From Candidatus Nitrotoga sp. HW29 (GTDB taxonomy: Bacteria; Pseudomonadota; Gammaproteobacteria; Burkholderiales; Gallionellaceae), in contig NZ_CAKMAA020000037.1 in assembly GCF_924101635.2 (NCBI RefSeq), positions 1-59,654 of the forward strand: a stretch of DNA of 59,654 bases. The letters run 5' to 3'. Below are positions 1 through 59,654 of this stretch, piece by piece. Position 1 is the stretch's first letter. Every line of letters starts with the position of its first letter. The notes under the pieces were generated by a model that searched no databases, was not told the origin of the DNA, and saw only the letters and a program-made list of their open reading frames with translations. A program made the translations under genes and the position numbers.

Positions 1-2
1 GC

Positions 3-203
3 ATCGCGCAGGGCGAGTTGCCGCCGCTGTTTGTGATCGGGTCGCAGGGCGACGGCCAACTCGTGAACTACCGCTTCCGCTCGCCGTACTACGTGGTGGA
101 TCGATTGTTCGGTGCCGCCGAGTTGCGGCTGGGTCGTGACAAGGCGGAAGTAGTCCGCATCGAGCGCACCGATGGCGTAGCCAGCACGACGCGGAGGCAC
201 TGA
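3..203 (+). CDS. trbG: TrbG/VirB9-like conjugal transfer protein, C-terminal end
   Basis: Only the last 66 codons are inside the window; the reading frame is open to the left edge. The visible part contains the motif PPLFVIG, then QLVNYR and YYVVDRLF, typical of the C-terminal beta-rich domain of TrbG/VirB9/CagX proteins. These form the outer-membrane core ring of conjugative type IV secretion systems together with TrbI/VirB10. The stop codon is two bases before the trbI start, so the two genes are in one operon. Assignment rests on the C-terminal motifs and the position directly before trbI. Confidence 0.8.
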   Translation: MAQGELPPLFVIGSQGDGQLVNYRFRSPYYVVDRLFGAAELRLGRDKAEVVRIERTDGVASTTRRH

Positions 204-205
204 GT

Positions 206-1483
206 ATGAGTACGTCCGCCACGCCGCAGATACCACCAACTGGGACGAGTAAAGCCGACCCGGACACCTTGGCCCTGCGTGCTTCGCCGCGCCCGGTCAC
301 CCGGCTGAACCGGCGCATGCTCGCGGTGCTTGCTGGAACGCTGGGCGTGATCATCCTTGGTGCCACGCTGTGGTCGCTGCAACCACGCCAGCGTGAACAC
401 AACGCTGCCACTGAGCTGTACAACGTTGATCGCGTCTCACGGGCCGAGAGTCTCGACCAGTTGCCCAAAGACTATTCCAAGGTGCCGGTGGCTGCCAAGC
501 CAGTGCCCGTTTTGGGCGAGCCATTGCCGGGCGACCTGGGTCCAGCCATCGTGCGTGCGCAGCGCAACGCCGGCGCGGGCGCACACCCACCTCCCGCGCA
601 GACTGGACGCATTGCACAGCCAGGTGATGCCGGGGAGGCAGCACGCTCAGCGGTTTTCTTTCGCAGCGGTGGGGTGAAGGCAGCACCGTCGCCCACTGTG
701 AGTACGACCATGCCCGAGCCGATATCGGGCAACCAGCCGTTCAATCCTATAACCTCTGTCGTTGCGTCGGCGCAGCCGACCGACCCGACGACGGTGCAGA
801 ACCGGCAGGATCAGAAGCAGGCGTTTGTCGCGAATGGCGGTGACACCGCCACCCGCAATCCGGCCAGCCTGCAACTGCCAGCCTCTCCCTACCAGGTGAT
901 GGCGGGCACCATCATTCCGGCGGCACTAGTGACGGGCATCAACTCCGACTTGCCGGGGCAGGTTATCGCAAACGTGACCGAGGCGGTCTACGACACAGCC
1001 ACGGGTCGCTTCCTGCTGATCCCCCAGGGGTCGCGCCTTATCGGCCGCTACGACAGCAAGGTGTCATTCGGTCAGCGACGCGTGTTACTTGTGTGGACGC
1101 GGTTGATCCTACCCGACACCTCATCCATTTCGCTCGACCGCCTGCCCGGCATCGACCCGGCGGGTTATGCCGGACTGGAAGATGGCGTCGATTGGCATTG
1201 GGATCGCATCCTCGCTGGTGCTGTGTTGTCCACGCTGCTCGGCGTGGGTGCCGAACTGGCTGCGCCTGATCGTAGCGGCAGCGATGGCAAGGTCATCATC
1301 GCCACGCGCCAGAGCGCGCAGGACACAGTGAACCAGGTCGGTCAGGAGATCACCAAACGCAACCTGAGCATCCAGCCGACGCTCACTATCCGGCCCGGAT
1401 TCCCGATGCGGGTAATGGTGAGCAAGGATCTGATACTGCGGCCGTATCAACCGCTGTTCTTCCAGAGGGGATCATCGCAATGA
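206..1483 (+). CDS. trbI: Conjugal transfer protein TrbI (VirB10-like)
   Basis: This 425-residue protein has the TrbI/VirB10 layout: a short cytoplasmic N-terminus, one membrane helix at about residues 36-56, a long Pro/Ala-rich periplasmic linker, and a conserved C-terminal beta-barrel domain from about residue 225. That domain holds the segments VMAGTIIPAAL, IPQGSRLIGRYDSKV and FPMRVMV. VirB10 proteins span both membranes and transmit energy to the outer-membrane core of the secretion channel. The gene follows trbG by two bases and overlaps the next gene by four (ATGA), indicating translational coupling. It is full length and shows no sign of damage. Confidence 0.93.
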   Translation: MSTSATPQIPPTGTSKADPDTLALRASPRPVTRLNRRMLAVLAGTLGVIILGATLWSLQPRQREHNAATELYNVDRVSRAESLDQLPKDYSKVPVAAKPVPVLGEPLPGDLGPAIVRAQRNAGAGAHPPPAQTGRIAQPGDAGEAARSAVFFRSGGVKAAPSPTVSTTMPEPISGNQPFNPITSVVASAQPTDPTTVQNRQDQKQAFVANGGDTATRNPASLQLPASPYQVMAGTIIPAALVTGINSDLPGQVIANVTEAVYDTATGRFLLIPQGSRLIGRYDSKVSFGQRRVLLVWTRLILPDTSSISLDRLPGIDPAGYAGLEDGVDWHWDRILAGAVLSTLLGVGAELAAPDRSGSDGKVIIATRQSAQDTVNQVGQEITKRNLSIQPTLTIRPGFPMRVMVSKDLILRPYQPLFFQRGSSQ

Positions 1484-1746
1484 GTACAACCAATAGCAAG
1501 CTGCGTCTGGGGCCGCTGCCCAAGACCGAGACAGTCAAAATCACTATTGCACTCACCAGCGTGTTGAAGGGCGATTTGGAACGCTACGCCGCGCTGCATG
1601 CTCAGACCTACGGCGAGCCGATTGATGCCGCGACGCTGATCCCGCACATGCTCGAAGCGTTCATGGCGCGGGATCGAGGGTTTAAGCGAGCAGCGCTACT
1701 GCGTACCGACGCTACACAAAGAAATGAAAAAGCCGCCCCTGGTTGA
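1480..1746 (+). CDS. DUF2274 domain protein of the conjugation cluster
   Basis: This 88-residue protein has the pattern LRLGPLPKTETVKITI near its N-terminus and the segment LKGDLERYA, characteristic of the DUF2274 family, which sits directly after trbI in many integrative conjugative elements. Its function is unknown; the small size and basic charge would fit a DNA-binding or regulatory role, but that is a guess. It overlaps trbI by four bases. It is the last protein gene before the proposed element end, and its stop lies 20 bases from the 3' end of the convergent tRNA-Leu gene. Confidence 0.85.
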   Translation: MSTTNSKLRLGPLPKTETVKITIALTSVLKGDLERYAALHAQTYGEPIDAATLIPHMLEAFMARDRGFKRAALLRTDATQRNEKAAPG

Positions 1747-1766
1747 ACAAGGACGGCTCTCCAAAT

Positions 1767-2087
1767 TGGTGCCCGAGGCCGGAATTGAACCGGCACGACC
1801 ATTTCGAGTCGAGGGATTTTCTTACCACTTCGGCTTTCGCCGCCAGCGCGAACGCTGTTCGTGGTCTGGAGCACGCCTTCACCATAGCCTTGCGGCCGTA
1901 GGTGCCCGCCGTCTGCTCTCTACACCTTCCCTCGAATCTTTCGATCCGGGGCTTGGCTCGGTATTGGCTCGGATGCTTGCAGCATCCAGGGCTTTCGCCG
2001 AATTTGACGGGCTTCACCTCCGGGGTTTCCCCTGGAGGGCTCAAATTGCTTTAAGTCCCTTGTGTCTACCAATTTCACCACTCGGGC
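1767..2087 (-). tRNA. tRNA-Leu(UAA) interrupted by a group I intron
   Basis: On the minus strand, the 5' exon (2053-2087) starts GCCCGAG, has the Leu D-arm GAAATTGGTAGAC and ends in the anticodon loop with ...GGGACTT. The 3' exon (1767-1820) starts AAAATCCCT, carries a long variable arm (CGAC/GTCG stem), a T-arm GCCGGTTCAATTCCGGC, then CTCGGGC and an encoded ACCA. Joining them gives an 89-nt tRNA with anticodon loop CTTAAAA (anticodon UAA), anticodon stem AGGGA/TCCCT and a matching acceptor stem. The insertion point, after U34, is the same as for the cyanobacterial tRNA-Leu intron. No good -10 box lies directly upstream; a promoter at 2377-2406 may read through. Confidence 0.9.
1821..2052 (-). 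ncRNA. Group I self-splicing intron (IC3-like) in tRNA-Leu(UAA)
   Basis: The 232-nt insert has the conserved core of the bacterial tRNA introns known from Azoarcus and cyanobacteria. It starts with AATTTGAGCC (P1/P2 side). It holds GTCAAATTCGGCGAAAGCC (1989-2008, P3/P4-P6), TACCGAGCCAAGC (1951-1963), GGAAGGTGTAGAGA (about 1917-1930, P7 side) and GCTATGGTGAAGGC (1875-1888), and ends in GCCGAAGTGGTAAG with the terminal G at 1821. The 5' exon ends in U, as needed for the U-G splice pair. It has no open reading frame for a homing endonuclease. The core motifs match closely enough that it is probably active, but splicing has not been shown. Confidence 0.9.
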
Positions 2088-2117
2088 TAGCTTGGCTCGT
2101 TGCCGAACCAATGTTTC

Positions 2118-2134
2118 GCCTAGCTACGCTAGGC
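2118..2134. other. Perfect hairpin between the two tRNA-Leu sequences
   Basis: GCCTAGC, loop TAC, GCTAGGC form a perfect 7-bp stem 31 bases upstream (minus strand) of the intron-bearing tRNA-Leu. No U-run follows on the minus strand. It could be a recombinase arm site of the element end, a processing signal between two tandem tRNA units, or a weak terminator; the sequence does not decide. Confidence 0.4.
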
Positions 2135-2281
2135 TTGTTTCAAATGTACTTCTCTACTGACTCCTACATGACACCTAGCAGCCAGTGGGCTGTTGGGGCC
2201 ATTTGCACTAAAGCCCGGGAAACCCGCGCCATTTCAAGCTCTGCGCCAACATCTCTGATGAGAAAAAGACTTGACAAAGGA

Positions 2282-2322
2282 GATTTTAAGTCCGTTGTGT
2301 CTACCAATTTCACCACCCGGGC
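2282..2322 (-). pseudogene. 5' fragment of a second tRNA-Leu(UAA), cut at the anticodon stem
   Basis: On the minus strand this 41-nt piece reads GCCCGGG, the Leu D-arm GAAATTGGTAGAC, stem ACGGA, loop CTTAAAA, then TC, where the expected stem partner TCCGT breaks off into unrelated sequence. Acceptor and anticodon stem differ from the complete intron-bearing copy (GCCCGAG, AGGGA), so it is another allele, not a simple duplication. It looks like the resident gene split by integration of the element; the missing 3' half would then sit at the far end of the element. Confidence 0.8.
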
Positions 2323-2376
2323 GAGATAAAACAAGTTTGGAATGAGGATGACTAACCGACTCATTGCACGACGCGT

Positions 2377-2406
2377 ATTATACAGAGATGCCCACCACGT
2401 TAGCAA
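2377..2406 (-). promoter_or_regulatory. Candidate promoter of the resident tRNA-Leu locus
   Basis: On the minus strand TTGCTA (2401-2406), an 18-base spacer and a perfect TATAAT (2377-2382) lie about 55 bases upstream of the tRNA-Leu fragment. There is no terminator with a U-run before the intron-bearing tRNA-Leu, so this promoter could drive it by read-through. Motif-based prediction only. Confidence 0.5.
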
Positions 2407-2635
2407 AAACATCGTAGTTTTTCTCAATTAAGTCGGGTAATCGAAGATTGATTGAGCCCATTTCTATCAGCAATAAATTGATTTGTTCAATATTACAGCA
2501 AATAAACGGTACGCCTTGGAGGCTTGCTCTGGCCTGAGTTAAAGAATGAGGCTGATGCCGTTTCTGTAGTTGAGTTATACCGGACAAATCATATGCAATA
2601 AGCCAGAAGAATTTCTTTGCGCGATAAGAACTCAT
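2378..2635 (-). CDS. Small ORF, possibly a decayed Cas2-like relic
   Basis: The 85-codon ORF begins MSSYRAKKFFWLIAYDL. The order LIAYD, a basic QLQKRH stretch, ASLQ followed by a hydrophobic segment, and NLLLIEM recalls the small Cas2 fold (YDI at the end of strand 1, then LQxSVF). The segment after LQ reads GVPF rather than xSVF and the C-terminus does not fit, as expected for a frameshifted relic. There is no CRISPR array or other cas gene in the window. It lies between the tRNA-Leu fragment and the tRNA-Gly promoter. It may not be expressed; treat it as a weak call. Confidence 0.25.
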   Translation of the reverse strand: MSSYRAKKFFWLIAYDLSGITQLQKRHQPHSLTQARASLQGVPFICCNIEQINLLLIEMGSINLRLPDLIEKNYDVFANVVGISV

Positions 2636-2644
2636 ACCGTTTTC

Positions 2645-2672
2645 TTGACACTGATAACAATATCACTATAAT
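2645..2672 (+). promoter_or_regulatory. Strong promoter of the tRNA-Gly/tRNA-Cys unit
   Basis: A perfect TTGACA (2645-2650), a 16-base spacer and a perfect TATAAT (2667-2672) end 16 bases before the tRNA-Gly 5' end, the layout of a strong stable-RNA promoter. Confidence 0.85.
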
Positions 2673-2688
2673 GCGGACTTCGATTTTT

Positions 2689-2764
<76 letters not shown>

Positions 2765-2817
2765 CCTTCTTGGGAAAGTATCTGGCTTTCCCTTATTTCT
2801 TAAAGCATGCGCAACAT

Positions 2818-2891
2818 GGCGGGGTGGCAGAGTGGTCATGCAGCGGCCTGCAAAGCCGTGTACGCCGGTTCGATTCCGACCCCCGCCTCCA
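2818..2891 (+). tRNA. tRNA-Cys(GCA)
   Basis: This is a 74-nt cloverleaf: acceptor GGCGGGG pairing with CCCCGCC, anticodon loop CTGCAAA (anticodon GCA), T-arm CCGGTTCGATTCCGA with one mismatch, encoded TCCA. It is co-oriented with tRNA-Gly. In many proteobacteria a tRNA-Leu(UAA) gene belongs to this cluster; here the Leu copies lie on the other strand to the left. Confidence 0.96.
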
Positions 2892-2916
2892 TTTCAAGTG
2901 TACTTGGCCCAAATTT

Positions 2917-2947
2917 TTGTCCGTGGATTTTTTTGCTCTGTTATAAT
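2917..2947 (+). promoter_or_regulatory. Candidate promoter of tRNA-Pro
   Basis: A perfect TATAAT at 2942-2947 lies 9 bases before the tRNA-Pro 5' end. The best -35 is TTGTCC at 2917-2922 with a long 19-base spacer. Confidence 0.55.
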
Positions 2948-2956
2948 TCGCACTTT

Positions 2957-3033
<77 letters not shown>

Positions 3034-3231
3034 GATAAATCAAAGGCTTGCAGCTTAAACTCTGTAAGCTTTTTTGTTTTCTATGATTTATGATTATCCT
3101 ATAGGTGCATCATGAAAATTCTGCTTACCCCGTATTCGATAATAATCAACATTTAAATATTTTTGGGTGGATCCACAGTGCTTCATGAACTTGTTTTTTC
3201 GCATTCAGCTATCAGGAAATAAAATACCCAT

Positions 3232-3789
3232 ATGTTAAAAGCCATCGAAAAATGGTTCGAAGCTACGCTTTGGAACGGACGTTTTGTGGTAGTGGTAGCT
3301 GTTGTGGCGAGCATGGCTGCCGCCATTGCGATTTTCTACATGACCACAGTAGATGTAGTTTATCTTGTCGGCCACATGCTACCTTACGCCGACTCCACCT
3401 TGACTGAAGAGGCGCGCAAGCTTCTTCATGACCAAGCCATCAGTCATGTGGTAGAAGTAGTGGACGGCTATTTGCTTGCTACCTTTATGTTGATTTTCTC
3501 GCTTGGTATGTATGAATTGTTTGTTAATGATATTGATGAAGCACATGGCAGCAAGACCTCCAGCAAGATTTTAGTGATTGCGAGCCTGGATGACCTTAAA
3601 GCGAGACTGGCCAAGGTAATTCTAATGATCCTGATCGTCACTCTGTTCGAAGAAGCACTGAACATGGAGATATCAACCCCGCTCGATCTGCTTTACCTCG
3701 GTGGTGCAATTGCGCTGATCGGTGCTTCGTTATTCCTGACACATAAATCGGAAGAGAACGGAAAAGACAATAAACACGCTGGAGATTGA
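3232..3789 (+). CDS. YqhA-family (UPF0114) inner membrane protein
   Basis: The 185-residue protein has four predicted membrane segments (about residues 18-40, 82-100, 128-146 and 152-170). It carries the family-typical segments WNGRF near the N-terminus, LLATFMLIFSLGMYELF, and the SLDDLKARL motif between helices 2 and 3. It belongs to UPF0114 (YqhA), inner membrane proteins of unknown function. The start ATG at 3232 gives the usual family length; the ribosome site is weak. A GGAG motif over the stop codon serves the following 45-codon ORF, so the two may be co-transcribed. Confidence 0.88.
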   Translation: MLKAIEKWFEATLWNGRFVVVVAVVASMAAAIAIFYMTTVDVVYLVGHMLPYADSTLTEEARKLLHDQAISHVVEVVDGYLLATFMLIFSLGMYELFVNDIDEAHGSKTSSKILVIASLDDLKARLAKVILMILIVTLFEEALNMEISTPLDLLYLGGAIALIGASLFLTHKSEENGKDNKHAGD

Positions 3790-3792
3790 ATC

Positions 3793-3930
3793 ATGAATTG
3801 CAATTTTCCATTTCCTATAATCAACTACCTAATTGACGAGCCTCCACAAAAAATCGGCCATATGCTACAGAACTCGTTCTTCTGTGGCGGTGCACATCGC
3901 TATTCCGACTATATTTTCATGAAAGGTTGA
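3793..3930 (+). CDS. 45-residue ORF coupled to the methyltransferase gene, unknown
   Basis: This short frame starts at ATG 3793, eight bases after a clean GGAG (3781-3784). Its stop TGA (3928-3930) overlaps the ATG at 3930 in the form TGATG. The product starts MNCNFPFP and has two Cys, several aromatic residues and a His-Arg-Tyr cluster, with no membrane helix and no recognised family. Ribosome site plus stop/start overlap suggest that it is translated, either as a real small protein or as a coupling leader for the downstream gene. It could also be the end of a decayed gene. Confidence 0.45.
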   Translation: MNCNFPFPIINYLIDEPPQKIGHMLQNSFFCGGAHRYSDYIFMKG

Positions 3931-3935
3931 TGAAT

Positions 3936-4598
3936 ATGGATACAGATTATTGGCGCGAACGTTGGTCCAGAAACGAAACAGGTTTTCATCAAAATGAAAT
4001 TAATCCGCACTTGCAGCGATTTTGGTCTGAACTAAACCTTATTCCGGGCAGTCGTGTATTTGTGCCACTTTGCGGCAAGAGCCGCGACATGCTTTGGCTG
4101 CGAGAGCAAGGTCATGAAGTAGTTGGTGTAGAAATCAGTAGATTGGCGGTTGAAGCATTCTTTGCTGAAAATGATCTGCATGCGACAGTTACAAAACACG
4201 GCACCTTCAGCATCTACCAGACAGAAGGAATTCGGCTTTACTGTGGCGATTTCTTCCAGCTAACCTCGGAGGATATGGTCGGAGTGAGCGCAGTATTTGA
4301 CCGCGCTTCACTTATCGCGTTACCCCCATCAATGCGCAGTGCTTATGTAGCTCACATGCAGATCATATTGGCTTCCGACATAAAAACCTTGTTAGTCACC
4401 TTCGACTATCCCCAGTATGAAATGCAGGGGCCGCCTTTTAGCGTGAAAGAGCCGGAGGTAAGGGTGCTCTATGAGAAAATAGGCGAAGTACGTCTGTTAT
4501 ATAGCGCGGACATTCTCGACAAGGAACCACGATTTCGCGACAAGGGTATAACCCAGTTGCAGGAAAAGATTTATCTTGTAATACACAATCCGCGTTAA
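3936..4598 (+). CDS. tpm: Thiopurine S-methyltransferase family protein
   Basis: This SAM-dependent methyltransferase starts MDTDYWRERW and contains the substrate loop ETGFHQ, the SAM-binding motif SRVFVPLCGKSRDMLWL (about 38-54), GHEVVGVEIS, and the acidic FDRASLIALPP segment. These are diagnostic of the bacterial TPMT family, whose members methylate sulfur, selenium or tellurium compounds such as tellurite, selenite and thiopurines. The natural substrate here is not known. ATG 3936 is preferred because AAAGG (3922-3926) sits nine bases upstream; ATG 3930, coupled to the preceding small ORF, is the alternative. The length (about 220) is normal for the family. Confidence 0.9.
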   Translation: MDTDYWRERWSRNETGFHQNEINPHLQRFWSELNLIPGSRVFVPLCGKSRDMLWLREQGHEVVGVEISRLAVEAFFAENDLHATVTKHGTFSIYQTEGIRLYCGDFFQLTSEDMVGVSAVFDRASLIALPPSMRSAYVAHMQIILASDIKTLLVTFDYPQYEMQGPPFSVKEPEVRVLYEKIGEVRLLYSADILDKEPRFRDKGITQLQEKIYLVIHNPR

Positions 4599-4721
4599 GC
4601 AGAAATATTAAATCCGCCTCTTTCTGCATATTTTCAACTTGCTTTTTATGATTAATCAATAATTCGCATTGTTGGTATGACTGGACATAAATGGGTACAA
4701 AATTCTTGAGTAAGAGACCTC

Positions 4722-5081
4722 ATGACTAACATAACTATCTATCACAACCCTGGTTGTGGCACTTCGCGCAACACGCTGGAAATGATTCGCGATAGAGGTA
4801 TTGAACCGCGTGTTATCGAGTATCTGAAAACGCCACCTAGCCGTGCTGAACTGGTAACATTGATCGCAGCCATCGGCAAACCTGCGCGCGATGTACTACG
4901 CCGTAAAGACACATTAATTGAAGAGTTGGATCTGGATAATCCGAAATGGAGCGATGACGAACTGATCGATTTCATGATCGCAAATCCAATTTTAATCAAT
5001 CGTCCGATTGTTGTAACACCCTTGGGAACACGTTTGTGCCGGCCATCTGAATCTGTATTGGATATCCTGCCGCAATTGTGA
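4722..5081 (+). CDS. arsC: ArsC-type arsenate reductase (glutaredoxin-dependent)
   Basis: This 119-residue cytoplasmic protein has the ArsC family pattern: YHNPGCGTSRN with catalytic Cys12, the RVIEYLKTPP segment, and the motif NRPIVVTPLGTRLCRP with Arg residues that hold the oxyanion. Family members reduce arsenate to arsenite using glutathione and glutaredoxin. No arsB, acr3 or arsR lies next to it, so a role in arsenic resistance is inferred from family only; Spx/ArsC-like proteins sometimes do other thiol chemistry. The start is supported by a short AAGAG purine stretch upstream. Confidence 0.92.
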   Translation: MTNITIYHNPGCGTSRNTLEMIRDRGIEPRVIEYLKTPPSRAELVTLIAAIGKPARDVLRRKDTLIEELDLDNPKWSDDELIDFMIANPILINRPIVVTPLGTRLCRPSESVLDILPQL

Positions 5082-5109
5082 TGTTCAAATATATTGCCGC
5101 ATATTAAAT

Positions 5110-5146
5110 AGGACTCCTTGACAACCACTTAAATTTCGCAGAGAAT
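5110..5146 (+). promoter_or_regulatory. marR promoter with palindromic operator-like site
   Basis: AGGACTCCT (5110-5118, palindromic around the central base) overlaps the first base of a perfect TTGACA (5118-5123). A 17-base spacer and GAGAAT (5141-5146) follow. Transcription would begin at about the ATG at 5153, so the mRNA may be nearly leaderless. A closely related palindrome lies in the next promoter at 5844-5854, which suggests autoregulation. Confidence 0.5.
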
Positions 5147-5152
5147 GCTCAC

Positions 5153-5812
5153 ATGGAAACGAAACACACCTTACCTTGGAAAGACACCCCTGCAAAAAGC
5201 GAACGGATTGTCAGTGCCATTACGCGAATTGCTTCTGTGTTACGCAGCGGAGCGTGGCAATTTGCAACGACTGAAGGACTCAATCCGACACAAGTGGATA
5301 TCCTCGAAGCGCTGCGCTTACGGCGAGCAGGTGTACGTTTATCATGGATCGCCCAACATCTGGGCGTAACGTCCGCCAGCGCGAGTGACTCAATCACATC
5401 TCTCACAGCTAAAGGTTTAATTGAAAAAGGGCGTGACTCTGGTGATGGACGCGCTGTAGCATTGAGATTAACGAGAGCAGGTCAAGATTTGGCTGCAAGA
5501 ATTTCCAACTCGGTTGGTTTTGCACACGAAGCCGTTGCTGATCTTCCTCAGCCTACTCAAGATGCCTTGTTTGAATCCCTTTTGGCATTGATTGGCAAAC
5601 TGCAGCAGTCGAATCGATTCCCTGAAATTCGCGCTTGCGTCACATGCAAGTACTTTGCTGCAAACAAGCACTCTGATTCTAAAGCGCCACACCACTGTAT
5701 GTTGATCGATACCCCCCTTCCTATCAACTTATTGCGTCTTGATTGCCCAGAACATGATCAGGCACCACTAGCCGTTGCAGTTCAAAACTGGCGGGAGCTT
5801 GAAAGTGCGTAA
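5153..5812 (+). CDS. MarR-family regulator with C-terminal Cys cluster
   Basis: Residues about 25-115 form a winged-helix MarR domain: helix-turn-helix in LSWIAQHLGVTSASASDSIT, then a wing with GRDSGDGRAVALRLT. The 219-residue protein is longer than usual MarR (about 150). Its extra C-terminal part has Cys162-x2-Cys165, His180-His181-Cys182 and Cys198 followed by His201, a plausible zinc, iron-sulfur or thiol-sensing site. It is followed by protoglobin, AhpD-like and redoxin genes, so a redox or gas signal is likely (inference). A palindrome of the TAGGA-N-TCCTA type lies in its own promoter and in that of the protoglobin gene. A T-rich run follows the stop. Confidence 0.85.
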   Translation: METKHTLPWKDTPAKSERIVSAITRIASVLRSGAWQFATTEGLNPTQVDILEALRLRRAGVRLSWIAQHLGVTSASASDSITSLTAKGLIEKGRDSGDGRAVALRLTRAGQDLAARISNSVGFAHEAVADLPQPTQDALFESLLALIGKLQQSNRFPEIRACVTCKYFAANKHSDSKAPHHCMLIDTPLPINLLRLDCPEHDQAPLAVAVQNWRELESA

Positions 5813-5837
5813 TGCTGTGTTGCTTTTTTTTAACCAT

Positions 5838-5854
5838 TATAATTAGGAGTCCTA
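5838..5854 (+). promoter_or_regulatory. Protoglobin-operon promoter element with MarR-type operator
   Basis: TATAAT (5838-5843) is directly followed by the perfect palindrome TAGGA-G-TCCTA (5844-5854), so a bound repressor would cover the transcription start. The sequence AGGAGTCCTATTT matches the reverse complement of the site before marR. No good -35 is seen. Prediction from shared motif and position. Confidence 0.55.
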
Positions 5855-5941
5855 TTTTAATAAACTATAAAAACCTAACTAAAAAATTATTCAATCAGTA
5901 TTTTTAAGTTTTTTTATTTTCGATAACTAAAGGATTTATTT

Positions 5942-6622
5942 ATGAAAAACCGTTTATTCGCTTTTACTGTATCAGTTGGTCTTAGTGTAGTAGTTCCGGT
6001 CGCATCCGCATATAACGGATCAGCTCTCAGCCCGCAAATTCAAATCCCCGGTTACACGTTTGGTCAAAAATCGGTTGCGACAGCGCCCTATACACTGAAG
6101 GATCTGGAGTCATTAAAGAAGACTCTGCTCTTCACCGATGAGGATGTGCTCTATTTGCGTAAAAGCAAAGAGATTTTAGCGAATCAAACAGATGCAATTC
6201 TGGATGTTTGGTATGGTTTCGTCGCATCTACGCCTGAGCTTGTCGAATATTTCAAAAATACCAAGACCGGCCAACCAGATGGTGACTATCTGAATGCAGT
6301 TCGTAAACGATTTGGCCAGTGGATATTAGATACGGCTGATGCAAACTATGATCAAGTCTGGCTCAATTATCAATATGAGATTGGTCTGCGCCACACCAAA
6401 ATCCAAAAAAATAAAACGGATCACGTTAAAAGCGTACCTCAAGTAAATTTTCGCTATCTGCCCGCGCTCACAATACCGGTAACGACAACGCTCAAGCCTT
6501 TTCTTGCGAAGAAAGGCGTGAGCGCAGCAGATGTCGAAAAAATGCAGGCCGCTTGGGTGAAATCTGTTTTGTTACAAACCATTCTATGGAGCTATCCGTA
6601 CGTTCGTGATGGTCAGTTTTAG
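5942..6622 (+). CDS. Exported protoglobin-domain protein
   Basis: A signal peptide (Lys-Asn-Arg start, hydrophobic core, cleavage after Ala-Ser-Ala at about residue 23) precedes a protoglobin domain (about 50-220). Recognisable parts are DVLYLRKSKEIL, FGQWILDT and the proximal heme ligand region YQYEIGLRHTK, with His151 as the likely iron ligand. Protoglobins are single-domain heme proteins of the globin-coupled-sensor lineage that bind O2, CO and NO and are usually cytoplasmic; a secreted form is uncommon. AAAGGA lies upstream of the ATG. It is the first gene of a set with an AhpD-like protein and a redoxin, suggesting periplasmic gas or peroxide chemistry (inference). Confidence 0.85.
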   Translation: MKNRLFAFTVSVGLSVVVPVASAYNGSALSPQIQIPGYTFGQKSVATAPYTLKDLESLKKTLLFTDEDVLYLRKSKEILANQTDAILDVWYGFVASTPELVEYFKNTKTGQPDGDYLNAVRKRFGQWILDTADANYDQVWLNYQYEIGLRHTKIQKNKTDHVKSVPQVNFRYLPALTIPVTTTLKPFLAKKGVSAADVEKMQAAWVKSVLLQTILWSYPYVRDGQF

Positions 6623-6716
6623 CTGTTGAATTACATCATTAAAAGGTATGCGCTCTATATTACTAAAGCAACGCCGTAAATTTATCTTAATAAACTCATT
6701 AATAAAGGAAAATATC

Positions 6717-7262
6717 ATGTCCCGTGTCCAACTCATCAACACCAACGAAACCACAGAAGATCGCAAGGCTATTCTGAATCAGATCCACGGAGCCTTTGGT
6801 GCTGTACCAAACATGTTTCGCGCAGTGGCCAACTCGCCCGCAGCACTAAAGAGTATGTGGGGTTCATTTGGCGCATTGGGTTCCGGAATTCTGGGAGCCA
6901 AGCTTGGAGAAAAAATTGCAGTTGCAATTGCCAACAGAAACCGCTGCGAATACTGCTTGGCAGCTCATACTGTCTTGGGTCAAAATGCCGGAGTTTCCGC
7001 ACCTGAGATGGCAGCCGCTCAAGCTGGCCAGTCAGATGACGCACAAACCGCCGCTGCTTTGCGTTTTGCTCTAAAGCTTGTTGCCAACCGTGCACAAATC
7101 ACCGATACCGATGTCATCGAATTGAGAGCGGTTGGATTCAACGATGAACAGATCGTCGAAATCATGGCTCATGTCGCATTAAACATTTTTACCAACTATG
7201 TCAATTTGGCTTTTAATGTGCCGATCGATTTCCCTAAAATAAATCTACTCGCAGCTGACTAG
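6717..7262 (+). CDS. AhpD-like carboxymuconolactone decarboxylase family protein
   Basis: This 181-residue protein has the AhpD-type catalytic pattern: Glu65, then Cys77-Glu-Tyr-Cys80 and His84, with the Glu-Cys spacing of 12 seen in AhpD. Such proteins use the CxxC pair for peroxidase or thiol-disulfide relay. The conserved PNMFRAVANSP and QIVEIMAHVALNIFTNYVNLA segments are also those of the family. ATG 6717 is chosen because AAAGGA lies upstream at normal spacing; an earlier in-frame start at 6648 adds a non-conserved stretch. No signal peptide is seen, so it is probably cytoplasmic, unlike the protoglobin before it. Confidence 0.88.
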   Translation: MSRVQLINTNETTEDRKAILNQIHGAFGAVPNMFRAVANSPAALKSMWGSFGALGSGILGAKLGEKIAVAIANRNRCEYCLAAHTVLGQNAGVSAPEMAAAQAGQSDDAQTAAALRFALKLVANRAQITDTDVIELRAVGFNDEQIVEIMAHVALNIFTNYVNLAFNVPIDFPKINLLAAD

Positions 7263-7330
7263 CTGCCAATTTTGCTGGGAGCGGCCCAGGCTTTCCCAGC
7301 ACCACTTAACCTTATAATCAGGAAAACTGT

Positions 7331-7912
7331 ATGCCTAACATCAACTCAGCAGCGCCAGAACTACAAGTATCTCAATGGCTCAATACACTACGTACTATTA
7401 CGCTTGCAGATTTACGCGGACGCGTGGTTGTGCTGCACGCATTCCAGATGCTATGTCCCGGTTGTGTGTCACATGGTTTGCCACAAGCTGCGGCTATCCA
7501 TGAAACCTTTCCGGCTGCCGATGTTGCCGTGATCGGTATTCACAGTGTCTTTGAGCACCACAACGCAATGACACCCGTGGCTTTAGAAGCGTTTCTTTAT
7601 GAATACCGTATCCGTTTCCCCGTTGCTGTAGATCGGCCATCAACAACAGGCAATATTCCCCATACGATGGAAGCATTTAATATGAGGGGCACACCGACGC
7701 TGATTATTCTGGATCGACAAGGGCGCATCCGACTCAATCACTTCGGCCGTATGGATGATTTGCGCGTTGGAGCAACGATTGGACAACTGATAAGTGAAAC
7801 TGCGATCGACCCCAATAGCAATCAATATTCAGAGCAATCTATTACAGGGCGCATCGGTTGTGATGACGAAAAGTGTGTTATTTCTGAAAATATGGAACAG
7901 ACGAACCCATAA
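7331..7912 (+). CDS. Redoxin/TlpA-like thioredoxin-fold protein
   Basis: The 193-residue protein has a thioredoxin fold: FQMLCPGCVSHGLP with the pair Cys42-Pro-Gly-Cys45, and the cis-Pro loop RGTPTLIILDRQGRI at about 119-133. The long insert EHHNAMTPVALEAFLYEYRIRFPVAVD is typical of AhpC/TSA-redoxin proteins. A second pair, Cys-Asp-Asp-Glu-Lys-Cys, lies near the C-terminus and could be a resolving or metal-binding pair. No signal peptide is seen. As the last gene of the MarR-protoglobin-AhpD-like cluster, it would act as disulfide reductase or peroxidase partner (inference). Confidence 0.85.
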   Translation: MPNINSAAPELQVSQWLNTLRTITLADLRGRVVVLHAFQMLCPGCVSHGLPQAAAIHETFPAADVAVIGIHSVFEHHNAMTPVALEAFLYEYRIRFPVAVDRPSTTGNIPHTMEAFNMRGTPTLIILDRQGRIRLNHFGRMDDLRVGATIGQLISETAIDPNSNQYSEQSITGRIGCDDEKCVISENMEQTNP

Positions 7913-8192
7913 ATTTCCCATGGAAAATACTGACTCTCAGATTGACGGTGTTCAATCAGTGCCCGAAAATAAATCAGTGTTCCTCTAATTATTCGTGCCC
8001 AGTGGTTAAGAGGTGCGCCGAGGAGAATCCTTCTCGCACTGACTTTCATTTATTAATCCGTCAAAAATCAGTTTGTTGTAAACTAAAAGCATCCGCAATT
8101 TCATTTCGATCCACTGTAAGATCTTTTAACAGGATAAAAATCGAGATGTCAGGGCCGTTCGACTTTCCTGAATTCTTTAAATTAATTGAGTT

Positions 8193-8211
8193 GGCTATTT
8201 TATAAATAGCC
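8193..8211. other. Perfect hairpin just before the porin ribosome site
   Basis: GGCTATTT, loop TAT, AAATAGCC make an 8-bp perfect stem directly followed by GACGGAG, the ribosome site of the porin gene. It could modulate translation or be an operator. The rest of the 313-base gap after the redoxin gene shows only a 19-codon ORF (8145-8204) with no recognisable product. Confidence 0.4.
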
Positions 8212-8225
8212 GACGGAGTAGTGTT

Positions 8226-9548
8226 ATGGCCATTCATCGTACTATCCTCCATTGGCTATTGGTTTGTATTGCAACCAACTTCGGACTTTCTCCCGCTTAT
8301 GGAGTAGAAGAAAATTGGAACGCCCGGTTCCAGACCACCTACATCTGGCAGAGTAAAGCGCCATTCTATGCCGCCTACAACGGACGCAACAGCCTCTCTA
8401 CGGAGCGGGAAAAAAGCTATTCCTTCACCGGAACCGCCTATCTCGGTATGCGGCCATGGGCGGGAGGCGAATTCTATTTCAACCCAGAAGTCGCTCAAGG
8501 TGTGCCTCTTTCCAGTCTCACGGGACTGGGCGGATTAACCAATGGCGAAATGGCCCGCACCTCCGGGCCCAAGCCAAAACTTTACATGGCACGGGCCTTC
8601 TTGCGCCAAAGCTGGGGACTGGGTCAGGAACAAGATGCCGTTGATTCTGGTGCCAATCAACTGGCCGGGAAAGTTCACCGGCGCCTGATCGCCCTCACCG
8701 TTGGCAAGGTTGCCGTAACGGATATATTCGACAACAACGCTTACAGCCACGATCCACGTACCCAGTTTATCAATTGGTCTCTCATGACCGCGGGCGCTTA
8801 CGACTATGCAGCCGATGCACGTGGTTATACGTGGGGCGCCGCGCTGGAATACTATTACGACGACTGGGCCATACGCGCTGGCCGCTTCATTCAACCAAAA
8901 ATACCCAACCAGCTAGTCCTGGATCCGAATATATTCAATCACTACGGCGATCAAATTGAAGTGGGGCATGGGCATGTGCTTTTCAGTCAACCTGGCAAAA
9001 TACGACTGCTGGCCTTCCGCAACCGCACACTGATGTCACGTTTCCAGGATGCGTTGGACTACGCCACGCTCAACGGCGGCGTGCCAAATATCAATAACGT
9101 GCGTAACAGTGAGCAAATAAAATACGGCTTCGGTCTCAACCTCGAACAGCAGTTAATCCAAAATATCGGGGTATTCGGCCGCGCCAATTGGGCAGACGGC
9201 AAAACAGAAACCTACGCCTTCAGTGAAATAGACAATTCACTTGCCGCAGGAGCCGTCGTCCAAGGAAGTGCTTGGAGTCGCGTGCAGGACAGCATGGGCA
9301 TCGCCGTCGTGCAAAACGGACTGTCGCGTCAACGACGCAACTACTTGGCCGCCGGCGGTATCAGCTTCTTCATTGGTGACGGCTCGCTCAACTACCGGCG
9401 GGAAAATATTCTCGAAACCTACTACAGCCTTGGGGCTATAAAAAATACCTGGTTTACACTGGACTATCAACACATTCGCAATCCCGCATACAACGCCGAC
9501 CGCGGGCCGGTTTCCATCGGTGCTGTTCGATTGCGTGGAATATTTTAG
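8226..9548 (+). CDS. OprB-like carbohydrate-selective porin
   Basis: The 440-residue protein has a signal peptide (cleavage near SPAYG at about residue 26), then alternating aromatic beta-strand sequence typical of an outer-membrane barrel, ending in the aromatic RLRGIF. Segments such as WNARFQTTYIWQSKAPF, LTVGKVAVTDIFDNN, WGAALEYYYDDWAIRAG and NPAYNADRGPVSIGAVRLRG are those of the OprB family, which passes sugars and other small solutes across the outer membrane. The substrate cannot be told. It stands alone, with a GGAG ribosome site; a hairpin lies just upstream. Confidence 0.88.
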   Translation: MAIHRTILHWLLVCIATNFGLSPAYGVEENWNARFQTTYIWQSKAPFYAAYNGRNSLSTEREKSYSFTGTAYLGMRPWAGGEFYFNPEVAQGVPLSSLTGLGGLTNGEMARTSGPKPKLYMARAFLRQSWGLGQEQDAVDSGANQLAGKVHRRLIALTVGKVAVTDIFDNNAYSHDPRTQFINWSLMTAGAYDYAADARGYTWGAALEYYYDDWAIRAGRFIQPKIPNQLVLDPNIFNHYGDQIEVGHGHVLFSQPGKIRLLAFRNRTLMSRFQDALDYATLNGGVPNINNVRNSEQIKYGFGLNLEQQLIQNIGVFGRANWADGKTETYAFSEIDNSLAAGAVVQGSAWSRVQDSMGIAVVQNGLSRQRRNYLAAGGISFFIGDGSLNYRRENILETYYSLGAIKNTWFTLDYQHIRNPAYNADRGPVSIGAVRLRGIF

Positions 9549-9630
9549 AATAGCAGCCTGTTGGATTTTTCTTGTAAACCAACTCTAATCACCATGCTAT
9601 GCTTAGCGCAAAACAACGGAGACAATGGTA

Positions 9631-9819
9631 ATGAAATCAACACGCTTCGTTGGTCTTGGCATAGCGCTGGGAACTGCCATCGGGACAGCGACTGATAACG
9701 TCGCAGTGGGGGTGGCGTTGGGGATAGTTTTCAGTACTGTGATCAGTGCGGCAAAATCCAAACGGAATGTGTCACCTCAAAATTCAAACCAAGACACGAT
9801 CGAATGTCCGATTGATTGA
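9631..9819 (+). CDS. Small glycine-rich hydrophobic protein
   Basis: The 62-residue product has a Gly/Ala-rich hydrophobic stretch from residue 7 to 40, with small residues at regular steps (GLGIALGTAIGTA, VAVGVALGIVFSTVISA), and a polar tail. It looks like one or two short membrane helices of glycine-zipper type. ATG 9631 lies nine bases after GGAG (9618-9621) and is preferred over ATG 9625. No family is recognised with certainty; it resembles small hypothetical membrane proteins common in proteobacteria. Confidence 0.6.
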   Translation: MKSTRFVGLGIALGTAIGTATDNVAVGVALGIVFSTVISAAKSKRNVSPQNSNQDTIECPID

Positions 9820-9833
9820 AGCATCAAGCGATC

Positions 9834-10241
9834 TCACTTGATTTCTATTCCCGCCGCACGAGCAAAGGCAGCGTAATCTAATGCTGTATTTTGGTCATGC
9901 ACAATTCGCCATTGACCTTCTTGCAACTGAAATACATAAGTAAGCCAAGTGGTGAAGGGAACATCACCTGCTTTAGCTCGATATTGATATTTGATGAGAG
10001 CCATCGCCATGTCCTCACCAACCACTTTATGGACAACCGTCCCTTCCCAAATCCAGTTTAGGTCTTTGAACCATTGCTTGTGAAGTTCAATTGATTCAGA
10101 TGGGGTGGTGAAAGCGTGTCCATTTTGAACAATCGTATAAAGGGTGTCACTTTTTGTGAGATGTGCCTTAAACGCCTCTATATCTCTGCTGAAAATTGCC
10201 GCGAAATGTTGTTGTAGCGCTGCATCAAAATCTGGCTTCAT
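9834..10241 (-). CDS. SnoaL/DUF4440-like (NTF2 fold) protein
   Basis: The 135-residue protein fits the NTF2-like fold: N-terminal helices ALQQHFAAIFSRDIEAFKAHL, then strands SDTLYTIVQNGHAFTT, WEGTVVHKVV, MALIKYQYRA, FTTWLTYVFQLQEGQWRIVHDQNT. The ending RIVHDQNT is the hallmark of SnoaL/DUF4440/SgcJ-type proteins. Members include isomerases, hydrolases and non-catalytic ligand binders, so no reaction can be assigned. It has no signal peptide. It is convergent with the small protein at 9631. Confidence 0.75.
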   Translation of the reverse strand: MKPDFDAALQQHFAAIFSRDIEAFKAHLTKSDTLYTIVQNGHAFTTPSESIELHKQWFKDLNWIWEGTVVHKVVGEDMAMALIKYQYRAKAGDVPFTTWLTYVFQLQEGQWRIVHDQNTALDYAAFARAAGIEIK

Positions 10242-10371
10242 AGATGTTTCTCAAGTATCAGAATAAAATTGGCCTGCTTCTTCAAGCGTCCAATGAACGT
10301 GCATATTGCACGCGCCCTTTATTCCAATCGGACAACTGCTTAAACCGCTTTAGGCGGCCCACAAATGAAAA

Positions 10372-10390
10372 CCCCCGGCTTTACCGGGGG
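10372..10390 (-). terminator. Rho-independent terminator-like hairpin
   Basis: A 7-bp GC-only stem (CCCCCGG, CCGGGGG) with a 5-base loop is followed on the minus strand by TTTTC. It lies about 90 bases beyond the stop of the minus-strand gene at 10479. A smaller GCC-rich hairpin is adjacent at 10344-10357. A similar stem occurs near 25040. Confidence 0.6.
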
Positions 10391-10478
10391 ATGCTTACTC
10401 TGACTAAAAGCGCTTCGATGTATTGGTCACATTATTGATAACTTGCACGCGGCCATTTAAAGAACACCCTCTTCGTTT

Positions 10479-10940
10479 TTAGACTCCGGCACCCGACGAC
10501 ACCGTCGCTGACTTCTTCGTCACCGACGCCGTTGACATCGTCACACGGGCGTATACCTCGTCCTTACGGGGCATAAAGACCGGCGTGTTGATATCAGCTT
10601 CGCCAACCTTCACCAAACCCTTGTCTTCATCGAGCTTTCCGGTATCGATCGCGCGCTTCTCTGAATAGCTTATCGTGCCGGCAGCGGCCACGGTGATGTT
10701 CTTGAATGAGAGAAAAATGCCGGAACCGGGAAACAGGTAAGTGTAGAGCAAGTCGTCACCAACCGCATCATCCGACGGCAACGAGTCGTCACCCTTGTCC
10801 TCACCGAAAATTTTGATTTCCAAGCGATAGGTTCTGCCTACGTCGCTTGCGGTAAAAGTGATGTTGCCCGCGACCGTCACGTCACGCTTATTGTTAGTGG
10901 TGGCACCCAAGGTAAGGGTCGGTGTGCTAAGTGTTGGCAT
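10479..10940 (-). CDS. Uncharacterised beta-rich protein
   Basis: I do not recognise this 153-residue protein. It is Thr/Ser/Val-rich with many alternating strands, for example VTVAGNITFTASDVGRTYRL and IFLSFKNITVAAAGTISY. A central acidic loop (GEDKGDDSLPSDDAVGDD) could bind calcium. It has no Cys, no signal peptide and no membrane segment. It resembles an immunoglobulin- or lectin-like sandwich. The gene stands alone with a good AAGGAG site before the ATG and a terminator-like hairpin after the stop, so it is probably expressed. It lies beside a toxin-antitoxin pair and a dead transposase, in accessory DNA. Confidence 0.7.
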   Translation of the reverse strand: MPTLSTPTLTLGATTNNKRDVTVAGNITFTASDVGRTYRLEIKIFGEDKGDDSLPSDDAVGDDLLYTYLFPGSGIFLSFKNITVAAAGTISYSEKRAIDTGKLDEDKGLVKVGEADINTPVFMPRKDEVYARVTMSTASVTKKSATVSSGAGV

Positions 10941-11142
10941 GAAAACTCTCCTTTTTGATTAACAGTTAAAATTGTAGCATTAAAAAATGTTTGGCGTTAA
11001 AGACGGTATCTGCATTACTCAAGTTTTTTCTCTTTGACTGGAGGCGTTACTTGGAGTGCTCCTGAATGAGTAGCAACGGTTTAAGACGTGGTTTTTTAAC
11101 TCTTAATAAAATGGGACTAAAGGGCACTTCTAAGGAAACTGC

Positions 11143-11162
11143 GCACTGAATTTTTTCAGTGC
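11143..11162. other. Perfect hairpin after the mazF-like gene
   Basis: GCACTGAA, loop TTTT, TTCAGTGC form an 8-bp perfect stem 10 bases beyond the stop of the MazF-like gene (minus strand). No U-run follows on that strand; it may be a factor-dependent end or an mRNA stabiliser. The remaining 230-base gap to 10940 shows nothing else. Confidence 0.4.
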
Positions 11163-11172
11163 CACAACCACT

Positions 11173-11496
11173 TCACGCAACCCCTATAAAAATTGCCAGC
11201 GCGCGGTTCACTGCCATCATCGTTTCATCATCCAGCCGACCCATTACCGTACCGACCTTTTCGCGTGCAACTGACTGCGGTTTATCCACCATGACCTGCG
11301 AGTGCTTGCTCAAACCATTGCTTGCGCTAGGCTGCACTGAAATTCTGAACAGCGGCGCATCGCGTAACTCGTCAGTCACCGGCAAAATGGTTACAGAAGG
11401 ATGTACATCAAATAAATCGGACTGGATGACCAAGGCTGGGCGTGGTTTGCCCAGATCACCCTGCAAAGCAATCGTCACCAAGTCGCCGCGCCTCAC
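11173..11496 (-). CDS. mazF: MazF/PemK-family toxin
   Basis: The 107-residue protein starts MRRGDLVTIALQGDLGKPRPALVIQSD, the standard MazF/PemK/CcdB-fold opening (RGDLV, GKPRPALVIQ). It goes on with SVTILPVTDEL and VMVDKPQSVAREKVGTVMGRLDD, where Asp/Lys and the VG-x-MGRLDD segment match the family. These toxins are sequence-specific endoribonucleases cutting mRNA. The start overlaps the upstream antitoxin gene by four bases (ATGA), the usual translational coupling. No damage is seen. Confidence 0.9.
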   Translation of the reverse strand: MRRGDLVTIALQGDLGKPRPALVIQSDLFDVHPSVTILPVTDELRDAPLFRISVQPSASNGLSKHSQVMVDKPQSVAREKVGTVMGRLDDETMMAVNRALAIFIGVA

Positions 11497-11705
11497 TGCC
11501 AGCCTTCTGTGTCCGCCACAGAGGCAAGCTGCTCCAGGGTCTCGCGTTCATGCGCATCATTGTGCAAGCTTAGCGACTGACGGCGACACTCTTCGGCGAA
11601 TCCGGCACGCCGCGTATCCGGCACCCAAATCTGTACCGGACGTAGCCCGGCTGCCCGTAGCGCAGCGCGGTGTTTTTGTACCCGTAGTGATGTTGTTGCA
11701 CTCAT
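11493..11705 (-). CDS. MazE-like antitoxin (DUF3018 family)
   Basis: The 70-residue protein has the opening SLRVQKHRAALRAAGLRPVQIWVPDTR, typical of the DUF3018 antitoxin family found before MazF/PemK toxins, and an acidic C-terminal tail (HERETLEQLASVADTEGW) likely to wrap the toxin. The RPVQIWVPDTR strand is expected to make a DNA-binding ribbon or swapped hairpin for autoregulation. It overlaps the toxin gene by four bases. Two-gene order antitoxin-toxin on the minus strand. Confidence 0.88.
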   Translation of the reverse strand: MSATTSLRVQKHRAALRAAGLRPVQIWVPDTRRAGFAEECRRQSLSLHNDAHERETLEQLASVADTEGWQ

Positions 11706-11749
11706 GACTGCCCTTTTAACTGTTACATGAAACGCATGGTAACGAGCTT

Positions 11750-12191
11750 TTACCGTGCCTGCAACACAATTAAATCTCTTTCGAATAAATTCTCCGTATG
11801 GCGGGCAAAATCACTTTCATCACGAATTGGGTGTTCCCAGAATCGCCGTTGCCAGATAGTCGATTCGCGATGTTTGAGTTTTGATGCAGTCACCCAGTCG
11901 GCACGACGATAATCTTCTCTACAGGTCAAAGAAACCGCTCGCTCGCTTGATCATCATCCAACGGGTGGAAAAATCGGCACCACCATCAGGTAACGTCCAC
12001 ACGCAATGTAAATGGTCAGGCAACCATACTCATGCATCGATGACGAAAGGACGCGCCACACGCACCGTTTCGATTACGGTGCACAATGCGGTGCGAATCG
12101 TTTCGTCACATAGAATCGACTGCCGCCGGTAAGCGACCACCGTAAAGAAATAGCTTGAGCCTGCTGCTATTGCGCGGCGATAACGGGACAT
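11750..12191 (-). pseudogene. REP-associated tyrosine transposase (RAYT), inactivated
   Basis: Minus-strand translation from ATG 12191 gives MSRYRRAI, YFFTVVAYRRQSIL, RVARPFVIDA, a TGA in place of the expected Trp codon, then [20 protein letters not shown] with the catalytic HLH motif. A frameshift follows after about 20 residues, and in another frame come IWQRRFWEHPIRDESDFARH and a stop before the usual IHYNPVKHG region. RAYTs are single-strand transposases thought to mobilise REP hairpins. One stop, one frameshift and a lost C-terminus make this copy dead. A REP hairpin lies directly upstream. Confidence 0.85.
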
Positions 12192-12210
12192 AGCCATTTA
12201 CGCCAAAATG

Positions 12211-12282
12211 ACGAATCCGCGTGGGCACACCCTCCGGGTGCGAGAACCTCAACGAGGCAAAAACGTGCTCACCCTTCATGGC
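12211..12282. repeat. REP-like element, copy 1 (next to the RAYT relic)
   Basis: The sequence CGAATCCGCGTGGGCAC, then AAAACGTGCTCACC and CATGGCTG, is shared with 16108-16152. The halves GTGGGCAC and GTGCTCAC are inverted. This copy has about 30 extra bases between the arms. It lies 20 bases upstream of the RAYT start, the usual place for its cognate REP. Confidence 0.65.
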
Positions 12283-12298
12283 TGTTGAAAATATTTAC

Positions 12299-12673
12299 TC
12301 ACGGCGACGGACCCTTTCTGACGCTGATAAACAAACTTAGCAGTGCTCCACCTAGAAAGAACCCGAGCGCCATGGCATGAGATAGAGTCAAGAGAAACAA
12401 CGCAAGCGTGACGAGGCCAACAACTATTCCGCACCAAGCCGCGACAGTCATCGCGTCAGGAGAATGAAAGACCAGATCGAAGCCCCAAATATTTCTATCT
12501 TCTATTCGGTTCTCAGCCATCCATGCCGCCAAAACACAAACCGGAATACTAAAGCCAAGCATCGCAGCAATATTGGCGTGCGCTTCCCACCATGCGGTGT
12601 TCGACGTCATGCTGAGCACAGCAGCAAAGCAGCTTGCAGCTACTCCGTATGACAATTTAGCTGTTCGATTCAT
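12299..12673 (-). CDS. Small multi-pass membrane protein, unknown
   Basis: The 124-residue protein has about four hydrophobic segments (residues 8-26, 32-52, 73-97, 98-117) joined by short polar loops, with a basic C-terminus (SVRKGPSP). I recognise no family. It starts MNRTAKLSYG. It stands between the REP/RAYT relic and the tex gene, with no clear partners, and may belong to the accessory block. Coding status rests on length, hydrophobic periodicity and codon use like that of its neighbours. Confidence 0.55.
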   Translation of the reverse strand: MNRTAKLSYGVAASCFAAVLSMTSNTAWWEAHANIAAMLGFSIPVCVLAAWMAENRIEDRNIWGFDLVFHSPDAMTVAAWCGIVVGLVTLALFLLTLSHAMALGFFLGGALLSLFISVRKGPSP

Positions 12674-12905
12674 CTGGCGCCCAATGTAAAATAGACACCC
12701 TAAAAAATGCCGACAAAGGCACCTGCAAGGTACATAAACTGGTGATTATTTTATAATTCATTGTTTTAATAAGCGGGTAAATCGACATTACACCCGAATT
12801 TAGTTGATAAATGCACCATTTCATTCTTGTTGTACATCACCTTCCTTTCCCTGTCCAAACTCGATAGCTTGGGCTGAATGAAGTCAAGTACCCACGCGGA
12901 TAGCT

Positions 12906-15269
12906 TTACGTTTTAATTTTTGAAAAAGCAGCTGCCATAGCGTTTGATACGGTTCCTGAAGGCTCATATTGCTTGTCTCCCACTGCGCGCTTTATATGAT
13001 TCCGCCTATCTTGCTGTCCCTGTGGGTTTCTCGGTTCAGCTTTGCCATTTGATTGCGGCGCAGCGTCGGTCAAGCGCATGGTGAGCGCGATGCGCTTGCG
13101 CTTTTCGTCCACTTCCAGCACTTTCACCTTCACCACTTGCCCCGTTTTAACGATCGCATGCGGATCCTTCACGAAACTATTCGATAAGGCGGAAATATGT
13201 ACTAATCCATCCTGATGCACGCCAATATCCACGAACGCACCAAAGGCAGCAACATTGGTAATCACGCCTTCGAGGATCATGTCTGGCTTCAAGTCAGACA
13301 ATTGTTCTATGCCTTCCCTGAAGGTGGCTGTAGTAAATTCAGGACGCGGATCGCGCCCCGGTTTCTCCAGCTCTTTCAATATATCGGAAACCGTCGGCAG
13401 GCCGAATTGCTCGTTCACATATTTGGCGGGGCTAAGTGCATTCAATAGCGTGCTATTGCCAATGACGGATTTAATATCCTGTTTGATCTCCGCGAGGATA
13501 CGTTGCACCAGCGGATAGGATTCAGGATGGACGGCAGACGCATCGAGCGGATTGTCGCCCCCCATGATGCGCAGGAAACCCGCTGCCTGCTCAAAGGTTT
13601 TTTCGCCCAGGCGCGGAACCCCGCGTAATTGGGCACGAGAGGTGAACATGCCCTTGCTGTCCCGGTAAGCCACGATCCCTTGCGCCACATTGCTGCTCAA
13701 CCCGGAAACGCGCGCCAGCAAAGGGACGGATGCGGTGTTCACATCGACGCCGACGGCATTGACACAGTCTTCAACGACGGCATCGAGTGACCGCGCCAGT
13801 TGGGATTGGCCGACATCGTGCTGGTATTGTCCGACTCCGATCGATTTCGGGTCGATCTTCACCAGCTCGGCCAACGGGTCTTGCAAACGCCGGGCGATCG
13901 ATACCGCGCCCCGTAGTGATACATCCATATCAGGCAGCTCACGCGAGGCAATTTCGGATGCCGAGTAAACTGACGCACCCGCCTCGGACACTACGACATG
14001 GGTCAGTTTCAACTCTGAGTGGCGCTTGGTTAGCTCCTGTGCCAGTTTGTCAGTTTCCCGCGAGGCCGTGCCATTGCCGATCGCGATCACCGCTACGCGA
14101 TGTTTTTCTGCCAATTTTGCCAAGGTGTGCAAGGAACCATCCCAATCATTTCTTGGCTGATGCGGATAGATGACGGCGGTATCCACTACTTTCCCCGTCT
14201 CATCTACCACCGCCACCTTGACGCCGGTGCGTATTCCCGGGTCTAGCCCCATCGTGACGCGTGGGCCTGCCGGAGCGGCCAACAGCAAATCTTTCAAATT
14301 ACGCGCAAATACATTGATGGCTTCTGTTTCCGCACGTACCCGCAATGCGCCCATCAATTCGGATTCCAAATGCAAAAAGCTTTTCACGCGCCATGTCCAG
14401 CGCACGGTATCAGCCAGCCAATTATCGGCAGGCCGTTGTTGCTGAGAAATGCCAAAACGATTTGCGATACGGATTTCGCAAGCATTATGCGGCGCACTCC
14501 AATTTGTTTTGTCCGCCTCGCTGTCGAGGCGCAACCGCACATTCAGCATTTCCTCACGGCGGCCCCGCAATATGGCTAAGGTACGGTGCGAAGGGATGGT
14601 TTTGATCGATTCAGAGTAATCGAAATAGTCGGCATATTTCGCTGCCAGCTCTTCCTTGCCTTCGATTACTTTAGATTCCACGATGCCGTGTTCTTGTACA
14701 TATTCGCGCAGGGATTGCAGCAAAACGGCGTCTTCCGCGAAGCGTTCCAACAGGATTTGGCGTGCGCCATCCAGTGCCGCCTTGGTGTCTGGCACGCCGG
14801 GGTTATCGTATTGTTCAACGGTAAAAGGTGGCTTCAGGTATTGGGCCGCTTCCTGTTCCGGTTGCAGCATCGGATTAGCCAGTAATGCATCGGCCAGCGG
14901 TGCCAGCCCCGCCTCCATCGCAATTTGCGCCTTGGTGCGCCGTTTGGGTTTGTAGGGTAGATACAAATCTTCCAGATGCGTCTTATCCTCGGCATGCGTG
15001 ATTGCATTCAACAGCCCGGGGGTCATCTTGCCCTGCTCGGTGATCGAGGCAATGATCGTAGCGCGGCGTTCTTCCAGTTCACGCAGATAGCGCAAGCGCT
15101 CTTCCAGCAGCCGCAACTGAATGTCGTCTAATCCGCCCGTTGCCTCTTTGCGGTAGCGGGCAATAAAAGGAACGGTTGCACCCTCATCCAATAAGGCAAT
15201 GGCTGATGCAATCTGTGCAGGCTTGGCAGTAATTTCGACTGTGAGCCGTTGTTCAATAGATGGGAGCAT
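12906..15269 (-). CDS. tex: Tex-family RNA-binding transcription accessory protein
   Basis: The 787-residue protein has the full Tex order: N-terminal helical domain with [20 protein letters not shown], a YqgF/RNase H-like domain near 335-470 ([17 protein letters not shown]), helix-hairpin-helix region near 490-570 ([26 protein letters not shown]), and a C-terminal S1 RNA-binding domain near 650-720 ([26 protein letters not shown]). Tex binds nucleic acid and influences transcription in bacteria. Length and motifs are complete. It is a lone gene on the minus strand. Confidence 0.97.
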
Positions 15270-15382
15270 GGGTCGACTAACTTAGGAATTGAATAGAGCC
15301 CTCATTTTATTACTTCAAAGCTGAGGGGGTTATGCGATTTATGTAGAACGTGCTCTATTCGGACTGAAAAATATCTGCGAGG

Positions 15383-15769
15383 TTAACGCTTCTTTTGAAT
15401 AAATTCGATTTTGTATCCATCCGGGTCGGATACGAAAGCAATAACAGTGGTGCCATGCTTCATGGGGCCAGCTTCCCTGATAACATTTCCCCCTTTTTGC
15501 TTGACGAGTTCGCATGTCTCGTCAGCGTTATCGACTTCAATGGCAACGTGACCATAACCCGACCCCAGGTCATATTCTTCAACGCCCCAATTATAAGTAA
15601 GCTCTAAAACAGCACCCTCTTTTTCATCTTGGTACCCAACAAATGCCAGTGTGAATTTTCCGTCGGGATAATCATTTCGACGCAGCAGTTTCATACCTAA
15701 TACTTCTGTATAAAAAGCGATTGAACGATCCAGGTTGCCCACTCTGAGCATGGTATGAAGAATTCGCAT
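15383..15769 (-). CDS. gloA: Lactoylglutathione lyase (glyoxalase I)
   Basis: The 128-residue protein begins [26 protein letters not shown] and contains [11 protein letters not shown] and [11 protein letters not shown]. His5, the Glu in VLELTYN, His in GHVAI and Glu in KIEFI are the metal ligands of class I glyoxalase I, probably a nickel enzyme as in other proteobacteria. It converts the methylglyoxal-glutathione hemithioacetal to S-lactoylglutathione in the cytoplasm. The gene stands alone between tex and an accessory gap. Confidence 0.96.
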
Positions 15770-16253
15770 AGGGTCTCCAACTGATTAATCAAGTATCCCG
15801 CCACAAAATATAGAACAATATCCCACTGCAATTACAGTAGAACTGTTTCAGGGTGTTCTGAATCTCATATCTTCCCTCCCTGAATGCGAAACCTTAATCT
15901 CTCCCGGTAGTTAACCCATCTACCTCTGTTCCAATTAGGCTCGGGGCTTTTTCAGGACGTATTCTATGAGGGTCGGAGCACTTTTTCACAGGTGGATTTA
16001 CATCTACTATAACTTTTTTGATCTTTTGTTGCGTAAATTTCAGCCACTTCAAGGTAAAGCCTCACTGTAATTGGAACTCTACCGACATAACTGTCTACTC
16101 CAACATGTCGAATCCGCGTGGGCACAAAAAAACGTGCCCACCGTACATGGCTGGCGATCCAAATCGCTCTGCTTTCCCTTGAATGACAGCAAAAACATCG
16201 TTTCGTCAACCTCGGCATGCTAGTCAGTGCCTGCGACTGGACGATCTTGGGTG
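15770..16253. other. Gene-free stretch between gloA and the transposase remnant
   Basis: No convincing gene is seen here. The stretch holds a REP-like hairpin (16108-16152) and otherwise low-information AT-rich sequence. Short frames on the minus strand have no recognisable product. Confidence 0.5.
16108..16152. repeat. REP-like element, copy 2
   Basis: GAATCCGC is followed by the inverted pair GTGGGCAC (16118-16125) and GTGCCCAC (16134-16141), an A-rich loop, then a TACATGGCTG tail. It matches copy 1 at 12211 apart from that copy's internal insertion, and is the cleaner of the two hairpins. Confidence 0.65.
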
Positions 16254-16466
16254 TCACCAAAATGCGAAGCGCCCCTCGGTCAGCACAGTCGATGCCAACT
16301 GCGCATCCAGCACTACCAATTCAACCGCTACACTCTTACACTGATCAGGCGTCAGTTGCCGCAACGCGGCTGTGATTCGTTTCAACTCCGGCCTTCTCAA
16401 TATTCTGCCGCCTGCATGAGCCATCATGCATGATTTACGAACACAGCCTAAAATTAAAATCGCCAT
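16254..16466 (-). pseudogene. N-terminal remnant of an IS1595-like transposase
   Basis: The minus-strand frame contains LRQLTPDQCKSVAVELVVLDAQLASTV, a helical segment similar to the start of ISXO2/IS1595-type transposases, in which a zinc ribbon and a DDE domain should follow. Here the frame stops about 15 residues later, and neither zinc ribbon nor catalytic domain is seen. A REP copy lies 100 bases beyond. The family name is a judgement from this one segment. Confidence 0.35.
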
Positions 16467-18523
16467 TGCACACCGGTATAGACCGAACGGCCATCGCCGG
16501 GCAGAAATAGAGCGCCATCTGCACCACCTTGATTAAGTACCACGCTGGTGGTGGCAACATATTTACGATTAGCAAGATTACGCCCTTCCAGGAACCAGGA
16601 AAGTTGTGTATTGATTTTTTGCCCCATCTTCAGGCCAAAAATGGTATAGCCGTCTGCATACAGGGTCTCTGCAAAATCGACCGCATATCGGTATGGTGAA
16701 GATTCAATGGTAGGGCCGATATAGAAGCCACCTGAGCGATACTTCAACTCACCGCGCAGCAAGGCTCTGGATATACCCGGAAGACGGCGATTGCCAAAGG
16801 TGCGATCATCATCAAAGCGAAATTCGTTGATCAGTAGATTTTGGCGCCATTCCAGATTGAAAGGTAGGCGTGCTGTCAGCCCCATCTCAAGGCCAGCGTG
16901 TATTGTTCGAGAAGCGTTGGTAGTTTGTGCCGCCGGAACCGGATTATTACCACCCGCAAAGACGGCAATCTGCAATAGCTCATTGCTCAATCGTGCATGA
17001 TAAGCGGAGATGTCCCAATCAATACTTTTGCTGTTACCGCGTGTACCAATTTCAAAAGTGGTGCCATTTTGAGCTTTAACAATGTTGGGTTTTAAACCTC
17101 CCGCCAGTTCGCCAAATGAAGGGGGCTCGAAACTGCGCGAGAGGTTTACATAAGACTGTACATTGGGAAGATGGTTATACAAGAGCCCAATTTTAGGGCT
17201 GGTTTGAGTATAGTTTGCATTGAAACTTTCATTTTGAGCTGGCGTATCGAAAAATTTGTCAATATATTCCCGTTTGGACTTGGTATATTGCACGCCGGTA
17301 ATCACGGCGAGTTTGGGCAATACAAATAAGCGGTTCTCAGCATAAAACCCCATATTGGTAGCAATCTGATCAGATTTATTGGTGCGACTACCTCGGTTGC
17401 CCTTATCGTTTACCCAGCGATCTTCCTGTGTGACACCCCGGGTAGGGGTAAAGCCAAGCACAAATTCATTCTTGTAACCGAATAACTGACTGTCGTTTAC
17501 CAGGCGCACCTCTAGGCCATAATCATGATTATCCTGATCCAGCACTTGAAAAATAGGGTGAAATAGGTTTTTTTCAGAGTAGAAAGCACCCACTTCCAGA
17601 CGAGTGTCACCCATACGTAATGTGGTTTTGTTGGCTATGCGCAATAACTCAATATCACGTTTTTGTTGCAGAGTGACAGGACTCAGAAACGCTCGGCTTG
17701 GGTCAAGTTTCAACTGAGCTTTAGTCAGATTGCCTGGCAATTCAGAGTCACTATTCGCGTAGCCAAGATAAAAACGGGTTTCTAAATCGGGGTTGAATCG
17801 ATAGCCAACATTCGCATTTGTCCGTTTTGCATTTTGTTTAGCAAAGTCCCTGTAACCATCTTGGCTAAAGGTGCTTGCATTAATGAAGTAATCCAGGTCA
17901 CCGACAACACCACCGGTAGCCACACCAAAGCGTTTATAGTCAAAACTGCCAATTTCTGCACGCATTTCAAATTTTGGTGCATCGTAACCTGTCGGAGAAA
18001 CAAAATTGACTGCACCGCCCAAGTTGGTCGCTCCATAACGAAGTGCATTGGCTCCGCGGAAAACTTCAATATAACGAGTGGACAGCGGTTCAATTGACTG
18101 AAAATCAAAACTGCCATCAGCTTGATTAACTGGGATGCCGTCTTGCATCAGCTTGATACCACGGCCATGAAATGTACGCTGCAGTCCTGACCCCCGTATA
18201 GATAAGCGTGTCTCCTCAGCTCCAAATCGAGACTGAGCAAATACACCTGTGGCAAGCCCTAAAGTATCGGCAAAATTTGATACCCGACCTTCACGAATCT
18301 TTTCGGCATCAACAATAGTCACACCACCGGCGGTTTGATTAATTTCGTCGGTCGCTCGCTTGATATCTGGTTGAGTCAATGATGCACCCAGCTTGTCACG
18401 TTCACCTGTCACATTGACTGTGGGGAGAGTCGGCTCAAAATCTTTTACTAAATGGTCTGCATATGCGAGGCAGGGTAATGCAGCCAATATTAATAAATAC
18501 TGTGATCTGTAGCCATAACCCAT
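16454..18523 (-). CDS. TonB-dependent outer membrane receptor (FecA/ferric-chelate type)
   Basis: A signal peptide (MGYGYRSQYLLILAALPCLAYA) is followed by a TonB-box-like LPTVNVTG. Next come a plug domain (about 60-190, with LSIRGSGLQRTFHGRGIKLMQDGIPVNQADGS) and a 22-strand barrel ending in VQWRF. The plug resembles the group of FecA-like and other ferric-chelate receptors, but the ligand is unknown. ATG 18523 is chosen because AAAGGA precedes it by seven bases and the signal peptide starts there; 18550 is the longer frame. No partner transport genes are adjacent. An inverted repeat lies about 100 bases upstream (18624-18649). Confidence 0.88.
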   Translation of the reverse strand: MGYGYRSQYLLILAALPCLAYADHLVKDFEPTLPTVNVTGERDKLGASLTQPDIKRATDEINQTAGGVTIVDAEKIREGRVSNFADTLGLATGVFAQSRFGAEETRLSIRGSGLQRTFHGRGIKLMQDGIPVNQADGSFDFQSIEPLSTRYIEVFRGANALRYGATNLGGAVNFVSPTGYDAPKFEMRAEIGSFDYKRFGVATGGVVGDLDYFINASTFSQDGYRDFAKQNAKRTNANVGYRFNPDLETRFYLGYANSDSELPGNLTKAQLKLDPSRAFLSPVTLQQKRDIELLRIANKTTLRMGDTRLEVGAFYSEKNLFHPIFQVLDQDNHDYGLEVRLVNDSQLFGYKNEFVLGFTPTRGVTQEDRWVNDKGNRGSRTNKSDQIATNMGFYAENRLFVLPKLAVITGVQYTKSKREYIDKFFDTPAQNESFNANYTQTSPKIGLLYNHLPNVQSYVNLSRSFEPPSFGELAGGLKPNIVKAQNGTTFEIGTRGNSKSIDWDISAYHARLSNELLQIAVFAGGNNPVPAAQTTNASRTIHAGLEMGLTARLPFNLEWRQNLLINEFRFDDDRTFGNRRLPGISRALLRGELKYRSGGFYIGPTIESSPYRYAVDFAETLYADGYTIFGLKMGQKINTQLSWFLEGRNLANRKYVATTSVVLNQGGADGALFLPGDGRSVYTGVQWRF

Positions 18524-18623
18524 AATTATTCCTTTAAATTTTGCTAACAAGACTCATGTCGTAGCACTAAGTTTTACACGGCACACTCGCGTATACCCTA
18601 CCGAATCACCAGATCCATCATGT

Positions 18624-18649
18624 GGTTGGTATAAATGAGTTGTACCAAC
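18624..18649. promoter_or_regulatory. Inverted repeat upstream of the TonB receptor, operator candidate
   Basis: GGTTGGTA (18624-18631) is repeated inverted as TACCAAC (18643-18649) with an 11-base AT-rich middle. It lies about 100 bases before the receptor start and resembles a dimeric repressor or activator site; it does not match Fur or Zur consensus. Its role is unknown. Confidence 0.35.
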
Positions 18650-18774
18650 AGACCAACTATCATTCGATCTCAACATTACCCCGCACACGATAAATATTGG
18701 GGGGCGATGCTAACTTAATGTATGGACTGAGGGAATGTGACAAATTGTCGCACCCCGGGTGATTAGCATGCTTA

Positions 18775-18807
18775 TTGACAACCGATTTCGGTGTAGTGTG
18801 TTATAAA
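18775..18807 (+). promoter_or_regulatory. Candidate promoter of the secreted protease gene
   Basis: A perfect TTGACA (18775-18780) is followed by GTTATAAAA; TATAAA at 18802-18807 gives a long 21-base spacer, TTATAA about 20. Position about 20 bases before the start codon. Confidence 0.4.
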
Positions 18808-18827
18808 ATCCTTAGATACTTAAAGAC

Positions 18828-21020
18828 GTGAAGCAAATCATGCCAGGCAACTTAAATTTCAATGCTTTAATTTATTTATGGGTGCTACTGACAATCATCT
18901 CAACCCCATCTCACGCGCAGCCATTTGAATCTATTCCCGGCCGGGTCGAATCTTTCACCCGGCCCCCTGACAATGGTGTCTCGTCCTTAAAGAGCCGCCA
19001 CACCGGCATCTCCCCCCCACCCCATTCAATCTCAATCGGCACTCTCTCAAATGAAAAAAAATCAACCGAAACAAATGTCGATTCGCGTCCCGGTACCCCC
19101 CGCAAAATTGGCTTCGGCCGCGAAATTCCCCAACTGAACAGTCTCGCTGATACCGCAACCAAATTAGAATGGCAGAACACGCTCCAGGGCGGAAAGATAG
19201 CAGCGATCAGCATTACGTCACCCCAGGCAACGGGAATCCGCATGGGCATTCTGGTGCACCGCATGCTGGCGGAAGCCACCTTCCGCTTCTATTCCCAGGG
19301 ATCAAAAGTCTCCTACGAAATTGCCGGCAAAGAGATTATGGAGACCATCCAGCGCAATTTGAATGCAGGCGATAGTAGCGATGCGGCCCGTACCTACTGG
19401 TCACCCTATATCGAGGGCGAAGAAATGACCCTGGAAATCGAATTACCGTTGGGTATCAACCCGAATACACTTGAAATCGCTATTCCCAGCGTTTCTCATT
19501 TTTTTTTTAGCATCCTCCGAGCTTCACCGGGAGAAAAAATTTCCAAGATTGGACAAGCCGCAAGCTGTGAAATCGATGTGTCGTGCTACAGCGAATGGAG
19601 TCCTGAAAGCAAATCCACCGCCAAAATAATCTTCGTCAATTCTGGCAGTAGTTATCTGTGCTCCGGAACACTGCTTAATGACGCAGCGTCAAGTGGGACG
19701 CCCTATTTTCTTAGCGCCAATCACTGCATCACCAATCAGACGATCGCATCGACCCTGCAAACCTACTGGTTTTATCGCTCTACGGCCTGCAACAATGGCA
19801 TGCTTAATCCGGAATTTCAAATCCGCACCGGGGGAGCAACATTACTCTATGGCAACCAGATAACCGATACGTCCTTCATGCAGCTGAACAACCTCCCACC
19901 GGCCGGGGCGATATATGCGGGATGGTCCGCGAATACACCGGAACTCTATACTCATGTGGTTGGCATCCATCATCCGCAAGGCGATTTGCAAAAAATAAGT
20001 TTCGGTTTGTTGCAATCTTTTCAGGACTGTACTGCTACAGATCCGATCACGGAAACCTATCAATGCAAATTCGCAGATAAAGACAACGGGAAATTTCTTG
20101 ATGTTGACTATACTTCCGGGATTTCAGAAGGTGGCAGCAGTGGCGCCGGTTTATTCGAGACAATTAATAGCGCCCATTATTTGATTGGTCAGCTGAGAGG
20201 CGGAAATCCAAGTTGCTTTGGAAGCGGAACAGATGAATATGGCCGCTTTGATATCGCATACCGCGATGCGCTTTACAAATGGCTAAACGCTGGCCCGACG
20301 TTTTTACTATCTGTCAGCAAGCCTGATAACGGCACTATCATTTCGACCCCAGGCGGAATCAACTGTGGAACGAGTTGCAACGCACCTTTTACCCGCGGAA
20401 CCAATGTAACACTTACCGCTACGCCAGCTTCGGGGTTTGTTTTTTCCGGGTGGAGCGGAGCATGCAGTGGCACCGGCGCTACCTGTTCCGTTGTCATGAA
20501 TACGCTCCGAAGTGTGTCCGCAATCTTCTCTCCCGTTACCCCCCCTGGCACCGTTGTCGAATTTTACAATCCCGATCTGGATCATTACTTCATTACAGCC
20601 GCTTCCGGCGAACAGGTTTTTGTAGACAGTGGCGCAGTTGGGCGCTGGCAACGCACGGGCACTACGTTCATGTCTGGCGGAAATGTACCAGTTTGCCGCT
20701 TCTACGGCAGCGTCTCGCCCGGGCCAAACTCCCATTTCTATACAGCCAGCGCAGAGGAATGCACGCAGCTTAAGCAATTGCAAGCGGCAACGCCTGCAAC
20801 ACAAAAGCGCTGGAATTTTGAAAATCTGGATTTTTTGACGATGATGCCCGTAAATGGCGCGTGCCCCGCTAATACCACGCCGATCTATCGCGCCTACAAT
20901 AATGGATTTAGTAAAAGCATCGACAGTAACCACCGGATCACCAGCGATCAGGCAGCGATTCAAGAAGTAGTGGCACGCGGCTGGATCAACGAAGGTGTCG
21001 TGATGTGCGCAGCGCAGTAA
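18828..21020 (+). CDS. Secreted lysyl-endopeptidase-like serine protease with DUF5648 tail
   Basis: The 730-residue protein has a signal peptide (to about residue 30, SHAQP) and a pro-region. A trypsin-fold domain of the Achromobacter protease I/lysyl endopeptidase type follows, with triad His298 (SANHCI), Asp347 (DTSFMQLN) and Ser438 (GGSSGAG) and six or more Cys. Next is a divergent InlB B-repeat/bacterial Ig-like module (about 489-565, GTNVTLTATPASGFVFSGWSGAC). The last domain (570-730) is DUF5648 with WRRTG-like, SHFYTAS and VPVCRFYG motifs, linked to cell-surface proteins. It should be exported and may remain attached or be released. It is divergent from the TonB receptor. Confidence 0.88.
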   Translation: MKQIMPGNLNFNALIYLWVLLTIISTPSHAQPFESIPGRVESFTRPPDNGVSSLKSRHTGISPPPHSISIGTLSNEKKSTETNVDSRPGTPRKIGFGREIPQLNSLADTATKLEWQNTLQGGKIAAISITSPQATGIRMGILVHRMLAEATFRFYSQGSKVSYEIAGKEIMETIQRNLNAGDSSDAARTYWSPYIEGEEMTLEIELPLGINPNTLEIAIPSVSHFFFSILRASPGEKISKIGQAASCEIDVSCYSEWSPESKSTAKIIFVNSGSSYLCSGTLLNDAASSGTPYFLSANHCITNQTIASTLQTYWFYRSTACNNGMLNPEFQIRTGGATLLYGNQITDTSFMQLNNLPPAGAIYAGWSANTPELYTHVVGIHHPQGDLQKISFGLLQSFQDCTATDPITETYQCKFADKDNGKFLDVDYTSGISEGGSSGAGLFETINSAHYLIGQLRGGNPSCFGSGTDEYGRFDIAYRDALYKWLNAGPTFLLSVSKPDNGTIISTPGGINCGTSCNAPFTRGTNVTLTATPASGFVFSGWSGACSGTGATCSVVMNTLRSVSAIFSPVTPPGTVVEFYNPDLDHYFITAASGEQVFVDSGAVGRWQRTGTTFMSGGNVPVCRFYGSVSPGPNSHFYTASAEECTQLKQLQAATPATQKRWNFENLDFLTMMPVNGACPANTTPIYRAYNNGFSKSIDSNHRITSDQAAIQEVVARGWINEGVVMCAAQ

Positions 21021-21106
21021 GCCTTGCTTCACTATTCTGAAATACTAATACGGCGATAAAAATGTCTTGGCTGCTGGGATCTATGGAAAAAATACTTTGA
21101 GTATCC

Positions 21107-22465
21107 CTAGCGTATCTTCGCCACTGCATCTTCCACCCTCTCCACCGCAATAATTTCCATGCCTGCTATTTCTTGTTTCGGTTTGTTAGCCTTGGGAATA
21201 ATGGCCAGAGTGAAGCCGAGCTTTGCCGCTTCTTTCAGTCGTTCCTGTCCACGCTGCACCGGACGTATTTCGCCAGCCAGACCGACTTCCCCGAATACCA
21301 CCAATTTTTCCGGCAGAGGCTTATTGCGCAGCGAAGAGACGATGGCCAGCAATACGGGCAAATCGGCACCCGGCTCGGTAATTTTTACGCCACCCACCGC
21401 GTTGATAAACACGTCTTGATCAAAGCAGGCAATGCCCGCATGGCGATGCAGTACGGCCAGCAACATGGCCAAACGATTTTGCTCCAGGCCCAATGAAAGG
21501 CGGCGCGGATTGGGCGAGTGCGCCTCATCCAGCAGGGCCTGGATTTCGACCAGGAGCGGACGCGTACCTTCCTGCGTCACCATCACGCATGAGCCCGGTA
21601 CTTGCGCGCCATGCTGCGACAAAAACAACGCGGAAGGATTACTGACCTCACGCAAGCCTTTTTCGGTCATGGCGAACACGCCAAGTTCGTTTACTGCACC
21701 AAAACGATTTTTGAACGCACGTATCATGCGAAAGCTGGAGTGGGTATCGCCTTCGAAATACAGCACGGTATCCACGATATGTTCCAGCACGCGCGGCCCG
21801 GCCAACGTGCCATCCTTGGTGACGTGGCCGACCAGAATCATAGTCACCGCTGTGCTCTTCGCCACGCGCGTAAGTTGCGCTGCGGATTCACGTACTTGCG
21901 CCACCGAGCCTGGAGCTGATGTGAGGTATTCGGAGTACATGGTTTGGATGGAATCGATCACCACCACATCGGGTTTTTCCTGCTGGATGACAGATTGTAT
22001 TTTTTCCAGCTGAATTTCGGCCAACAGGTACATTCCACGCGCATCCAGCGATAGCCGTCTCGCACGCAAGGCAATTTGCTGCGCCGATTCCTCGCCACTG
22101 ACGTATAAAACTTTTTTATGGGTAGCGAGATGGGCCAGCGCTTGTAACAATAAGGTGGATTTACCTATTCCGGGATCGCCGCCTATTAAAACGACACCAC
22201 CACTCACTAACCCGCCACCCAACACACGGTCAAATTCGGCGATACCGGTTGGTGTGCGCGGCACTTCGTCCGCGCTTACTTCGTCCAGCGTCTGCATCAT
22301 GCCTGTTGCCGCCAGCGAGCTGTAGCGATTTTTTCCGCTAGTTGCCAGTTCGGCCACACTTTCCACCAGCGTGTTCCAAGCCGTGCAATGCGGGCACTGC
22401 CCTTGCCATTTTGAAACCTGTCCGCCGCATTCAGTGCAGCTATATATTATTTTTGCTTTTGCCAT
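21107..22465 (-). CDS. radA: DNA repair protein RadA
   Basis: The 452-residue protein has the complete RadA order: N-terminal C4 zinc finger (CTECGGQVSKWQGQCPHC), RecA-like ATPase with Walker A GGDPGIGKST and Walker B VVVIDSIQT, the RadA-specific motif KNRFG (FKNRFGAVNELGVF), and a C-terminal Lon-protease-like domain (PVLLAIVSSL, GEVGLAGEIRPV). RadA is a DnaB-type helicase that promotes branch migration in recombinational repair. It is full length and alone on the minus strand. Confidence 0.97.
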   Translation of the reverse strand: MAKAKIIYSCTECGGQVSKWQGQCPHCTAWNTLVESVAELATSGKNRYSSLAATGMMQTLDEVSADEVPRTPTGIAEFDRVLGGGLVSGGVVLIGGDPGIGKSTLLLQALAHLATHKKVLYVSGEESAQQIALRARRLSLDARGMYLLAEIQLEKIQSVIQQEKPDVVVIDSIQTMYSEYLTSAPGSVAQVRESAAQLTRVAKSTAVTMILVGHVTKDGTLAGPRVLEHIVDTVLYFEGDTHSSFRMIRAFKNRFGAVNELGVFAMTEKGLREVSNPSALFLSQHGAQVPGSCVMVTQEGTRPLLVEIQALLDEAHSPNPRRLSLGLEQNRLAMLLAVLHRHAGIACFDQDVFINAVGGVKITEPGADLPVLLAIVSSLRNKPLPEKLVVFGEVGLAGEIRPVQRGQERLKEAAKLGFTLAIIPKANKPKQEIAGMEIIAVERVEDAVAKIR

Positions 22466-22858
22466 AACGGCCTTTTGTTTGGAGCAAAACAGGAAAAGTT
22501 GGCGCCCATCAAAAATTAAAATTTCAAAATAAGGCCAGGATTAAAAGAGAAGAGTCGCGTGAATTTTTTTACTGCGGGATAAATTATCGTGAATAAACAA
22601 AAGCTCAACACATAATCGTGCCGTCGATACTGGGCATCTCAATCGAGTAAAAATGAGTGCCACAGCCTACCACCCTTGCCGGTAAAACAAAAAATATCTA
22701 GTAACTGGAGATACGCAGGAGGGCGCAATACTTCATATATACCCTCCCCTCCAAATTTCCCACAAAACTTTGTGGTAATGAATATCGCTATTTTATTCAT
22801 TACCGGACAAACTCTTTTTTATAAAGGCTTCATGAAATCCGCTGATCACCCAAACCTA
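22466..22858. other. Gene-free stretch between radA and the Sel1 gene
   Basis: I see no gene, tRNA or clear regulatory site in this 393-base stretch. A short run CACAAAACTTTGTGG at about 22761 is palindromic (CACAAA/TTTGTG) and could be part of a terminator of the Sel1-repeat gene. Confidence 0.5.
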
Positions 22859-23731
22859 TCAGCGGGATTTTTTCCAATCATCCGCCAATTCTTTCGCTTC
22901 AGTAATTTGGGATGCGCTCATGAGCGATTCTGCAATTTTGAGTCCATTTTTTGCACTTTCATCTCCCGCCTCACTGGCAAGACTGAACCATTTATGCGCT
23001 TCGACGTAGTCTTGTGTAACACCATGACCTTGTGCATACATGAGTCCCAAATTGTTTTGTGCAACCGGATGTCCCCTGTCCGCGGCCTTGGTCCACCAGG
23101 ACACAGCTTGCTTTTGATCCTGCTCTACGCCTTCTCCCGTATCGTACAAACCGCCCAGATTTAATTGGGCATCTGCACTTCCCTGCCCTGCAGCCATGCT
23201 GTATAAAAACACAGCCTGCTGGTAATCCTGGGTAACCCCTATGCCTTTTTCATACATAAAAGCCAGGTTATATTGGGCCACTTCATCTCCCTGCTCTGCA
23301 GCCTTGCGAAACCAATGAACTGCCTGTTCATCGTTTTGGGTAACGCCCTGGCCTTTTGCATACATGAATGCAAGATTATATTGTGCCTCCGAGTTTCCCT
23401 GCTCGGCGGCTTTAAGCAACCAAAATATCGCCTGCTGGTAATCCTGTGCAACCCCTTCACCTCTGGCATACATGAGTCCAAGGTTATTTTCTGCCAATGG
23501 CTCTCCCTGTTCTGCCGACTTGCGAAACCAAGACTCTGCCTTTTGAAACGCCTGAGCCACACCCAACCCTTTTGCGTAGATTAATCCCATATAATTTTGG
23601 GCTAGTGCATGTCCCTGCTCTGCAGCTTTCTTAAATGATTTTAGGGCTCTAGCATAGTCTTTGCTGGCTATAGATTTTTCACCTTCCTCAAAATCTTTAG
23701 TAACCGCTCCTGCGGGTGTTGATGGCTTCAT
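22859..23731 (-). CDS. Sel1-like repeat (SLR) protein
   Basis: The 290-residue protein is built almost entirely of Sel1 repeats of 36 residues, pattern AxxWFRKAAEQGxxxAQxNLGxMYAxGxGVxQDYQQA. Six full copies plus a partial one run from about residue 30 to 270. SLR proteins form alpha-solenoids that bind partner proteins, often in stress response or secretion. There is no signal peptide, so a cytoplasmic location is likely. The DNA repeats are similar enough to allow repeat-number change. Binding partner unknown; no functional neighbour is seen. Confidence 0.92.
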   Translation of the reverse strand: MKPSTPAGAVTKDFEEGEKSIASKDYARALKSFKKAAEQGHALAQNYMGLIYAKGLGVAQAFQKAESWFRKSAEQGEPLAENNLGLMYARGEGVAQDYQQAIFWLLKAAEQGNSEAQYNLAFMYAKGQGVTQNDEQAVHWFRKAAEQGDEVAQYNLAFMYEKGIGVTQDYQQAVFLYSMAAGQGSADAQLNLGGLYDTGEGVEQDQKQAVSWWTKAADRGHPVAQNNLGLMYAQGHGVTQDYVEAHKWFSLASEAGDESAKNGLKIAESLMSASQITEAKELADDWKKSR

Positions 23732-23964
23732 ACATTTCTCTCCGTTATTTTAATCATGGCTAGCGGCAAATCTAATTAACGCTATGGGAATAAGTTTATA
23801 AGTCAGAATCATTGATCACACAATGGCTGGCATCTTCGAATATTGTCATCAATTGCGCGCCAATGTCGAGAATATATTTTATTTTTTCTTCAGGCAGGAA
23901 GCTGCGGATTCAATCGCGCAACGAATTATGTTTCTGACTAAAGTGTAAGTAGCCATTAATGGTA

Positions 23965-24909
23965 TCAGCGCTTGCTTTGCGTCTCCGTTTGTTTTTTTTG
24001 CGGCACGCCAATATGTGAGCCACCTCGTTTACGTGCCAGTTCATTTTGTTTGTGCCGTTCAATCGCACGTTCACGTGTCTTTTGCGGTAGGGTATCAAAG
24101 CAATGTGGACAGGAAATACCCGCCTGATAACGGGATGAGACTTTTTCTTCCTGAGAAACGGGATGGCGGCAGGCAAAGCATTGATCATGCGTCCCTACTT
24201 TCAAACCCTGTCCAACAGAAATCCGCTGGTCGAATACAAAACATTCGCCCTCCCACATACTCTGTTCAGCGGGGATATTTTCCAGATACTTGAGGATGCC
24301 GCCCTGCAGATGGTAAACCTCTTTAAAACCTTGTTCGAGCATAAAAGAAGTCGCTTTCTCGCACCGAATTCCGCCGGTACAAAACATGGCAATTTTTTTA
24401 TGCTTTGCGGGATCAAGATTTTTGCTGATGTACGCAGGAAATTCGCGAAATGTCGTGGTGCGAGGGTCAATTGCACCCCGAAAAGTACCTATGTCATATT
24501 CATAGCCATTTCGGGTATCGATTAGCACTACATCCGGATCTGAAATTAGGGCATTCCAGTCTTTTGCGTCCACATAGGTTCCGACTTTTTCATTCGGATC
24601 CACGCCTGGTACGCCTAGCGTGACAATCTCTTTTTTCAGACGGACCTTCATCCTGTCAAAAGGCATTTCATCAGAATAGGATTCTTTATGTTCGATACCA
24701 GTTAATCGCGCATCCGCCCCGAGAAAACCGATCAACGCATCTATCCCTGCACGCGTGCCAGCAACCGTTCCGTTAATACCTTCCGTAGCCAACAAAATGG
24801 TTCCATTAAGCCCTTGCGCAATGCAAAAATCGAGCAGACCGTTTTGTAACTCACGGTAATCAGGCAGTTTGGCAAATTTATATAGCGCAGCAATAACAAT
24901 ATTAGCCAT
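23965..24909 (-). CDS. trhO: tRNA uridine hydroxylase TrhO (rhodanese family)
   Basis: The sequence [18 protein letters not shown], the segment [17 protein letters not shown], and a rhodanese domain with active-site loop [11 protein letters not shown] are diagnostic of TrhO/YceA. A C-terminal part has Cys pairs CFACRHP and CPHCF that probably bind zinc. TrhO hydroxylates U34 of several tRNAs as the first step of cmo5U/mo5U synthesis. ATG 24909 is preferred because homologues start there; the longer frame begins at 24936. Lone minus-strand gene. Confidence 0.92.
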
Positions 24910-25039
24910 GAAATGTTTAACTCTAGTAAGCATCACCCGGCAAAACTGGGGACTTAATTTGTGAGCCGCTTGGAGCGGCTTAACGGAGTCGCTTATGCGG
25001 CCCCTGCTCTTGTAGCCACCTTCCGGTAGCCGGTTGCCA

Positions 25040-25056
25040 CCCCGGCATAGCCGGGG
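25040..25056. terminator. GC-rich hairpin downstream of pstB
   Basis: CCCCGGC, loop ATA, GCCGGGG form a strong stem, followed on the plus strand by GATTTTC. On the minus strand (the direction of pstB) no U-run follows, so it is an imperfect terminator for that operon. It is similar in stem sequence to the hairpin at 10372. Confidence 0.45.
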
Positions 25057-25101
25057 GATTTTCTGGGTTAGGTTAAAAAATTATCTTGTATGCTTATAAC
25101 A

Positions 25102-25875
25102 TCACCCAAACCGTCCCGTAATGTAATCTTCCGTTTCCTTGCGCTTAGGATTAGTGAACACCGTTCGGGTATCGCCGAATTCAATCAGATCGCCCAGATA
25201 CATATAGGCGGTGTAGTCGGACACACGTGCTGCCTGCTGCATGTTGTGGGTGACGATGATAATAGTGAACTCTTCTTTCAACTCATCGATCAGCTTTTCA
25301 ATATGTGCGGTGGAAATCGGATCGAGCGCAGAGGTCGGCTCGTCGAGTAACAAGATTTGTGGTTTAACCGCAATGGCGCGCGCAATACACAAACGTTGTT
25401 GCTGACCACCGGAAAGTCCGGTACCGCTCTGTTTCAGTTTATCTTTCGCTTCCGTCCATAGCGCGGCTTTCCGCAGTGCCCATTCCACCCGTTCATCCAT
25501 ATCGTGGCGGCTCAGGTTCTCATAGAGTTTTGCACCGAAAGCAATATTGTCATAGATCGACATGGGGAACGGAGTCGGTTTCTGAAATACCATACCGATC
25601 TTGGCCCGAAGGGTGTTGAGATCCTGCTTTTTGTCGAGTATATTTTCTCCGTCCAGCAGAACTTCTCCCGTCGCTTTTTGCTTCGGATAGAGCTGGTACA
25701 TGCGGTTGAAGGTGCGCAGCATGGTGGATTTGCCGCAGCCCGAGGGTCCGATAAAGGCGGTGACCATTTTTTCCGGAATCGTCAGGTTGATGTCCTTGAG
25801 GGCGCGCTCCGCCCCGTAGTAAAAATTCAGGTCGCGTACAACCAGCTTTGGATTAACCGTTTTTTCAACACTCAT
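25102..25875 (-). CDS. pstB: Phosphate ABC transporter ATPase PstB
   Basis: The 257-residue ATPase has Walker [10 protein letters not shown], the PstB-specific [21 protein letters not shown], signature [14 protein letters not shown], Walker [13 protein letters not shown] and the switch His in [17 protein letters not shown]. It powers high-affinity phosphate import with PstA and PstC. It is the last gene of pstSCAB here; no phoU or phoBR follows, since trhO comes next. The gap after pstA is 12 bases. Confidence 0.98.
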
Positions 25876-25887
25876 CTATCTGCATCC

Positions 25888-26733
25888 TTAATAAGTTGTC
25901 GACTTTTGGCGGAACAAGACTCGCGCCATGATATTGAGCGAGAGTACGCTGAATGTGATGAGCAGCGCGCCCGCCCAGGCGAGACTCTGCCAATCATGAT
26001 AGGGGCTCATGGCAAATTGGAAAATCACGACCGGCAGGTTGGCCATGGGTTCGTTCATATCGCTGTTCCAGAATTGGTTATTCAGCGAGGTGAATAATAA
26101 CGGTGCGGTTTCACCGCTAATACGCGCCACGGCCAGTAGTACTCCGGTAATGATGCCAGCTCGTGCCGCGCGCAGCGTCACCAGGTTAATCACCTTCCAT
26201 TGCGGTGCACCCAGCGCCGCCGCGGCTTCGCGCAGGGTATTCGGCACCAGGCGCAGCATGTTTTCGGTGGTGCGGATGACAATCGGGATGACGAGTATGG
26301 ATAAGGCCAATGCACCGGCCCAGCCGGAGAAGTGTCCAATCTTGATGACGTACATTTCATAGATGAACAGGCCAATCACGATAGAGGGAGCAGAGAGTAG
26401 GACGTCGTTAATAAAGCGGGTGGTCGGCGCCAACCAGCCGCGCTGGCCAAATTCCGCCAGATAGGTGCCCGCCAGGATGCCGATCGGTGTGCCGATCAGT
26501 GCAGCGAGGAAGGTCATCATCAGGCTGCCGGCAATGGCGTTGAGCAAGCCGCCCGTGCTGTTGGGAGGGGGGGTCATTTGGGTTAGGACGGCCGTCGATA
26601 GTTGCGGCAAACCGTTTGCCAGCAGCGTCCATAAAATCCAACCCAGCCAGATCAGGCCAAATAACATGGCCAGAGCCGAGATTCCCAGACACAGGGCATT
26701 AATCAGACGGCGGCGGGTGTAGAGGGTCAGCAT
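25888..26733 (-). CDS. pstA: Phosphate ABC transporter permease PstA
   Basis: The 281-residue protein has about six membrane helices and the binding-protein-dependent transport loop ([26 protein letters not shown]) that contacts PstB. The segment [33 protein letters not shown] is typical of PstA. It forms the channel with PstC in the inner membrane. It starts two bases after the pstC stop, so translation is probably coupled. Confidence 0.97.
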
Positions 26734-26735
26734 AG

Positions 26736-27671
26736 TCAGCTCGTGGATCCTTCGCGTTTCGTCAGCATGTACAACATATAACGTGCCAACGACAACACGA
26801 TGAAAGTGATTAAGAATAGGATGAGTCCGAGTTCGACCAGGGCCGAGGTGTATAGCTTACCCACTGCTTCATTAAATTCGTTGGCCAGCGCGGAGGAGAT
26901 GCTGTTGCCCGGCATTAGTAGTGAGGCACTGAGTTGATGGGCATTGCCGATGACAAAGGTGACCGCCATGGTTTCGCCCAACGCGCGTCCCAGACCGAGC
27001 ATGATGCCGCCAGCCACACCGATCTTGGTATAGGGCAATACCACATGCCACATGACTTCCCAGGTGGTCGCGCCCAAGCCATAGGCCGATTCCTTGAGTA
27101 GAGTGGGGACAACTTCGAATACATCGCGCATTACCGAGGCAATAAAAGGGATGACCATGATGGCCAGAATGATGCCGGCGGTGAGCACCCCGATACCCAT
27201 GGGAATACCCTGAAATAACGGCCCTAATATCGGCAGCGGCCCCAATTTTTCAATGAGCCACGGCTGGACATAGTCAGCGAATAGCGGGGCAAATACGAAT
27301 AAACCCCACATGCCGTAAATAATGCTGGGGATGCCGGCCAGCAGTTCGATGGCAATACCCAGCGGGCGGCGCAACCAGCGTGGCGATAGCTCAGTGAGAA
27401 AGAGCGCGATGCCAAAACTGACCGGAATGGCAATCAGCAGGGCAATGGCAGAGGTGACCAACGTGCCAACGATCGGCACGAGTGCACCAAATTCGTCCAT
27501 GACCGGATCCCATTCCGCGCTGGTTAAAAATTGGAAACCGAATGCCTTAATAGAGGGCAGGCTGCCGATTATCAGCGAAACAATGATAGCAATGAGCAAA
27601 ACGAGGACGGCAAATGCAGATAAGCAAGTGACATTGCGGAACAAAATGTCCAGCAAATTATGGCGCTTCAT
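26736..27671 (-). CDS. pstC: Phosphate ABC transporter permease PstC
   Basis: About 311 residues with six or more membrane helices. Recognisable are [41 protein letters not shown] and the EAA-type loop [26 protein letters not shown]. It pairs with PstA. ATG 27671 gives a normal start right before the first helix; ATG 27698 (nine codons more) is possible, and neither has a good ribosome site. A hairpin separates it from pstS. Confidence 0.96.
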
Positions 27672-27720
27672 ATGTACTTCACGTAAAAACGTCGGCATTT
27701 TTTAAATAGAGACTCAAAAT

Positions 27721-27743
27721 TTGAGGGAGCTTGGCCCCCTCAA
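27721..27743 (-). other. Hairpin between pstS and pstC
   Basis: TTGAGGG and CCCTCAA, with GC-rich inner pairs, form a stem-loop 60-85 bases beyond the pstS stop, followed on the minus strand by ATTTTG. It is placed to end part of the transcripts or stabilise the pstS message so that the binding protein outnumbers the permease. Confidence 0.5.
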
Positions 27744-27804
27744 GTTTTATCCGGCAAAAATTATAGCTTGCAAACATGCGGGGCCAGCGTTTTTGAATAA
27801 ACGA

Positions 27805-28851
27805 TTACTTCCAGATCGCCGCACCCTTCTTATCTTTAACCTGTGTTTTCCAGGCGGTGCGCACCAGTTGCTGAACTTTTTCCGGCATGGGAACATAATC
27901 CAGAGCCTCGGCCATCTTGCCGCCATTAGCGTAAGCCCAATCAAAGAACTTTAAGACGTCTTTGGCTGCTTCAGGTTTATCTTGCGTCTTATGCATCAGA
28001 ATGAAAGTGGCGCCGGTGATGGGCCAACTTTCTTTGCCGGGTTCGTTAGTCAGCAACTCATAAAAACCTGGCACTTTTTCCCAGGCAGCGTTGGCCGCGG
28101 CTGCCTTGAATGAGGTGTCATCGGGTTTGACAAACTGACCGTCATGGTTCTTGAGTTGTGCGTAAGTCATTTTATTCTGCAGTGCGTAAGCATATTCCAC
28201 ATAACCGATGGAATTTTTTATACGCTGTACATAAGAGGCCACGCCTTCATTACCTTTGCCGCCCGTGCCCGCTTTCCAGGAGACGGCGGTGCCTTCGCCG
28301 ACTGCAGATTTCCATTCCGGACTCGTCTTGGATAGATAGTTGGTAAAGATGAAGGTGGTGCCGGAACCATCGGAGCGATGTACGACAGTGATGGTTTCAT
28401 TGGGTAGTTTAGTGCCCGCATTCAGCGCCATGAGCGCTGGGTCATTCCACTTGGTGATCTTACCGAGAAAAATATCGGCCAGCACCTTGCCGTCCAATTT
28501 AAGCTGCCCGGCTGCAACGCCGGTGACGTTGATGACAGGCACTACACCGCCCATAACTGCCGGGAATTGCATCAAGCCGTTCTTTTCCAGCTCTTCCGGT
28601 TTCAAAGGCATATCTGAGGCGCCAAAATCGACTGTCCGGGCGATAATTTGTTTGATACCTCCGCCGGAACCAATAGATTGATAGTTCAAACTGATACCGG
28701 TTTGAGTTTTATACGTATCGGCCCATTTGGCATAAATTGGATAGGGGAAAGTGGCACCCGCACCGGTGAGATTAACGGCCGAAGCATGGGTTGTTAACGA
28801 CCACGAGGCGACAAGGCCAAATATATAAAGAAAACGATTTAGTTTGGTCAT
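27805..28851 (-). CDS. pstS: Phosphate-binding protein PstS
   Basis: Signal peptide (MTKLNRFLYIFGLVASWSLTTHASA) followed by NLTGAGATFPYPIYAKWADTYKTQTG, the classical PstS start of the mature protein. Phosphate-binding segments are GATFPYP, SIGSGGGIKQI, FGASDMPL and HRSDGSGTTFIFTNYLS. The protein captures phosphate in the periplasm and hands it to PstCA. ATG 28851 lies five bases after GGAGAG; the upstream frame start (28899) is not needed. First gene of pstSCAB. Confidence 0.97.
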   Translation of the reverse strand: MTKLNRFLYIFGLVASWSLTTHASAVNLTGAGATFPYPIYAKWADTYKTQTGISLNYQSIGSGGGIKQIIARTVDFGASDMPLKPEELEKNGLMQFPAVMGGVVPVINVTGVAAGQLKLDGKVLADIFLGKITKWNDPALMALNAGTKLPNETITVVHRSDGSGTTFIFTNYLSKTSPEWKSAVGEGTAVSWKAGTGGKGNEGVASYVQRIKNSIGYVEYAYALQNKMTYAQLKNHDGQFVKPDDTSFKAAAANAAWEKVPGFYELLTNEPGKESWPITGATFILMHKTQDKPEAAKDVLKFFDWAYANGGKMAEALDYVPMPEKVQQLVRTAWKTQVKDKKGAAIWK

Positions 28852-28904
28852 ATTCTCTCCAAAAATTAAATTCACTACAGCGTAACTCACTATAGCCAAT
28901 TTCT

Positions 28905-28924
28905 ATTACATAATTATTACACAG
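28905..28924 (-). promoter_or_regulatory. Weak Pho-box-like sequence before pstS
   Basis: On the minus strand CTGTGTAATAATTATGTAAT lies about 55 bases before the pstS start. Only the CTGT half and the AT-rich spacer fit the PhoB consensus (two CTGTCAT repeats with 4-base spacing), so this is a tentative call. Confidence 0.25.
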
Positions 28925-29067
28925 ACCGGCAATCTGTATTATTGATCCAGCCTGGATATGTTTGAATTTATCTGCCAGACAAACCCTACAGTGACGGCAC
29001 CGCCACTTCAAACTTCACTTGGCCGTATCAATAGTTTGTCGTCGAACATTGGCCTGGATGCAAACTT

Positions 29068-29245
29068 CTAGCCAATGTTTACCATAGATATGGTAGTAAT
29101 CACGGACTGAGATTTCATCCTTTTTGTTGGAATGATTTTATCGCCGAATCTGCTTTTAACATATTTATTTGTCATGGTTAGACTCTCGTGCCCCAATTGC
29201 GACTGAGCCGCCCGCAATATGATGTTCACATTTTCAATAAAGCGT
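29068..29245 (-). pseudogene. C-terminal relic of a tyrosine recombinase/integrase
   Basis: The minus-strand frame reads ILRAAQSQLGHESLTMTNKYVKSRFGDKIIPTK and ends in a stop 20 codons later. The pattern LGH-x-S-L-x-M-T-x-K-Y is the end of the phage-integrase catalytic domain, with the catalytic His of LGHES and the nucleophile Tyr of NKYVK. An in-frame stop precedes it and the upstream Arg-containing part is missing, so it is a relic of an integrated element. The rest of the 680-base gap between pstS and the SDR gene holds no recognised gene. Confidence 0.55.
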
Positions 29246-29533
29246 CAGCCTTCTTTTCTCGGAAACTAAAATGAGCTACCGGAACACACAAAAGCCAGTA
29301 TTCGTACCAAAATCAAGCATTCATTCTAGGTGATGCCGAATTTGTTCAGGCACCGCAAGGCCTGCTGCAAACAAATAGGGAAATTCACAGAATTTCATCC
29401 AGCATCCAAAACCACACGCCGAACTCTACTGTGCGGTGAGTTATCCAACGTTCCCCTTACATTCACCAAAAAAACGTGCAACAACAAAAACGCTACACTA
29501 TGATGTGCGATTTTTTTGTGAACAAGGCGAGGA

Positions 29534-30661
29534 ATGAGCGAAAAGATCGTGATTACGGGTGGAACGGGGTTTGTTGGCACTCACTTGATTTTAGAATTAT
29601 TGGAACAAAGCGATGCGGAGCTGTTTTGCTTGGTGCGTGCAAAAAACACAAGCGCGGAGCAACGGCTACATCAGCAGCTTGCTCACGTCATTCAGGGTTC
29701 AGGCTATGCGCTTGAGCTGATCAATCAGGTCAAAAAACGTTGTCATGCGATAGCAGCAGATCTTCAGGGGGATATTACTTCACTAGCCACATCCATTCCG
29801 AGTGGCGTCTCGCAATTTTGGCACTGTGCGGCGTCCCTGAATTATGAGGAGCGTTTTGCCGCTGAAATTTATGACATCAATGTCGAAGGCACGCGCAAAG
29901 CGTTGGCTTTGGCGCGTGCACTGAATGTTGATTGTTTAAATTATGTCAGCACTGCTTATGTAGCAGGACGCAATACAGGCGTCATTTTAGAATCGACCAT
30001 GACCGAAGTACAAAGCAGTAATGTGTATGAAAGTAGCAAGGTGAAGGCAGAGCAACTGATTTACGCTCAACAGGATATGAAATACCGCATTTTCCGCCCC
30101 AGCATTGTTATTGGTCACAGCCATACCTATCAGGCAATTAATTTTAGCGGAATGTATGGTTTTTTACGCCGTTTAATTCAGTTCAAAGGAATGATGGCGC
30201 GTGTCCAGCGTGGCTATCTTGAACGTGAATCCATCCGCATGAATGTCGATCCCGATGTGCCGATAAATTTGGTTCCTGTGGATAAAGTGGCAAAGCAGGC
30301 TATTGCCATTGCGCGCTCTGATTCTAACGACACGATTTTCCATCTTACCAACCGGACTGTTCCTACTGTAGGCGAAGCGCTGAAAGTGCTATTTTCAATA
30401 GTCGGGCTTCCACCACCAAAAATTGTGCAGGACACTACACAATACGCTTGGATTGACGAAAAATTTAACGAAAAAATAGAATTTTATAAATCTTATCTGA
30501 CCGGTTACAAACAGTTTGACCGCAGTGCCAGCAATGCAGCCTTAGGAGAGCATTTCAACACCGCGCGGTATGCAGTAACCACTAATAATTTAAACGAATA
30601 TTGCGGCTGGTACTGTGCGCAGCTCACCAAAACGCGTAGCCAAGTACCCGTATCTCGTTAA
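29534..30661 (+). CDS. Extended SDR, thioester-reductase/NAD-binding-4 type
   Basis: The 375-residue protein has an NAD(P) Rossmann motif TGGTGFVGTH (7-16), DLQGDI, HCAASLNYEE, and the catalytic YESSK pair (SNVYESSKVKAEQL). The layout matches the NAD_binding_4 group, which includes fatty acyl-CoA reductases, thioester reductase domains and lipid epimerases. The exact substrate cannot be told. No carrier-protein or adenylation domain is present. It starts after a GCGAGGA ribosome site and ends 15 bases before a sulfotransferase gene, so the two very likely act together. Confidence 0.8.
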   Translation: MSEKIVITGGTGFVGTHLILELLEQSDAELFCLVRAKNTSAEQRLHQQLAHVIQGSGYALELINQVKKRCHAIAADLQGDITSLATSIPSGVSQFWHCAASLNYEERFAAEIYDINVEGTRKALALARALNVDCLNYVSTAYVAGRNTGVILESTMTEVQSSNVYESSKVKAEQLIYAQQDMKYRIFRPSIVIGHSHTYQAINFSGMYGFLRRLIQFKGMMARVQRGYLERESIRMNVDPDVPINLVPVDKVAKQAIAIARSDSNDTIFHLTNRTVPTVGEALKVLFSIVGLPPPKIVQDTTQYAWIDEKFNEKIEFYKSYLTGYKQFDRSASNAALGEHFNTARYAVTTNNLNEYCGWYCAQLTKTRSQVPVSR

Positions 30662-30675
30662 TATTAGGGGACACG

Positions 30676-31734
30676 ATGTCGAATGAAATTTTTGTAGTCG
30701 GAACGGGGCGCTGTGGTTCAACGCTTATTTCCAATATTCTCAACCATCATCCGGATGTACTAAGCCTGTCGGAATTTTTCACTTTTGTTACAGATTTAGG
30801 GACATTGATTCCGCAAGCATTTCCGGCCATGGAAATTGATGGTGCACAGTTTTGGCAAATTGTCAGCGGAGTCTACGCCAAGCAAAACATTATGCTGGTG
30901 CACGATATTGCGATGAAAGAGGTGCTTTATCCATTCAAAACGGACGTTCGTTTTAATGCCAGCACTGGCGTGCCCGCTATACTGCAAACTACGCTCCCGC
31001 ATCTGACGCCTGAGTACGATGCGTTATTTGATCAGATTCATGCGGTGATTGCAGCCCGCGGAATGGCTACTGCAGCAGCTCATTATCATGCGCTATTTGG
31101 CTGGCTTGCCGCACACTTCGGTAAAAGCATTTGGGTAGAACGCTCTGGTGGCTCCTTACGGGTGATCGAAAGGCTCTACCAACAATTTCCAAATGCAAAA
31201 TTTCTCCATATTGTGCGAGATGGTCGTGATTGTGCGTTATCAATGCAACGCCATAACGGATTCAAAATGGTATTGCTGATATTCCAGATCACCGAAATTT
31301 TAGGTATCGATCCTTACGAATCCGATGATCGTAGCTGGCAGGACGATTTGCCCGACGAGCTGATTTCCTTCTTGCCAGAATCTTTCTCTGGCAACGATTT
31401 TCTCGCTTATAACGTGCCACCCTCTCTTTATGGGCACTATTGGAGCGGCGAAATTATGGCCGGACTGGAGATATTGGATAAAATTCCAGCTGCGCAACAA
31501 CTCACGTTGCAGTATGAATCGATTCTAACCGACACCCGCAACACCATTAAGCACATGATTCAGTTCATCTCCCCTGATTCCAGTGCCAATGCAGCTTGGT
31601 GTGATGCAGTCATATCTTCAGTAAAACGGCCTACTGCCGTATGGAAAACGTTGGATACCCGCGAACAATCTCGCCTGAATGATGCCTGTGCACCCGGATT
31701 TGCCGCGCTGACAAAGCGAAGAATACAATGGTAA
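30676..31734 (+). CDS. PAPS-dependent sulfotransferase family protein
   Basis: The 352-residue protein has the 5'-phosphosulfate-binding loop VVGTGRCGSTLISNIL (7-22) and the 3'-phosphate-binding region KFLHIVRDGRDCALSM (about 175-190), the two signatures of sulfotransferases that use PAPS. Between them, WVERSGGSLRVIERLYQQFPNAKF is typical of bacterial Sulfotransfer_3 proteins. No membrane segment or signal peptide is seen. It directly follows the SDR gene (15-base gap) in one transcription unit; a sulfated lipid or polyketide-like product is a possible outcome, but the acceptor is unknown. Confidence 0.85.
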   Translation: MSNEIFVVGTGRCGSTLISNILNHHPDVLSLSEFFTFVTDLGTLIPQAFPAMEIDGAQFWQIVSGVYAKQNIMLVHDIAMKEVLYPFKTDVRFNASTGVPAILQTTLPHLTPEYDALFDQIHAVIAARGMATAAAHYHALFGWLAAHFGKSIWVERSGGSLRVIERLYQQFPNAKFLHIVRDGRDCALSMQRHNGFKMVLLIFQITEILGIDPYESDDRSWQDDLPDELISFLPESFSGNDFLAYNVPPSLYGHYWSGEIMAGLEILDKIPAAQQLTLQYESILTDTRNTIKHMIQFISPDSSANAAWCDAVISSVKRPTAVWKTLDTREQSRLNDACAPGFAALTKRRIQW

Positions 31735-31830
31735 AGAATTAAACTCGGGCAATTTATAAATAATGCAAACAAAAAACGGCTCTTCCAATCGCATGTCATT
31801 GAAGTAGGACTGAGATGTTTTTAAGGAAGA

Positions 31831-33474
31831 ATGTGCGTTACACTTACCCGTATGAAAACCGAGATTCCTTCCAGTAAACTCAAGATCGGCATGTTCGTTT
31901 CTGATCTTGATCGGCCATGGCTCGGCACGCCTTTCCTACTCCAAGGTTTTCTGATCGAAAACGATGAACATATTGAGCAATTGCAAGAACACTGTAAGTT
32001 CGTTGTAATCGAATGGGACAGATCAACACAAAAACTGCAAACGGCAAAATCTGTCTCCACGGAAGAACCAGAACCAAATAGACGCGCTTCCGCCACACCA
32101 TTTTTCACAAGTTTTAGCGAAGTTCCCGACAGCTCTATTCAAGTTTCTATCGCCGATCATTCGGCACCTGAATCAATCAAGGAAAAACCAACTGACTTGC
32201 AAGCCTCTAACACCCTCAATGTTAACGGTGCGGTATTTGTACCAACAAAATCAAGGCATTTAACCCACACCGAGACAACCCAAAAAAACTTAAATAAAGA
32301 CCTAAACGCAACTCCGAAAACGCAGACTAAAGAAAATTTGCTGACCTCATTTTCCGGCAAAATAAAAAACTTCTTTAAAAGCAAATCAGATTTTAAAGAT
32401 AAATCTTACGTTCAAAAAAATGCTTGCGATTCCGAGCAAAACCCTGCGGCATCAGAAATACACGTTGTGACTGCCCAGCGACCTGACTTTATTCCTGCCA
32501 ACATCGAGTTAACCATATACAACGATGCCAGACCGGTTGAGGAAGAGCTTGCCCCAGCGAGCAAAGCTTATGCGCTCACAGAAGAAATGCTGCATGGCCT
32601 TATTCAAAATATACGCGCTGACGAAAACCTCAAGATCGAAGAAGTGGAAACTGTGGTTCAGGAAGTAGTGGACAGTATGGTGCGAAATCCTAATGCGCTG
32701 ATGTTGATCATGCGATTACGTCAACAGGATAATGCCAGCTATGAGTACGGGCTGCAGACAGCCGTTTATCTGATTGCACTGGGTCGTCATATAGGTCTGC
32801 CTAAAGACTTTCTCGAGCGTCTGGGCATTACCGGATTACTGCTTGATATTGGAAATATAAAATTACCGAGCGATCTGTTGCTCAAAAATGAGCGGCTGAG
32901 CGTGGAAGAGTTTGAGATAGTCAAAAGCCACGTAAGTTTGGGGCTCGAAATACTTAAAGAAATACCTAATCTGCATACCGACATTCTGGAAGGCATCGCT
33001 CAACACCATGAGCGAGAAAACGGGAGTGGCTATCCTGCAGGGCTATCTAAAGGTAATATCAGCCTGTTTGGACGTATGGCGGCAATCGTTGATTCATTTA
33101 CCGCACTGACCAATGCACGTTCCCATATCAAAGCCGTATCAGCCTATGACGCATTGAAAAATATCAGCACAATGAGCGGCGAGTATTATCTTGATTCCAT
33201 GGTCGAGCAATTCATCCAAACCATCGGCATTTTTCCGGTTGGCTCCATGGTCGAGCTGTCTTCTGGCGAAGTCGCAGTCGTTATCAGCCAGAGCAAAGTA
33301 CGCCGACTGAAACCACGCGTGCTTATTATTAGTACCCCGGACAAAAGCCCCGCACCAAAACCTGCTACGCTCGATTTACTGTATCAGTCCGAAACAATGG
33401 CGGCAGTTCATATTTTGCGCGGCCTGCCAACGGGCGCTTTCAATCTCGACGCCCGGGAATATTACCTGACATGA
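31831..33474 (+). CDS. DUF3391/HD-GYP-type protein with a degenerate HD dyad
   Basis: An N-terminal DUF3391 domain (MKTEIPSSKLKIGMFVSDLDRPWLGTPF) is followed by a long low-complexity linker (about 75-215) and an HD-GYP domain (about 265-470). The GYP side HHERENGSGYPAGL is intact (His392-His393), but the metal-binding dyad normally reading HDIGK is LDIGN at 338-342, so the key His and Lys are lost. Family members degrade cyclic di-GMP; this one is probably inactive or altered and may bind c-di-GMP as a sensor. Its stop overlaps the EAL gene by four bases. AAGGAAGA precedes the start. Confidence 0.88.
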   Translation: MCVTLTRMKTEIPSSKLKIGMFVSDLDRPWLGTPFLLQGFLIENDEHIEQLQEHCKFVVIEWDRSTQKLQTAKSVSTEEPEPNRRASATPFFTSFSEVPDSSIQVSIADHSAPESIKEKPTDLQASNTLNVNGAVFVPTKSRHLTHTETTQKNLNKDLNATPKTQTKENLLTSFSGKIKNFFKSKSDFKDKSYVQKNACDSEQNPAASEIHVVTAQRPDFIPANIELTIYNDARPVEEELAPASKAYALTEEMLHGLIQNIRADENLKIEEVETVVQEVVDSMVRNPNALMLIMRLRQQDNASYEYGLQTAVYLIALGRHIGLPKDFLERLGITGLLLDIGNIKLPSDLLLKNERLSVEEFEIVKSHVSLGLEILKEIPNLHTDILEGIAQHHERENGSGYPAGLSKGNISLFGRMAAIVDSFTALTNARSHIKAVSAYDALKNISTMSGEYYLDSMVEQFIQTIGIFPVGSMVELSSGEVAVVISQSKVRRLKPRVLIISTPDKSPAPKPATLDLLYQSETMAAVHILRGLPTGAFNLDAREYYLT

Positions 33475-34820
33475 TCGGCTCTCTTCCTCTTCCAACGCAT
33501 CAATCCAAGACCACAATGATGCGACACCAGTTAACCCACAATCAACTGGTCAATTTCCTGCGTTTTGAAATTGATAAAACCGAAACCAGCGCGACCGCTG
33601 TGCTAATCATGAAATTGAGGCGAGCCAAACGGCTGGACGCCATCATGGGCGACACATCCACACAATCGATCAACCATTACACCGATCAGCTTCTTGATGG
33701 TCTGTTACGTGACTCTGATCGCTATGCACATTTTTCTGACGACCAGATCTGTCTTGTTTTGCCCAACCTTTCCAACAATGCCCAAAGCATCCTGGCAGCA
33801 ATCAAGATTCTTTCTGAATTGCATAAACCCTTCATTGCCGATAATTGCCCAGTAATGCTGCGCCCACATATCGGCATTGCCAATTTTCCAGAACTGGGGC
33901 GTGATGCAGGTCAATTATTGATGTATGCCGACATTGCATCAGACATCGCCGCGACCGATGAACAACAATATCACGTCTACAAGCCAGAAAACTACATTAA
34001 AATAGAAAGTTATAGCGGTCTTGATATTGAGCTTGGCAAAGCTATCAAAGCAAACGAGTTAAATGTTCATTATCAGCCGCAGATCAATATCCAGACCGGA
34101 CGCTGTGTCTCTATGGAGGCGCTCATACGCTGGACAGCGCCAGGACAACGTGTAATCAATCCGGCCACATTGATCGACATTGCAGAAAAAACCGGCCTGA
34201 TTAACACTTTGACCCTATGGATACTTAACACAGCACTACGCCATACAGCCGATTTCATGAAAGTTGGCATAGATGTAGGTATCAGCGTCAATCTTCCGCC
34301 CAAACTGCTCGAAGACAAGGAACTTCCGCAAATAGTCCAGCAAGCACTCGATATTTGGGGTGTACCCGCATCGCACCTTACGCTTGAAATCACAGAAAGT
34401 TTGGTAATCGATAATTATGAATCTTCCCTCGCAATGTTATCCAGACTGAGAGAGCTTGGTATTCGTCTGTCTCTTGACGACTTTGGCACGGGCTATTCAT
34501 CGCTGGCGTACCTTAAACGCTTTCCAGTACAGGAATTAAAGATCGACATACTTTTCGTTCGGAACATACATAATTCACACGAGGATACAAATCTCGTCCG
34601 TACCATCATTGATCTGGCCAAAAATTTCAATCTGACCACCATAGCTGAGGGAGTGGAAGATCAGGCAACATTCGATCTGTTACGCGATCTTGGCTGTGAT
34701 CTGGTGCAGGGCTTTCTGTACAGCCGGGCGCTACCTGACACAGACTTTATCAAATGGTATCGTCAACATACCTTAGCTCTGCAAACACCCGTGGGGGCTT
34801 CTGCAAATCCACAATCCTAA
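33471..34820 (+). CDS. EAL-domain cyclic-di-GMP phosphodiesterase with degenerate GGDEF part
   Basis: Residues 1-165 resemble a worn GGDEF domain in which the active loop is replaced (YAHFSDDQICLVLP). The EAL domain (about 185-430) keeps the catalytic residues: MEALIRW (Glu216), ISVNLPPKLLED (Asn), LEITESL, LDDFGTGYSSLAYLKRF, KIDILF and EGVED, with the C-terminal QGFLYSRALP. It should hydrolyse c-di-GMP to pGpG. The start overlaps the HD-GYP-type gene (ATGA), so the two are made in a coupled way. No sensor or membrane segment is in this chain; the partner may supply the input. Confidence 0.93.
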   Translation: MIGSLPLPTHQSKTTMMRHQLTHNQLVNFLRFEIDKTETSATAVLIMKLRRAKRLDAIMGDTSTQSINHYTDQLLDGLLRDSDRYAHFSDDQICLVLPNLSNNAQSILAAIKILSELHKPFIADNCPVMLRPHIGIANFPELGRDAGQLLMYADIASDIAATDEQQYHVYKPENYIKIESYSGLDIELGKAIKANELNVHYQPQINIQTGRCVSMEALIRWTAPGQRVINPATLIDIAEKTGLINTLTLWILNTALRHTADFMKVGIDVGISVNLPPKLLEDKELPQIVQQALDIWGVPASHLTLEITESLVIDNYESSLAMLSRLRELGIRLSLDDFGTGYSSLAYLKRFPVQELKIDILFVRNIHNSHEDTNLVRTIIDLAKNFNLTTIAEGVEDQATFDLLRDLGCDLVQGFLYSRALPDTDFIKWYRQHTLALQTPVGASANPQS

Positions 34821-35036
34821 GCAACACAAGGCGTGTCATAAATTTAACGTACGCATCTATTTGATATATAAAATATAATTTTGTATTTAACTCGGCATGG
34901 CTATGGGAGACGGATTCAAGCGCGCGTCGCGACCAAATCTAAGCATGACACTACGCACACTGGGTTTCCAAAAAGACGTAATCTCTTAGAAACGCCAGAC
35001 ACTTAGCGTTGATCATTTACATATCCCCGCTATTTT

Positions 35037-36434
35037 TTACTTATCTAATCCAAATTCCTGAATCTTGCGTGTCATCGTGTTGCGTCCCATGCCCAAGAGA
35101 GTAGCGGCTTCTATGCGCCTGCCATCGGTGTGTTTCAGCGCCTGAGTAATCAGTATGCGTTCAAACTGCTGGTTTAAACTGCCTAGTATATTTGGATCAC
35201 CACGTTGCAATGCAAGCGCGACCTGCAGACCCAATTCACAACGCCAATCATCGGGTGGGGTGCCGGTGACAGCAGATGCTTCACGCAATTCGAGTGGCAG
35301 GTCGGCAATTTCTATCTGTTGTGAGGGTGTCATCACAGTGAGCCAATGACAGAGGTTTTCCAGTTGCCGCACATTGCCGGGGAAATTCTGTGTGGCTAAA
35401 TAACTCAATGTGTCCGCGCTGAAAGTCTTTTGTTCGACAGCAAGTTCGTCTGCTTTTTTCTGCAAAAAATATTTCGCCAACAAGGGAATATCCACACGCC
35501 GTTCACGGAGCGGCGGCAGGCGCAGACGAATGACATTGAGGCGATGAAATAAATCTTCACGAAATAGGCCTTCTTTTACCCGCTCATCCAGATTCTGATG
35601 CGTGGCAGCAATAATGCGTACATTCGTTTTAATCGGTTGATGTCCTCCAACGCGATAATAATTCTTGTCCGACAACACACGCAGTAAACGTGTTTGCAGC
35701 TCCGCCGGCATGTCACCGATTTCATCAAGAAACAGTGTGCCGCCTTCAGCCTGCTCAAAACGACCGCGGCGGGTCGTGGCTGCACCGGTAAATGCCCCGC
35801 GCTCATGGCCGAACAATTCGGATTCAAGCAAATCTTTCGGAATAGCCGCGGTATTGATGGCAATGAAGGGTTCGTTGGCGCGCGGGCTGTGCCGATGCAG
35901 CGCGTGTGCTACCAACTCTTTGCCGGTGCCGGATTCGCCGTTGATAATCACAGTTGCATGGGAGTGTGCAAGCCGTCCAATAGCGCGGAATACTTCCTGC
36001 ATTGCGGGTGCCTGTCCAAGAATATCAGGGGCAGATGAAGCTGATTGATCTTTTGTGGGTGTATCAGTGCGCAAACTTTGCTCTAACGCGCGGCGGATTA
36101 GTGCGACAGCCTGGTCGACGTCAAACGGTTTGGGCAGATACTCAAAAGCACCACCTTGAAATGCAGACACCGCACTTTCCAGATCAGAGTAGGCAGTCAT
36201 GATGATGACTGGCAAACTCGGAATCCTTGCCCGTATTTTTTGCAAAAAATCCAGTCCGGAACTGCCGGGCATGCGGATATCGCTGATGACGACCTGCGGT
36301 ATGCCATGCTGCAAAGCGGCTAATGCTTCATCGGCCGAAACAAAACTTGTAAAGTCGATGTCCGAACGTGCCAAAGCTTTTTCCAGAACCCAGCGTATGG
36401 AGCGGTCATCATCAATGATCCAAACAGGTTTCAT
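35037..36434 (-). CDS. ntrC: Nitrogen regulation response regulator NtrC
   Basis: The 465-residue protein starts MKPVWIIDDDRSIRWVLEKAL. The receiver domain has acidic pocket DDD and phosphorylation site Asp52 (VVISDIRMPG). The sigma54 AAA domain has Walker A GESGTGKE, the sigma54-contact GAFTGA, and LFLDEIGDMP; a Fis-type HTH (RRIEAATLLGMGRNTMTRKIQEFGL) ends the chain. It activates sigma54 promoters under nitrogen limitation. ATG 36434 is preferred over 36446 because NtrC proteins begin with MKPVWI and GGAAA precedes it. It follows ntrB directly. A sigma54/NtrC control region lies upstream of the adjacent nitrite operon. Confidence 0.96.
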   Translation of the reverse strand: MKPVWIIDDDRSIRWVLEKALARSDIDFTSFVSADEALAALQHGIPQVVISDIRMPGSSGLDFLQKIRARIPSLPVIIMTAYSDLESAVSAFQGGAFEYLPKPFDVDQAVALIRRALEQSLRTDTPTKDQSASSAPDILGQAPAMQEVFRAIGRLAHSHATVIINGESGTGKELVAHALHRHSPRANEPFIAINTAAIPKDLLESELFGHERGAFTGAATTRRGRFEQAEGGTLFLDEIGDMPAELQTRLLRVLSDKNYYRVGGHQPIKTNVRIIAATHQNLDERVKEGLFREDLFHRLNVIRLRLPPLRERRVDIPLLAKYFLQKKADELAVEQKTFSADTLSYLATQNFPGNVRQLENLCHWLTVMTPSQQIEIADLPLELREASAVTGTPPDDWRCELGLQVALALQRGDPNILGSLNQQFERILITQALKHTDGRRIEAATLLGMGRNTMTRKIQEFGLDK

Positions 36435-36446
36435 ATTGGTTTCCAT

Positions 36447-37493
36447 TTATTCACTGTATTTTAGTGGCAACATTACAGTGAAGCAGGTACGTCCCGGTTC
36501 ACTGTCAACTTCGATACTGCCTTCATGCTGGCTGACAAAATCTTGCGCCAGACTCAGTCCCAAGCCATGTCCATTGTGACGGCCAGAGACCAGCGGATAA
36601 AAAATCTTGTCGTGCAGATGTAAGGGGATGCCCGGGCCATCGTCGATAACTTGAACCATTACCGCCAAGCGATGGCGTTTCTTCATCAACGTTACCTGGC
36701 GCGCGATGCGTGTGCGTAGCACAATATTACCTTGTCCCTGCATAGCCTGCACAGCATTACGTACGAGATTCAAGACGACCTGGATGAGTTGTTCCTTGTC
36801 GCCCATTAGCACGGGCAGGCTGATGTCGTAATCACGCTGGATAGTCAAACCTTCCGAAAATTCAGCTAAAACTAAACTACGCACGCGTTCAAGTGCTTCA
36901 TGAATGTTGAGGGGGCTGAAATGGGGTTGATGTTGCGGGGTAAGCAACTTTTCCATTAATGAAACCAAACGGTCGGTTTCCTGAATGACGACCTGGGTGT
37001 ATTCACGCAGACCGGGCTTCTCCAGTTCATGCTCAAGTAGTTGTGCAGCACCTCGTATGCCACCCAAAGGATTCTTGATTTCGTGTGCCAGATTGCGTAA
37101 CAGAAGGCGATTAGCCTGGGTCTGATCCAGCATCTGTTCCTCACGTGCCAGCTTTAGCGAACGATCGATGGTATGAAATTCAAGTAACAAATAGTCGTTT
37201 AATTGTAGCGGCGTGGCAGTGCAGCGCAAATGCAGCTTGCCATGGGAAGAAATACCCAACATAAGATCATGTTCAATATAGCTGGCGTTATTGGTTAGTG
37301 CATGCTCCATTGCAGCGACAAGTTGCTCGGTGTGAGTGAAAACATGTTGCACCGAATGACCAATCAGGCTTTTGCTACTTAAGGCAAACAGGTTTTCCGC
37401 AGCCGGATTGAGATAAGCGATATGTAACTCCCCATCCAGCAGAACAATCGCAGTAGCGAGGTGTTCAAAGGTAGGCAAAAAATTATCGGCCAT
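36447..37493 (-). CDS. ntrB: Nitrogen regulation sensor kinase NtrB
   Basis: The 348-residue kinase has a PAS domain (residues 1-115), phosphoacceptor His137 in RNLAHEIKNPLGGIRGAAQLLEHEL, and a HATPase domain (N-box VVLNLVRNAVQAM, G1 DDGPGI, G2 GHGLGLSLAQDF). No membrane segment is seen, as expected for a cytoplasmic NtrB controlled by PII protein. It phosphorylates NtrC. The stop abuts the ntrC start, giving a two-gene unit. It starts about 230 bases after the stop of the nitrite transporter gene. Confidence 0.96.
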   Translation of the reverse strand: MADNFLPTFEHLATAIVLLDGELHIAYLNPAAENLFALSSKSLIGHSVQHVFTHTEQLVAAMEHALTNNASYIEHDLMLGISSHGKLHLRCTATPLQLNDYLLLEFHTIDRSLKLAREEQMLDQTQANRLLLRNLAHEIKNPLGGIRGAAQLLEHELEKPGLREYTQVVIQETDRLVSLMEKLLTPQHQPHFSPLNIHEALERVRSLVLAEFSEGLTIQRDYDISLPVLMGDKEQLIQVVLNLVRNAVQAMQGQGNIVLRTRIARQVTLMKKRHRLAVMVQVIDDGPGIPLHLHDKIFYPLVSGRHNGHGLGLSLAQDFVSQHEGSIEVDSEPGRTCFTVMLPLKYSE

Positions 37494-37680
37494 AAGTATT
37501 TTTATTTTTTAAAATCATAGCGCCATGGCTTATTAACCAATTTTTAAACATCTGAACGTAAGTTGGACGATAAAGATACGTAATAGTTTTATAGGATTAG
37601 CTTTTAAAAGTATTACAAAATTTGTAATAAACAACCTTCATTGTAAATTTACTGTAAACCGAAACCCGTTTTTATTCTTT

Positions 37681-37711
37681 TGTGACGGTTACCATTTCGG
37701 CAACCGTCACA
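37681..37711 (-). terminator. Long perfect hairpin after the nitrite transporter gene
   Basis: TGTGACGGTT (37681-37690) and AACCGTCACA (37702-37711) form a perfect 10-bp stem with an 11-base loop, beginning 14 bases beyond the stop of the nirC-like gene. No U-run follows on the minus strand, so it may protect the 3' end or end transcription with help. The AT-rich 170 bases beyond lead to ntrB and may hold its promoter. Confidence 0.5.
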
Positions 37712-37724
37712 TTGCCCCGCAATC

Positions 37725-38537
37725 CTACAACCGAACATGTTTATTCATTCTGCCATAAGTGGTATACAAGAGCATGCCGGTCAAAATCGAACCTCCAATT
37801 AAGTTTCCCAGCGTGACCGGAATTTGATTCCAGAACCACCATTGATTAACGCTGATGTCGGCACCCAACAACATCGCGGTAGGGATTACGAACATATTGA
37901 CGACACAGTGTTCAAACCCTAGTGCAAAAAATGTCATGATCGGCAGCCAGGGAGCGATGATTTTTCCAATCGTTGAAGTAGAGATCAAACCCAACACTAC
38001 GCCTAACGTCACCATCCAGTTACAAAGAATGCCATTGATCAAAGCAGCGAACCAGCCAATTGAACCTGCATGCTGGTAAGCAAGTGTTTTAGCCTGTGCA
38101 ACCGCAATAATTTTTTCTGCCAATCGGCCACCCGGGGCAGGTGAAGTTCCGGTCAATGCCAAGGCCAGCAACCCGCCAAAAAAAAGGCTACCCAGTAAAT
38201 TGCCTAAAAATACCCAGCACCAATTTCGCAACATTTCCCTGCCATTTATTTTTCCATCAGCGACACTCATCGGTAGCAACGCAAAACTACCTGTCACCAA
38301 TTCCAATCCAAGCAGTACGATCATCACAAAGCCGACAGGAAAAATAATTCCCATCACCAGTGCAGCAGCGCCTCCCGTAAATCCGTCCGAGACCCTGAAC
38401 GCAAGTGCAGCCGCAAAACCCAGCAGCACCCCGGACAAAAAACCCCGAAGCAGCATATCCCTAACACTAAGCGATGCTTTTTTTTCGCCAACAACAACAA
38501 GTTGCTCTATTAACTTGATAGGCTGCACGTAATCCAT
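37725..38537 (-). CDS. nirC: Formate/nitrite transporter (FNT) family channel, NirC-like
   Basis: The 270-residue protein has six membrane segments and the FNT signatures: GFAAALAFRVSDGFTGGAAALVMGIIFPVGFVMIVLLGLELVTGSF and GILCNWMVTLGVVLG with the central His/Asn region FALGFEHCVVNMFVIPTAML. It is larger than most NirC but sits right after nirBD, so it most probably carries nitrite (context). ATG 38537 is chosen because AAAGG is eight bases upstream; the frame starts at 38546. Confidence 0.9.
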   Translation of the reverse strand: MDYVQPIKLIEQLVVVGEKKASLSVRDMLLRGFLSGVLLGFAAALAFRVSDGFTGGAAALVMGIIFPVGFVMIVLLGLELVTGSFALLPMSVADGKINGREMLRNWCWVFLGNLLGSLFFGGLLALALTGTSPAPGGRLAEKIIAVAQAKTLAYQHAGSIGWFAALINGILCNWMVTLGVVLGLISTSTIGKIIAPWLPIMTFFALGFEHCVVNMFVIPTAMLLGADISVNQWWFWNQIPVTLGNLIGGSILTGMLLYTTYGRMNKHVRL

Positions 38538-38587
38538 TTTCATCACCTTTAATGTTATGAAATTAACCTTCGGGTAATTCTGTAACT

Positions 38588-38899
38588 TTATGCAAGCGAT
38601 AAATACACCACATTATTTTCTACCTTAACCGGATAAGAGCGTGTGCACCCTACATCCGGTGCTACGGCATTACCGTCATCCAGGCAGATATTCCAGCTAT
38701 GGAGCGGACAGGTAACTTTTTTCCCGAATACGATACCTTGTGATAGATGGCCGCCCTTATGCGGACACCGATCAAGCAACGCAAATACCTCGTCTTCAGC
38801 AGTGCGAAACAGTGCGATGTCTCCCTGTTTTGTCGTAACCACGCGCGCGCCCAGAGGTGGTATTTCTTCCAAGGTTGTCACTTCATGCCAAGTGTTCAT
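38588..38899 (-). CDS. nirD: Nitrite reductase small subunit NirD
   Basis: The 103-residue protein is a Rieske-like fold with CPHKGG (Cys45, His47) and CPLHSW (Cys64, His67), so, unlike many NirD proteins that lost these ligands, this one can bind a [2Fe-2S] cluster. It is the small partner of the NADH-dependent cytoplasmic nitrite reductase NirB. The gene starts 14 bases after the nirB stop. Confidence 0.95.
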   Translation of the reverse strand: MNTWHEVTTLEEIPPLGARVVTTKQGDIALFRTAEDEVFALLDRCPHKGGHLSQGIVFGKKVTCPLHSWNICLDDGNAVAPDVGCTRSYPVKVENNVVYLSLA

Positions 38900-38913
38900 G
38901 ATTTGCTCCTTCT

Positions 38914-41337
38914 TTAAATTGTCAGCGATTCGAATTCACGCGCATTAATATTTTCTTTAGACCATGGGTTTGTTGCACCCTGTAACGCATCAAGCAACCT
39001 TGCATACAGCGCTTTACGATTGGCTGCATTCTCTACCACGTGTTTCTTGACATGGTCCAGGCCTACCCGTTCGACGTAATGTACTGTTCGATCCAGGTAA
39101 TGCGCTTCTTCACGATAAAGCTGGGCGAATGCACCGGTGTACTCCATCACTTCATCGCGAGTCTTTACCTTCACCAGAAATTGCGCGACCACGGTCTTGA
39201 TGCCGCCGTTACCCGCCACATAGATTTCCCAACCTGATTCCACGCCGATTATGCCCACATCTTTAATGCCTGATTCCGCACAGTTACGCGGACAACCGGA
39301 GACGGCAACCTTGAATTTATGCGGCATCCACATATGATCAAATGCGCGCTCGATGTCGATACCCATCTGCGTCGAGTCTTGCACACCAAAACGGCACCAC
39401 TCGCTACCGACACAGGTTTTGACCGTACGCAAGGCTTTTGCATAGGCGTAACCCGAGGGCATATCCAGATCTGCCCAAATTTTCGGCAAGTCTGCTTTTT
39501 TTACACCAAGTAAATCGATGCGTTGCCCGCCTGTTACCTTGACCGTCGGGACGTTGTATTTTTCTGCTACATCAGCGATGCGGCGCAGTTGCTGCGGCGT
39601 GGTGATACCACCATACATACGCGGCACTACCGAGAATGTGCCATCCTTTTGTATGTTGGCGTTGGCGCGCTCATTGATGAAACGTGATTGCGGATCGTCC
39701 TTTGCTTCATGCGGCCAAGCGCATAACAAGTAATAGTTCAATGCCGGTCTACACTTGGCGCACCCATTGGTGGTGTTCCAGTTAAGAAATGTCATGGTTT
39801 GCGGGATCGAAATCAACTTCTCCTCGCGGATTGCTTTACGCACTTCTTCATGGCTATGGGAAGTGCAATCACATAAAGGCTTTACGGTCGTAGCTTGTGG
39901 TGCATACGCTCCTCCGACGGTGGAAGCGAGAATTTGTTCGACCAATCCAGTGCATGAACCACAGGAAGCAGAAGCCTTGGTGTGCTTGCGCACATCCTCC
40001 AGCGTAAACAACCCTTTTTCCTTGATTGCCTTGACGATCGTCCCTTTGCATACGCCATTGCAACCGCAGACTTCCATCGCGTTTGTCATGGTGGCCGCGA
40101 GGTTTTGCCCTTGAGAGCCAGCATTGCCGAGATGAGATTGTCCAAATATTAATTGATCACGAATTTCGGCGACATTTTTACCATCGCGTATCATCTGGAA
40201 ATACCACGAGCTATCCTTGGTATCACCGTACATCACTGCGCCGACCAGCGTATTATTGTTCAGCACCAATTTCTTGTACTTCCCGCCGGTGACATCGTGC
40301 ATCACAATCTGATTCGTTTCATTGCCTCCAGTAAAATTCCCGGCCGAAAACAAATCTACCCCGGTGACTTTGAGCTTGGTAGAGGTAACCGAGCCTTGGT
40401 AATATGCGATTCCCATACGCGCCAGATGATTGGCACAGACCTTGGCCATGTCGAATAGCGGAGCAACCAAACCATAAGCAGTGCCGCGATGTGAAACGCA
40501 CTCACCCACTGCATAGATGCTGGGGTCATAGGTTTGCATGGTATCGCTCACCACAATGCCGCGATTACAATAAATTCCGGCTTCTTCAGCCAGCGCAACA
40601 TTGGGGCGAATGCCAACCGCCATCACCACCAGATCAGCAGGAATCTCACTGCCATCCTTGAAGCGAATCGACTTTACGCGGCCATGACCATCGCCAATCA
40701 ACTCTTGCGTTTGCTGCTCCAACAAAAATTTCAACCCCTTGGCCTGTAAAGCGGATTGCAGCATTTGGGCTGAATTGTCATCCAGTTGGCGTTCCATCAG
40801 CCATGACATGAGATGCACCACGGTGACGTCCATACCTCTAAGTGCCAAGCCATTGGCGGCTTCCAGCCCGAGCAGGCCACCGCCGATAACCACCGCATGC
40901 TTATATTTTTCCGCTGCGGCTATCATCGCGTTAGTGTCCTGAATATCACGATAGCCAACCACTCCCGCCAATTCCTTACCGGGAACCGGCAGGATGAAAG
41001 AGCTGGAACCCGTTGCCAGCAATAATCTATCGTATTTGGCTTCCGTGCCATCCTCGGCCACCACTACCTTGTTTTTTCGGGCGATACGCACGATTTTTTT
41101 GTTCAAATGCAAGGTAATGTTGTTTTGTTTATACCAGTCGATATCGTTCAGGATAATGTCCTGGATACCTTGTTCGCCTGCCAATACCGGGGACAGCATG
41201 ATGCGGTTGTAATTAGGATAAGGCTCGGCACCAAATACGGTAATGTCATACAAATCGGGCGCCAGTTTCAGTAACTCTTCCAGAGTCCGTACGCCCGCCA
41301 TCCCATTACCCACCATAACCAGCTTCATTTTTTTCAT
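38914..41337 (-). CDS. nirB: NADH nitrite reductase large subunit NirB
   Basis: The 807-residue enzyme has an FAD/NADH domain (GNGMAGVRTLEELL at the start, GGGLLGLEAANGLALRGMDVTVVH near 170), a BFD-type [2Fe-2S] region (CGCNGVCKG and CGSCTG) and a siroheme/[4Fe-4S] domain with TCVGSEWCRFG and VSGCPRNCAES. It reduces nitrite to ammonium in the cytoplasm with NADH. It lies between cobA, which supplies the siroheme precursor, and nirD. The start is ATG 41337 with a GGAG site. Confidence 0.98.
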   Translation of the reverse strand: MKKMKLVMVGNGMAGVRTLEELLKLAPDLYDITVFGAEPYPNYNRIMLSPVLAGEQGIQDIILNDIDWYKQNNITLHLNKKIVRIARKNKVVVAEDGTEAKYDRLLLATGSSSFILPVPGKELAGVVGYRDIQDTNAMIAAAEKYKHAVVIGGGLLGLEAANGLALRGMDVTVVHLMSWLMERQLDDNSAQMLQSALQAKGLKFLLEQQTQELIGDGHGRVKSIRFKDGSEIPADLVVMAVGIRPNVALAEEAGIYCNRGIVVSDTMQTYDPSIYAVGECVSHRGTAYGLVAPLFDMAKVCANHLARMGIAYYQGSVTSTKLKVTGVDLFSAGNFTGGNETNQIVMHDVTGGKYKKLVLNNNTLVGAVMYGDTKDSSWYFQMIRDGKNVAEIRDQLIFGQSHLGNAGSQGQNLAATMTNAMEVCGCNGVCKGTIVKAIKEKGLFTLEDVRKHTKASASCGSCTGLVEQILASTVGGAYAPQATTVKPLCDCTSHSHEEVRKAIREEKLISIPQTMTFLNWNTTNGCAKCRPALNYYLLCAWPHEAKDDPQSRFINERANANIQKDGTFSVVPRMYGGITTPQQLRRIADVAEKYNVPTVKVTGGQRIDLLGVKKADLPKIWADLDMPSGYAYAKALRTVKTCVGSEWCRFGVQDSTQMGIDIERAFDHMWMPHKFKVAVSGCPRNCAESGIKDVGIIGVESGWEIYVAGNGGIKTVVAQFLVKVKTRDEVMEYTGAFAQLYREEAHYLDRTVHYVERVGLDHVKKHVVENAANRKALYARLLDALQGATNPWSKENINAREFESLTI

Positions 41338-41361
41338 GACATCACTCCTGTTTACAAATTT

Positions 41362-42114
41362 TTATGCGGCCAATCGTTGCGAAATTTGTTCCGTCATTTC
41401 GGCAAATTGCACGACTTCGCCAATAACCACGATCGCCGGACTGGCCATTTTTTCGGCAATTACCATTGATTCAAGTTGCCCCAGCGTGGTCACTACCTGC
41501 CGCTGATTAGGCAACGTACCGTTCTGGATTGCGGCTGCGGGCATATCTATCGCTAACCCATTCGCTATCAATTGCTGCACGATGTACCCTAAATTGGACA
41601 TGCCCATATAAATAACCAGCGTGGTGCCCGTCGCCGCCAATGCCTGCCAATTCGGTTGCTCTGTTCCTTGCGTATGGCCCGTGACAAACGTTACGCCATG
41701 CGTGCAGTTTCTATGCGTTAGCGGAATGTTCAAAGAAGCCGTAACTGCCATGCCGGAAGTAATGCCACTGATCACAGATACCGAAATACCGGCTTGCCGC
41801 AAGGCTTGTAGTTCCTCACCCCCGCGCCCGAACATAAACGGATCACCGCCCTTGATGCGCGCTACCACTTTGCCGGCACGCGCCAATGAAATCATCTGCT
41901 TGTGAATGAATGTTTGTGGCGTAGAGTTACATCCACCGCGTTTCCCTACATGAATAATCTGCGCGTTGCCTCGGGCAAATTCCAGAACATCAGGATTCAC
42001 TAAATCATCAATCAGAATGGCATCCGCCAGTCCAATGGCCCGCACTGCACCAAAAGTCAGCAGCTCCAAACTACCCGGCCCCGCCCCTATCAAATATACC
42101 TGTGCACTTTTCAT
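41362..42114 (-). CDS. cobA: Uroporphyrinogen-III C-methyltransferase
   Basis: The 250-residue protein has YLIGAGPGSLELLT, HVGKRGG, VARIKGGDPFMFGRGGEE and the GITSG/PLTHR segments of SUMT (CobA). It adds two methyl groups from SAM to uroporphyrinogen III to make precorrin-2, the precursor of siroheme. No ferrochelatase/dehydrogenase domain is fused. It is the first gene of the cobA-nirB-nirD-nirC unit, 24 bases before nirB, and lies downstream of a sigma54-type promoter with NtrC sites. Confidence 0.96.
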   Translation of the reverse strand: MKSAQVYLIGAGPGSLELLTFGAVRAIGLADAILIDDLVNPDVLEFARGNAQIIHVGKRGGCNSTPQTFIHKQMISLARAGKVVARIKGGDPFMFGRGGEELQALRQAGISVSVISGITSGMAVTASLNIPLTHRNCTHGVTFVTGHTQGTEQPNWQALAATGTTLVIYMGMSNLGYIVQQLIANGLAIDMPAAAIQNGTLPNQRQVVTTLGQLESMVIAEKMASPAIVVIGEVVQFAEMTEQISQRLAA

Positions 42115-42220
42115 GTTTACTCCCGTCTCTCAATTCATCCTATTAGCACATGGACAATGCATTCAACTACACACATCGTTTAAAAATTAAATCAGTTCTT
42201 TGATTAGATAATTAGTTGTT

Positions 42221-42236
42221 AGCAATATTAATGCCA
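42221..42236 (-). promoter_or_regulatory. Sigma54 promoter of the nitrite operon
   Basis: On the minus strand TGGCAT, five bases, TTGCT gives GG and GC exactly 12 apart, as in the -24/-12 consensus TGGCAC-N5-TTGCW, with a single mismatch. Transcription would start at about 42211, some 97 bases before cobA. Confidence 0.75.
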
Positions 42237-42295
42237 TTATTTTTATGATAATAATCAATAAATTAAAAAATAAGAACCATGGATTAAACTGGGCT

Positions 42296-42312
42296 TGCAC
42301 GATGTCAGTGCA
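42296..42312. promoter_or_regulatory. NtrC-binding site, strong
   Basis: TGCAC, seven bases, GTGCA is an exact match to the half-sites and spacing of the NtrC consensus, centred about 93 bases upstream of the predicted start of the sigma54 promoter. Confidence 0.75.
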
Positions 42313-42327
42313 AACCCAACCGGAATG

Positions 42328-42344
42328 TGTATGTAATTGGTGCA
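42328..42344. promoter_or_regulatory. NtrC-binding site, weaker
   Basis: TGTAT, seven bases, GTGCA has one perfect half-site. Its centre is 32 bases from that of the strong site, three helical turns, the spacing seen for the paired NtrC sites before glnA of enteric bacteria. Confidence 0.5.
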
Positions 42345-42511
42345 TAGCCAGAATTCGACGGCCCAACAATTCTTGAACCTCCGTCAACGAATACGTGCAG
42401 ACAATAAAGACGTTAAAAGCCGCGCCTCCCTACCTGCATGAGAGCGACATACAAGAATACTGAGCAGGCAGCTTTATGTAGTGAGACTTATAGATGAGAT
42501 ATTGATTCAGA

Positions 42512-42539
42512 CCGCGTTCGAGATGTTGTTTGAACGCGG
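42512..42539. other. Inverted repeat in the gap before the PepSY gene
   Basis: CCGCGTTC and GAACGCGG are separated by 12 bases. They lie beyond the stop of the minus-strand PepSY gene, without a U-run, and could be a terminator or operator. Apart from this and the nitrite control region, the 517-base gap shows no gene. Confidence 0.4.
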
Positions 42540-42631
42540 AGAGGAAATTGTCTAATGACAGCAGGCAGGTTCTATAAGTGGCCCGCTATGAAACATGAAT
42601 CTCTGCAAAAACCAATTTACCTTGGAATTGC

Positions 42632-43348
42632 TTACATCAACTCCTGCATGGCAAATCCAATCAATAGCGTAAGTGACGTTAAGCCTATACCGAAGCCCAG
42701 CATACGGCGGCGATTAAGCTGTGTCCAAAGTATAACCCCCGTTAATGACAACAGAATGATGCTTCCCGCCAGGGTATCTGCGAGAAGAACCCACGGTATG
42801 CCCACATTGTTGCCTTTGTGCAGATTGTTCAACGTACCAAATATATTTTGATCGCTACGCTTGACGGTGACGAAAGCATTGCCGACCCAATATTCCGCTT
42901 GCAGGTTGGCTTGCGGCGAGCTGAATGTAATCGTCCAGTGCGCAGGTTGTTTCAGTGTCTTATCACCCCATGCCACAGGCTTGGACGGTTCACTGCGTTC
43001 GCGCGAGGCAGGCCGATCCACCATCAATTCCTTTTGCAACCAGCTTGCCATTTCTTTTGAATTGGCTGGTGCAGGGCTCGGTAGCGGAATTTGCAGCATT
43101 GTTTCTTGAACTTGCGCAGCCGGTATTTTCAGCACGGTGCGATGATTCAGCAAGATTCCGGTCACTCCAAAACACAAACCTATGGCCGCACCCCAGAGCC
43201 CGATCCAGCCATGGGTCTTACGCAGCCATTTTAAAAAAACGGCACGCCGTGAACGAAGGTCACGGTCTTTTGAATCAACCAGGTCATTATCGGCGCCATT
43301 CGCTGCGCGGACATTGCGAGAGGGATTAAGTTGAACGATTGTCGTCAT
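42632..43348 (-). CDS. PepSY-associated membrane protein of the iron locus
   Basis: The 238-residue protein has an N-terminal basic stretch, a first helix after KWLRKTHGWIGLWGAAIGLCFGVTGILLNHR (about 40-70), a periplasmic domain, and two C-terminal helices (ADTLAGSIILLSLTGVILWTQ and the last 22 residues). The HGW and LLNHR motifs are typical of PepSY-TM proteins that go with TonB receptors and may act as ferric-siderophore reductases. It comes 21 bases after piuC and belongs to the Fiu-like receptor operon. Confidence 0.85.
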   Translation of the reverse strand: MTTIVQLNPSRNVRAANGADNDLVDSKDRDLRSRRAVFLKWLRKTHGWIGLWGAAIGLCFGVTGILLNHRTVLKIPAAQVQETMLQIPLPSPAPANSKEMASWLQKELMVDRPASRERSEPSKPVAWGDKTLKQPAHWTITFSSPQANLQAEYWVGNAFVTVKRSDQNIFGTLNNLHKGNNVGIPWVLLADTLAGSIILLSLTGVILWTQLNRRRMLGFGIGLTSLTLLIGFAMQELM

Positions 43349-43369
43349 AGGGTTATTTCAGAAAAATTC

Positions 43370-44056
43370 TTAGGGTACACCCCACATGCGTATCAGGTTG
43401 TGATAGCAACCGGTTAAATGGGTACGTGCACTTTCATCCGCATTGGCAGTATTCAGCCGCTGAATAGCGGTATCAAGATCAAACAGTAAGGTGCGCTGTC
43501 CATCATCAGCAATCAAACTTTGAACCCAGAAAAAACAGGCAGTACGTACGCCTCGTGTTATGGGGGTAACCCGATGCAAACTAGTAGCAGGATAGACCAG
43601 TAGATCGCCTGCCGCGAATTTTGCGTTGTGCATCCCGTAAGTATCTTCAATCTGCAACTCACCGCCGTCGTACTCATCAGGTGCAGAGAGAAATAAGGTG
43701 GCAGAAACATCTGTACGGATTTTTTCACCTGTGCCCGGTATTAACCGCATCCCTCCATCGACATGGCTACCAAAATACATACCACTTTCATATCGATTAA
43801 ACATCGGAGGATAAACCCGATTCGGCAATGTGGCACTAATAAAGAGGGAATTGCGTTCGAGTTCGGCCAGAATCAAATCGCCTAGCTCGTACGCAATCTG
43901 TGTGTTTTCCGCGATCTGTAAATTACGTTTAACCGGTGCCCCTTGATGGCCTGCCGTCACACGACCATCGACCCATGCCTCTCCAGCAGTATCGAGCTTT
44001 TCTCGCACAAAGCGTACTTGTTCAACACTCAATACCTTAGGGATTTGCACTAACAT
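43370..44056 (-). CDS. piuC: PKHD-type Fe(II)/2-oxoglutarate dioxygenase PiuC
   Basis: The 228-residue protein has the double-stranded beta-helix with metal ligands in YFGSHVDGGM (His and Asp) and LHRVTPITRGVR (His), and FLSAPDEYDGGELQIED, all typical of PiuC/YbiX. In many bacteria this gene lies next to the catecholate receptor gene fiu or piuA and is iron-regulated; its substrate is not established. Here it follows the Fiu-like receptor gene by 21 bases, as in E. coli fiu-ybiX. Confidence 0.95.
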   Translation of the reverse strand: MLVQIPKVLSVEQVRFVREKLDTAGEAWVDGRVTAGHQGAPVKRNLQIAENTQIAYELGDLILAELERNSLFISATLPNRVYPPMFNRYESGMYFGSHVDGGMRLIPGTGEKIRTDVSATLFLSAPDEYDGGELQIEDTYGMHNAKFAAGDLLVYPATSLHRVTPITRGVRTACFFWVQSLIADDGQRTLLFDLDTAIQRLNTANADESARTHLTGCYHNLIRMWGVP

Positions 44057-44077
44057 GGATCGTGGACTCTGAGATAT

Positions 44078-46270
44078 TTAAAAACGATGGGCAATGGTTA
44101 TCAGTGCAGTACGTCCGCTCCCGGGTACCGCGCGCCCTCCACCAGATGGAACCAGTGAGCTTATATACTCCCTGTTGGTTAGATTAAGCAGATTTAACCG
44201 GATATCGTACTTGGGCAGGTGATAGGCAACCGTGCCATCCCAGCGAGTATAGCCCGCAGCAGAAACAACATTGGTGTTGCTGCCAAAGCGTTCGGACATA
44301 TAGGTGGCCCCGCCACCGGCTTCCCATTGCGGGGTCAATTTGTAGGTCGTCCATAATGTGGCCATGTCGCGCGGCGTATTAGCCAGATCTTTTCCTTGTG
44401 TATTTTCCAGCGCTGATGCTCTGACAATCGTCGGGTTAAGATGCGTGTAACCGCCCATGAGTTGCCAATTGCGCGTGATACGGCCCGCTGCACCGAATTC
44501 AAAACCGGTAACGCGTACGTCTCCGTTAGAAATGTAGATTCCGGGCGAAATTTGCGAGCGTGAATTGGTCTTTTCAATATCAAACAAGGCTGAGGTCAAC
44601 GATAGATTGCCATCCAGCACATCCCATTTGGTACCGATCTCGTAAGAACGACTTTTTTCAGGCGCCAAACTTTGTGTACCTGCGGTTGCCGCCAATGTTT
44701 CCAATGAGGGGTTAAATGAGGTGCCATACGATACATAGTACGATTGCACATTATCCGGTTGGTAAATCACTCCCCCTCTTACGCTAGTGAAGTTCACGGT
44801 TTGATCGGCTCTCAGAAGCGGCGGAGTGGCGGTACTGATGGTGTTGGTCAGATCCGCCTTGAAACGATCCCAGCGCACGCCACCGACTAGTTTCCATTGT
44901 TTGTTCAGTTCGATCGTGTCGTTGATATAGGCGCCCACTTGAGTAGCAGATGCATCTGCTTCATTTCCGATTGTTTTCACAGAATTGGCCGGTGTTGGGA
45001 GATAGGACGGATTAATCAGCGATACGACAGGTAGGTTGCTACGAGCACTGGACAGAATATTGGATGTCTCGCGGCTAATTGCAACTCCGGCGATCATTGT
45101 ATGCTTGAGGAAACCGGTATCAAATTTTGCGATCAGATCGGTTTGGTTGTTAATCATTTCATTTTTAATTATGCGATCATGGCTGGTAAGTCTGACAGAC
45201 AGGGCACTTAAGGGCAGCGCGGTAGTATTTCCAAGGGCTGCAGTAGGGAGCGCGGTAAATACATTGCCGACCAGGGTGCCAACATTGGTAGGACCACTTG
45301 TCAGTGCATCAGTGTTGTAATGGCTATATTGCAGTTGACTACGCAACGTTACGTTCGAATTGAGCTTGTGTTCAACAAGGCCGCTTAAAATAGCGGTATT
45401 TTGCAAGGTCCGATCATCTCTCAAACCGTAAAAGGTGTCGCGATTACCTTTGACCGGATGACCATTAACGGCAGGAATGCCATAATCCACCATGTCGTCG
45501 TTGTGAGAGAGGATGGCAGACAGCGTAACTTCAGTCTGCGTGCCGATTCCAAAGCGCAGGGACGGTGCAATTCCAAAATCTCTATTCACAATAACATCAC
45601 GAGTTGTTTGTGCTTTTTGACCCATCATGACCACGCGAACCGCAGACGTATCCGACAATTGACGATTAAAGTCTCCCGTTGAACGCACCCCCCCATTGGT
45701 GTCAATGGTGCCGGTAACTTGATTTGCATCACCTAATAAAGGACGCTTGCTGACCTGATTGATCACACCCCCAGTAGAACCACGTCCAAACAGCATGGAC
45801 GATGGGCCTTTTAATACTTCGACCGATTCAAGATAGTAGGTGTCGCGATAGTACTGACCTGTATCACGCATTCCATTGAGATACATGTCGGTACGTGCTG
45901 TGAAGCCACGCAGATTGATGTTGTTACCGATCTGCCCGCCTTCGGCGCCGCCCACGGTAATACCCGGTACATTGCGCAAGGCCTCCGACAACGAGGCAAT
46001 AGCTTGGGAATCCATCAAGGCACGATTGACGACCGTAATTGTCTGCGGAATATCACGCAAGGGGGTTGGCGTTCTGAAGCCCGCGAAAGAGCTCGCTGCA
46101 AAATCGTCGGTTACTTTTTGACTATTTACTTTAATTTCCGGTAACTGGGCGGCATCAGCTGATTTATCGTTTTTACCATCGTTTGTGGAAGTTTGTGCGA
46201 AGGCCGGATTACATAGTTGTTGTAATGCCAGCGCTACCAGTAGCGCAGGGCGTGTTTTTTTGAATTTCAT
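44078..46270 (-). CDS. TonB-dependent siderophore receptor, Fiu/PiuA-like
   Basis: After a signal peptide (MKFKKTRPALLVALALQQLCNPAFA) come a TonB box near LPEIKVNSQ, a plug domain (about 70-200) with PLRDIPQTITVVN, NINLRGFTARTDMYLNGMRD and VEVLKGPSSMLFGRGSTGGVINQ, and a barrel ending in TIAHRF. This type takes up catecholate ferric siderophores; the PiuC neighbour supports that. ATG 46270 is chosen (GGGGA four bases upstream, start of the signal peptide). A Fur-box-like palindrome lies about 88 bases upstream. Confidence 0.92.
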   Translation of the reverse strand: MKFKKTRPALLVALALQQLCNPAFAQTSTNDGKNDKSADAAQLPEIKVNSQKVTDDFAASSFAGFRTPTPLRDIPQTITVVNRALMDSQAIASLSEALRNVPGITVGGAEGGQIGNNINLRGFTARTDMYLNGMRDTGQYYRDTYYLESVEVLKGPSSMLFGRGSTGGVINQVSKRPLLGDANQVTGTIDTNGGVRSTGDFNRQLSDTSAVRVVMMGQKAQTTRDVIVNRDFGIAPSLRFGIGTQTEVTLSAILSHNDDMVDYGIPAVNGHPVKGNRDTFYGLRDDRTLQNTAILSGLVEHKLNSNVTLRSQLQYSHYNTDALTSGPTNVGTLVGNVFTALPTAALGNTTALPLSALSVRLTSHDRIIKNEMINNQTDLIAKFDTGFLKHTMIAGVAISRETSNILSSARSNLPVVSLINPSYLPTPANSVKTIGNEADASATQVGAYINDTIELNKQWKLVGGVRWDRFKADLTNTISTATPPLLRADQTVNFTSVRGGVIYQPDNVQSYYVSYGTSFNPSLETLAATAGTQSLAPEKSRSYEIGTKWDVLDGNLSLTSALFDIEKTNSRSQISPGIYISNGDVRVTGFEFGAAGRITRNWQLMGGYTHLNPTIVRASALENTQGKDLANTPRDMATLWTTYKLTPQWEAGGGATYMSERFGSNTNVVSAAGYTRWDGTVAYHLPKYDIRLNLLNLTNREYISSLVPSGGGRAVPGSGRTALITIAHRF

Positions 46271-46357
46271 GAGTTCCCCAGTTCTGTAAAAAAAAGGTGG
46301 CTGGCTGAAAAAACACGTGGCTGGCTTCCGGATTAAGTGCAAAAAACGATTAATTAA

Positions 46358-46372
46358 ATGCTAATTATCGTT
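46358..46372. promoter_or_regulatory. Fur-box-like palindrome before the Fiu-like receptor
   Basis: ATGCTAATTATCGTT matches the perfect palindrome ATGATAATTATCATT in 13 of 15 positions. It lies about 88 bases before the receptor start, where Fur would block the promoter. Confidence 0.6.
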
Positions 46373-46604
46373 ATGGATGTACAACGTTAAAATTATTTTT
46401 TATTCATGCACATAGTCATCAAAAAATTCGAAAAGTTGTAACAATTTTGAACCGAGATACCTTAACTACATGGATCAATGTATAAAGTCGGCAGTTAAAT
46501 CTGCGGGCCGCTCGCTTTAAATTCGTCAAAAATTAAGCGAGTCCCATCAAATGTCATCTAGACAAATTTCAACCCACTTTGAGTGGTCGAGCATAAACAA
46601 TACA

Positions 46605-46627
46605 AATAAGAACGATTTGCATTATAC
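46605..46627. promoter_or_regulatory. Second Fur-box-like site between the receptor genes
   Basis: AATAAGAACGATTTGCATTAT has the A/T-rich core and spaced GAACG/GCATT halves seen in several betaproteobacterial Fur boxes. It is about 335 bases before the Fiu-like receptor and may belong to an older or second promoter. Confidence 0.35.
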
Positions 46628-46659
46628 TTAAAATTGGTGGGATTGCAATTTTTATAGTA

Positions 46660-46678
46660 CCCCGCCTGTCCGGCGGGG
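46660..46678 (-). terminator. GC-rich hairpin after the second receptor gene
   Basis: CCCCGCC, loop of five, GGCGGGG: a strong 7-bp stem 20-38 bases beyond the stop of the minus-strand receptor gene. No U-run follows, so termination efficiency is uncertain. Confidence 0.45.
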
Positions 46679-46697
46679 CTGATGCATCTTTTGCTAT

Positions 46698-48911
46698 CTA
46701 GAAATTAGCAATCAATGAAATTCTTGCAGCAAGGGGAGACCCTGGGGAAATATTGTTGTTATTGTGGGCGGAAGCGTAATAATTTCTATCAAGCAGGTTT
46801 TCTATATTCAACTGAGCCCGTAGATTTTTATCAATCTTGGCATATACGGCCGCATCTACTCGAGTGAAGCCCGGCAAACGAACTGTATTATCAGTCGAAG
46901 TGTACATAGCGCTACGATTTATAACACCCAGACCAATTCCCCATCTCGGGTTGATATCATATCGGTTCCACAATGAGAGTGTGTTCTTTGGAAGCTCTGC
47001 CAAGACAGCCCCTTCTTTGGCGGTAGAGGAAAGCGTGTTGGTAATGACCCCATCCTGATAAGTATACCCCCCCATGACGCTCCATTCCGGTGTAATTCGA
47101 CCGGCCAGACCTAACTCAAAGCCCTTATTACGCTGACCACCGCCTAAATGAGAGATGGCTGCGTTATTTGGATCTGGAATGATCACATTGGTACGATCCA
47201 GCTGAAACAGGGCAGTAGTTAAAGCGAGGTTAGGACGAATATCCCACTTCGCTCCCACTTCTACATTTTTGAATTTTTCCGGTTCGAGCGCCGCATTGGT
47301 CACCGATAGCGAAGTAAGCTGTTCACCAGCTCTTGGCACATAAGACAAGCTATAACTGGTATAAATTGATACTGTATCGATTGGCTTGTAAACCAAGCCG
47401 GCTCTTGGTGAGAAAAAATTATCTTTAACATTTAATGCAAGAGGATTAGCGGGGTTCTTATTGATAAAATCCACCTCGATCCTATCGTAACGCACCCCGA
47501 GGATTGCTTGCAATTGAGGCAATAATTTGATCTGATCTTGCACATAAAGCGAAGTTTGCTTTGTGACACTATTATTGTCGGCATCTGTAGCCGCCAACCT
47601 GTATGTGAGTGGAACATTAGTAATTGGGTTGTTAATAGGCACGGTAACCGACGAAGCTGTATTATTAAAGTACCCAGTGTTACGCGTGCTATCCGTATCC
47701 TGATGGCCTATTTCAAGACCAACGACCATATCATGTTTCACTGGACCTGTATTCAGAGAAAACAGAAGGTCTGTCTGGTTGAAAAAATTATCGCGCTTAG
47801 TTACATTGTTATAAGCACTAATCGCGACCGTCGATGAAGCACTTTGGACTGTAGCGCTTGGATATACATTCTCGTAAAACTTATCTTGCGTAGCATACCG
47901 TGTACGGTTGCGAATCATTACATCATTATTAAACTTATGCTCGATAAGGCCATTGACAGCCTTAAGTTCTGTATCTGCATTGCTTCGATCGGGATCACCA
48001 AAAAATGTTGACGCATTGGTTTTTAGAGGGCGTCCATTTAAGGAAGGGATACCTCGATCGGCAGTACGCTCATCCTTGAAATACTCTGCATTGAGCACTA
48101 CCTTGGTTTGCTCACTAGGCATGAACGTAACGGTAGGATTGAACCCGTATCGTTTCAAATCTACACCATTCCGAAAACTGCCTGAATTTTCATACATGGT
48201 ATTAAGACGAACTGCGGCAACGTCATTCACGCCCTGACCAACATCCAGTGCCACGCGCTTGGTATCAAATGAACCCGCTTGTACCGTAAGTTCACGTACC
48301 TGTCTCCAGTCCGCTTCTTTAACCACCCGATTGATTACCCCTCCAGAGCCACCCCGGCCAAAGATCATTCCATTTGGACCTTTGAGCACCTCTACTCTTT
48401 CTATGTTATAGATATCACGAAAATACTGAACATCATCCCGAATGCCGGAAACAAAAAAATCTCCTGTGGAACGATTACCCCTAAAAACCAAGGCATCCCG
48501 ATTACCTTCCCCTTGCGAAATCCCCATACCCGGGACATAACGCACTGTATCCGCCATGCTCTGTATAGCCTGATCTTTGATCATCGCCTGCGTCACCACA
48601 GAAATAGATTGCGGTGTATCAAGCAGAGGGGTGTTTGTCTTGGTAGCAGTGGTGGTACTAGTTACGGTGTAACCGGTACTGGTGTTAGTGGGGCTACTTT
48701 TTGCAGAGACTGATATTACTGGCAAGGTCGTTTCACTGTCAGTTGGCTGCGCAATCGCGACACCCGCAAAAGTAATAGTGGTTACTCCAAAACAGAATAA
48801 CGCGCTATTCATCGCAATGACGAGTTTAGTTTGGCGATGTCTACATGGAATCTGGGGGCCATCATATTTTCGCGCCACGGTAGTATTACATTTAAGGTTT
48901 CGGGTATTCAT
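46698..48911 (-). CDS. TonB-dependent siderophore receptor (second)
   Basis: The 737-residue protein has an unusually long basic N-terminus before the hydrophobic part (MNSALFCFGVTTITFAGVAIAQ). A TonB-box-like LPVISVSAK comes next, then a plug with PLLDTPQSISVVTQAMIKDQ, ALVFRGNRSTGDFFVSGIRDD and VEVLKGPNGMIFGRGGSGGVINR, and a barrel ending in LIANF. It is of the siderophore-receptor type (FhuE/FpvA-related). ATG 48911 follows TTTGGAG at ten bases; a later ATG just before the hydrophobic part is possible. It is not adjacent to permease or ATPase genes. A weak Fur-like site lies about 245 bases upstream. Confidence 0.9.
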   Translation of the reverse strand: MNTRNLKCNTTVARKYDGPQIPCRHRQTKLVIAMNSALFCFGVTTITFAGVAIAQPTDSETTLPVISVSAKSSPTNTSTGYTVTSTTTATKTNTPLLDTPQSISVVTQAMIKDQAIQSMADTVRYVPGMGISQGEGNRDALVFRGNRSTGDFFVSGIRDDVQYFRDIYNIERVEVLKGPNGMIFGRGGSGGVINRVVKEADWRQVRELTVQAGSFDTKRVALDVGQGVNDVAAVRLNTMYENSGSFRNGVDLKRYGFNPTVTFMPSEQTKVVLNAEYFKDERTADRGIPSLNGRPLKTNASTFFGDPDRSNADTELKAVNGLIEHKFNNDVMIRNRTRYATQDKFYENVYPSATVQSASSTVAISAYNNVTKRDNFFNQTDLLFSLNTGPVKHDMVVGLEIGHQDTDSTRNTGYFNNTASSVTVPINNPITNVPLTYRLAATDADNNSVTKQTSLYVQDQIKLLPQLQAILGVRYDRIEVDFINKNPANPLALNVKDNFFSPRAGLVYKPIDTVSIYTSYSLSYVPRAGEQLTSLSVTNAALEPEKFKNVEVGAKWDIRPNLALTTALFQLDRTNVIIPDPNNAAISHLGGGQRNKGFELGLAGRITPEWSVMGGYTYQDGVITNTLSSTAKEGAVLAELPKNTLSLWNRYDINPRWGIGLGVINRSAMYTSTDNTVRLPGFTRVDAAVYAKIDKNLRAQLNIENLLDRNYYASAHNNNNISPGSPLAARISLIANF

Positions 48912-49152
48912 TAGTTGTTTCTCCAAATCAAAATTAAAATAAAATCTAGAAATATCTGGTACGTAATACACTACTTGGCGGCGGAAAAATTCGATGCCAC
49001 ATACTTAAAACTGGTAAATCTAAACGACACATTTATTCTGAATGAGCACTACGTACTCATGCAAAACACGACACCACTATAAATGCTTAATCCAACCAAG
49101 TCTTTTTGCACTTAATCAATACAAATCAGGGGGGGGCAATGCCTAGTTTACT

Positions 49153-49165
49153 CATAACCATTATC
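49153..49165 (-). promoter_or_regulatory. Weak Fur-box-like site before the second receptor
   Basis: On the minus strand GATAATGGTTATG matches the 6-1-6 pattern GATAAT-N-ATTATC in 10 of 12 positions. Its distance to the start (245 bases) is long. The surrounding 570 bases show no gene. Confidence 0.35.
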
Positions 49166-49546
49166 TCATCCAACATTACAAGTGATAATAGTTCGCGATT
49201 TTATTCTCATATTTAATGAGATGCAAGGTTCAGTCTTATTCAAGGTGTAATGAGTTTGGCGGTGCCTTGAATTTTAAACGGGACATGATTTTGTGCAGCT
49301 GAAATTGATGAATCGATCATGATAGAGATCGACATGTCGGGCGGAAGAATTGTCTGAACAAGCTACTGAGCGGTAGCGACATTCGCCTCAGTGTGAAAGT
49401 CAACAATTTGCACAGTCAGTCGACAGCACCCTGGTCAAGACCGTCATCGCCAATTTGTAATTGGTCAAATAATTTCGAACACAACGATAAATTTTTTAGT
49501 GCGCTGTTCCGCTCAAAAACAGAGGACGAACGAGGAATGGTTATAC

Positions 49547-49900
49547 TTATTTTGAAAAACTAAACGTGACAGTATGATTCTCTGTGAAATAGATTCTACC
49601 TTCAAACTCTCCGGGATGGTTTTCTTTATGCTTAACTTCTGCAACATAGAGACCAGGCTCCGGCAGTAAAAAATTTGTTTCACCATTTTCGTCTGTATTG
49701 TAGAGGCTTTTCCCATCCGTTAGGCGCAATGAGAGTAATTTCGGCCTTAGCCAGCGGTTTACCCATGAAAGTTAAGCGCAACTTATTTGCATTTTGCTGT
49801 ATATCCAATGGCAAATTACCCCTTTTCCCTTGCCGCGCATACAAAAAACCCCTTTGCACAGGAGCGCAGCTTATCCTGATGAAGCAACTCCAAAGCTTGA
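49547..49900 (-). pseudogene. Frameshifted relic of a DUF4198 protein
   Basis: Two minus-strand frames together give a DUF4198 C-terminal domain. The first reads NLPLDIQQNANKLRLTF then GKPLAKAEITLIAPNGWEK; after a frameshift at about 49715 comes YNTDENGETNFLLPEPGLYVAEVKHKE and a normal end. The N-terminal half and signal peptide are missing. DUF4198 proteins are periplasmic and often lie in iron or nickel TonB-receptor loci, which fits the neighbours. Confidence 0.65.
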
Positions 49901-49934
49901 TTTATTTAGGGTAGATAAATTATCAGTTGCAATT

Positions 49935-49984
49935 GATAATTATTATCAATTTTATTGACAACTTAAATGGCAATGATTACCATT
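49935..49984 (+). promoter_or_regulatory. Fur-controlled promoter of the DUF2325 gene
   Basis: GATAAT-T-ATTATC (49935-49947) is a perfect 6-1-6 Fur box. A TTGACA (49955-49960) and TACCAT (49978-49983) with a 17-base spacer follow, and a second, imperfect palindrome AATGGCAATGATTACCATT (49966-49984) overlaps the promoter. The layout predicts iron repression. Confidence 0.7.
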
Positions 49985-50027
49985 CAATTTAATTAAATAT
50001 TAAACAAATCGTACAAAAGGCAAATAC

Positions 50028-50360
50028 ATGAACGCAATAGTAATTGGTGCAGATCGATTGGGAAATATTCCTGAACTACTGTCTGATTGGAATATAAACA
50101 TTACTCGTCATATTACCGGGCGACATGTCGCACACCAGCGCAAACCGCATGGGTTACCTAGAAATACAGAACTGTTGATATTATTTACAGATTTTTTGGG
50201 ACACAATGTAATGCGCCATTTTCGTAATTTGGCGCTAGTCGAAGGTATACCGTTTATTGCTTGTCGTCGATCTACAAGCTGTCTGGCGCAGTCACTAGAG
50301 TGCTGCTTTAACAAAAAAATTAAAGCGTCAAAGTGTCCGAACTGTCCATTTCGGCCTTGA
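50028..50360 (+). CDS. DUF2325 protein, predicted Fur-regulated
   Basis: The 110-residue protein has the DUF2325 pattern: MNAIVIGADRLGNIPELL, HITGRHVAHQRKPHGLPRNTELLILFTDFLGHNVM, and GIPFIACRRSTSCLAQSL. An added C-terminal tail carries Cys-Cys and CPNCPF, a possible metal site. Function unknown; the fold is a small Rossmann-like domain. AAAGG lies upstream of the ATG. The promoter has a perfect Fur box, so it is probably made under iron limitation. No gene is seen in the 418 bases after it. Confidence 0.82.
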   Translation: MNAIVIGADRLGNIPELLSDWNINITRHITGRHVAHQRKPHGLPRNTELLILFTDFLGHNVMRHFRNLALVEGIPFIACRRSTSCLAQSLECCFNKKIKASKCPNCPFRP

Positions 50361-50777
50361 TTTTTTTACCCGAAGTACCCGCACTACAACTGTATCTTCA
50401 TACAATGCCATGAACGTGCATGGTTATGTCACATTTATTCGGTGAACTGAATTTCGGTGAGTTATCAAACAAGCAGTGGATAAAAGCGCAATAGCTCAGA
50501 CGCTTCTCACAAGCGTCCAGCTTAAATTATTTGAATAGAACTGCGAATGTAGCAAGAGATTTGCAGGTACAGCTCGAGTCGAATTCGATTGCCTGAGCAA
50601 TTACACCGCTCAACAAAGCCAGCATACGCAAAACCGCACGCAACTGGCCGAAACACCACCGATTTTAATTTAATTGCCGACAAACCCACAGTCATGATGC
50701 ACCGGCGAATTCTTGGGCATCATGCTGTAAACATAATATCAATAACAATGGCCAAACCAACAAATCCCCAATACTGA

Positions 50778-51566
50778 TTAACTTACAAAGTTACGTCTAC
50801 TGAACCCAAATCCAGCCAGACCAAGACCGAGAAGAGCGAGAGTAGTAGGTTCGGGAACGGTGACCAATTTAGGAGGGGCAACTGTAAAAACAACCATATC
50901 TTGCGTATTGTTAACCGTGCCGTCATTCAAATACGTGAGTTTGTAATTCCCGGTACTGGCTGCTGAACCGAGGTTCTGCAACCATGAATCGGCCAACATT
51001 CCATAAGCCGAAATCGCTGTACCATTGTCCACCCTGAAGCCCGTGTTGGTCGTATTAATGCGATAGCGCCCTTCTTCAGTACTTCCGTAAGTAATCGCCC
51101 ATACAGCTAATTGAAAGGCCGCTGATTCTTCTTTAGTGTTAACCGTGCTATACACTTGATTGGCTAACTGTCCCAGTTGACTCACCCTCATCGTACCGTC
51201 CGGAGTCTCCGGCCGCAGAGCGCTTAATGAAGTGGCAAGCTCAGAACCAGTGGCTACTGTATAAGTAACGCTGCCACCGCTCAGCCAATGGTAAATGTCA
51301 ACGCACCAGGTATTGAACTGGCCAGTGGCGGAAAAATCATAGCTAGTATTTGCCGTCGTGAAACTGTCACCACCAATTCCAACACCGACTAAATTCGTAT
51401 TGGAGTTAGGGTTAGGAGCGACTGAACCACCATAATAACCCACAGCTCCGCTGCCAAAGTTCGCTGAACCTGCATTTGTAACATCAATCGTTGCCGCCAG
51501 CGCTGAGTAACTCCCCATCACAGCACTCATTAGACTAACTGCTATTAAGACTTGTTTAAATTTCAT
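50778..51566 (-). CDS. PEP-CTERM sorted surface protein
   Basis: The 262-residue protein has a signal peptide (MKFKQVLIAVSLMSAVMGSYSALA), a beta-rich, Asn/Thr/Gly-rich body, and the C-terminal sorting signal VPEPTTLALLGLGLAGFGFSRR: PEP motif, hydrophobic helix and Arg-rich end. It is predicted to be processed by an exosortase and placed in the exopolysaccharide/outer surface. No exosortase gene is in the window. The body (TWCVDIYHWLSGG, AAFQLAVWAITYG) resembles other uncharacterised PEP-CTERM proteins. ATG 51566 is chosen because the signal peptide begins there and GGGA is upstream. Confidence 0.9.
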   Translation of the reverse strand: MKFKQVLIAVSLMSAVMGSYSALAATIDVTNAGSANFGSGAVGYYGGSVAPNPNSNTNLVGVGIGGDSFTTANTSYDFSATGQFNTWCVDIYHWLSGGSVTYTVATGSELATSLSALRPETPDGTMRVSQLGQLANQVYSTVNTKEESAAFQLAVWAITYGSTEEGRYRINTTNTGFRVDNGTAISAYGMLADSWLQNLGSAASTGNYKLTYLNDGTVNNTQDMVVFTVAPPKLVTVPEPTTLALLGLGLAGFGFSRRNFVS

Positions 51567-51794
51567 TTCCATTCCCAATTTAATTATGTTTCATTATTCG
51601 CCATCAGTCTTAAGCATTTATCATGCCATTAACAACAATACGTATTAATTCAATATATTAAATTAATTTCTTATGCATTGAATTATCCGTTTTGTAAAAA
51701 TACCTGACAAACATTTCTGCCTTTACATTTGAGAATGAAGAAGAATATTTTGCGCTCGAAATGGCAGCGCAAACATGTGGCACTTGGATAACAG

Positions 51795-53228
51795 CTAGAT
51801 TGACCGTTCCCGCCAGTCTCCACCCAGTGCTTTGAGCAAGGCTGCATTGGCGACCAAACTTCGGCCAATGATATTAAGGCTGCGGATGTCAGCATCAAGC
51901 GCTGTTGCCTGTGCCGTAACGACATTCAGATAACTAACTGTTCCAGCTATGTACTGGTTATTAAAGAGAACAACGGACTCCTGCGCAGATTGTCTCGCTT
52001 CAAATTGTACTTTGGCTTCTTCACTCAAAATGCGCAGCGTAGAAAGGTTATCCTCAACCTCCTGAAATCCAGCCAGGACAATCTGGCGGTAATCCGCAAC
52101 GCTTTTGTCAAATGCAGCAATCGCCTGCTCTTTTTGTGACGATCGGACCCCTCCATCAAACAACGTGGCCGCAATGGTTGGCCCTAAAGACCACACTCGC
52201 CTTGGCAAAGATATCAAATTGGAAAGCAGTGAACTTTGATAGCCAGTTGAAGCACCCAATATGAGAGATGGAAAAAATGCAGCTTGAGTAACACCAATCT
52301 GGGCATTTGCAGCTTGAATGCGACGTTCGGCTGCGGCAATATCGGGGCGTCGCTCCAATAACTCTGACGGAAGGCCCGCAGGAAATTCTGGCAAATTCGG
52401 CAAAACTGAACTGGGTTTGAGAAAAAAATTAGACGGCGCTTTACCAATTAGTACGGCGATCGCATGTTCAAACTGTGCTCTCTGCACACCCAGATCTATC
52501 GCCTGAGCTTGAGTAGATTTTAATTGTGTCTCTGCTTGAACAACATCGGAACGTCCTGCAATGCCAGCTTCATAGCGATTTTGAGTAATTTGAAGCGAGC
52601 GCTTATAGGCTATAGTCGTTTGTTCCAGTAATTTACGTTGTGCATCATTGATACGCAATTGAAAGTAAGTCTGCACCAACGTAGATTGGACACTTAGCAA
52701 CGCTGATTGGAGGTCGGCAGCGCTGGCTTCAGCTGAAGCTCGATTTGATTCAACGGTGCGCCCTATTCGTCCCCACAAATCGACCTCCCAATTGACACTC
52801 ATCAATAACCGGTTCGTATTGGTAATTGCCGCACTAGGATTACCTGGAATGGTTACCCCGGAGTTGGTTGAGCTTGTACCTTGTCCCCGGGTATGAGCAA
52901 AATTTCCAGCCACCGTAGGAAAGTAGCGTGCCTGCGCAACACCCAGAAGAGCGAGCGCCTGCCGGTATTGCGCTTCGGCACTATGTATATTTTGGTTGGA
53001 AATTGATACTTGTTGTACAAGCGCATTTAGCTGGGTGTCACCATAAACTTCCCACCATTTGCCACGTGGAGCATGATCCCGAGGCTCTGCCAATTTCCAA
53101 TGATTGGCTTCTTCCTTGAAAGTGGTTGGAAGTATGTCATCAGGTTTTTTATAGTCGGGTCCCACGGCACATCCGGCCAAGCTTAAAAATACCAACACAC
53201 AAATGATATTGTCAGTTTTTATCAACAT
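51795..53228 (-). CDS. Outer-membrane efflux lipoprotein, OprM/NodT family
   Basis: The 477-residue protein starts with a lipoprotein signal (lipobox LAGC at about residue 20). It has two internally similar alpha-helical halves typical of TolC/OprM channels (QYRQALALLGVAQARYFPTVAGN, RRPDIAAAERRIQAANAQIGVTQAAFFPSL). The RPDI-x-x-AE-x-R motif is characteristic. It is the outer-membrane exit of the RND pump encoded just upstream (15-base gap plus leader). ATG 53228 with AGGAG is chosen; earlier frame codons are TTG. Counterpart of OpmB in MuxABC-OpmB. Confidence 0.94.
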   Translation of the reverse strand: MLIKTDNIICVLVFLSLAGCAVGPDYKKPDDILPTTFKEEANHWKLAEPRDHAPRGKWWEVYGDTQLNALVQQVSISNQNIHSAEAQYRQALALLGVAQARYFPTVAGNFAHTRGQGTSSTNSGVTIPGNPSAAITNTNRLLMSVNWEVDLWGRIGRTVESNRASAEASAADLQSALLSVQSTLVQTYFQLRINDAQRKLLEQTTIAYKRSLQITQNRYEAGIAGRSDVVQAETQLKSTQAQAIDLGVQRAQFEHAIAVLIGKAPSNFFLKPSSVLPNLPEFPAGLPSELLERRPDIAAAERRIQAANAQIGVTQAAFFPSLILGASTGYQSSLLSNLISLPRRVWSLGPTIAATLFDGGVRSSQKEQAIAAFDKSVADYRQIVLAGFQEVEDNLSTLRILSEEAKVQFEARQSAQESVVLFNNQYIAGTVSYLNVVTAQATALDADIRSLNIIGRSLVANAALLKALGGDWRERSI

Positions 53229-53264
53229 AACTCCTGAAATTGTTATCAATGCCTTTTAAATTAA

Positions 53265-56200
53265 TCATAATTCTGTTCGCTGCGCAGTTTTCAGTGATCT
53301 AACTTGAGGCCGTTGCTTCCAGATTCTGGAACACCATAGCCGAAATCGATCAAGGTATAAGTAGACTACCGGAGTCGTGTATAGCGTCAGCAATTGACTT
53401 AAAATTAGCCCGCCCACAATAGAGATGCCCAGTGGTTGGCGCAATTCAGCCCCCATGCCTGAGCCCAGAGCGAGCGGCAGTGCGCCAAACAAGGCAGCCA
53501 TACTGGTCATCATGATCGGACGGAAACGTAATAGACAGGCTTCATAGATCGCATCACGTGGATTCAAGCCACGTTTCCGCTCGGCCTCAAGCGCAAAATC
53601 AATCATCAAGATCGCATTTTTTTTGACAATGCCGATTAAAAGAATGACGCCAATCAACGCAATAATACTAAAATCCATCTTGAACATGAGCAGCGCCAGA
53701 ATTGCCCCTACGCCGGCAGACGGTAGCGTCGAAAGAATCGTTATAGGATGAATATAGCTCTCATAAAGCATGCCGAGGACGAGGTACACTGCAACCAATG
53801 CGGCAAGGATGAGCAAAGGCTGGGTGGCAAGCGACATCTGAAAAGCTTTAGCTGTTCCCTGAAAGCTGCCATGAACAGAAGTAGGCACGCCAATCTTCAC
53901 CATTGCATCCTCAATTGCTCGCGTTGCATCTGAAAGCGACACGCCGACCGGAAGGTTAAATGAGATTGTTGAAGCGGCAAACTGACCTTGGTGATTAATC
54001 GCCAGGGGTGTCGCCGTTTCTTCCCAGCGGGCAAATGCAGCCAGGGGCACTTGCAGACCTCCGGGGGCAATGAAGAACACGTCTTTTAGTGCTTCCGGGC
54101 TCTGTAAATATTGCGGAGCAGCTTCCATCACCACTCGATACTGGTTCAATGGGTTGTATATCGTGGATACTTGGCGCTGGCCGAATAAATCATTCAATGT
54201 TGTATCGATAAGCCGCTGTGTCAACCCTAACCGGGCAGCAGCATCGCGGTCGATGGTCAGCGAAGTCTGTGCCCCTTTGATTTGTTCGTCAGTGCTAACA
54301 TCCGTAAGCTGTGGTAGCGAGCGCAATGCTTGGCGAATGAGAGGCTCCCAGGTACGCAATTCATTAATTCCATCTGCCTGGAGCGTATATTGGTATTGCG
54401 AATTGCCGACACGACCACCAACTCTAATATCTTGGACCGATTGCAGAAATAGATTGGCACCCGGTTCATGCGCAAGCTTGCCGCGCAACCGGGCGATAAC
54501 CTTGTCAGCGGATAACTGACGTTCCGCCAAAGGCTTTAGCCCAACAAACATTCGCCCAGTATTGACTTGCCCTCCCCCGGTAAAGCCGACAACGCTATCT
54601 ACCGCAGGGTCTTGGCTGACAATATTGACGAAAGTAGCCAGTTTGCCCCGCATCGCCTGAAAAGAAATACTTTGGTCTGCTTGAATGGCTCCCATCAAAC
54701 GACCGGTATCCTGCTGCGGGAAAAAGCCCTTGGGTATGACCGTGTAAAGATAGACATTAAGGCAAACCGTTGCCAGAAGCACGAGCAGCATGATGCGACC
54801 ATGTGCGAGCGCCCAATCGAGCGACACCCGATAGCCATTCAATAGCGCATTGAAGATACGTTCATTTATCCGATAAAAACGTCCTTGCGGTGACGCTGAT
54901 CGTGGACGTAATAGCCGTGCACACATCATGGGAGTAACAGTCAGTGATACGACCAGAGATACCAGAATGGCCGCCGATAGCGTGATGGCAAATTCTCGAA
55001 ACAATCGCCCGACGACACCGCCCATTAACAAAATCGGTATGAATACCGCGATCAAAGACAGACTCATTGATAATACCGTGAAGCTTACTTCGCGTGCCCC
55101 TTGAACAGCCGCTTTAAATGGCGAAAGGCCTTTTTCGATATGGCGAGAAATATTTTCCAGCATCACCACAGCATCGTCGACCACAAATCCGGTACCGACG
55201 GTCAGCGCCATGAGCGAAATATTATTCAGGCTAAAACCGGCCAGATACATCACACCAAAGGTACCAATCAACGATACCGAAACCGCAACGCTTGGAATTA
55301 ATGCAGCCCGAACGTCGCGCAGAAACAGAAATACAACCAATACCACCAAGGCGATCGAAATCAAAAGAGTATGCTCGACTGCCTGCAACGATGCGCGAAT
55401 GGTCGGCGTGCGATCCGATGCCACCGACAGAGTCATTGCCGCTGGTATAGAAGCACGCAACAGGGGTAGCAATTGCTTTACCTGATTTACCGTTTCAATG
55501 ATATTGGCACCCGGCTGGCGATTCAGAATCAGCATCACGGCCGGCTTACCATTAACCAGTCCGGCGTTGCGGATATCCTGTACTGAATCCTCCACCTGGG
55601 CAATGTCGGCAAGGCGGACGGGAGCACCATTACGATAAGCTACGATTGTCGGAAGATATTCGGCAGCCGTTTTGGCCTGATCGTTAGCCAATATCTGCCA
55701 GCGCCGATCTTCGTTTTCAAGCGAACCTTTGGGTCTATTAGCGTTAGTGGCAACGATCGCGGCACGTACCTCTTCTACCCCTATGCCATATTTGTTCAGT
55801 ACATTCGGGTTGAGTGACACACGCACTGCTGGTAGCGAACCGCCTCCCACGGTCACCAGACCAATTCCGTTCAATTGGGATATTTTTTGAGCGAGGATAG
55901 TCGATGCCGCATCATACATCTGCCCTCGACTCATCGAGTCTGAAGTAAGAGAAAGAATCATAATCGGCGCATCGGCCGGATTAACTTTACGATAGAGCGG
56001 GTTGCTGGGCAGACCAGTGGGAAGTAGATTTCGCGTCGCGTTCATTGCCGCTTGAACATCACGAGCAGCGCCATCGATATTCCGATCAAGATCGAATTGC
56101 AAAGTGATTCGGGTTGAACCGAGTGAACTGGACGAAGTAATCTCGGTCACACCCGCAATGAGACCAAGCGATCGTTCAAGCGGCGTGGCTACCGTGGCAG

Positions 56201-56378
56201 CCATTGTTTCTGGACTAGCCCCCGGCAGTGTCGCCTGCACCGAGATTGTTGGGAAATCAACTTGTGGTAAGGCTGCGACAGGCAGCAGTGTAAATGCGAT
56301 GACTCCCGACAATACGATACCTAATGCCAGTAGCGTCGTGGCAACCGGGCGATTTATGAAGGTTTCAGATAAACTCAT
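53265..56378 (-). CDS. RND multidrug efflux permease, MdtC/MuxC type
   Basis: The 1037-residue inner-membrane protein has the RND plan: 12 helices and two large periplasmic loops. It starts [45 protein letters not shown] and has the RND motif in helix 4 ([21 protein letters not shown]) with the paired Asp residues needed for proton coupling. It is the second of two homologous permeases that form a heterotrimer (MdtBC or MuxBC). It follows the first permease by 14 bases. Confidence 0.96.
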
Positions 56379-56392
56379 GACAGCAAGATTAG

Positions 56393-59300
56393 TTACACTT
56401 CAGATACGATTGGCAACTGCGGGGATGATTTGAAGCGCTGCGTCCACCGATCAAAGGCCAGGTAGATAACTGGCGTTGTAAACAGAGTCAGCATCTGGCT
56501 AACCAGCAACCCTCCCACCATCGTAATACCCAGAGGATGGCGCAATTCGGATCCGACGCCAGTGCCGAGCATCAAGGGAAGCGCAGCGAGCAAGGCACAC
56601 AAGGTCGTCATCAGAATCGGCCGAAAACGTAACAGACACGCTTCATAGATTGCTTCGCGTGGGGTTTTACCATGTTTACGCTCTGCATCCAGCGCGAAGT
56701 CAATCATCATAATGGCATTTTTCTTAACGATACCAATTAGTAAAATGATACCGATGATACCGATTACTCCCAGGTCGGTACGCGACAGCAATAGTGCTAA
56801 TAATGCCCCGACTCCGGCAGAAGGAAGAGTGGATAGAATAGTGACCGGGTGAATATAGCTTTCATAGAGTATCCCCAGAACAATATACATGGTAATAATT
56901 GCCGCAAGAATCAGTAACAGCATGTTGCTCAGGGAAGTCTGGAACGCCAGGGCGGCTCCTTGAAAACCGGTTTGCACACTAACCGGCAGTCCAATTTCTT
57001 GTTCCGCAGCGCGAATGGCCTTCACTGCGTTACCCAACGAAACACCAGGCGCCAAGTTAAAAGAAATAGTGGCGGCAGGAAACTGATCGATATGATTAAT
57101 AGACAGCGGGGTCGCACGTTCTGAAATACGAGCAATCGACGATAACGGCACTTGACTGCCATTTAGCGATACGATGTAAATTCCATTCAGTGCCTCCGGC
57201 CCTCGTTGAGAATCAGGCTTAACTTCCAGCACGACGCGATACAGACTGGATTGGGTGAATATGGTTGAGATCAGTCGTTGGCCAAAGGCGTTGTATAGCG
57301 TGTTATCTATTGCCGCAGGCGTAATACCCAGTCGGCCGGCGGTATCGCGATCGATCTCGACGTAGGCCTGCAAGCCCTGATCCTGAACATCACTATCAAC
57401 ATCAATCAGCTCCGGTAATTTGCGCAGACGCGCCAGCAGTTTGGGTGCCCATTCGGCCAGCTCGACCGGATTGGCGTCTTCGATACTAAACTGGTATTGC
57501 GTGCTGCTTACTCGCGTCTCAATCGTTAAATCCTGCACCGGTTGCATGTACATTTCTATTCCCTGCACCTCTGCCAAACTATGTTGCAGGCGACGAATCA
57601 CGCCAGTGGCATCAGTGTTGCGAGCACTCTTTGGTTTGAGGTTAATCAGCATGCGACCGCTGTTTAACGTAACATTAGTACCATCAACACCAATGAATGA
57701 CGACAAACTTTCCACCGCAGGATCTTTCAGTACAACCTGAGCGAGTGCCTGTTGTCGTTCGGCCATCGCCGCAAAAGAAACAGACTGAGGGGCTTGGGTC
57801 ATGCCTTGAATCACCCCGGTGTCCTGCACCGGAAAGAAACCTTTCGGCACAAACATATAGAGCAGCACGGTAAGGCCCAATGTAGCGCCCGCTACCAGTA
57901 ACGTGGCTAACTGACGATCGAGCACCCAATTGATCATCACCCCATAACGCGCGATCACCCTATCAAAAAAAAGGCCGCTCTTGCGGTAAAACCAACCTTG
58001 CTCGACAGCCGGTACGTGTCGCAACAATTTGGCACACATCATCGGCGTGAGGGTAAGCGATACCACGGCAGAAATCAGAATTGCTACCGCCAATGTGATC
58101 GCAAATTCGCGGAACAGCCGACCAACTACATCTCCCATAAACAGCAGCGGAATCAGCACAGCGATGAGCGAAAAGGTCAGTGAAATAATGGTAAAGCTTA
58201 TTTGCTCGGCGCCCTTAAGCGCCGCTTGCAAGGGCGAATCACCCGCCTCGAGATAACGCGTGATATTCTCGATCATTACGATTGCATCATCCACCACAAA
58301 TCCGGTGGCAATCGTAAGCGCCATCAACGTCAAATTATTGATACTAAAACCGGCCAGATACATCACACCAAAAGTACCAACAAGCGAGAGCGGCACGGCA
58401 ATGCCGGGGATGATGGTGGCATACACGTTACGTAAAAACAGAAAGATGACCATCACCACCAACACGACAGAAAGCATCAACTCGAAACGGACATCTTCAA
58501 CCGAGGCGCGAATCGTAGTAGTCCGATCAGTCAGAATCTTGACATTAATAGACCCGGGTAATGTAGCTTGCAGCTGCGGCAAAAGCTTCTGGATACGATC
58601 CACCGTTTCAATAACATTGGCACCGGGTTGACGCCGAATATTCAGAATCACAGCCCGAGTTTCATCAGCCCAGGCAGCAAGATGTGTGTTTTCAGCCCCA
58701 TCAATGGTTTCGGCAATATCACTTAAACGAATCGGGGCACCATTACGCCAAGCAATAATAAGATTCCGATATTCGTCGGCAGACTTGAGTTGATCGTTGG
58801 CATCCAACGTTGAAGCCCGTGCCGCACCATCAAAACTTCCTTTCGCAATATTTACATTGGCATTTCCAATCGCAGTGCGAATATCGTCAAGATTTAGACC
58901 ATTTGCAGCAAGTGATTTGGGATTAGCCTGGATACGAACCGCAGGCCGTTGACCGCCGCCTATACTAACCAGGCCGACACCAGGCAGCTGCGAGAGCTTC
59001 TGCGCCAAGCGTGTATCGACCAAATCTTGCACTTTCGGCAGCGACAGCGTTTCGGACGTAATCGCCAACGTAACAATAGGCGTATCAGCGGGATTGACCT
59101 TGCTATAAATCGGCGGCATCGGTAAATCAGTAGGCAGGAATGATGTAGCCGCGTTAATTGCTGCCTGCACACCCTGCTCGGCAACATCAAGACTAAGATC
59201 AAGTCCAAACTGCAGAGTAATAACTGAAGCACCGCCCGAGCTGCTGGAAGACATCTGATTCAGACCCGGCATTTGACCGAATTGACGCTCCAGTGGCGCA

Positions 59301-59491
59301 GTAATTGAGGATGTTGTGACGTCCGGGCTGGCCCCGGGATAAAAAGTAGTCACCTGAATAGTCGGGTAATCAACCTCCGGCAAAGCCGAAACTGGCAATA
59401 AACGATAGGCCAGCATTCCTGACAACAGAATAGCGACCATTAGCAATGAAGTTGCAACTGGCCGGATAATGAACAGACGTGAAGGGTTCAT
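56393..59491 (-). CDS. RND multidrug efflux permease, MdtB/MuxB type
   Basis: The 1032-residue permease starts [45 protein letters not shown], has helix-4 motif [19 protein letters not shown], and the C-terminal [21 protein letters not shown]. It is the first of the two permeases; the order adaptor-permease-permease-outer membrane channel matches MuxABC-OpmB of Pseudomonas and MdtABC of E. coli. The ATG overlaps the stop of the adaptor gene by four bases (ATGA). The MuxABC/MdtABC class exports antibiotics, bile salts or siderophore-like compounds in other bacteria. Confidence 0.96.
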
Positions 59492-59654
59492 ACCCCGCCT
59501 TTGCTCTCAGCTGCGGGACCGCGCCCATGTTGGCGTCTTTCCCCTTGAGGTCTTTCCCCTTGAGGCCTTTCCCCTTGAGGTCTTTCGCCTTGAGGTCGCT
59601 CGCCTTGAGGTCGCTCGCCTTGAGGTCGCTCGCCTTGAGGTCGCTCGCCTTGAG
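59488..59654 (-). CDS. RND periplasmic adaptor (MdtA/MuxA), C-terminal end with pentapeptide repeats
   Basis: Only the last 55 codons are in the window. In the frame that ends in TGA at 59490-59488, overlapping the permease ATG, the sequence is a run of Gln-Gly-Glu-Arg-Pro units (about eight visible, the last ending in Arg-Arg), then [14 protein letters not shown] and stop. The short non-conserved tail and the ATGA overlap with the MdtB-type gene fit the end of the membrane-fusion adaptor that joins pump and outer-membrane channel. The adaptor assignment is by position; the repeat is extra to the family. It continues past the window edge. Confidence 0.75.
59535..59654. repeat. 15-bp tandem repeat, 8 units, running off the window edge
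   Basis: Eight 15-bp units of the type GTCGCTCGCCTTGAG follow each other without gaps. The four nearest the right edge are identical; towards the permease gene the units drift to GTCTTTCCCCTTGAG. The unit length keeps the adaptor reading frame, so copy-number changes would only lengthen or shorten its tail. Confidence 0.95.

What the first reader, a model, noticed from the sequence alone, without database searches (positions are those of the whole stretch)
1767..2322. The element appears to have cut the resident tRNA-Leu(UAA) at its anticodon and brought a complete replacement
A 41-nt 5' piece of a different tRNA-Leu(UAA) allele ends at the anticodon stem (2282), exactly where the foreign, GC-richer segment begins. 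Usually such elements restore the 3' half of the target tRNA. Here a complete gene with its own acceptor and anticodon stems is supplied 195 bases further in, and it contains an intron. Having the intron in the anticodon loop could protect the carried tRNA gene from being attacked itself by the integrase, since its attachment core is interrupted. That last idea is speculation but testable.
Basis: inference. Interest (0 to 1): 0.85.

Follow-up and report, generated by a model that had tools for sequence, protein, structure and literature searches.

The report
Mobile element with intron-shielded replacement tRNA
A mobile DNA element cuts its host's leucine tRNA gene in two when it inserts and brings its own complete copy, which is interrupted at exactly the cutting site by an intron (or in related elements altered by one base), apparently so that the element's own enzyme cannot attack the replacement.

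Summary
The window holds one end of an integrative conjugative element (ICE). The resident tRNA-Leu(UAA) is split: its 5' half is at 2322-2282, and the predicted orphan 3' half lies on another contig of the same genome (C12:20161), beside a tyrosine recombinase gene. Eleven of 18 same-genus genomes have the intact intronless gene at this place. The two halves share only the anticodon-loop core, so attP restores nothing. Instead a complete tRNA-Leu(UAA) sits at 2087-1767, with a 232-nt group I intron between positions 34 and 35.

The arrangement is widespread. Of 80 related integrase loci, 76 abut a tRNA-Leu 3' half. A replacement gene was found in 70 of the 80 genomes: 47 have an intron, 22 (alphaproteobacterial CAA elements) are intronless but carry U32 instead of C32, 1 has the loop intact. 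The inferred 7-bp crossover overlap is the anticodon loop, so 69 of 70 replacements have lost it as DNA. In 67 of 67 readable pairs the replacement has the same anticodon as the cut gene.

An integrase-resistant replacement is the best explanation, but recombination and splicing were not tested. Split-and-replace ICEs are already published in Pasteurellaceae; my searches found no account of the shield.

The parts
2282..2322 (-). Orphan 5' half of the resident tRNA-Leu(UAA), host side of the junction (attL-type end)
   Evidence: Identical to intact genes of relatives up to ACTTAAAATC
2284..2290 (-). CTTAAAA, the 7-nt anticodon loop (positions 32-38), inferred crossover overlap
   Evidence: Shared by both junctions and by the empty site; CTTAAAA in 46 and CTCAAAA in 30 of the 76 tRNA-bound attR ends
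2088..2281 (-). Probable P' arm of the attachment site, between the junction and the replacement gene
   Evidence: Conserved spacing of 194-245 bp between orphan half and replacement (same motif to same motif) in the 67 of 73 pairs that the script read
2158..2177 (-). Two direct repeats TAGGTGTCA / TAGGAGTCA, 11 bp apart, candidate arm-type integrase sites; a like pair lies on the integrase side (CAGGAGCCA / TAGGAGCCA)
   Evidence: shuffled copies of this P' arm give a mean of 0.05 matches
2053..2087 (-). Replacement tRNA-Leu(UAA), 5' exon (35 nt), ends at U34
1821..2052 (-). Group I intron, 232 nt, between positions 34 and 35
   Evidence: Rfam RF00028 33.4 bits, E 1e-6, below cut-off; in 21 aligned genes (20 from elements or element-like loci, 1 resident) 40 of 85 consensus pairs of exons plus intron have compensatory changes
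1767..1820 (-). Replacement tRNA-Leu(UAA), 3' exon (54 nt) with CCA
1727..1762 (-). Terminator-like stem-loop with T run behind the replacement gene
   Evidence: 2 found in the region on both strands, 0.9 expected
2377..2406 (-). Promoter-like site upstream of the orphan half, pointing into the element
   Evidence: 1 found, 0.4 expected; consensus match only
206..1483 (+). trbI-like conjugation gene of the element
   Evidence: Pfam TrbI E 1.3e-63
1480..1746 (+). DUF2274 gene, last gene before this end
   Evidence: Pfam E 3.5e-24
2689..3033 (+). Host flank: tRNA-Gly(GCC), tRNA-Cys(GCA), tRNA-Pro(GGG)
   Evidence: same cluster beside the intact tRNA-Leu in relatives

Best explanation
This is one end of an integrative conjugative element whose tyrosine recombinase crosses over inside the anticodon loop of tRNA-Leu(UAA) and splits the gene. 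The attachment site carries no matching 3' half, so the cut gene is not rebuilt. The element instead supplies a whole tRNA-Leu(UAA) about 200 bp inside the 5'-half junction. A working copy with an uninterrupted loop would itself be a target, so the copy is made unrecognisable as DNA: a group I intron splits the 7-bp overlap between positions 34 and 35 and is removed only from the RNA. Elements of the same family at alphaproteobacterial tRNA-Leu(CAA) reach the same end with U32 in place of C32. In the pairs read, the replacement lies downstream of the orphan 5' half on its strand, so it is probably read from the captured host promoter. Shown: the split, both ends, the empty site, the replacement, the position of the intron or base change, and the match of anticodon to target. 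Inferred: splicing, refractoriness to the integrase, and promoter capture.
For: Far end and empty site. Tyrosine recombinase with arm-binding domain beside the far end. 76 of 80 related integrase loci abut CTTAAAA or CTCAAAA followed by a tRNA-like 3' half (tRNA-Leu by eye), with 71 distinct 3' halves. Replacement in 70 of 80 genomes: 47 intron, 22 U32, 1 intact (tally). Orphan half and replacement have the same anticodon in 67 of 67 pairs read, 39 UAA and 28 CAA. On a quick integrase tree the target changes 3 times and the replacement type 3 times; the alphaproteobacterial UAA/intron elements L113, L124 and L135 lie inside the otherwise CAA/U32 group. One genome (G444) has both a UAA and a CAA element, each with its own intron-bearing isoacceptor. 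All 67 orphan 5' halves that the script read have C32, although U32 occurs in 22 of 71 CAA and 17 of 79 UAA matches among the 150 listed for the phylum. Two elements at non-tRNA sites kept the exact 7 bp (L071, L129). ARAGORN reads 52 of 52 extracted spliced forms as tRNA-Leu (a few are duplicates or not from an element).
Against: L105 (Azospirillum rugosum) carries an intronless replacement with the loop CTCAAAA intact. Group I introns in bacterial tRNA genes usually lie in the anticodon loop, so the position alone is weak evidence, and U32 is a natural variant that other ICEs use as a target (Pasteurellaceae core GATTCAAAATC). Intron-bearing tRNA-Leu(UAA) also sits beside tRNA-Cys, as at a resident place, in genomes with no element seen (L148, L149). 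Independent switches are few (3 changes on the tree). One origin of all replacement introns is not excluded. In 10 of 80 genomes no replacement was found; 9 of these are MAGs by title, the tenth (L102) is at a non-tRNA site with CTTGAAA and has an intact tRNA-Leu(UAA). One MAG (G473) holds an additional intact C32 tRNA-Leu(CAA). No recombination, splicing or expression was measured.
Confidence: 0.72

Rival explanations
1. Split and replacement are real, but the intron is a passenger: the element picked up an intron-bearing tRNA-Leu by chance, and U32 in the alphaproteobacterial elements is only the ancestry of the gene they picked up.
For: Intron-bearing tRNA-Leu genes at resident-like places exist (L148, L149). 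The introns of beta- and gammaproteobacterial elements form one related group, so few acquisitions are needed. L105 shows that an unshielded copy can persist.
Against: 69 of 70 replacements lack an intact overlap, by two different routes. Target and replacement type change together on the tree. Eleven of 18 same-genus genomes have the gene intact and intronless, so the intron is not simply common in the hosts.
Confidence: 0.2
2. The replacement gene mainly makes the element hard to lose (addiction) or frees it from needing a matching 3' half (broad host range). The intron serves expression control or intron spread, not shielding.
For: The 3' halves vary with the host (71 distinct of 76) and hosts span alpha-, beta- and gammaproteobacteria (names, classes recalled), so a carried 3' half would often mismatch the host 5' half. 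Intron-bearing copies without an orphan half nearby (L144, L145, L274) look like leftovers that could not be lost.
Against: Explains the complete gene but not why the loop itself is changed by either an intron or one base. These benefits do not exclude shielding.
Confidence: 0.06
3. Assembly artefact or unrelated tRNA gene fragments brought together by chance.
For: The window contig ends about 2.3 kb inside the element, and the two ends lie on different contigs of a draft genome.
Against: The same structure was found in G010 and in dozens of other genomes.
Confidence: 0.01

Closest known systems
Pasteurellaceae ICEs (ICEPmu1, ICEMh1, ICEHin1056 family)
   Same: [quoted passage not shown] PMC6861422, passages).
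   Different: Target is tRNA-Leu for UUG with core GATTCAAAATC (U32). No intron or altered core in the replacement is mentioned in the passages seen, and no shielding idea. Integrases were not compared here.
tRNA-integrating genomic islands (Islander / Campbell model)
   Same: Tyrosine integrase, crossover at the anticodon loop (class A of Islander).
   Different: Islander's rule is that the island attP carries a fragment that restores the target (PMC4383910, passages); here it carries only the loop core and a separate whole gene.
tRNA-Leu(UAA) group I introns of cyanobacteria and plastids, and tRNA introns of proteobacteria
   Same: Group I intron in the anticodon loop of tRNA-Leu(UAA) (PMC4033280, passages).
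   Different: Those are described as introns of resident genes. Here the intron sits in a gene carried by a mobile element, and in the CAA genes aligned (4 of 21 rows) it follows C34, making a C-G instead of U-G pair at the 5' splice site (columns 42/54).
Archaeal tRNA introns as protection of host tRNA genes against viral integration (Randau and Soll hypothesis)
   Same: An intron at the anticodon breaks attB (described in PMC4090602 and PMC4033280, passages).
   Different: There the host protects itself; here the invading element protects its own replacement gene, with a group I intron, in bacteria.

Membership tests
Integrative conjugative element (ICE) with tyrosine recombinase | Tyrosine recombinase gene beside one attachment end | tested here: met
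   L047:12670-13986, Pfam Phage_integrase E 5.5e-20 and Arm-DNA-bind_3 E 9.8e-16; its start lies 175 bases from the 3'-half junction (coordinates)
Integrative conjugative element (ICE) with tyrosine recombinase | Conjugation genes | tested here: met
   TrbI and DUF2274 in the window; coupling protein, type II/IV secretion ATPase (T2SSE), TrbE-type ATPase, TrbL and TrbI in the related A. temperans element. A relaxase was not looked for, and the window's own element was not seen whole.
Integrative conjugative element (ICE) with tyrosine recombinase | Excision to a circle and transfer | not testable with these tools
   Needs PCR and mating
Island that restores its tRNA target (Islander rule) | attP carries the tRNA fragment that rebuilds the target | tested here: not met
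   Junctions share only the loop core; 3' halves vary with the host
Pasteurellaceae split-and-replace ICEs | Disrupted tRNA-Leu at both ends plus a complete copy on the element | tested here: met
Pasteurellaceae split-and-replace ICEs | Common descent of integrase and element backbone | not tested
   No Pasteurellaceae genome was fetched
Group I intron (RF00028) | Score over the family cut-off | tested here: not met
   33.4 bits against 50. E 1e-6, full model length, last intron base G and U-G pair at the 5' splice site, covariation in 40 of 85 pairs of the consensus still argue for a group I intron
Group I intron (RF00028) | Self-splicing | not testable with these tools
   Needs RNA work

The most novel reading that the evidence does not exclude
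A widespread family of proteobacterial ICEs destroys an essential host tRNA gene at each tRNA insertion and carries an integrase-resistant replacement. Resistance arose in two ways, by a group I intron used as camouflage of the crossover site and by a single base change in the 7-bp overlap. It is a natural counterpart of the cut-and-rescue design used in synthetic gene drives (that comparison is recalled, from no call), with promoter capture from the gutted gene.
Probability: 0.65. Interest if true: 0.9.

Novelty: new variant of a known kind. Interest (0 to 1): 0.85.

Why it matters
It would give group I introns in bacterial tRNA genes a concrete function, hiding a site from a recombinase, and help explain why such introns sit in the anticodon loop of genes on mobile elements. 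It shows a transfer strategy that needs no matching 3' half and so can cross bacterial classes. It makes a testable rule for host range (for this family, C32 hosts open and U32 hosts closed). It also makes the old proposal that tRNA introns protect against integration directly testable in a bacterial system with natural controls.

Tried and rejected
Assembly artefact: rejected because the structure recurs in many genomes and on single contigs. A second tRNA-Leu(UAA) in the window's genome: none found. A second intact UAA gene in other hosts: looked for only where one search gave extra matches. Of 20 such places fetched, 12 are tRNA-Leu(CAA) genes and 1 is an intact tRNA-Leu(UAA), in G448, the genome of L102 at a non-tRNA site. 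One more is read by ARAGORN as tRNA-SeC; its letters show a tRNA-Leu(CAA)-like gene with three extra bases in the loop. In the other 6 ARAGORN found no gene; two of these are element ends with an intron-bearing copy. Independent origin of the alphaproteobacterial introns: the tree separates them from the beta/gammaproteobacterial ones, but one origin is not ruled out and several residents are long branches. An RF00028 search over 52 genomes with strict filters found a match in 17 and missed even the window's own genome, so it was not used as a count of absence.

Rows and limits: one search kept the best 80 of 204 relatives. One search covered 120 genomes but listed 150 matches from 81 of them; one is the window's own orphan half. 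The class labels of the tally were set by me from the calls. The pairing of integrase and replacement is by genome, and by contig in 32 of 70. L119 (G455) is counted as U32 from a pattern match on another contig that was not read in sequence; its own orphan half has no replacement nearby. L071, L102 and L129 are at non-tRNA sites; L130 has no attR on its contig. In L063 the orphan half is decayed. In L087 the replacement end differs in type from its nearest integrase kin and may belong to another element. In one search the script read 67 of 73 pairs; L083 and L113 show an orphan 5' half by eye but were missed by its pattern. The exception L105 was kept in every count. In some searches the script misread L148 and L200, which were left out; two rows (L172, L176) are the same gene. 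A class-wide search with the window's DNA matched 9 of 369 genomes at E 1e-20 or better, the window's own included; not all are elements.

Literature: nine searches gave no paper in their listings on an intron-bearing or recoded replacement tRNA on an ICE; the library holds only open papers. All papers cited were seen as passages only.

Full report
What is there. The window is the whole contig C37 of a 2.99 Mb draft genome in 96 contigs. On the minus strand, 2322-2282 is the 5' part of a tRNA-Leu(UAA), exact up to ...GGACTTAAAATC, after which the sequence is foreign. At 2087-1767 lies a complete tRNA-Leu(UAA): 5' exon of 35 nt ending at U34, intron of 232 nt, 3' exon of 54 nt with CCA. The joined exons are read by ARAGORN as tRNA-Leu(UAA). 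The intron matches Rfam Intron_gpI with E 1e-6 over the full model, but at 33.4 bits, below the cut-off of 50. In an alignment of 21 related genes, one of them resident, the consensus fold of exons and intron has 85 pairs, 40 of them with changes on both sides that keep the pair.

The element. TrbI and DUF2274 genes run up to this end. Using the intact gene of relative G006 as a query, the missing 3' half was found at G000:C12:20161-20245: CTTAAAATCCGTCGGGG...CACCA, followed by chromosome. Beside it lies a 438-aa tyrosine recombinase with an arm-binding domain. Own flanks from the two contigs are contiguous in relative G008 and overlap there by 9 bp, CTTAAAATC. Of 18 same-genus genomes searched, 11 have the intact intronless 89-nt gene beside the same tRNA cluster, one (G010) has the same split gene and intron-bearing replacement, two have the cluster without a tRNA-Leu in the stretch read, and four gave no stretch with the cluster. 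The window's genome has no other tRNA-Leu(UAA) that I could find.

A family. The integrase has 204 relatives in the genome collection; the best 80 were kept. In 76 of 80, the core CTTAAAA (46) or CTCAAAA (30) lies upstream of the integrase and runs into a tRNA-like 3' half, tRNA-Leu by eye; 71 of the 76 halves are distinct. The gap to the start of the integrase match is 175-223 bases, median 177 (the larger figures include 20 bases of the match). The 3' half therefore belongs to the host and not to the element. The other four are two elements at non-tRNA sites with the 7 bp intact (L071, L129), one at a non-tRNA site with CTTGAAA (L102), and one without its end (L130).

The other end. Searching the 80 genomes gave a replacement tRNA-Leu in 70 (tally). 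In 40 it is tRNA-Leu(UAA) with an intron, in 7 tRNA-Leu(CAA) with an intron, in 22 tRNA-Leu(CAA) without intron but with U32, and in 1 (L105) tRNA-Leu(CAA) without intron and with the loop intact. Of the 10 genomes without a find, 9 are MAGs by title and the tenth (L102) sits at a non-tRNA site and has an intact tRNA-Leu(UAA). Including the window, G010 and a second element in G444, a script read 67 of 73 pairs as orphan 5' half and replacement on one strand, 194-245 bp apart. Among these 67, the orphan halves all have C32; 46 replacements are interrupted, 20 have U32, 1 is unaltered. The anticodon class of orphan half and replacement agrees in 67 of 67 (39 UAA, 28 CAA), and it agrees with the attR core in the 64 that have one in the table. 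Two elements were fetched in stretches: 56.9 kb in A. temperans and 51.6 kb in Variovorax; the first carries a coupling protein, secretion ATPases, TrbL and TrbI.

Why this looks like shielding. The shared core is the 7-nt anticodon loop, positions 32-38. A 7-bp overlap matching an anticodon loop is the textbook form of a tyrosine-recombinase site (PMC8371274, passages). That identity in the overlap is needed for recombination is established knowledge of this enzyme class (recalled). The intron divides the loop between 34 and 35 in the intron-bearing copies that the script read correctly, and U32 changes its first base. Variovorax Root473 (G444) holds one element of each kind, each with its own intron-bearing isoacceptor. 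On a quick integrase tree the target changes 3 times and the replacement type 3 times; the alphaproteobacterial UAA/intron elements L113, L124 and L135 lie inside the otherwise CAA/U32 group, and L126 stands apart with L122. U32 is a common natural variant: among the 150 matches listed for the phylum (81 genomes), 22 of 71 CAA and 17 of 79 UAA matches have it, yet none of 67 orphan halves does. The taxa are not independent, so this is suggestive only. In 5,426 E. coli genomes (U32 in both genes, recalled) the integrase DNA matched in 2, on plasmids only; other reasons for this absence are possible.

Attachment site and expression. Tandem repeats of the type TAGGAGCCA, 11 bp apart, lie in both arms of the window's element (2177-2158, and beside the integrase). 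Of 63 readable P' arms, 45 have at least one such motif, against a mean of 0.05 in shuffled copies of the window's arm; 65 of 79 integrase-side arms have at least one. The constant spacing of about 200 bp is therefore probably the P' arm. A promoter-like site stands upstream of the orphan half and points into the element; a terminator-like hairpin follows the replacement. As the replacement lies behind the 5' half in the pairs read, expression from the captured host promoter is likely, but this is inference.

What does not fit. L105 has an unshielded copy. Intron-bearing tRNA-Leu(UAA) also occurs beside tRNA-Cys in two genomes without a visible element (L148, L149, by eye), and intron-bearing copies without an orphan half nearby exist (L144, L145, L274). 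One MAG (G473) has an additional intact C32 tRNA-Leu(CAA). The intron tree does not prove separate origins for the alphaproteobacterial introns. U32 loops are themselves targets of the Pasteurellaceae ICEs, so U32 would protect only against an attP with C32.

Known and new. [quoted passage not shown] That introns or split genes might block integration was proposed for archaeal hosts (cited in PMC4090602 and PMC4033280, passages). I found no account of an element whose own replacement gene is broken by an intron or recoded at the overlap. Verdict: the finding stands; the architecture is firm, and the shielding function is likely but untested.

Noticed in passing
L151 (plasmid pCTX-M3, NC_004464.2, about 61.6-62.2 kb): An end of an alphaproteobacterial-type element of this family (core CTTAAAA at a non-tRNA site, arm-like repeats, intron-bearing tRNA-Leu(UAA) with CCA) lies near aac(3)-IId; a 371-bp stretch of it matches 1,317 plasmid records, 1,310 of them at 99% or more. 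That resistance region may have come through such an ICE.
   Followed up: partly
L168, L219, L227, L229 (columns 42/54 of alignment A1): In the aligned tRNA-Leu(CAA) replacements the intron follows C34, giving a C-G pair where the other 17 rows have U-G at the 5' splice site.
   Followed up: partly
G428:C11:11959-12049 (L211, L268): A tRNA-Leu(CAA)-like gene of a Comamonas MAG carries three extra bases (CTC) in the anticodon loop, possibly a scar of imperfect excision or an assembly error.
   Followed up: no
L047 (G000:C12, about 6.0-9.0 kb): Gabija-like pair (GajA 1.5e-179 on the part held, GajB 2.1e-261 in PADLOC) in the element about 11-14 kb inside the integrase end, with HipA-like and AAA/STAND-like ATPase genes.
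   Followed up: partly
L183 / L071 and L245 / L129: Two elements sit at non-tRNA sites that keep the exact 7 bp CTTAAAA or CTCAAAA while the flanks differ, a hint that the overlap matters most.
   Followed up: partly
L144, L145, L146, L274: Intron-bearing tRNA-Leu genes without an orphan half seen nearby, perhaps replacement genes kept after the element decayed.
   Followed up: no
G000:C82:1600-1686: 97% copy of 87 bp of the DUF2274 region, so the genome may hold a second related element.
   Followed up: no
L153, L154, L155, L157, L162, L169, L173: Other group I introns in resident tRNA genes, apparently of other amino acids, in some carrier genomes.
   Followed up: no
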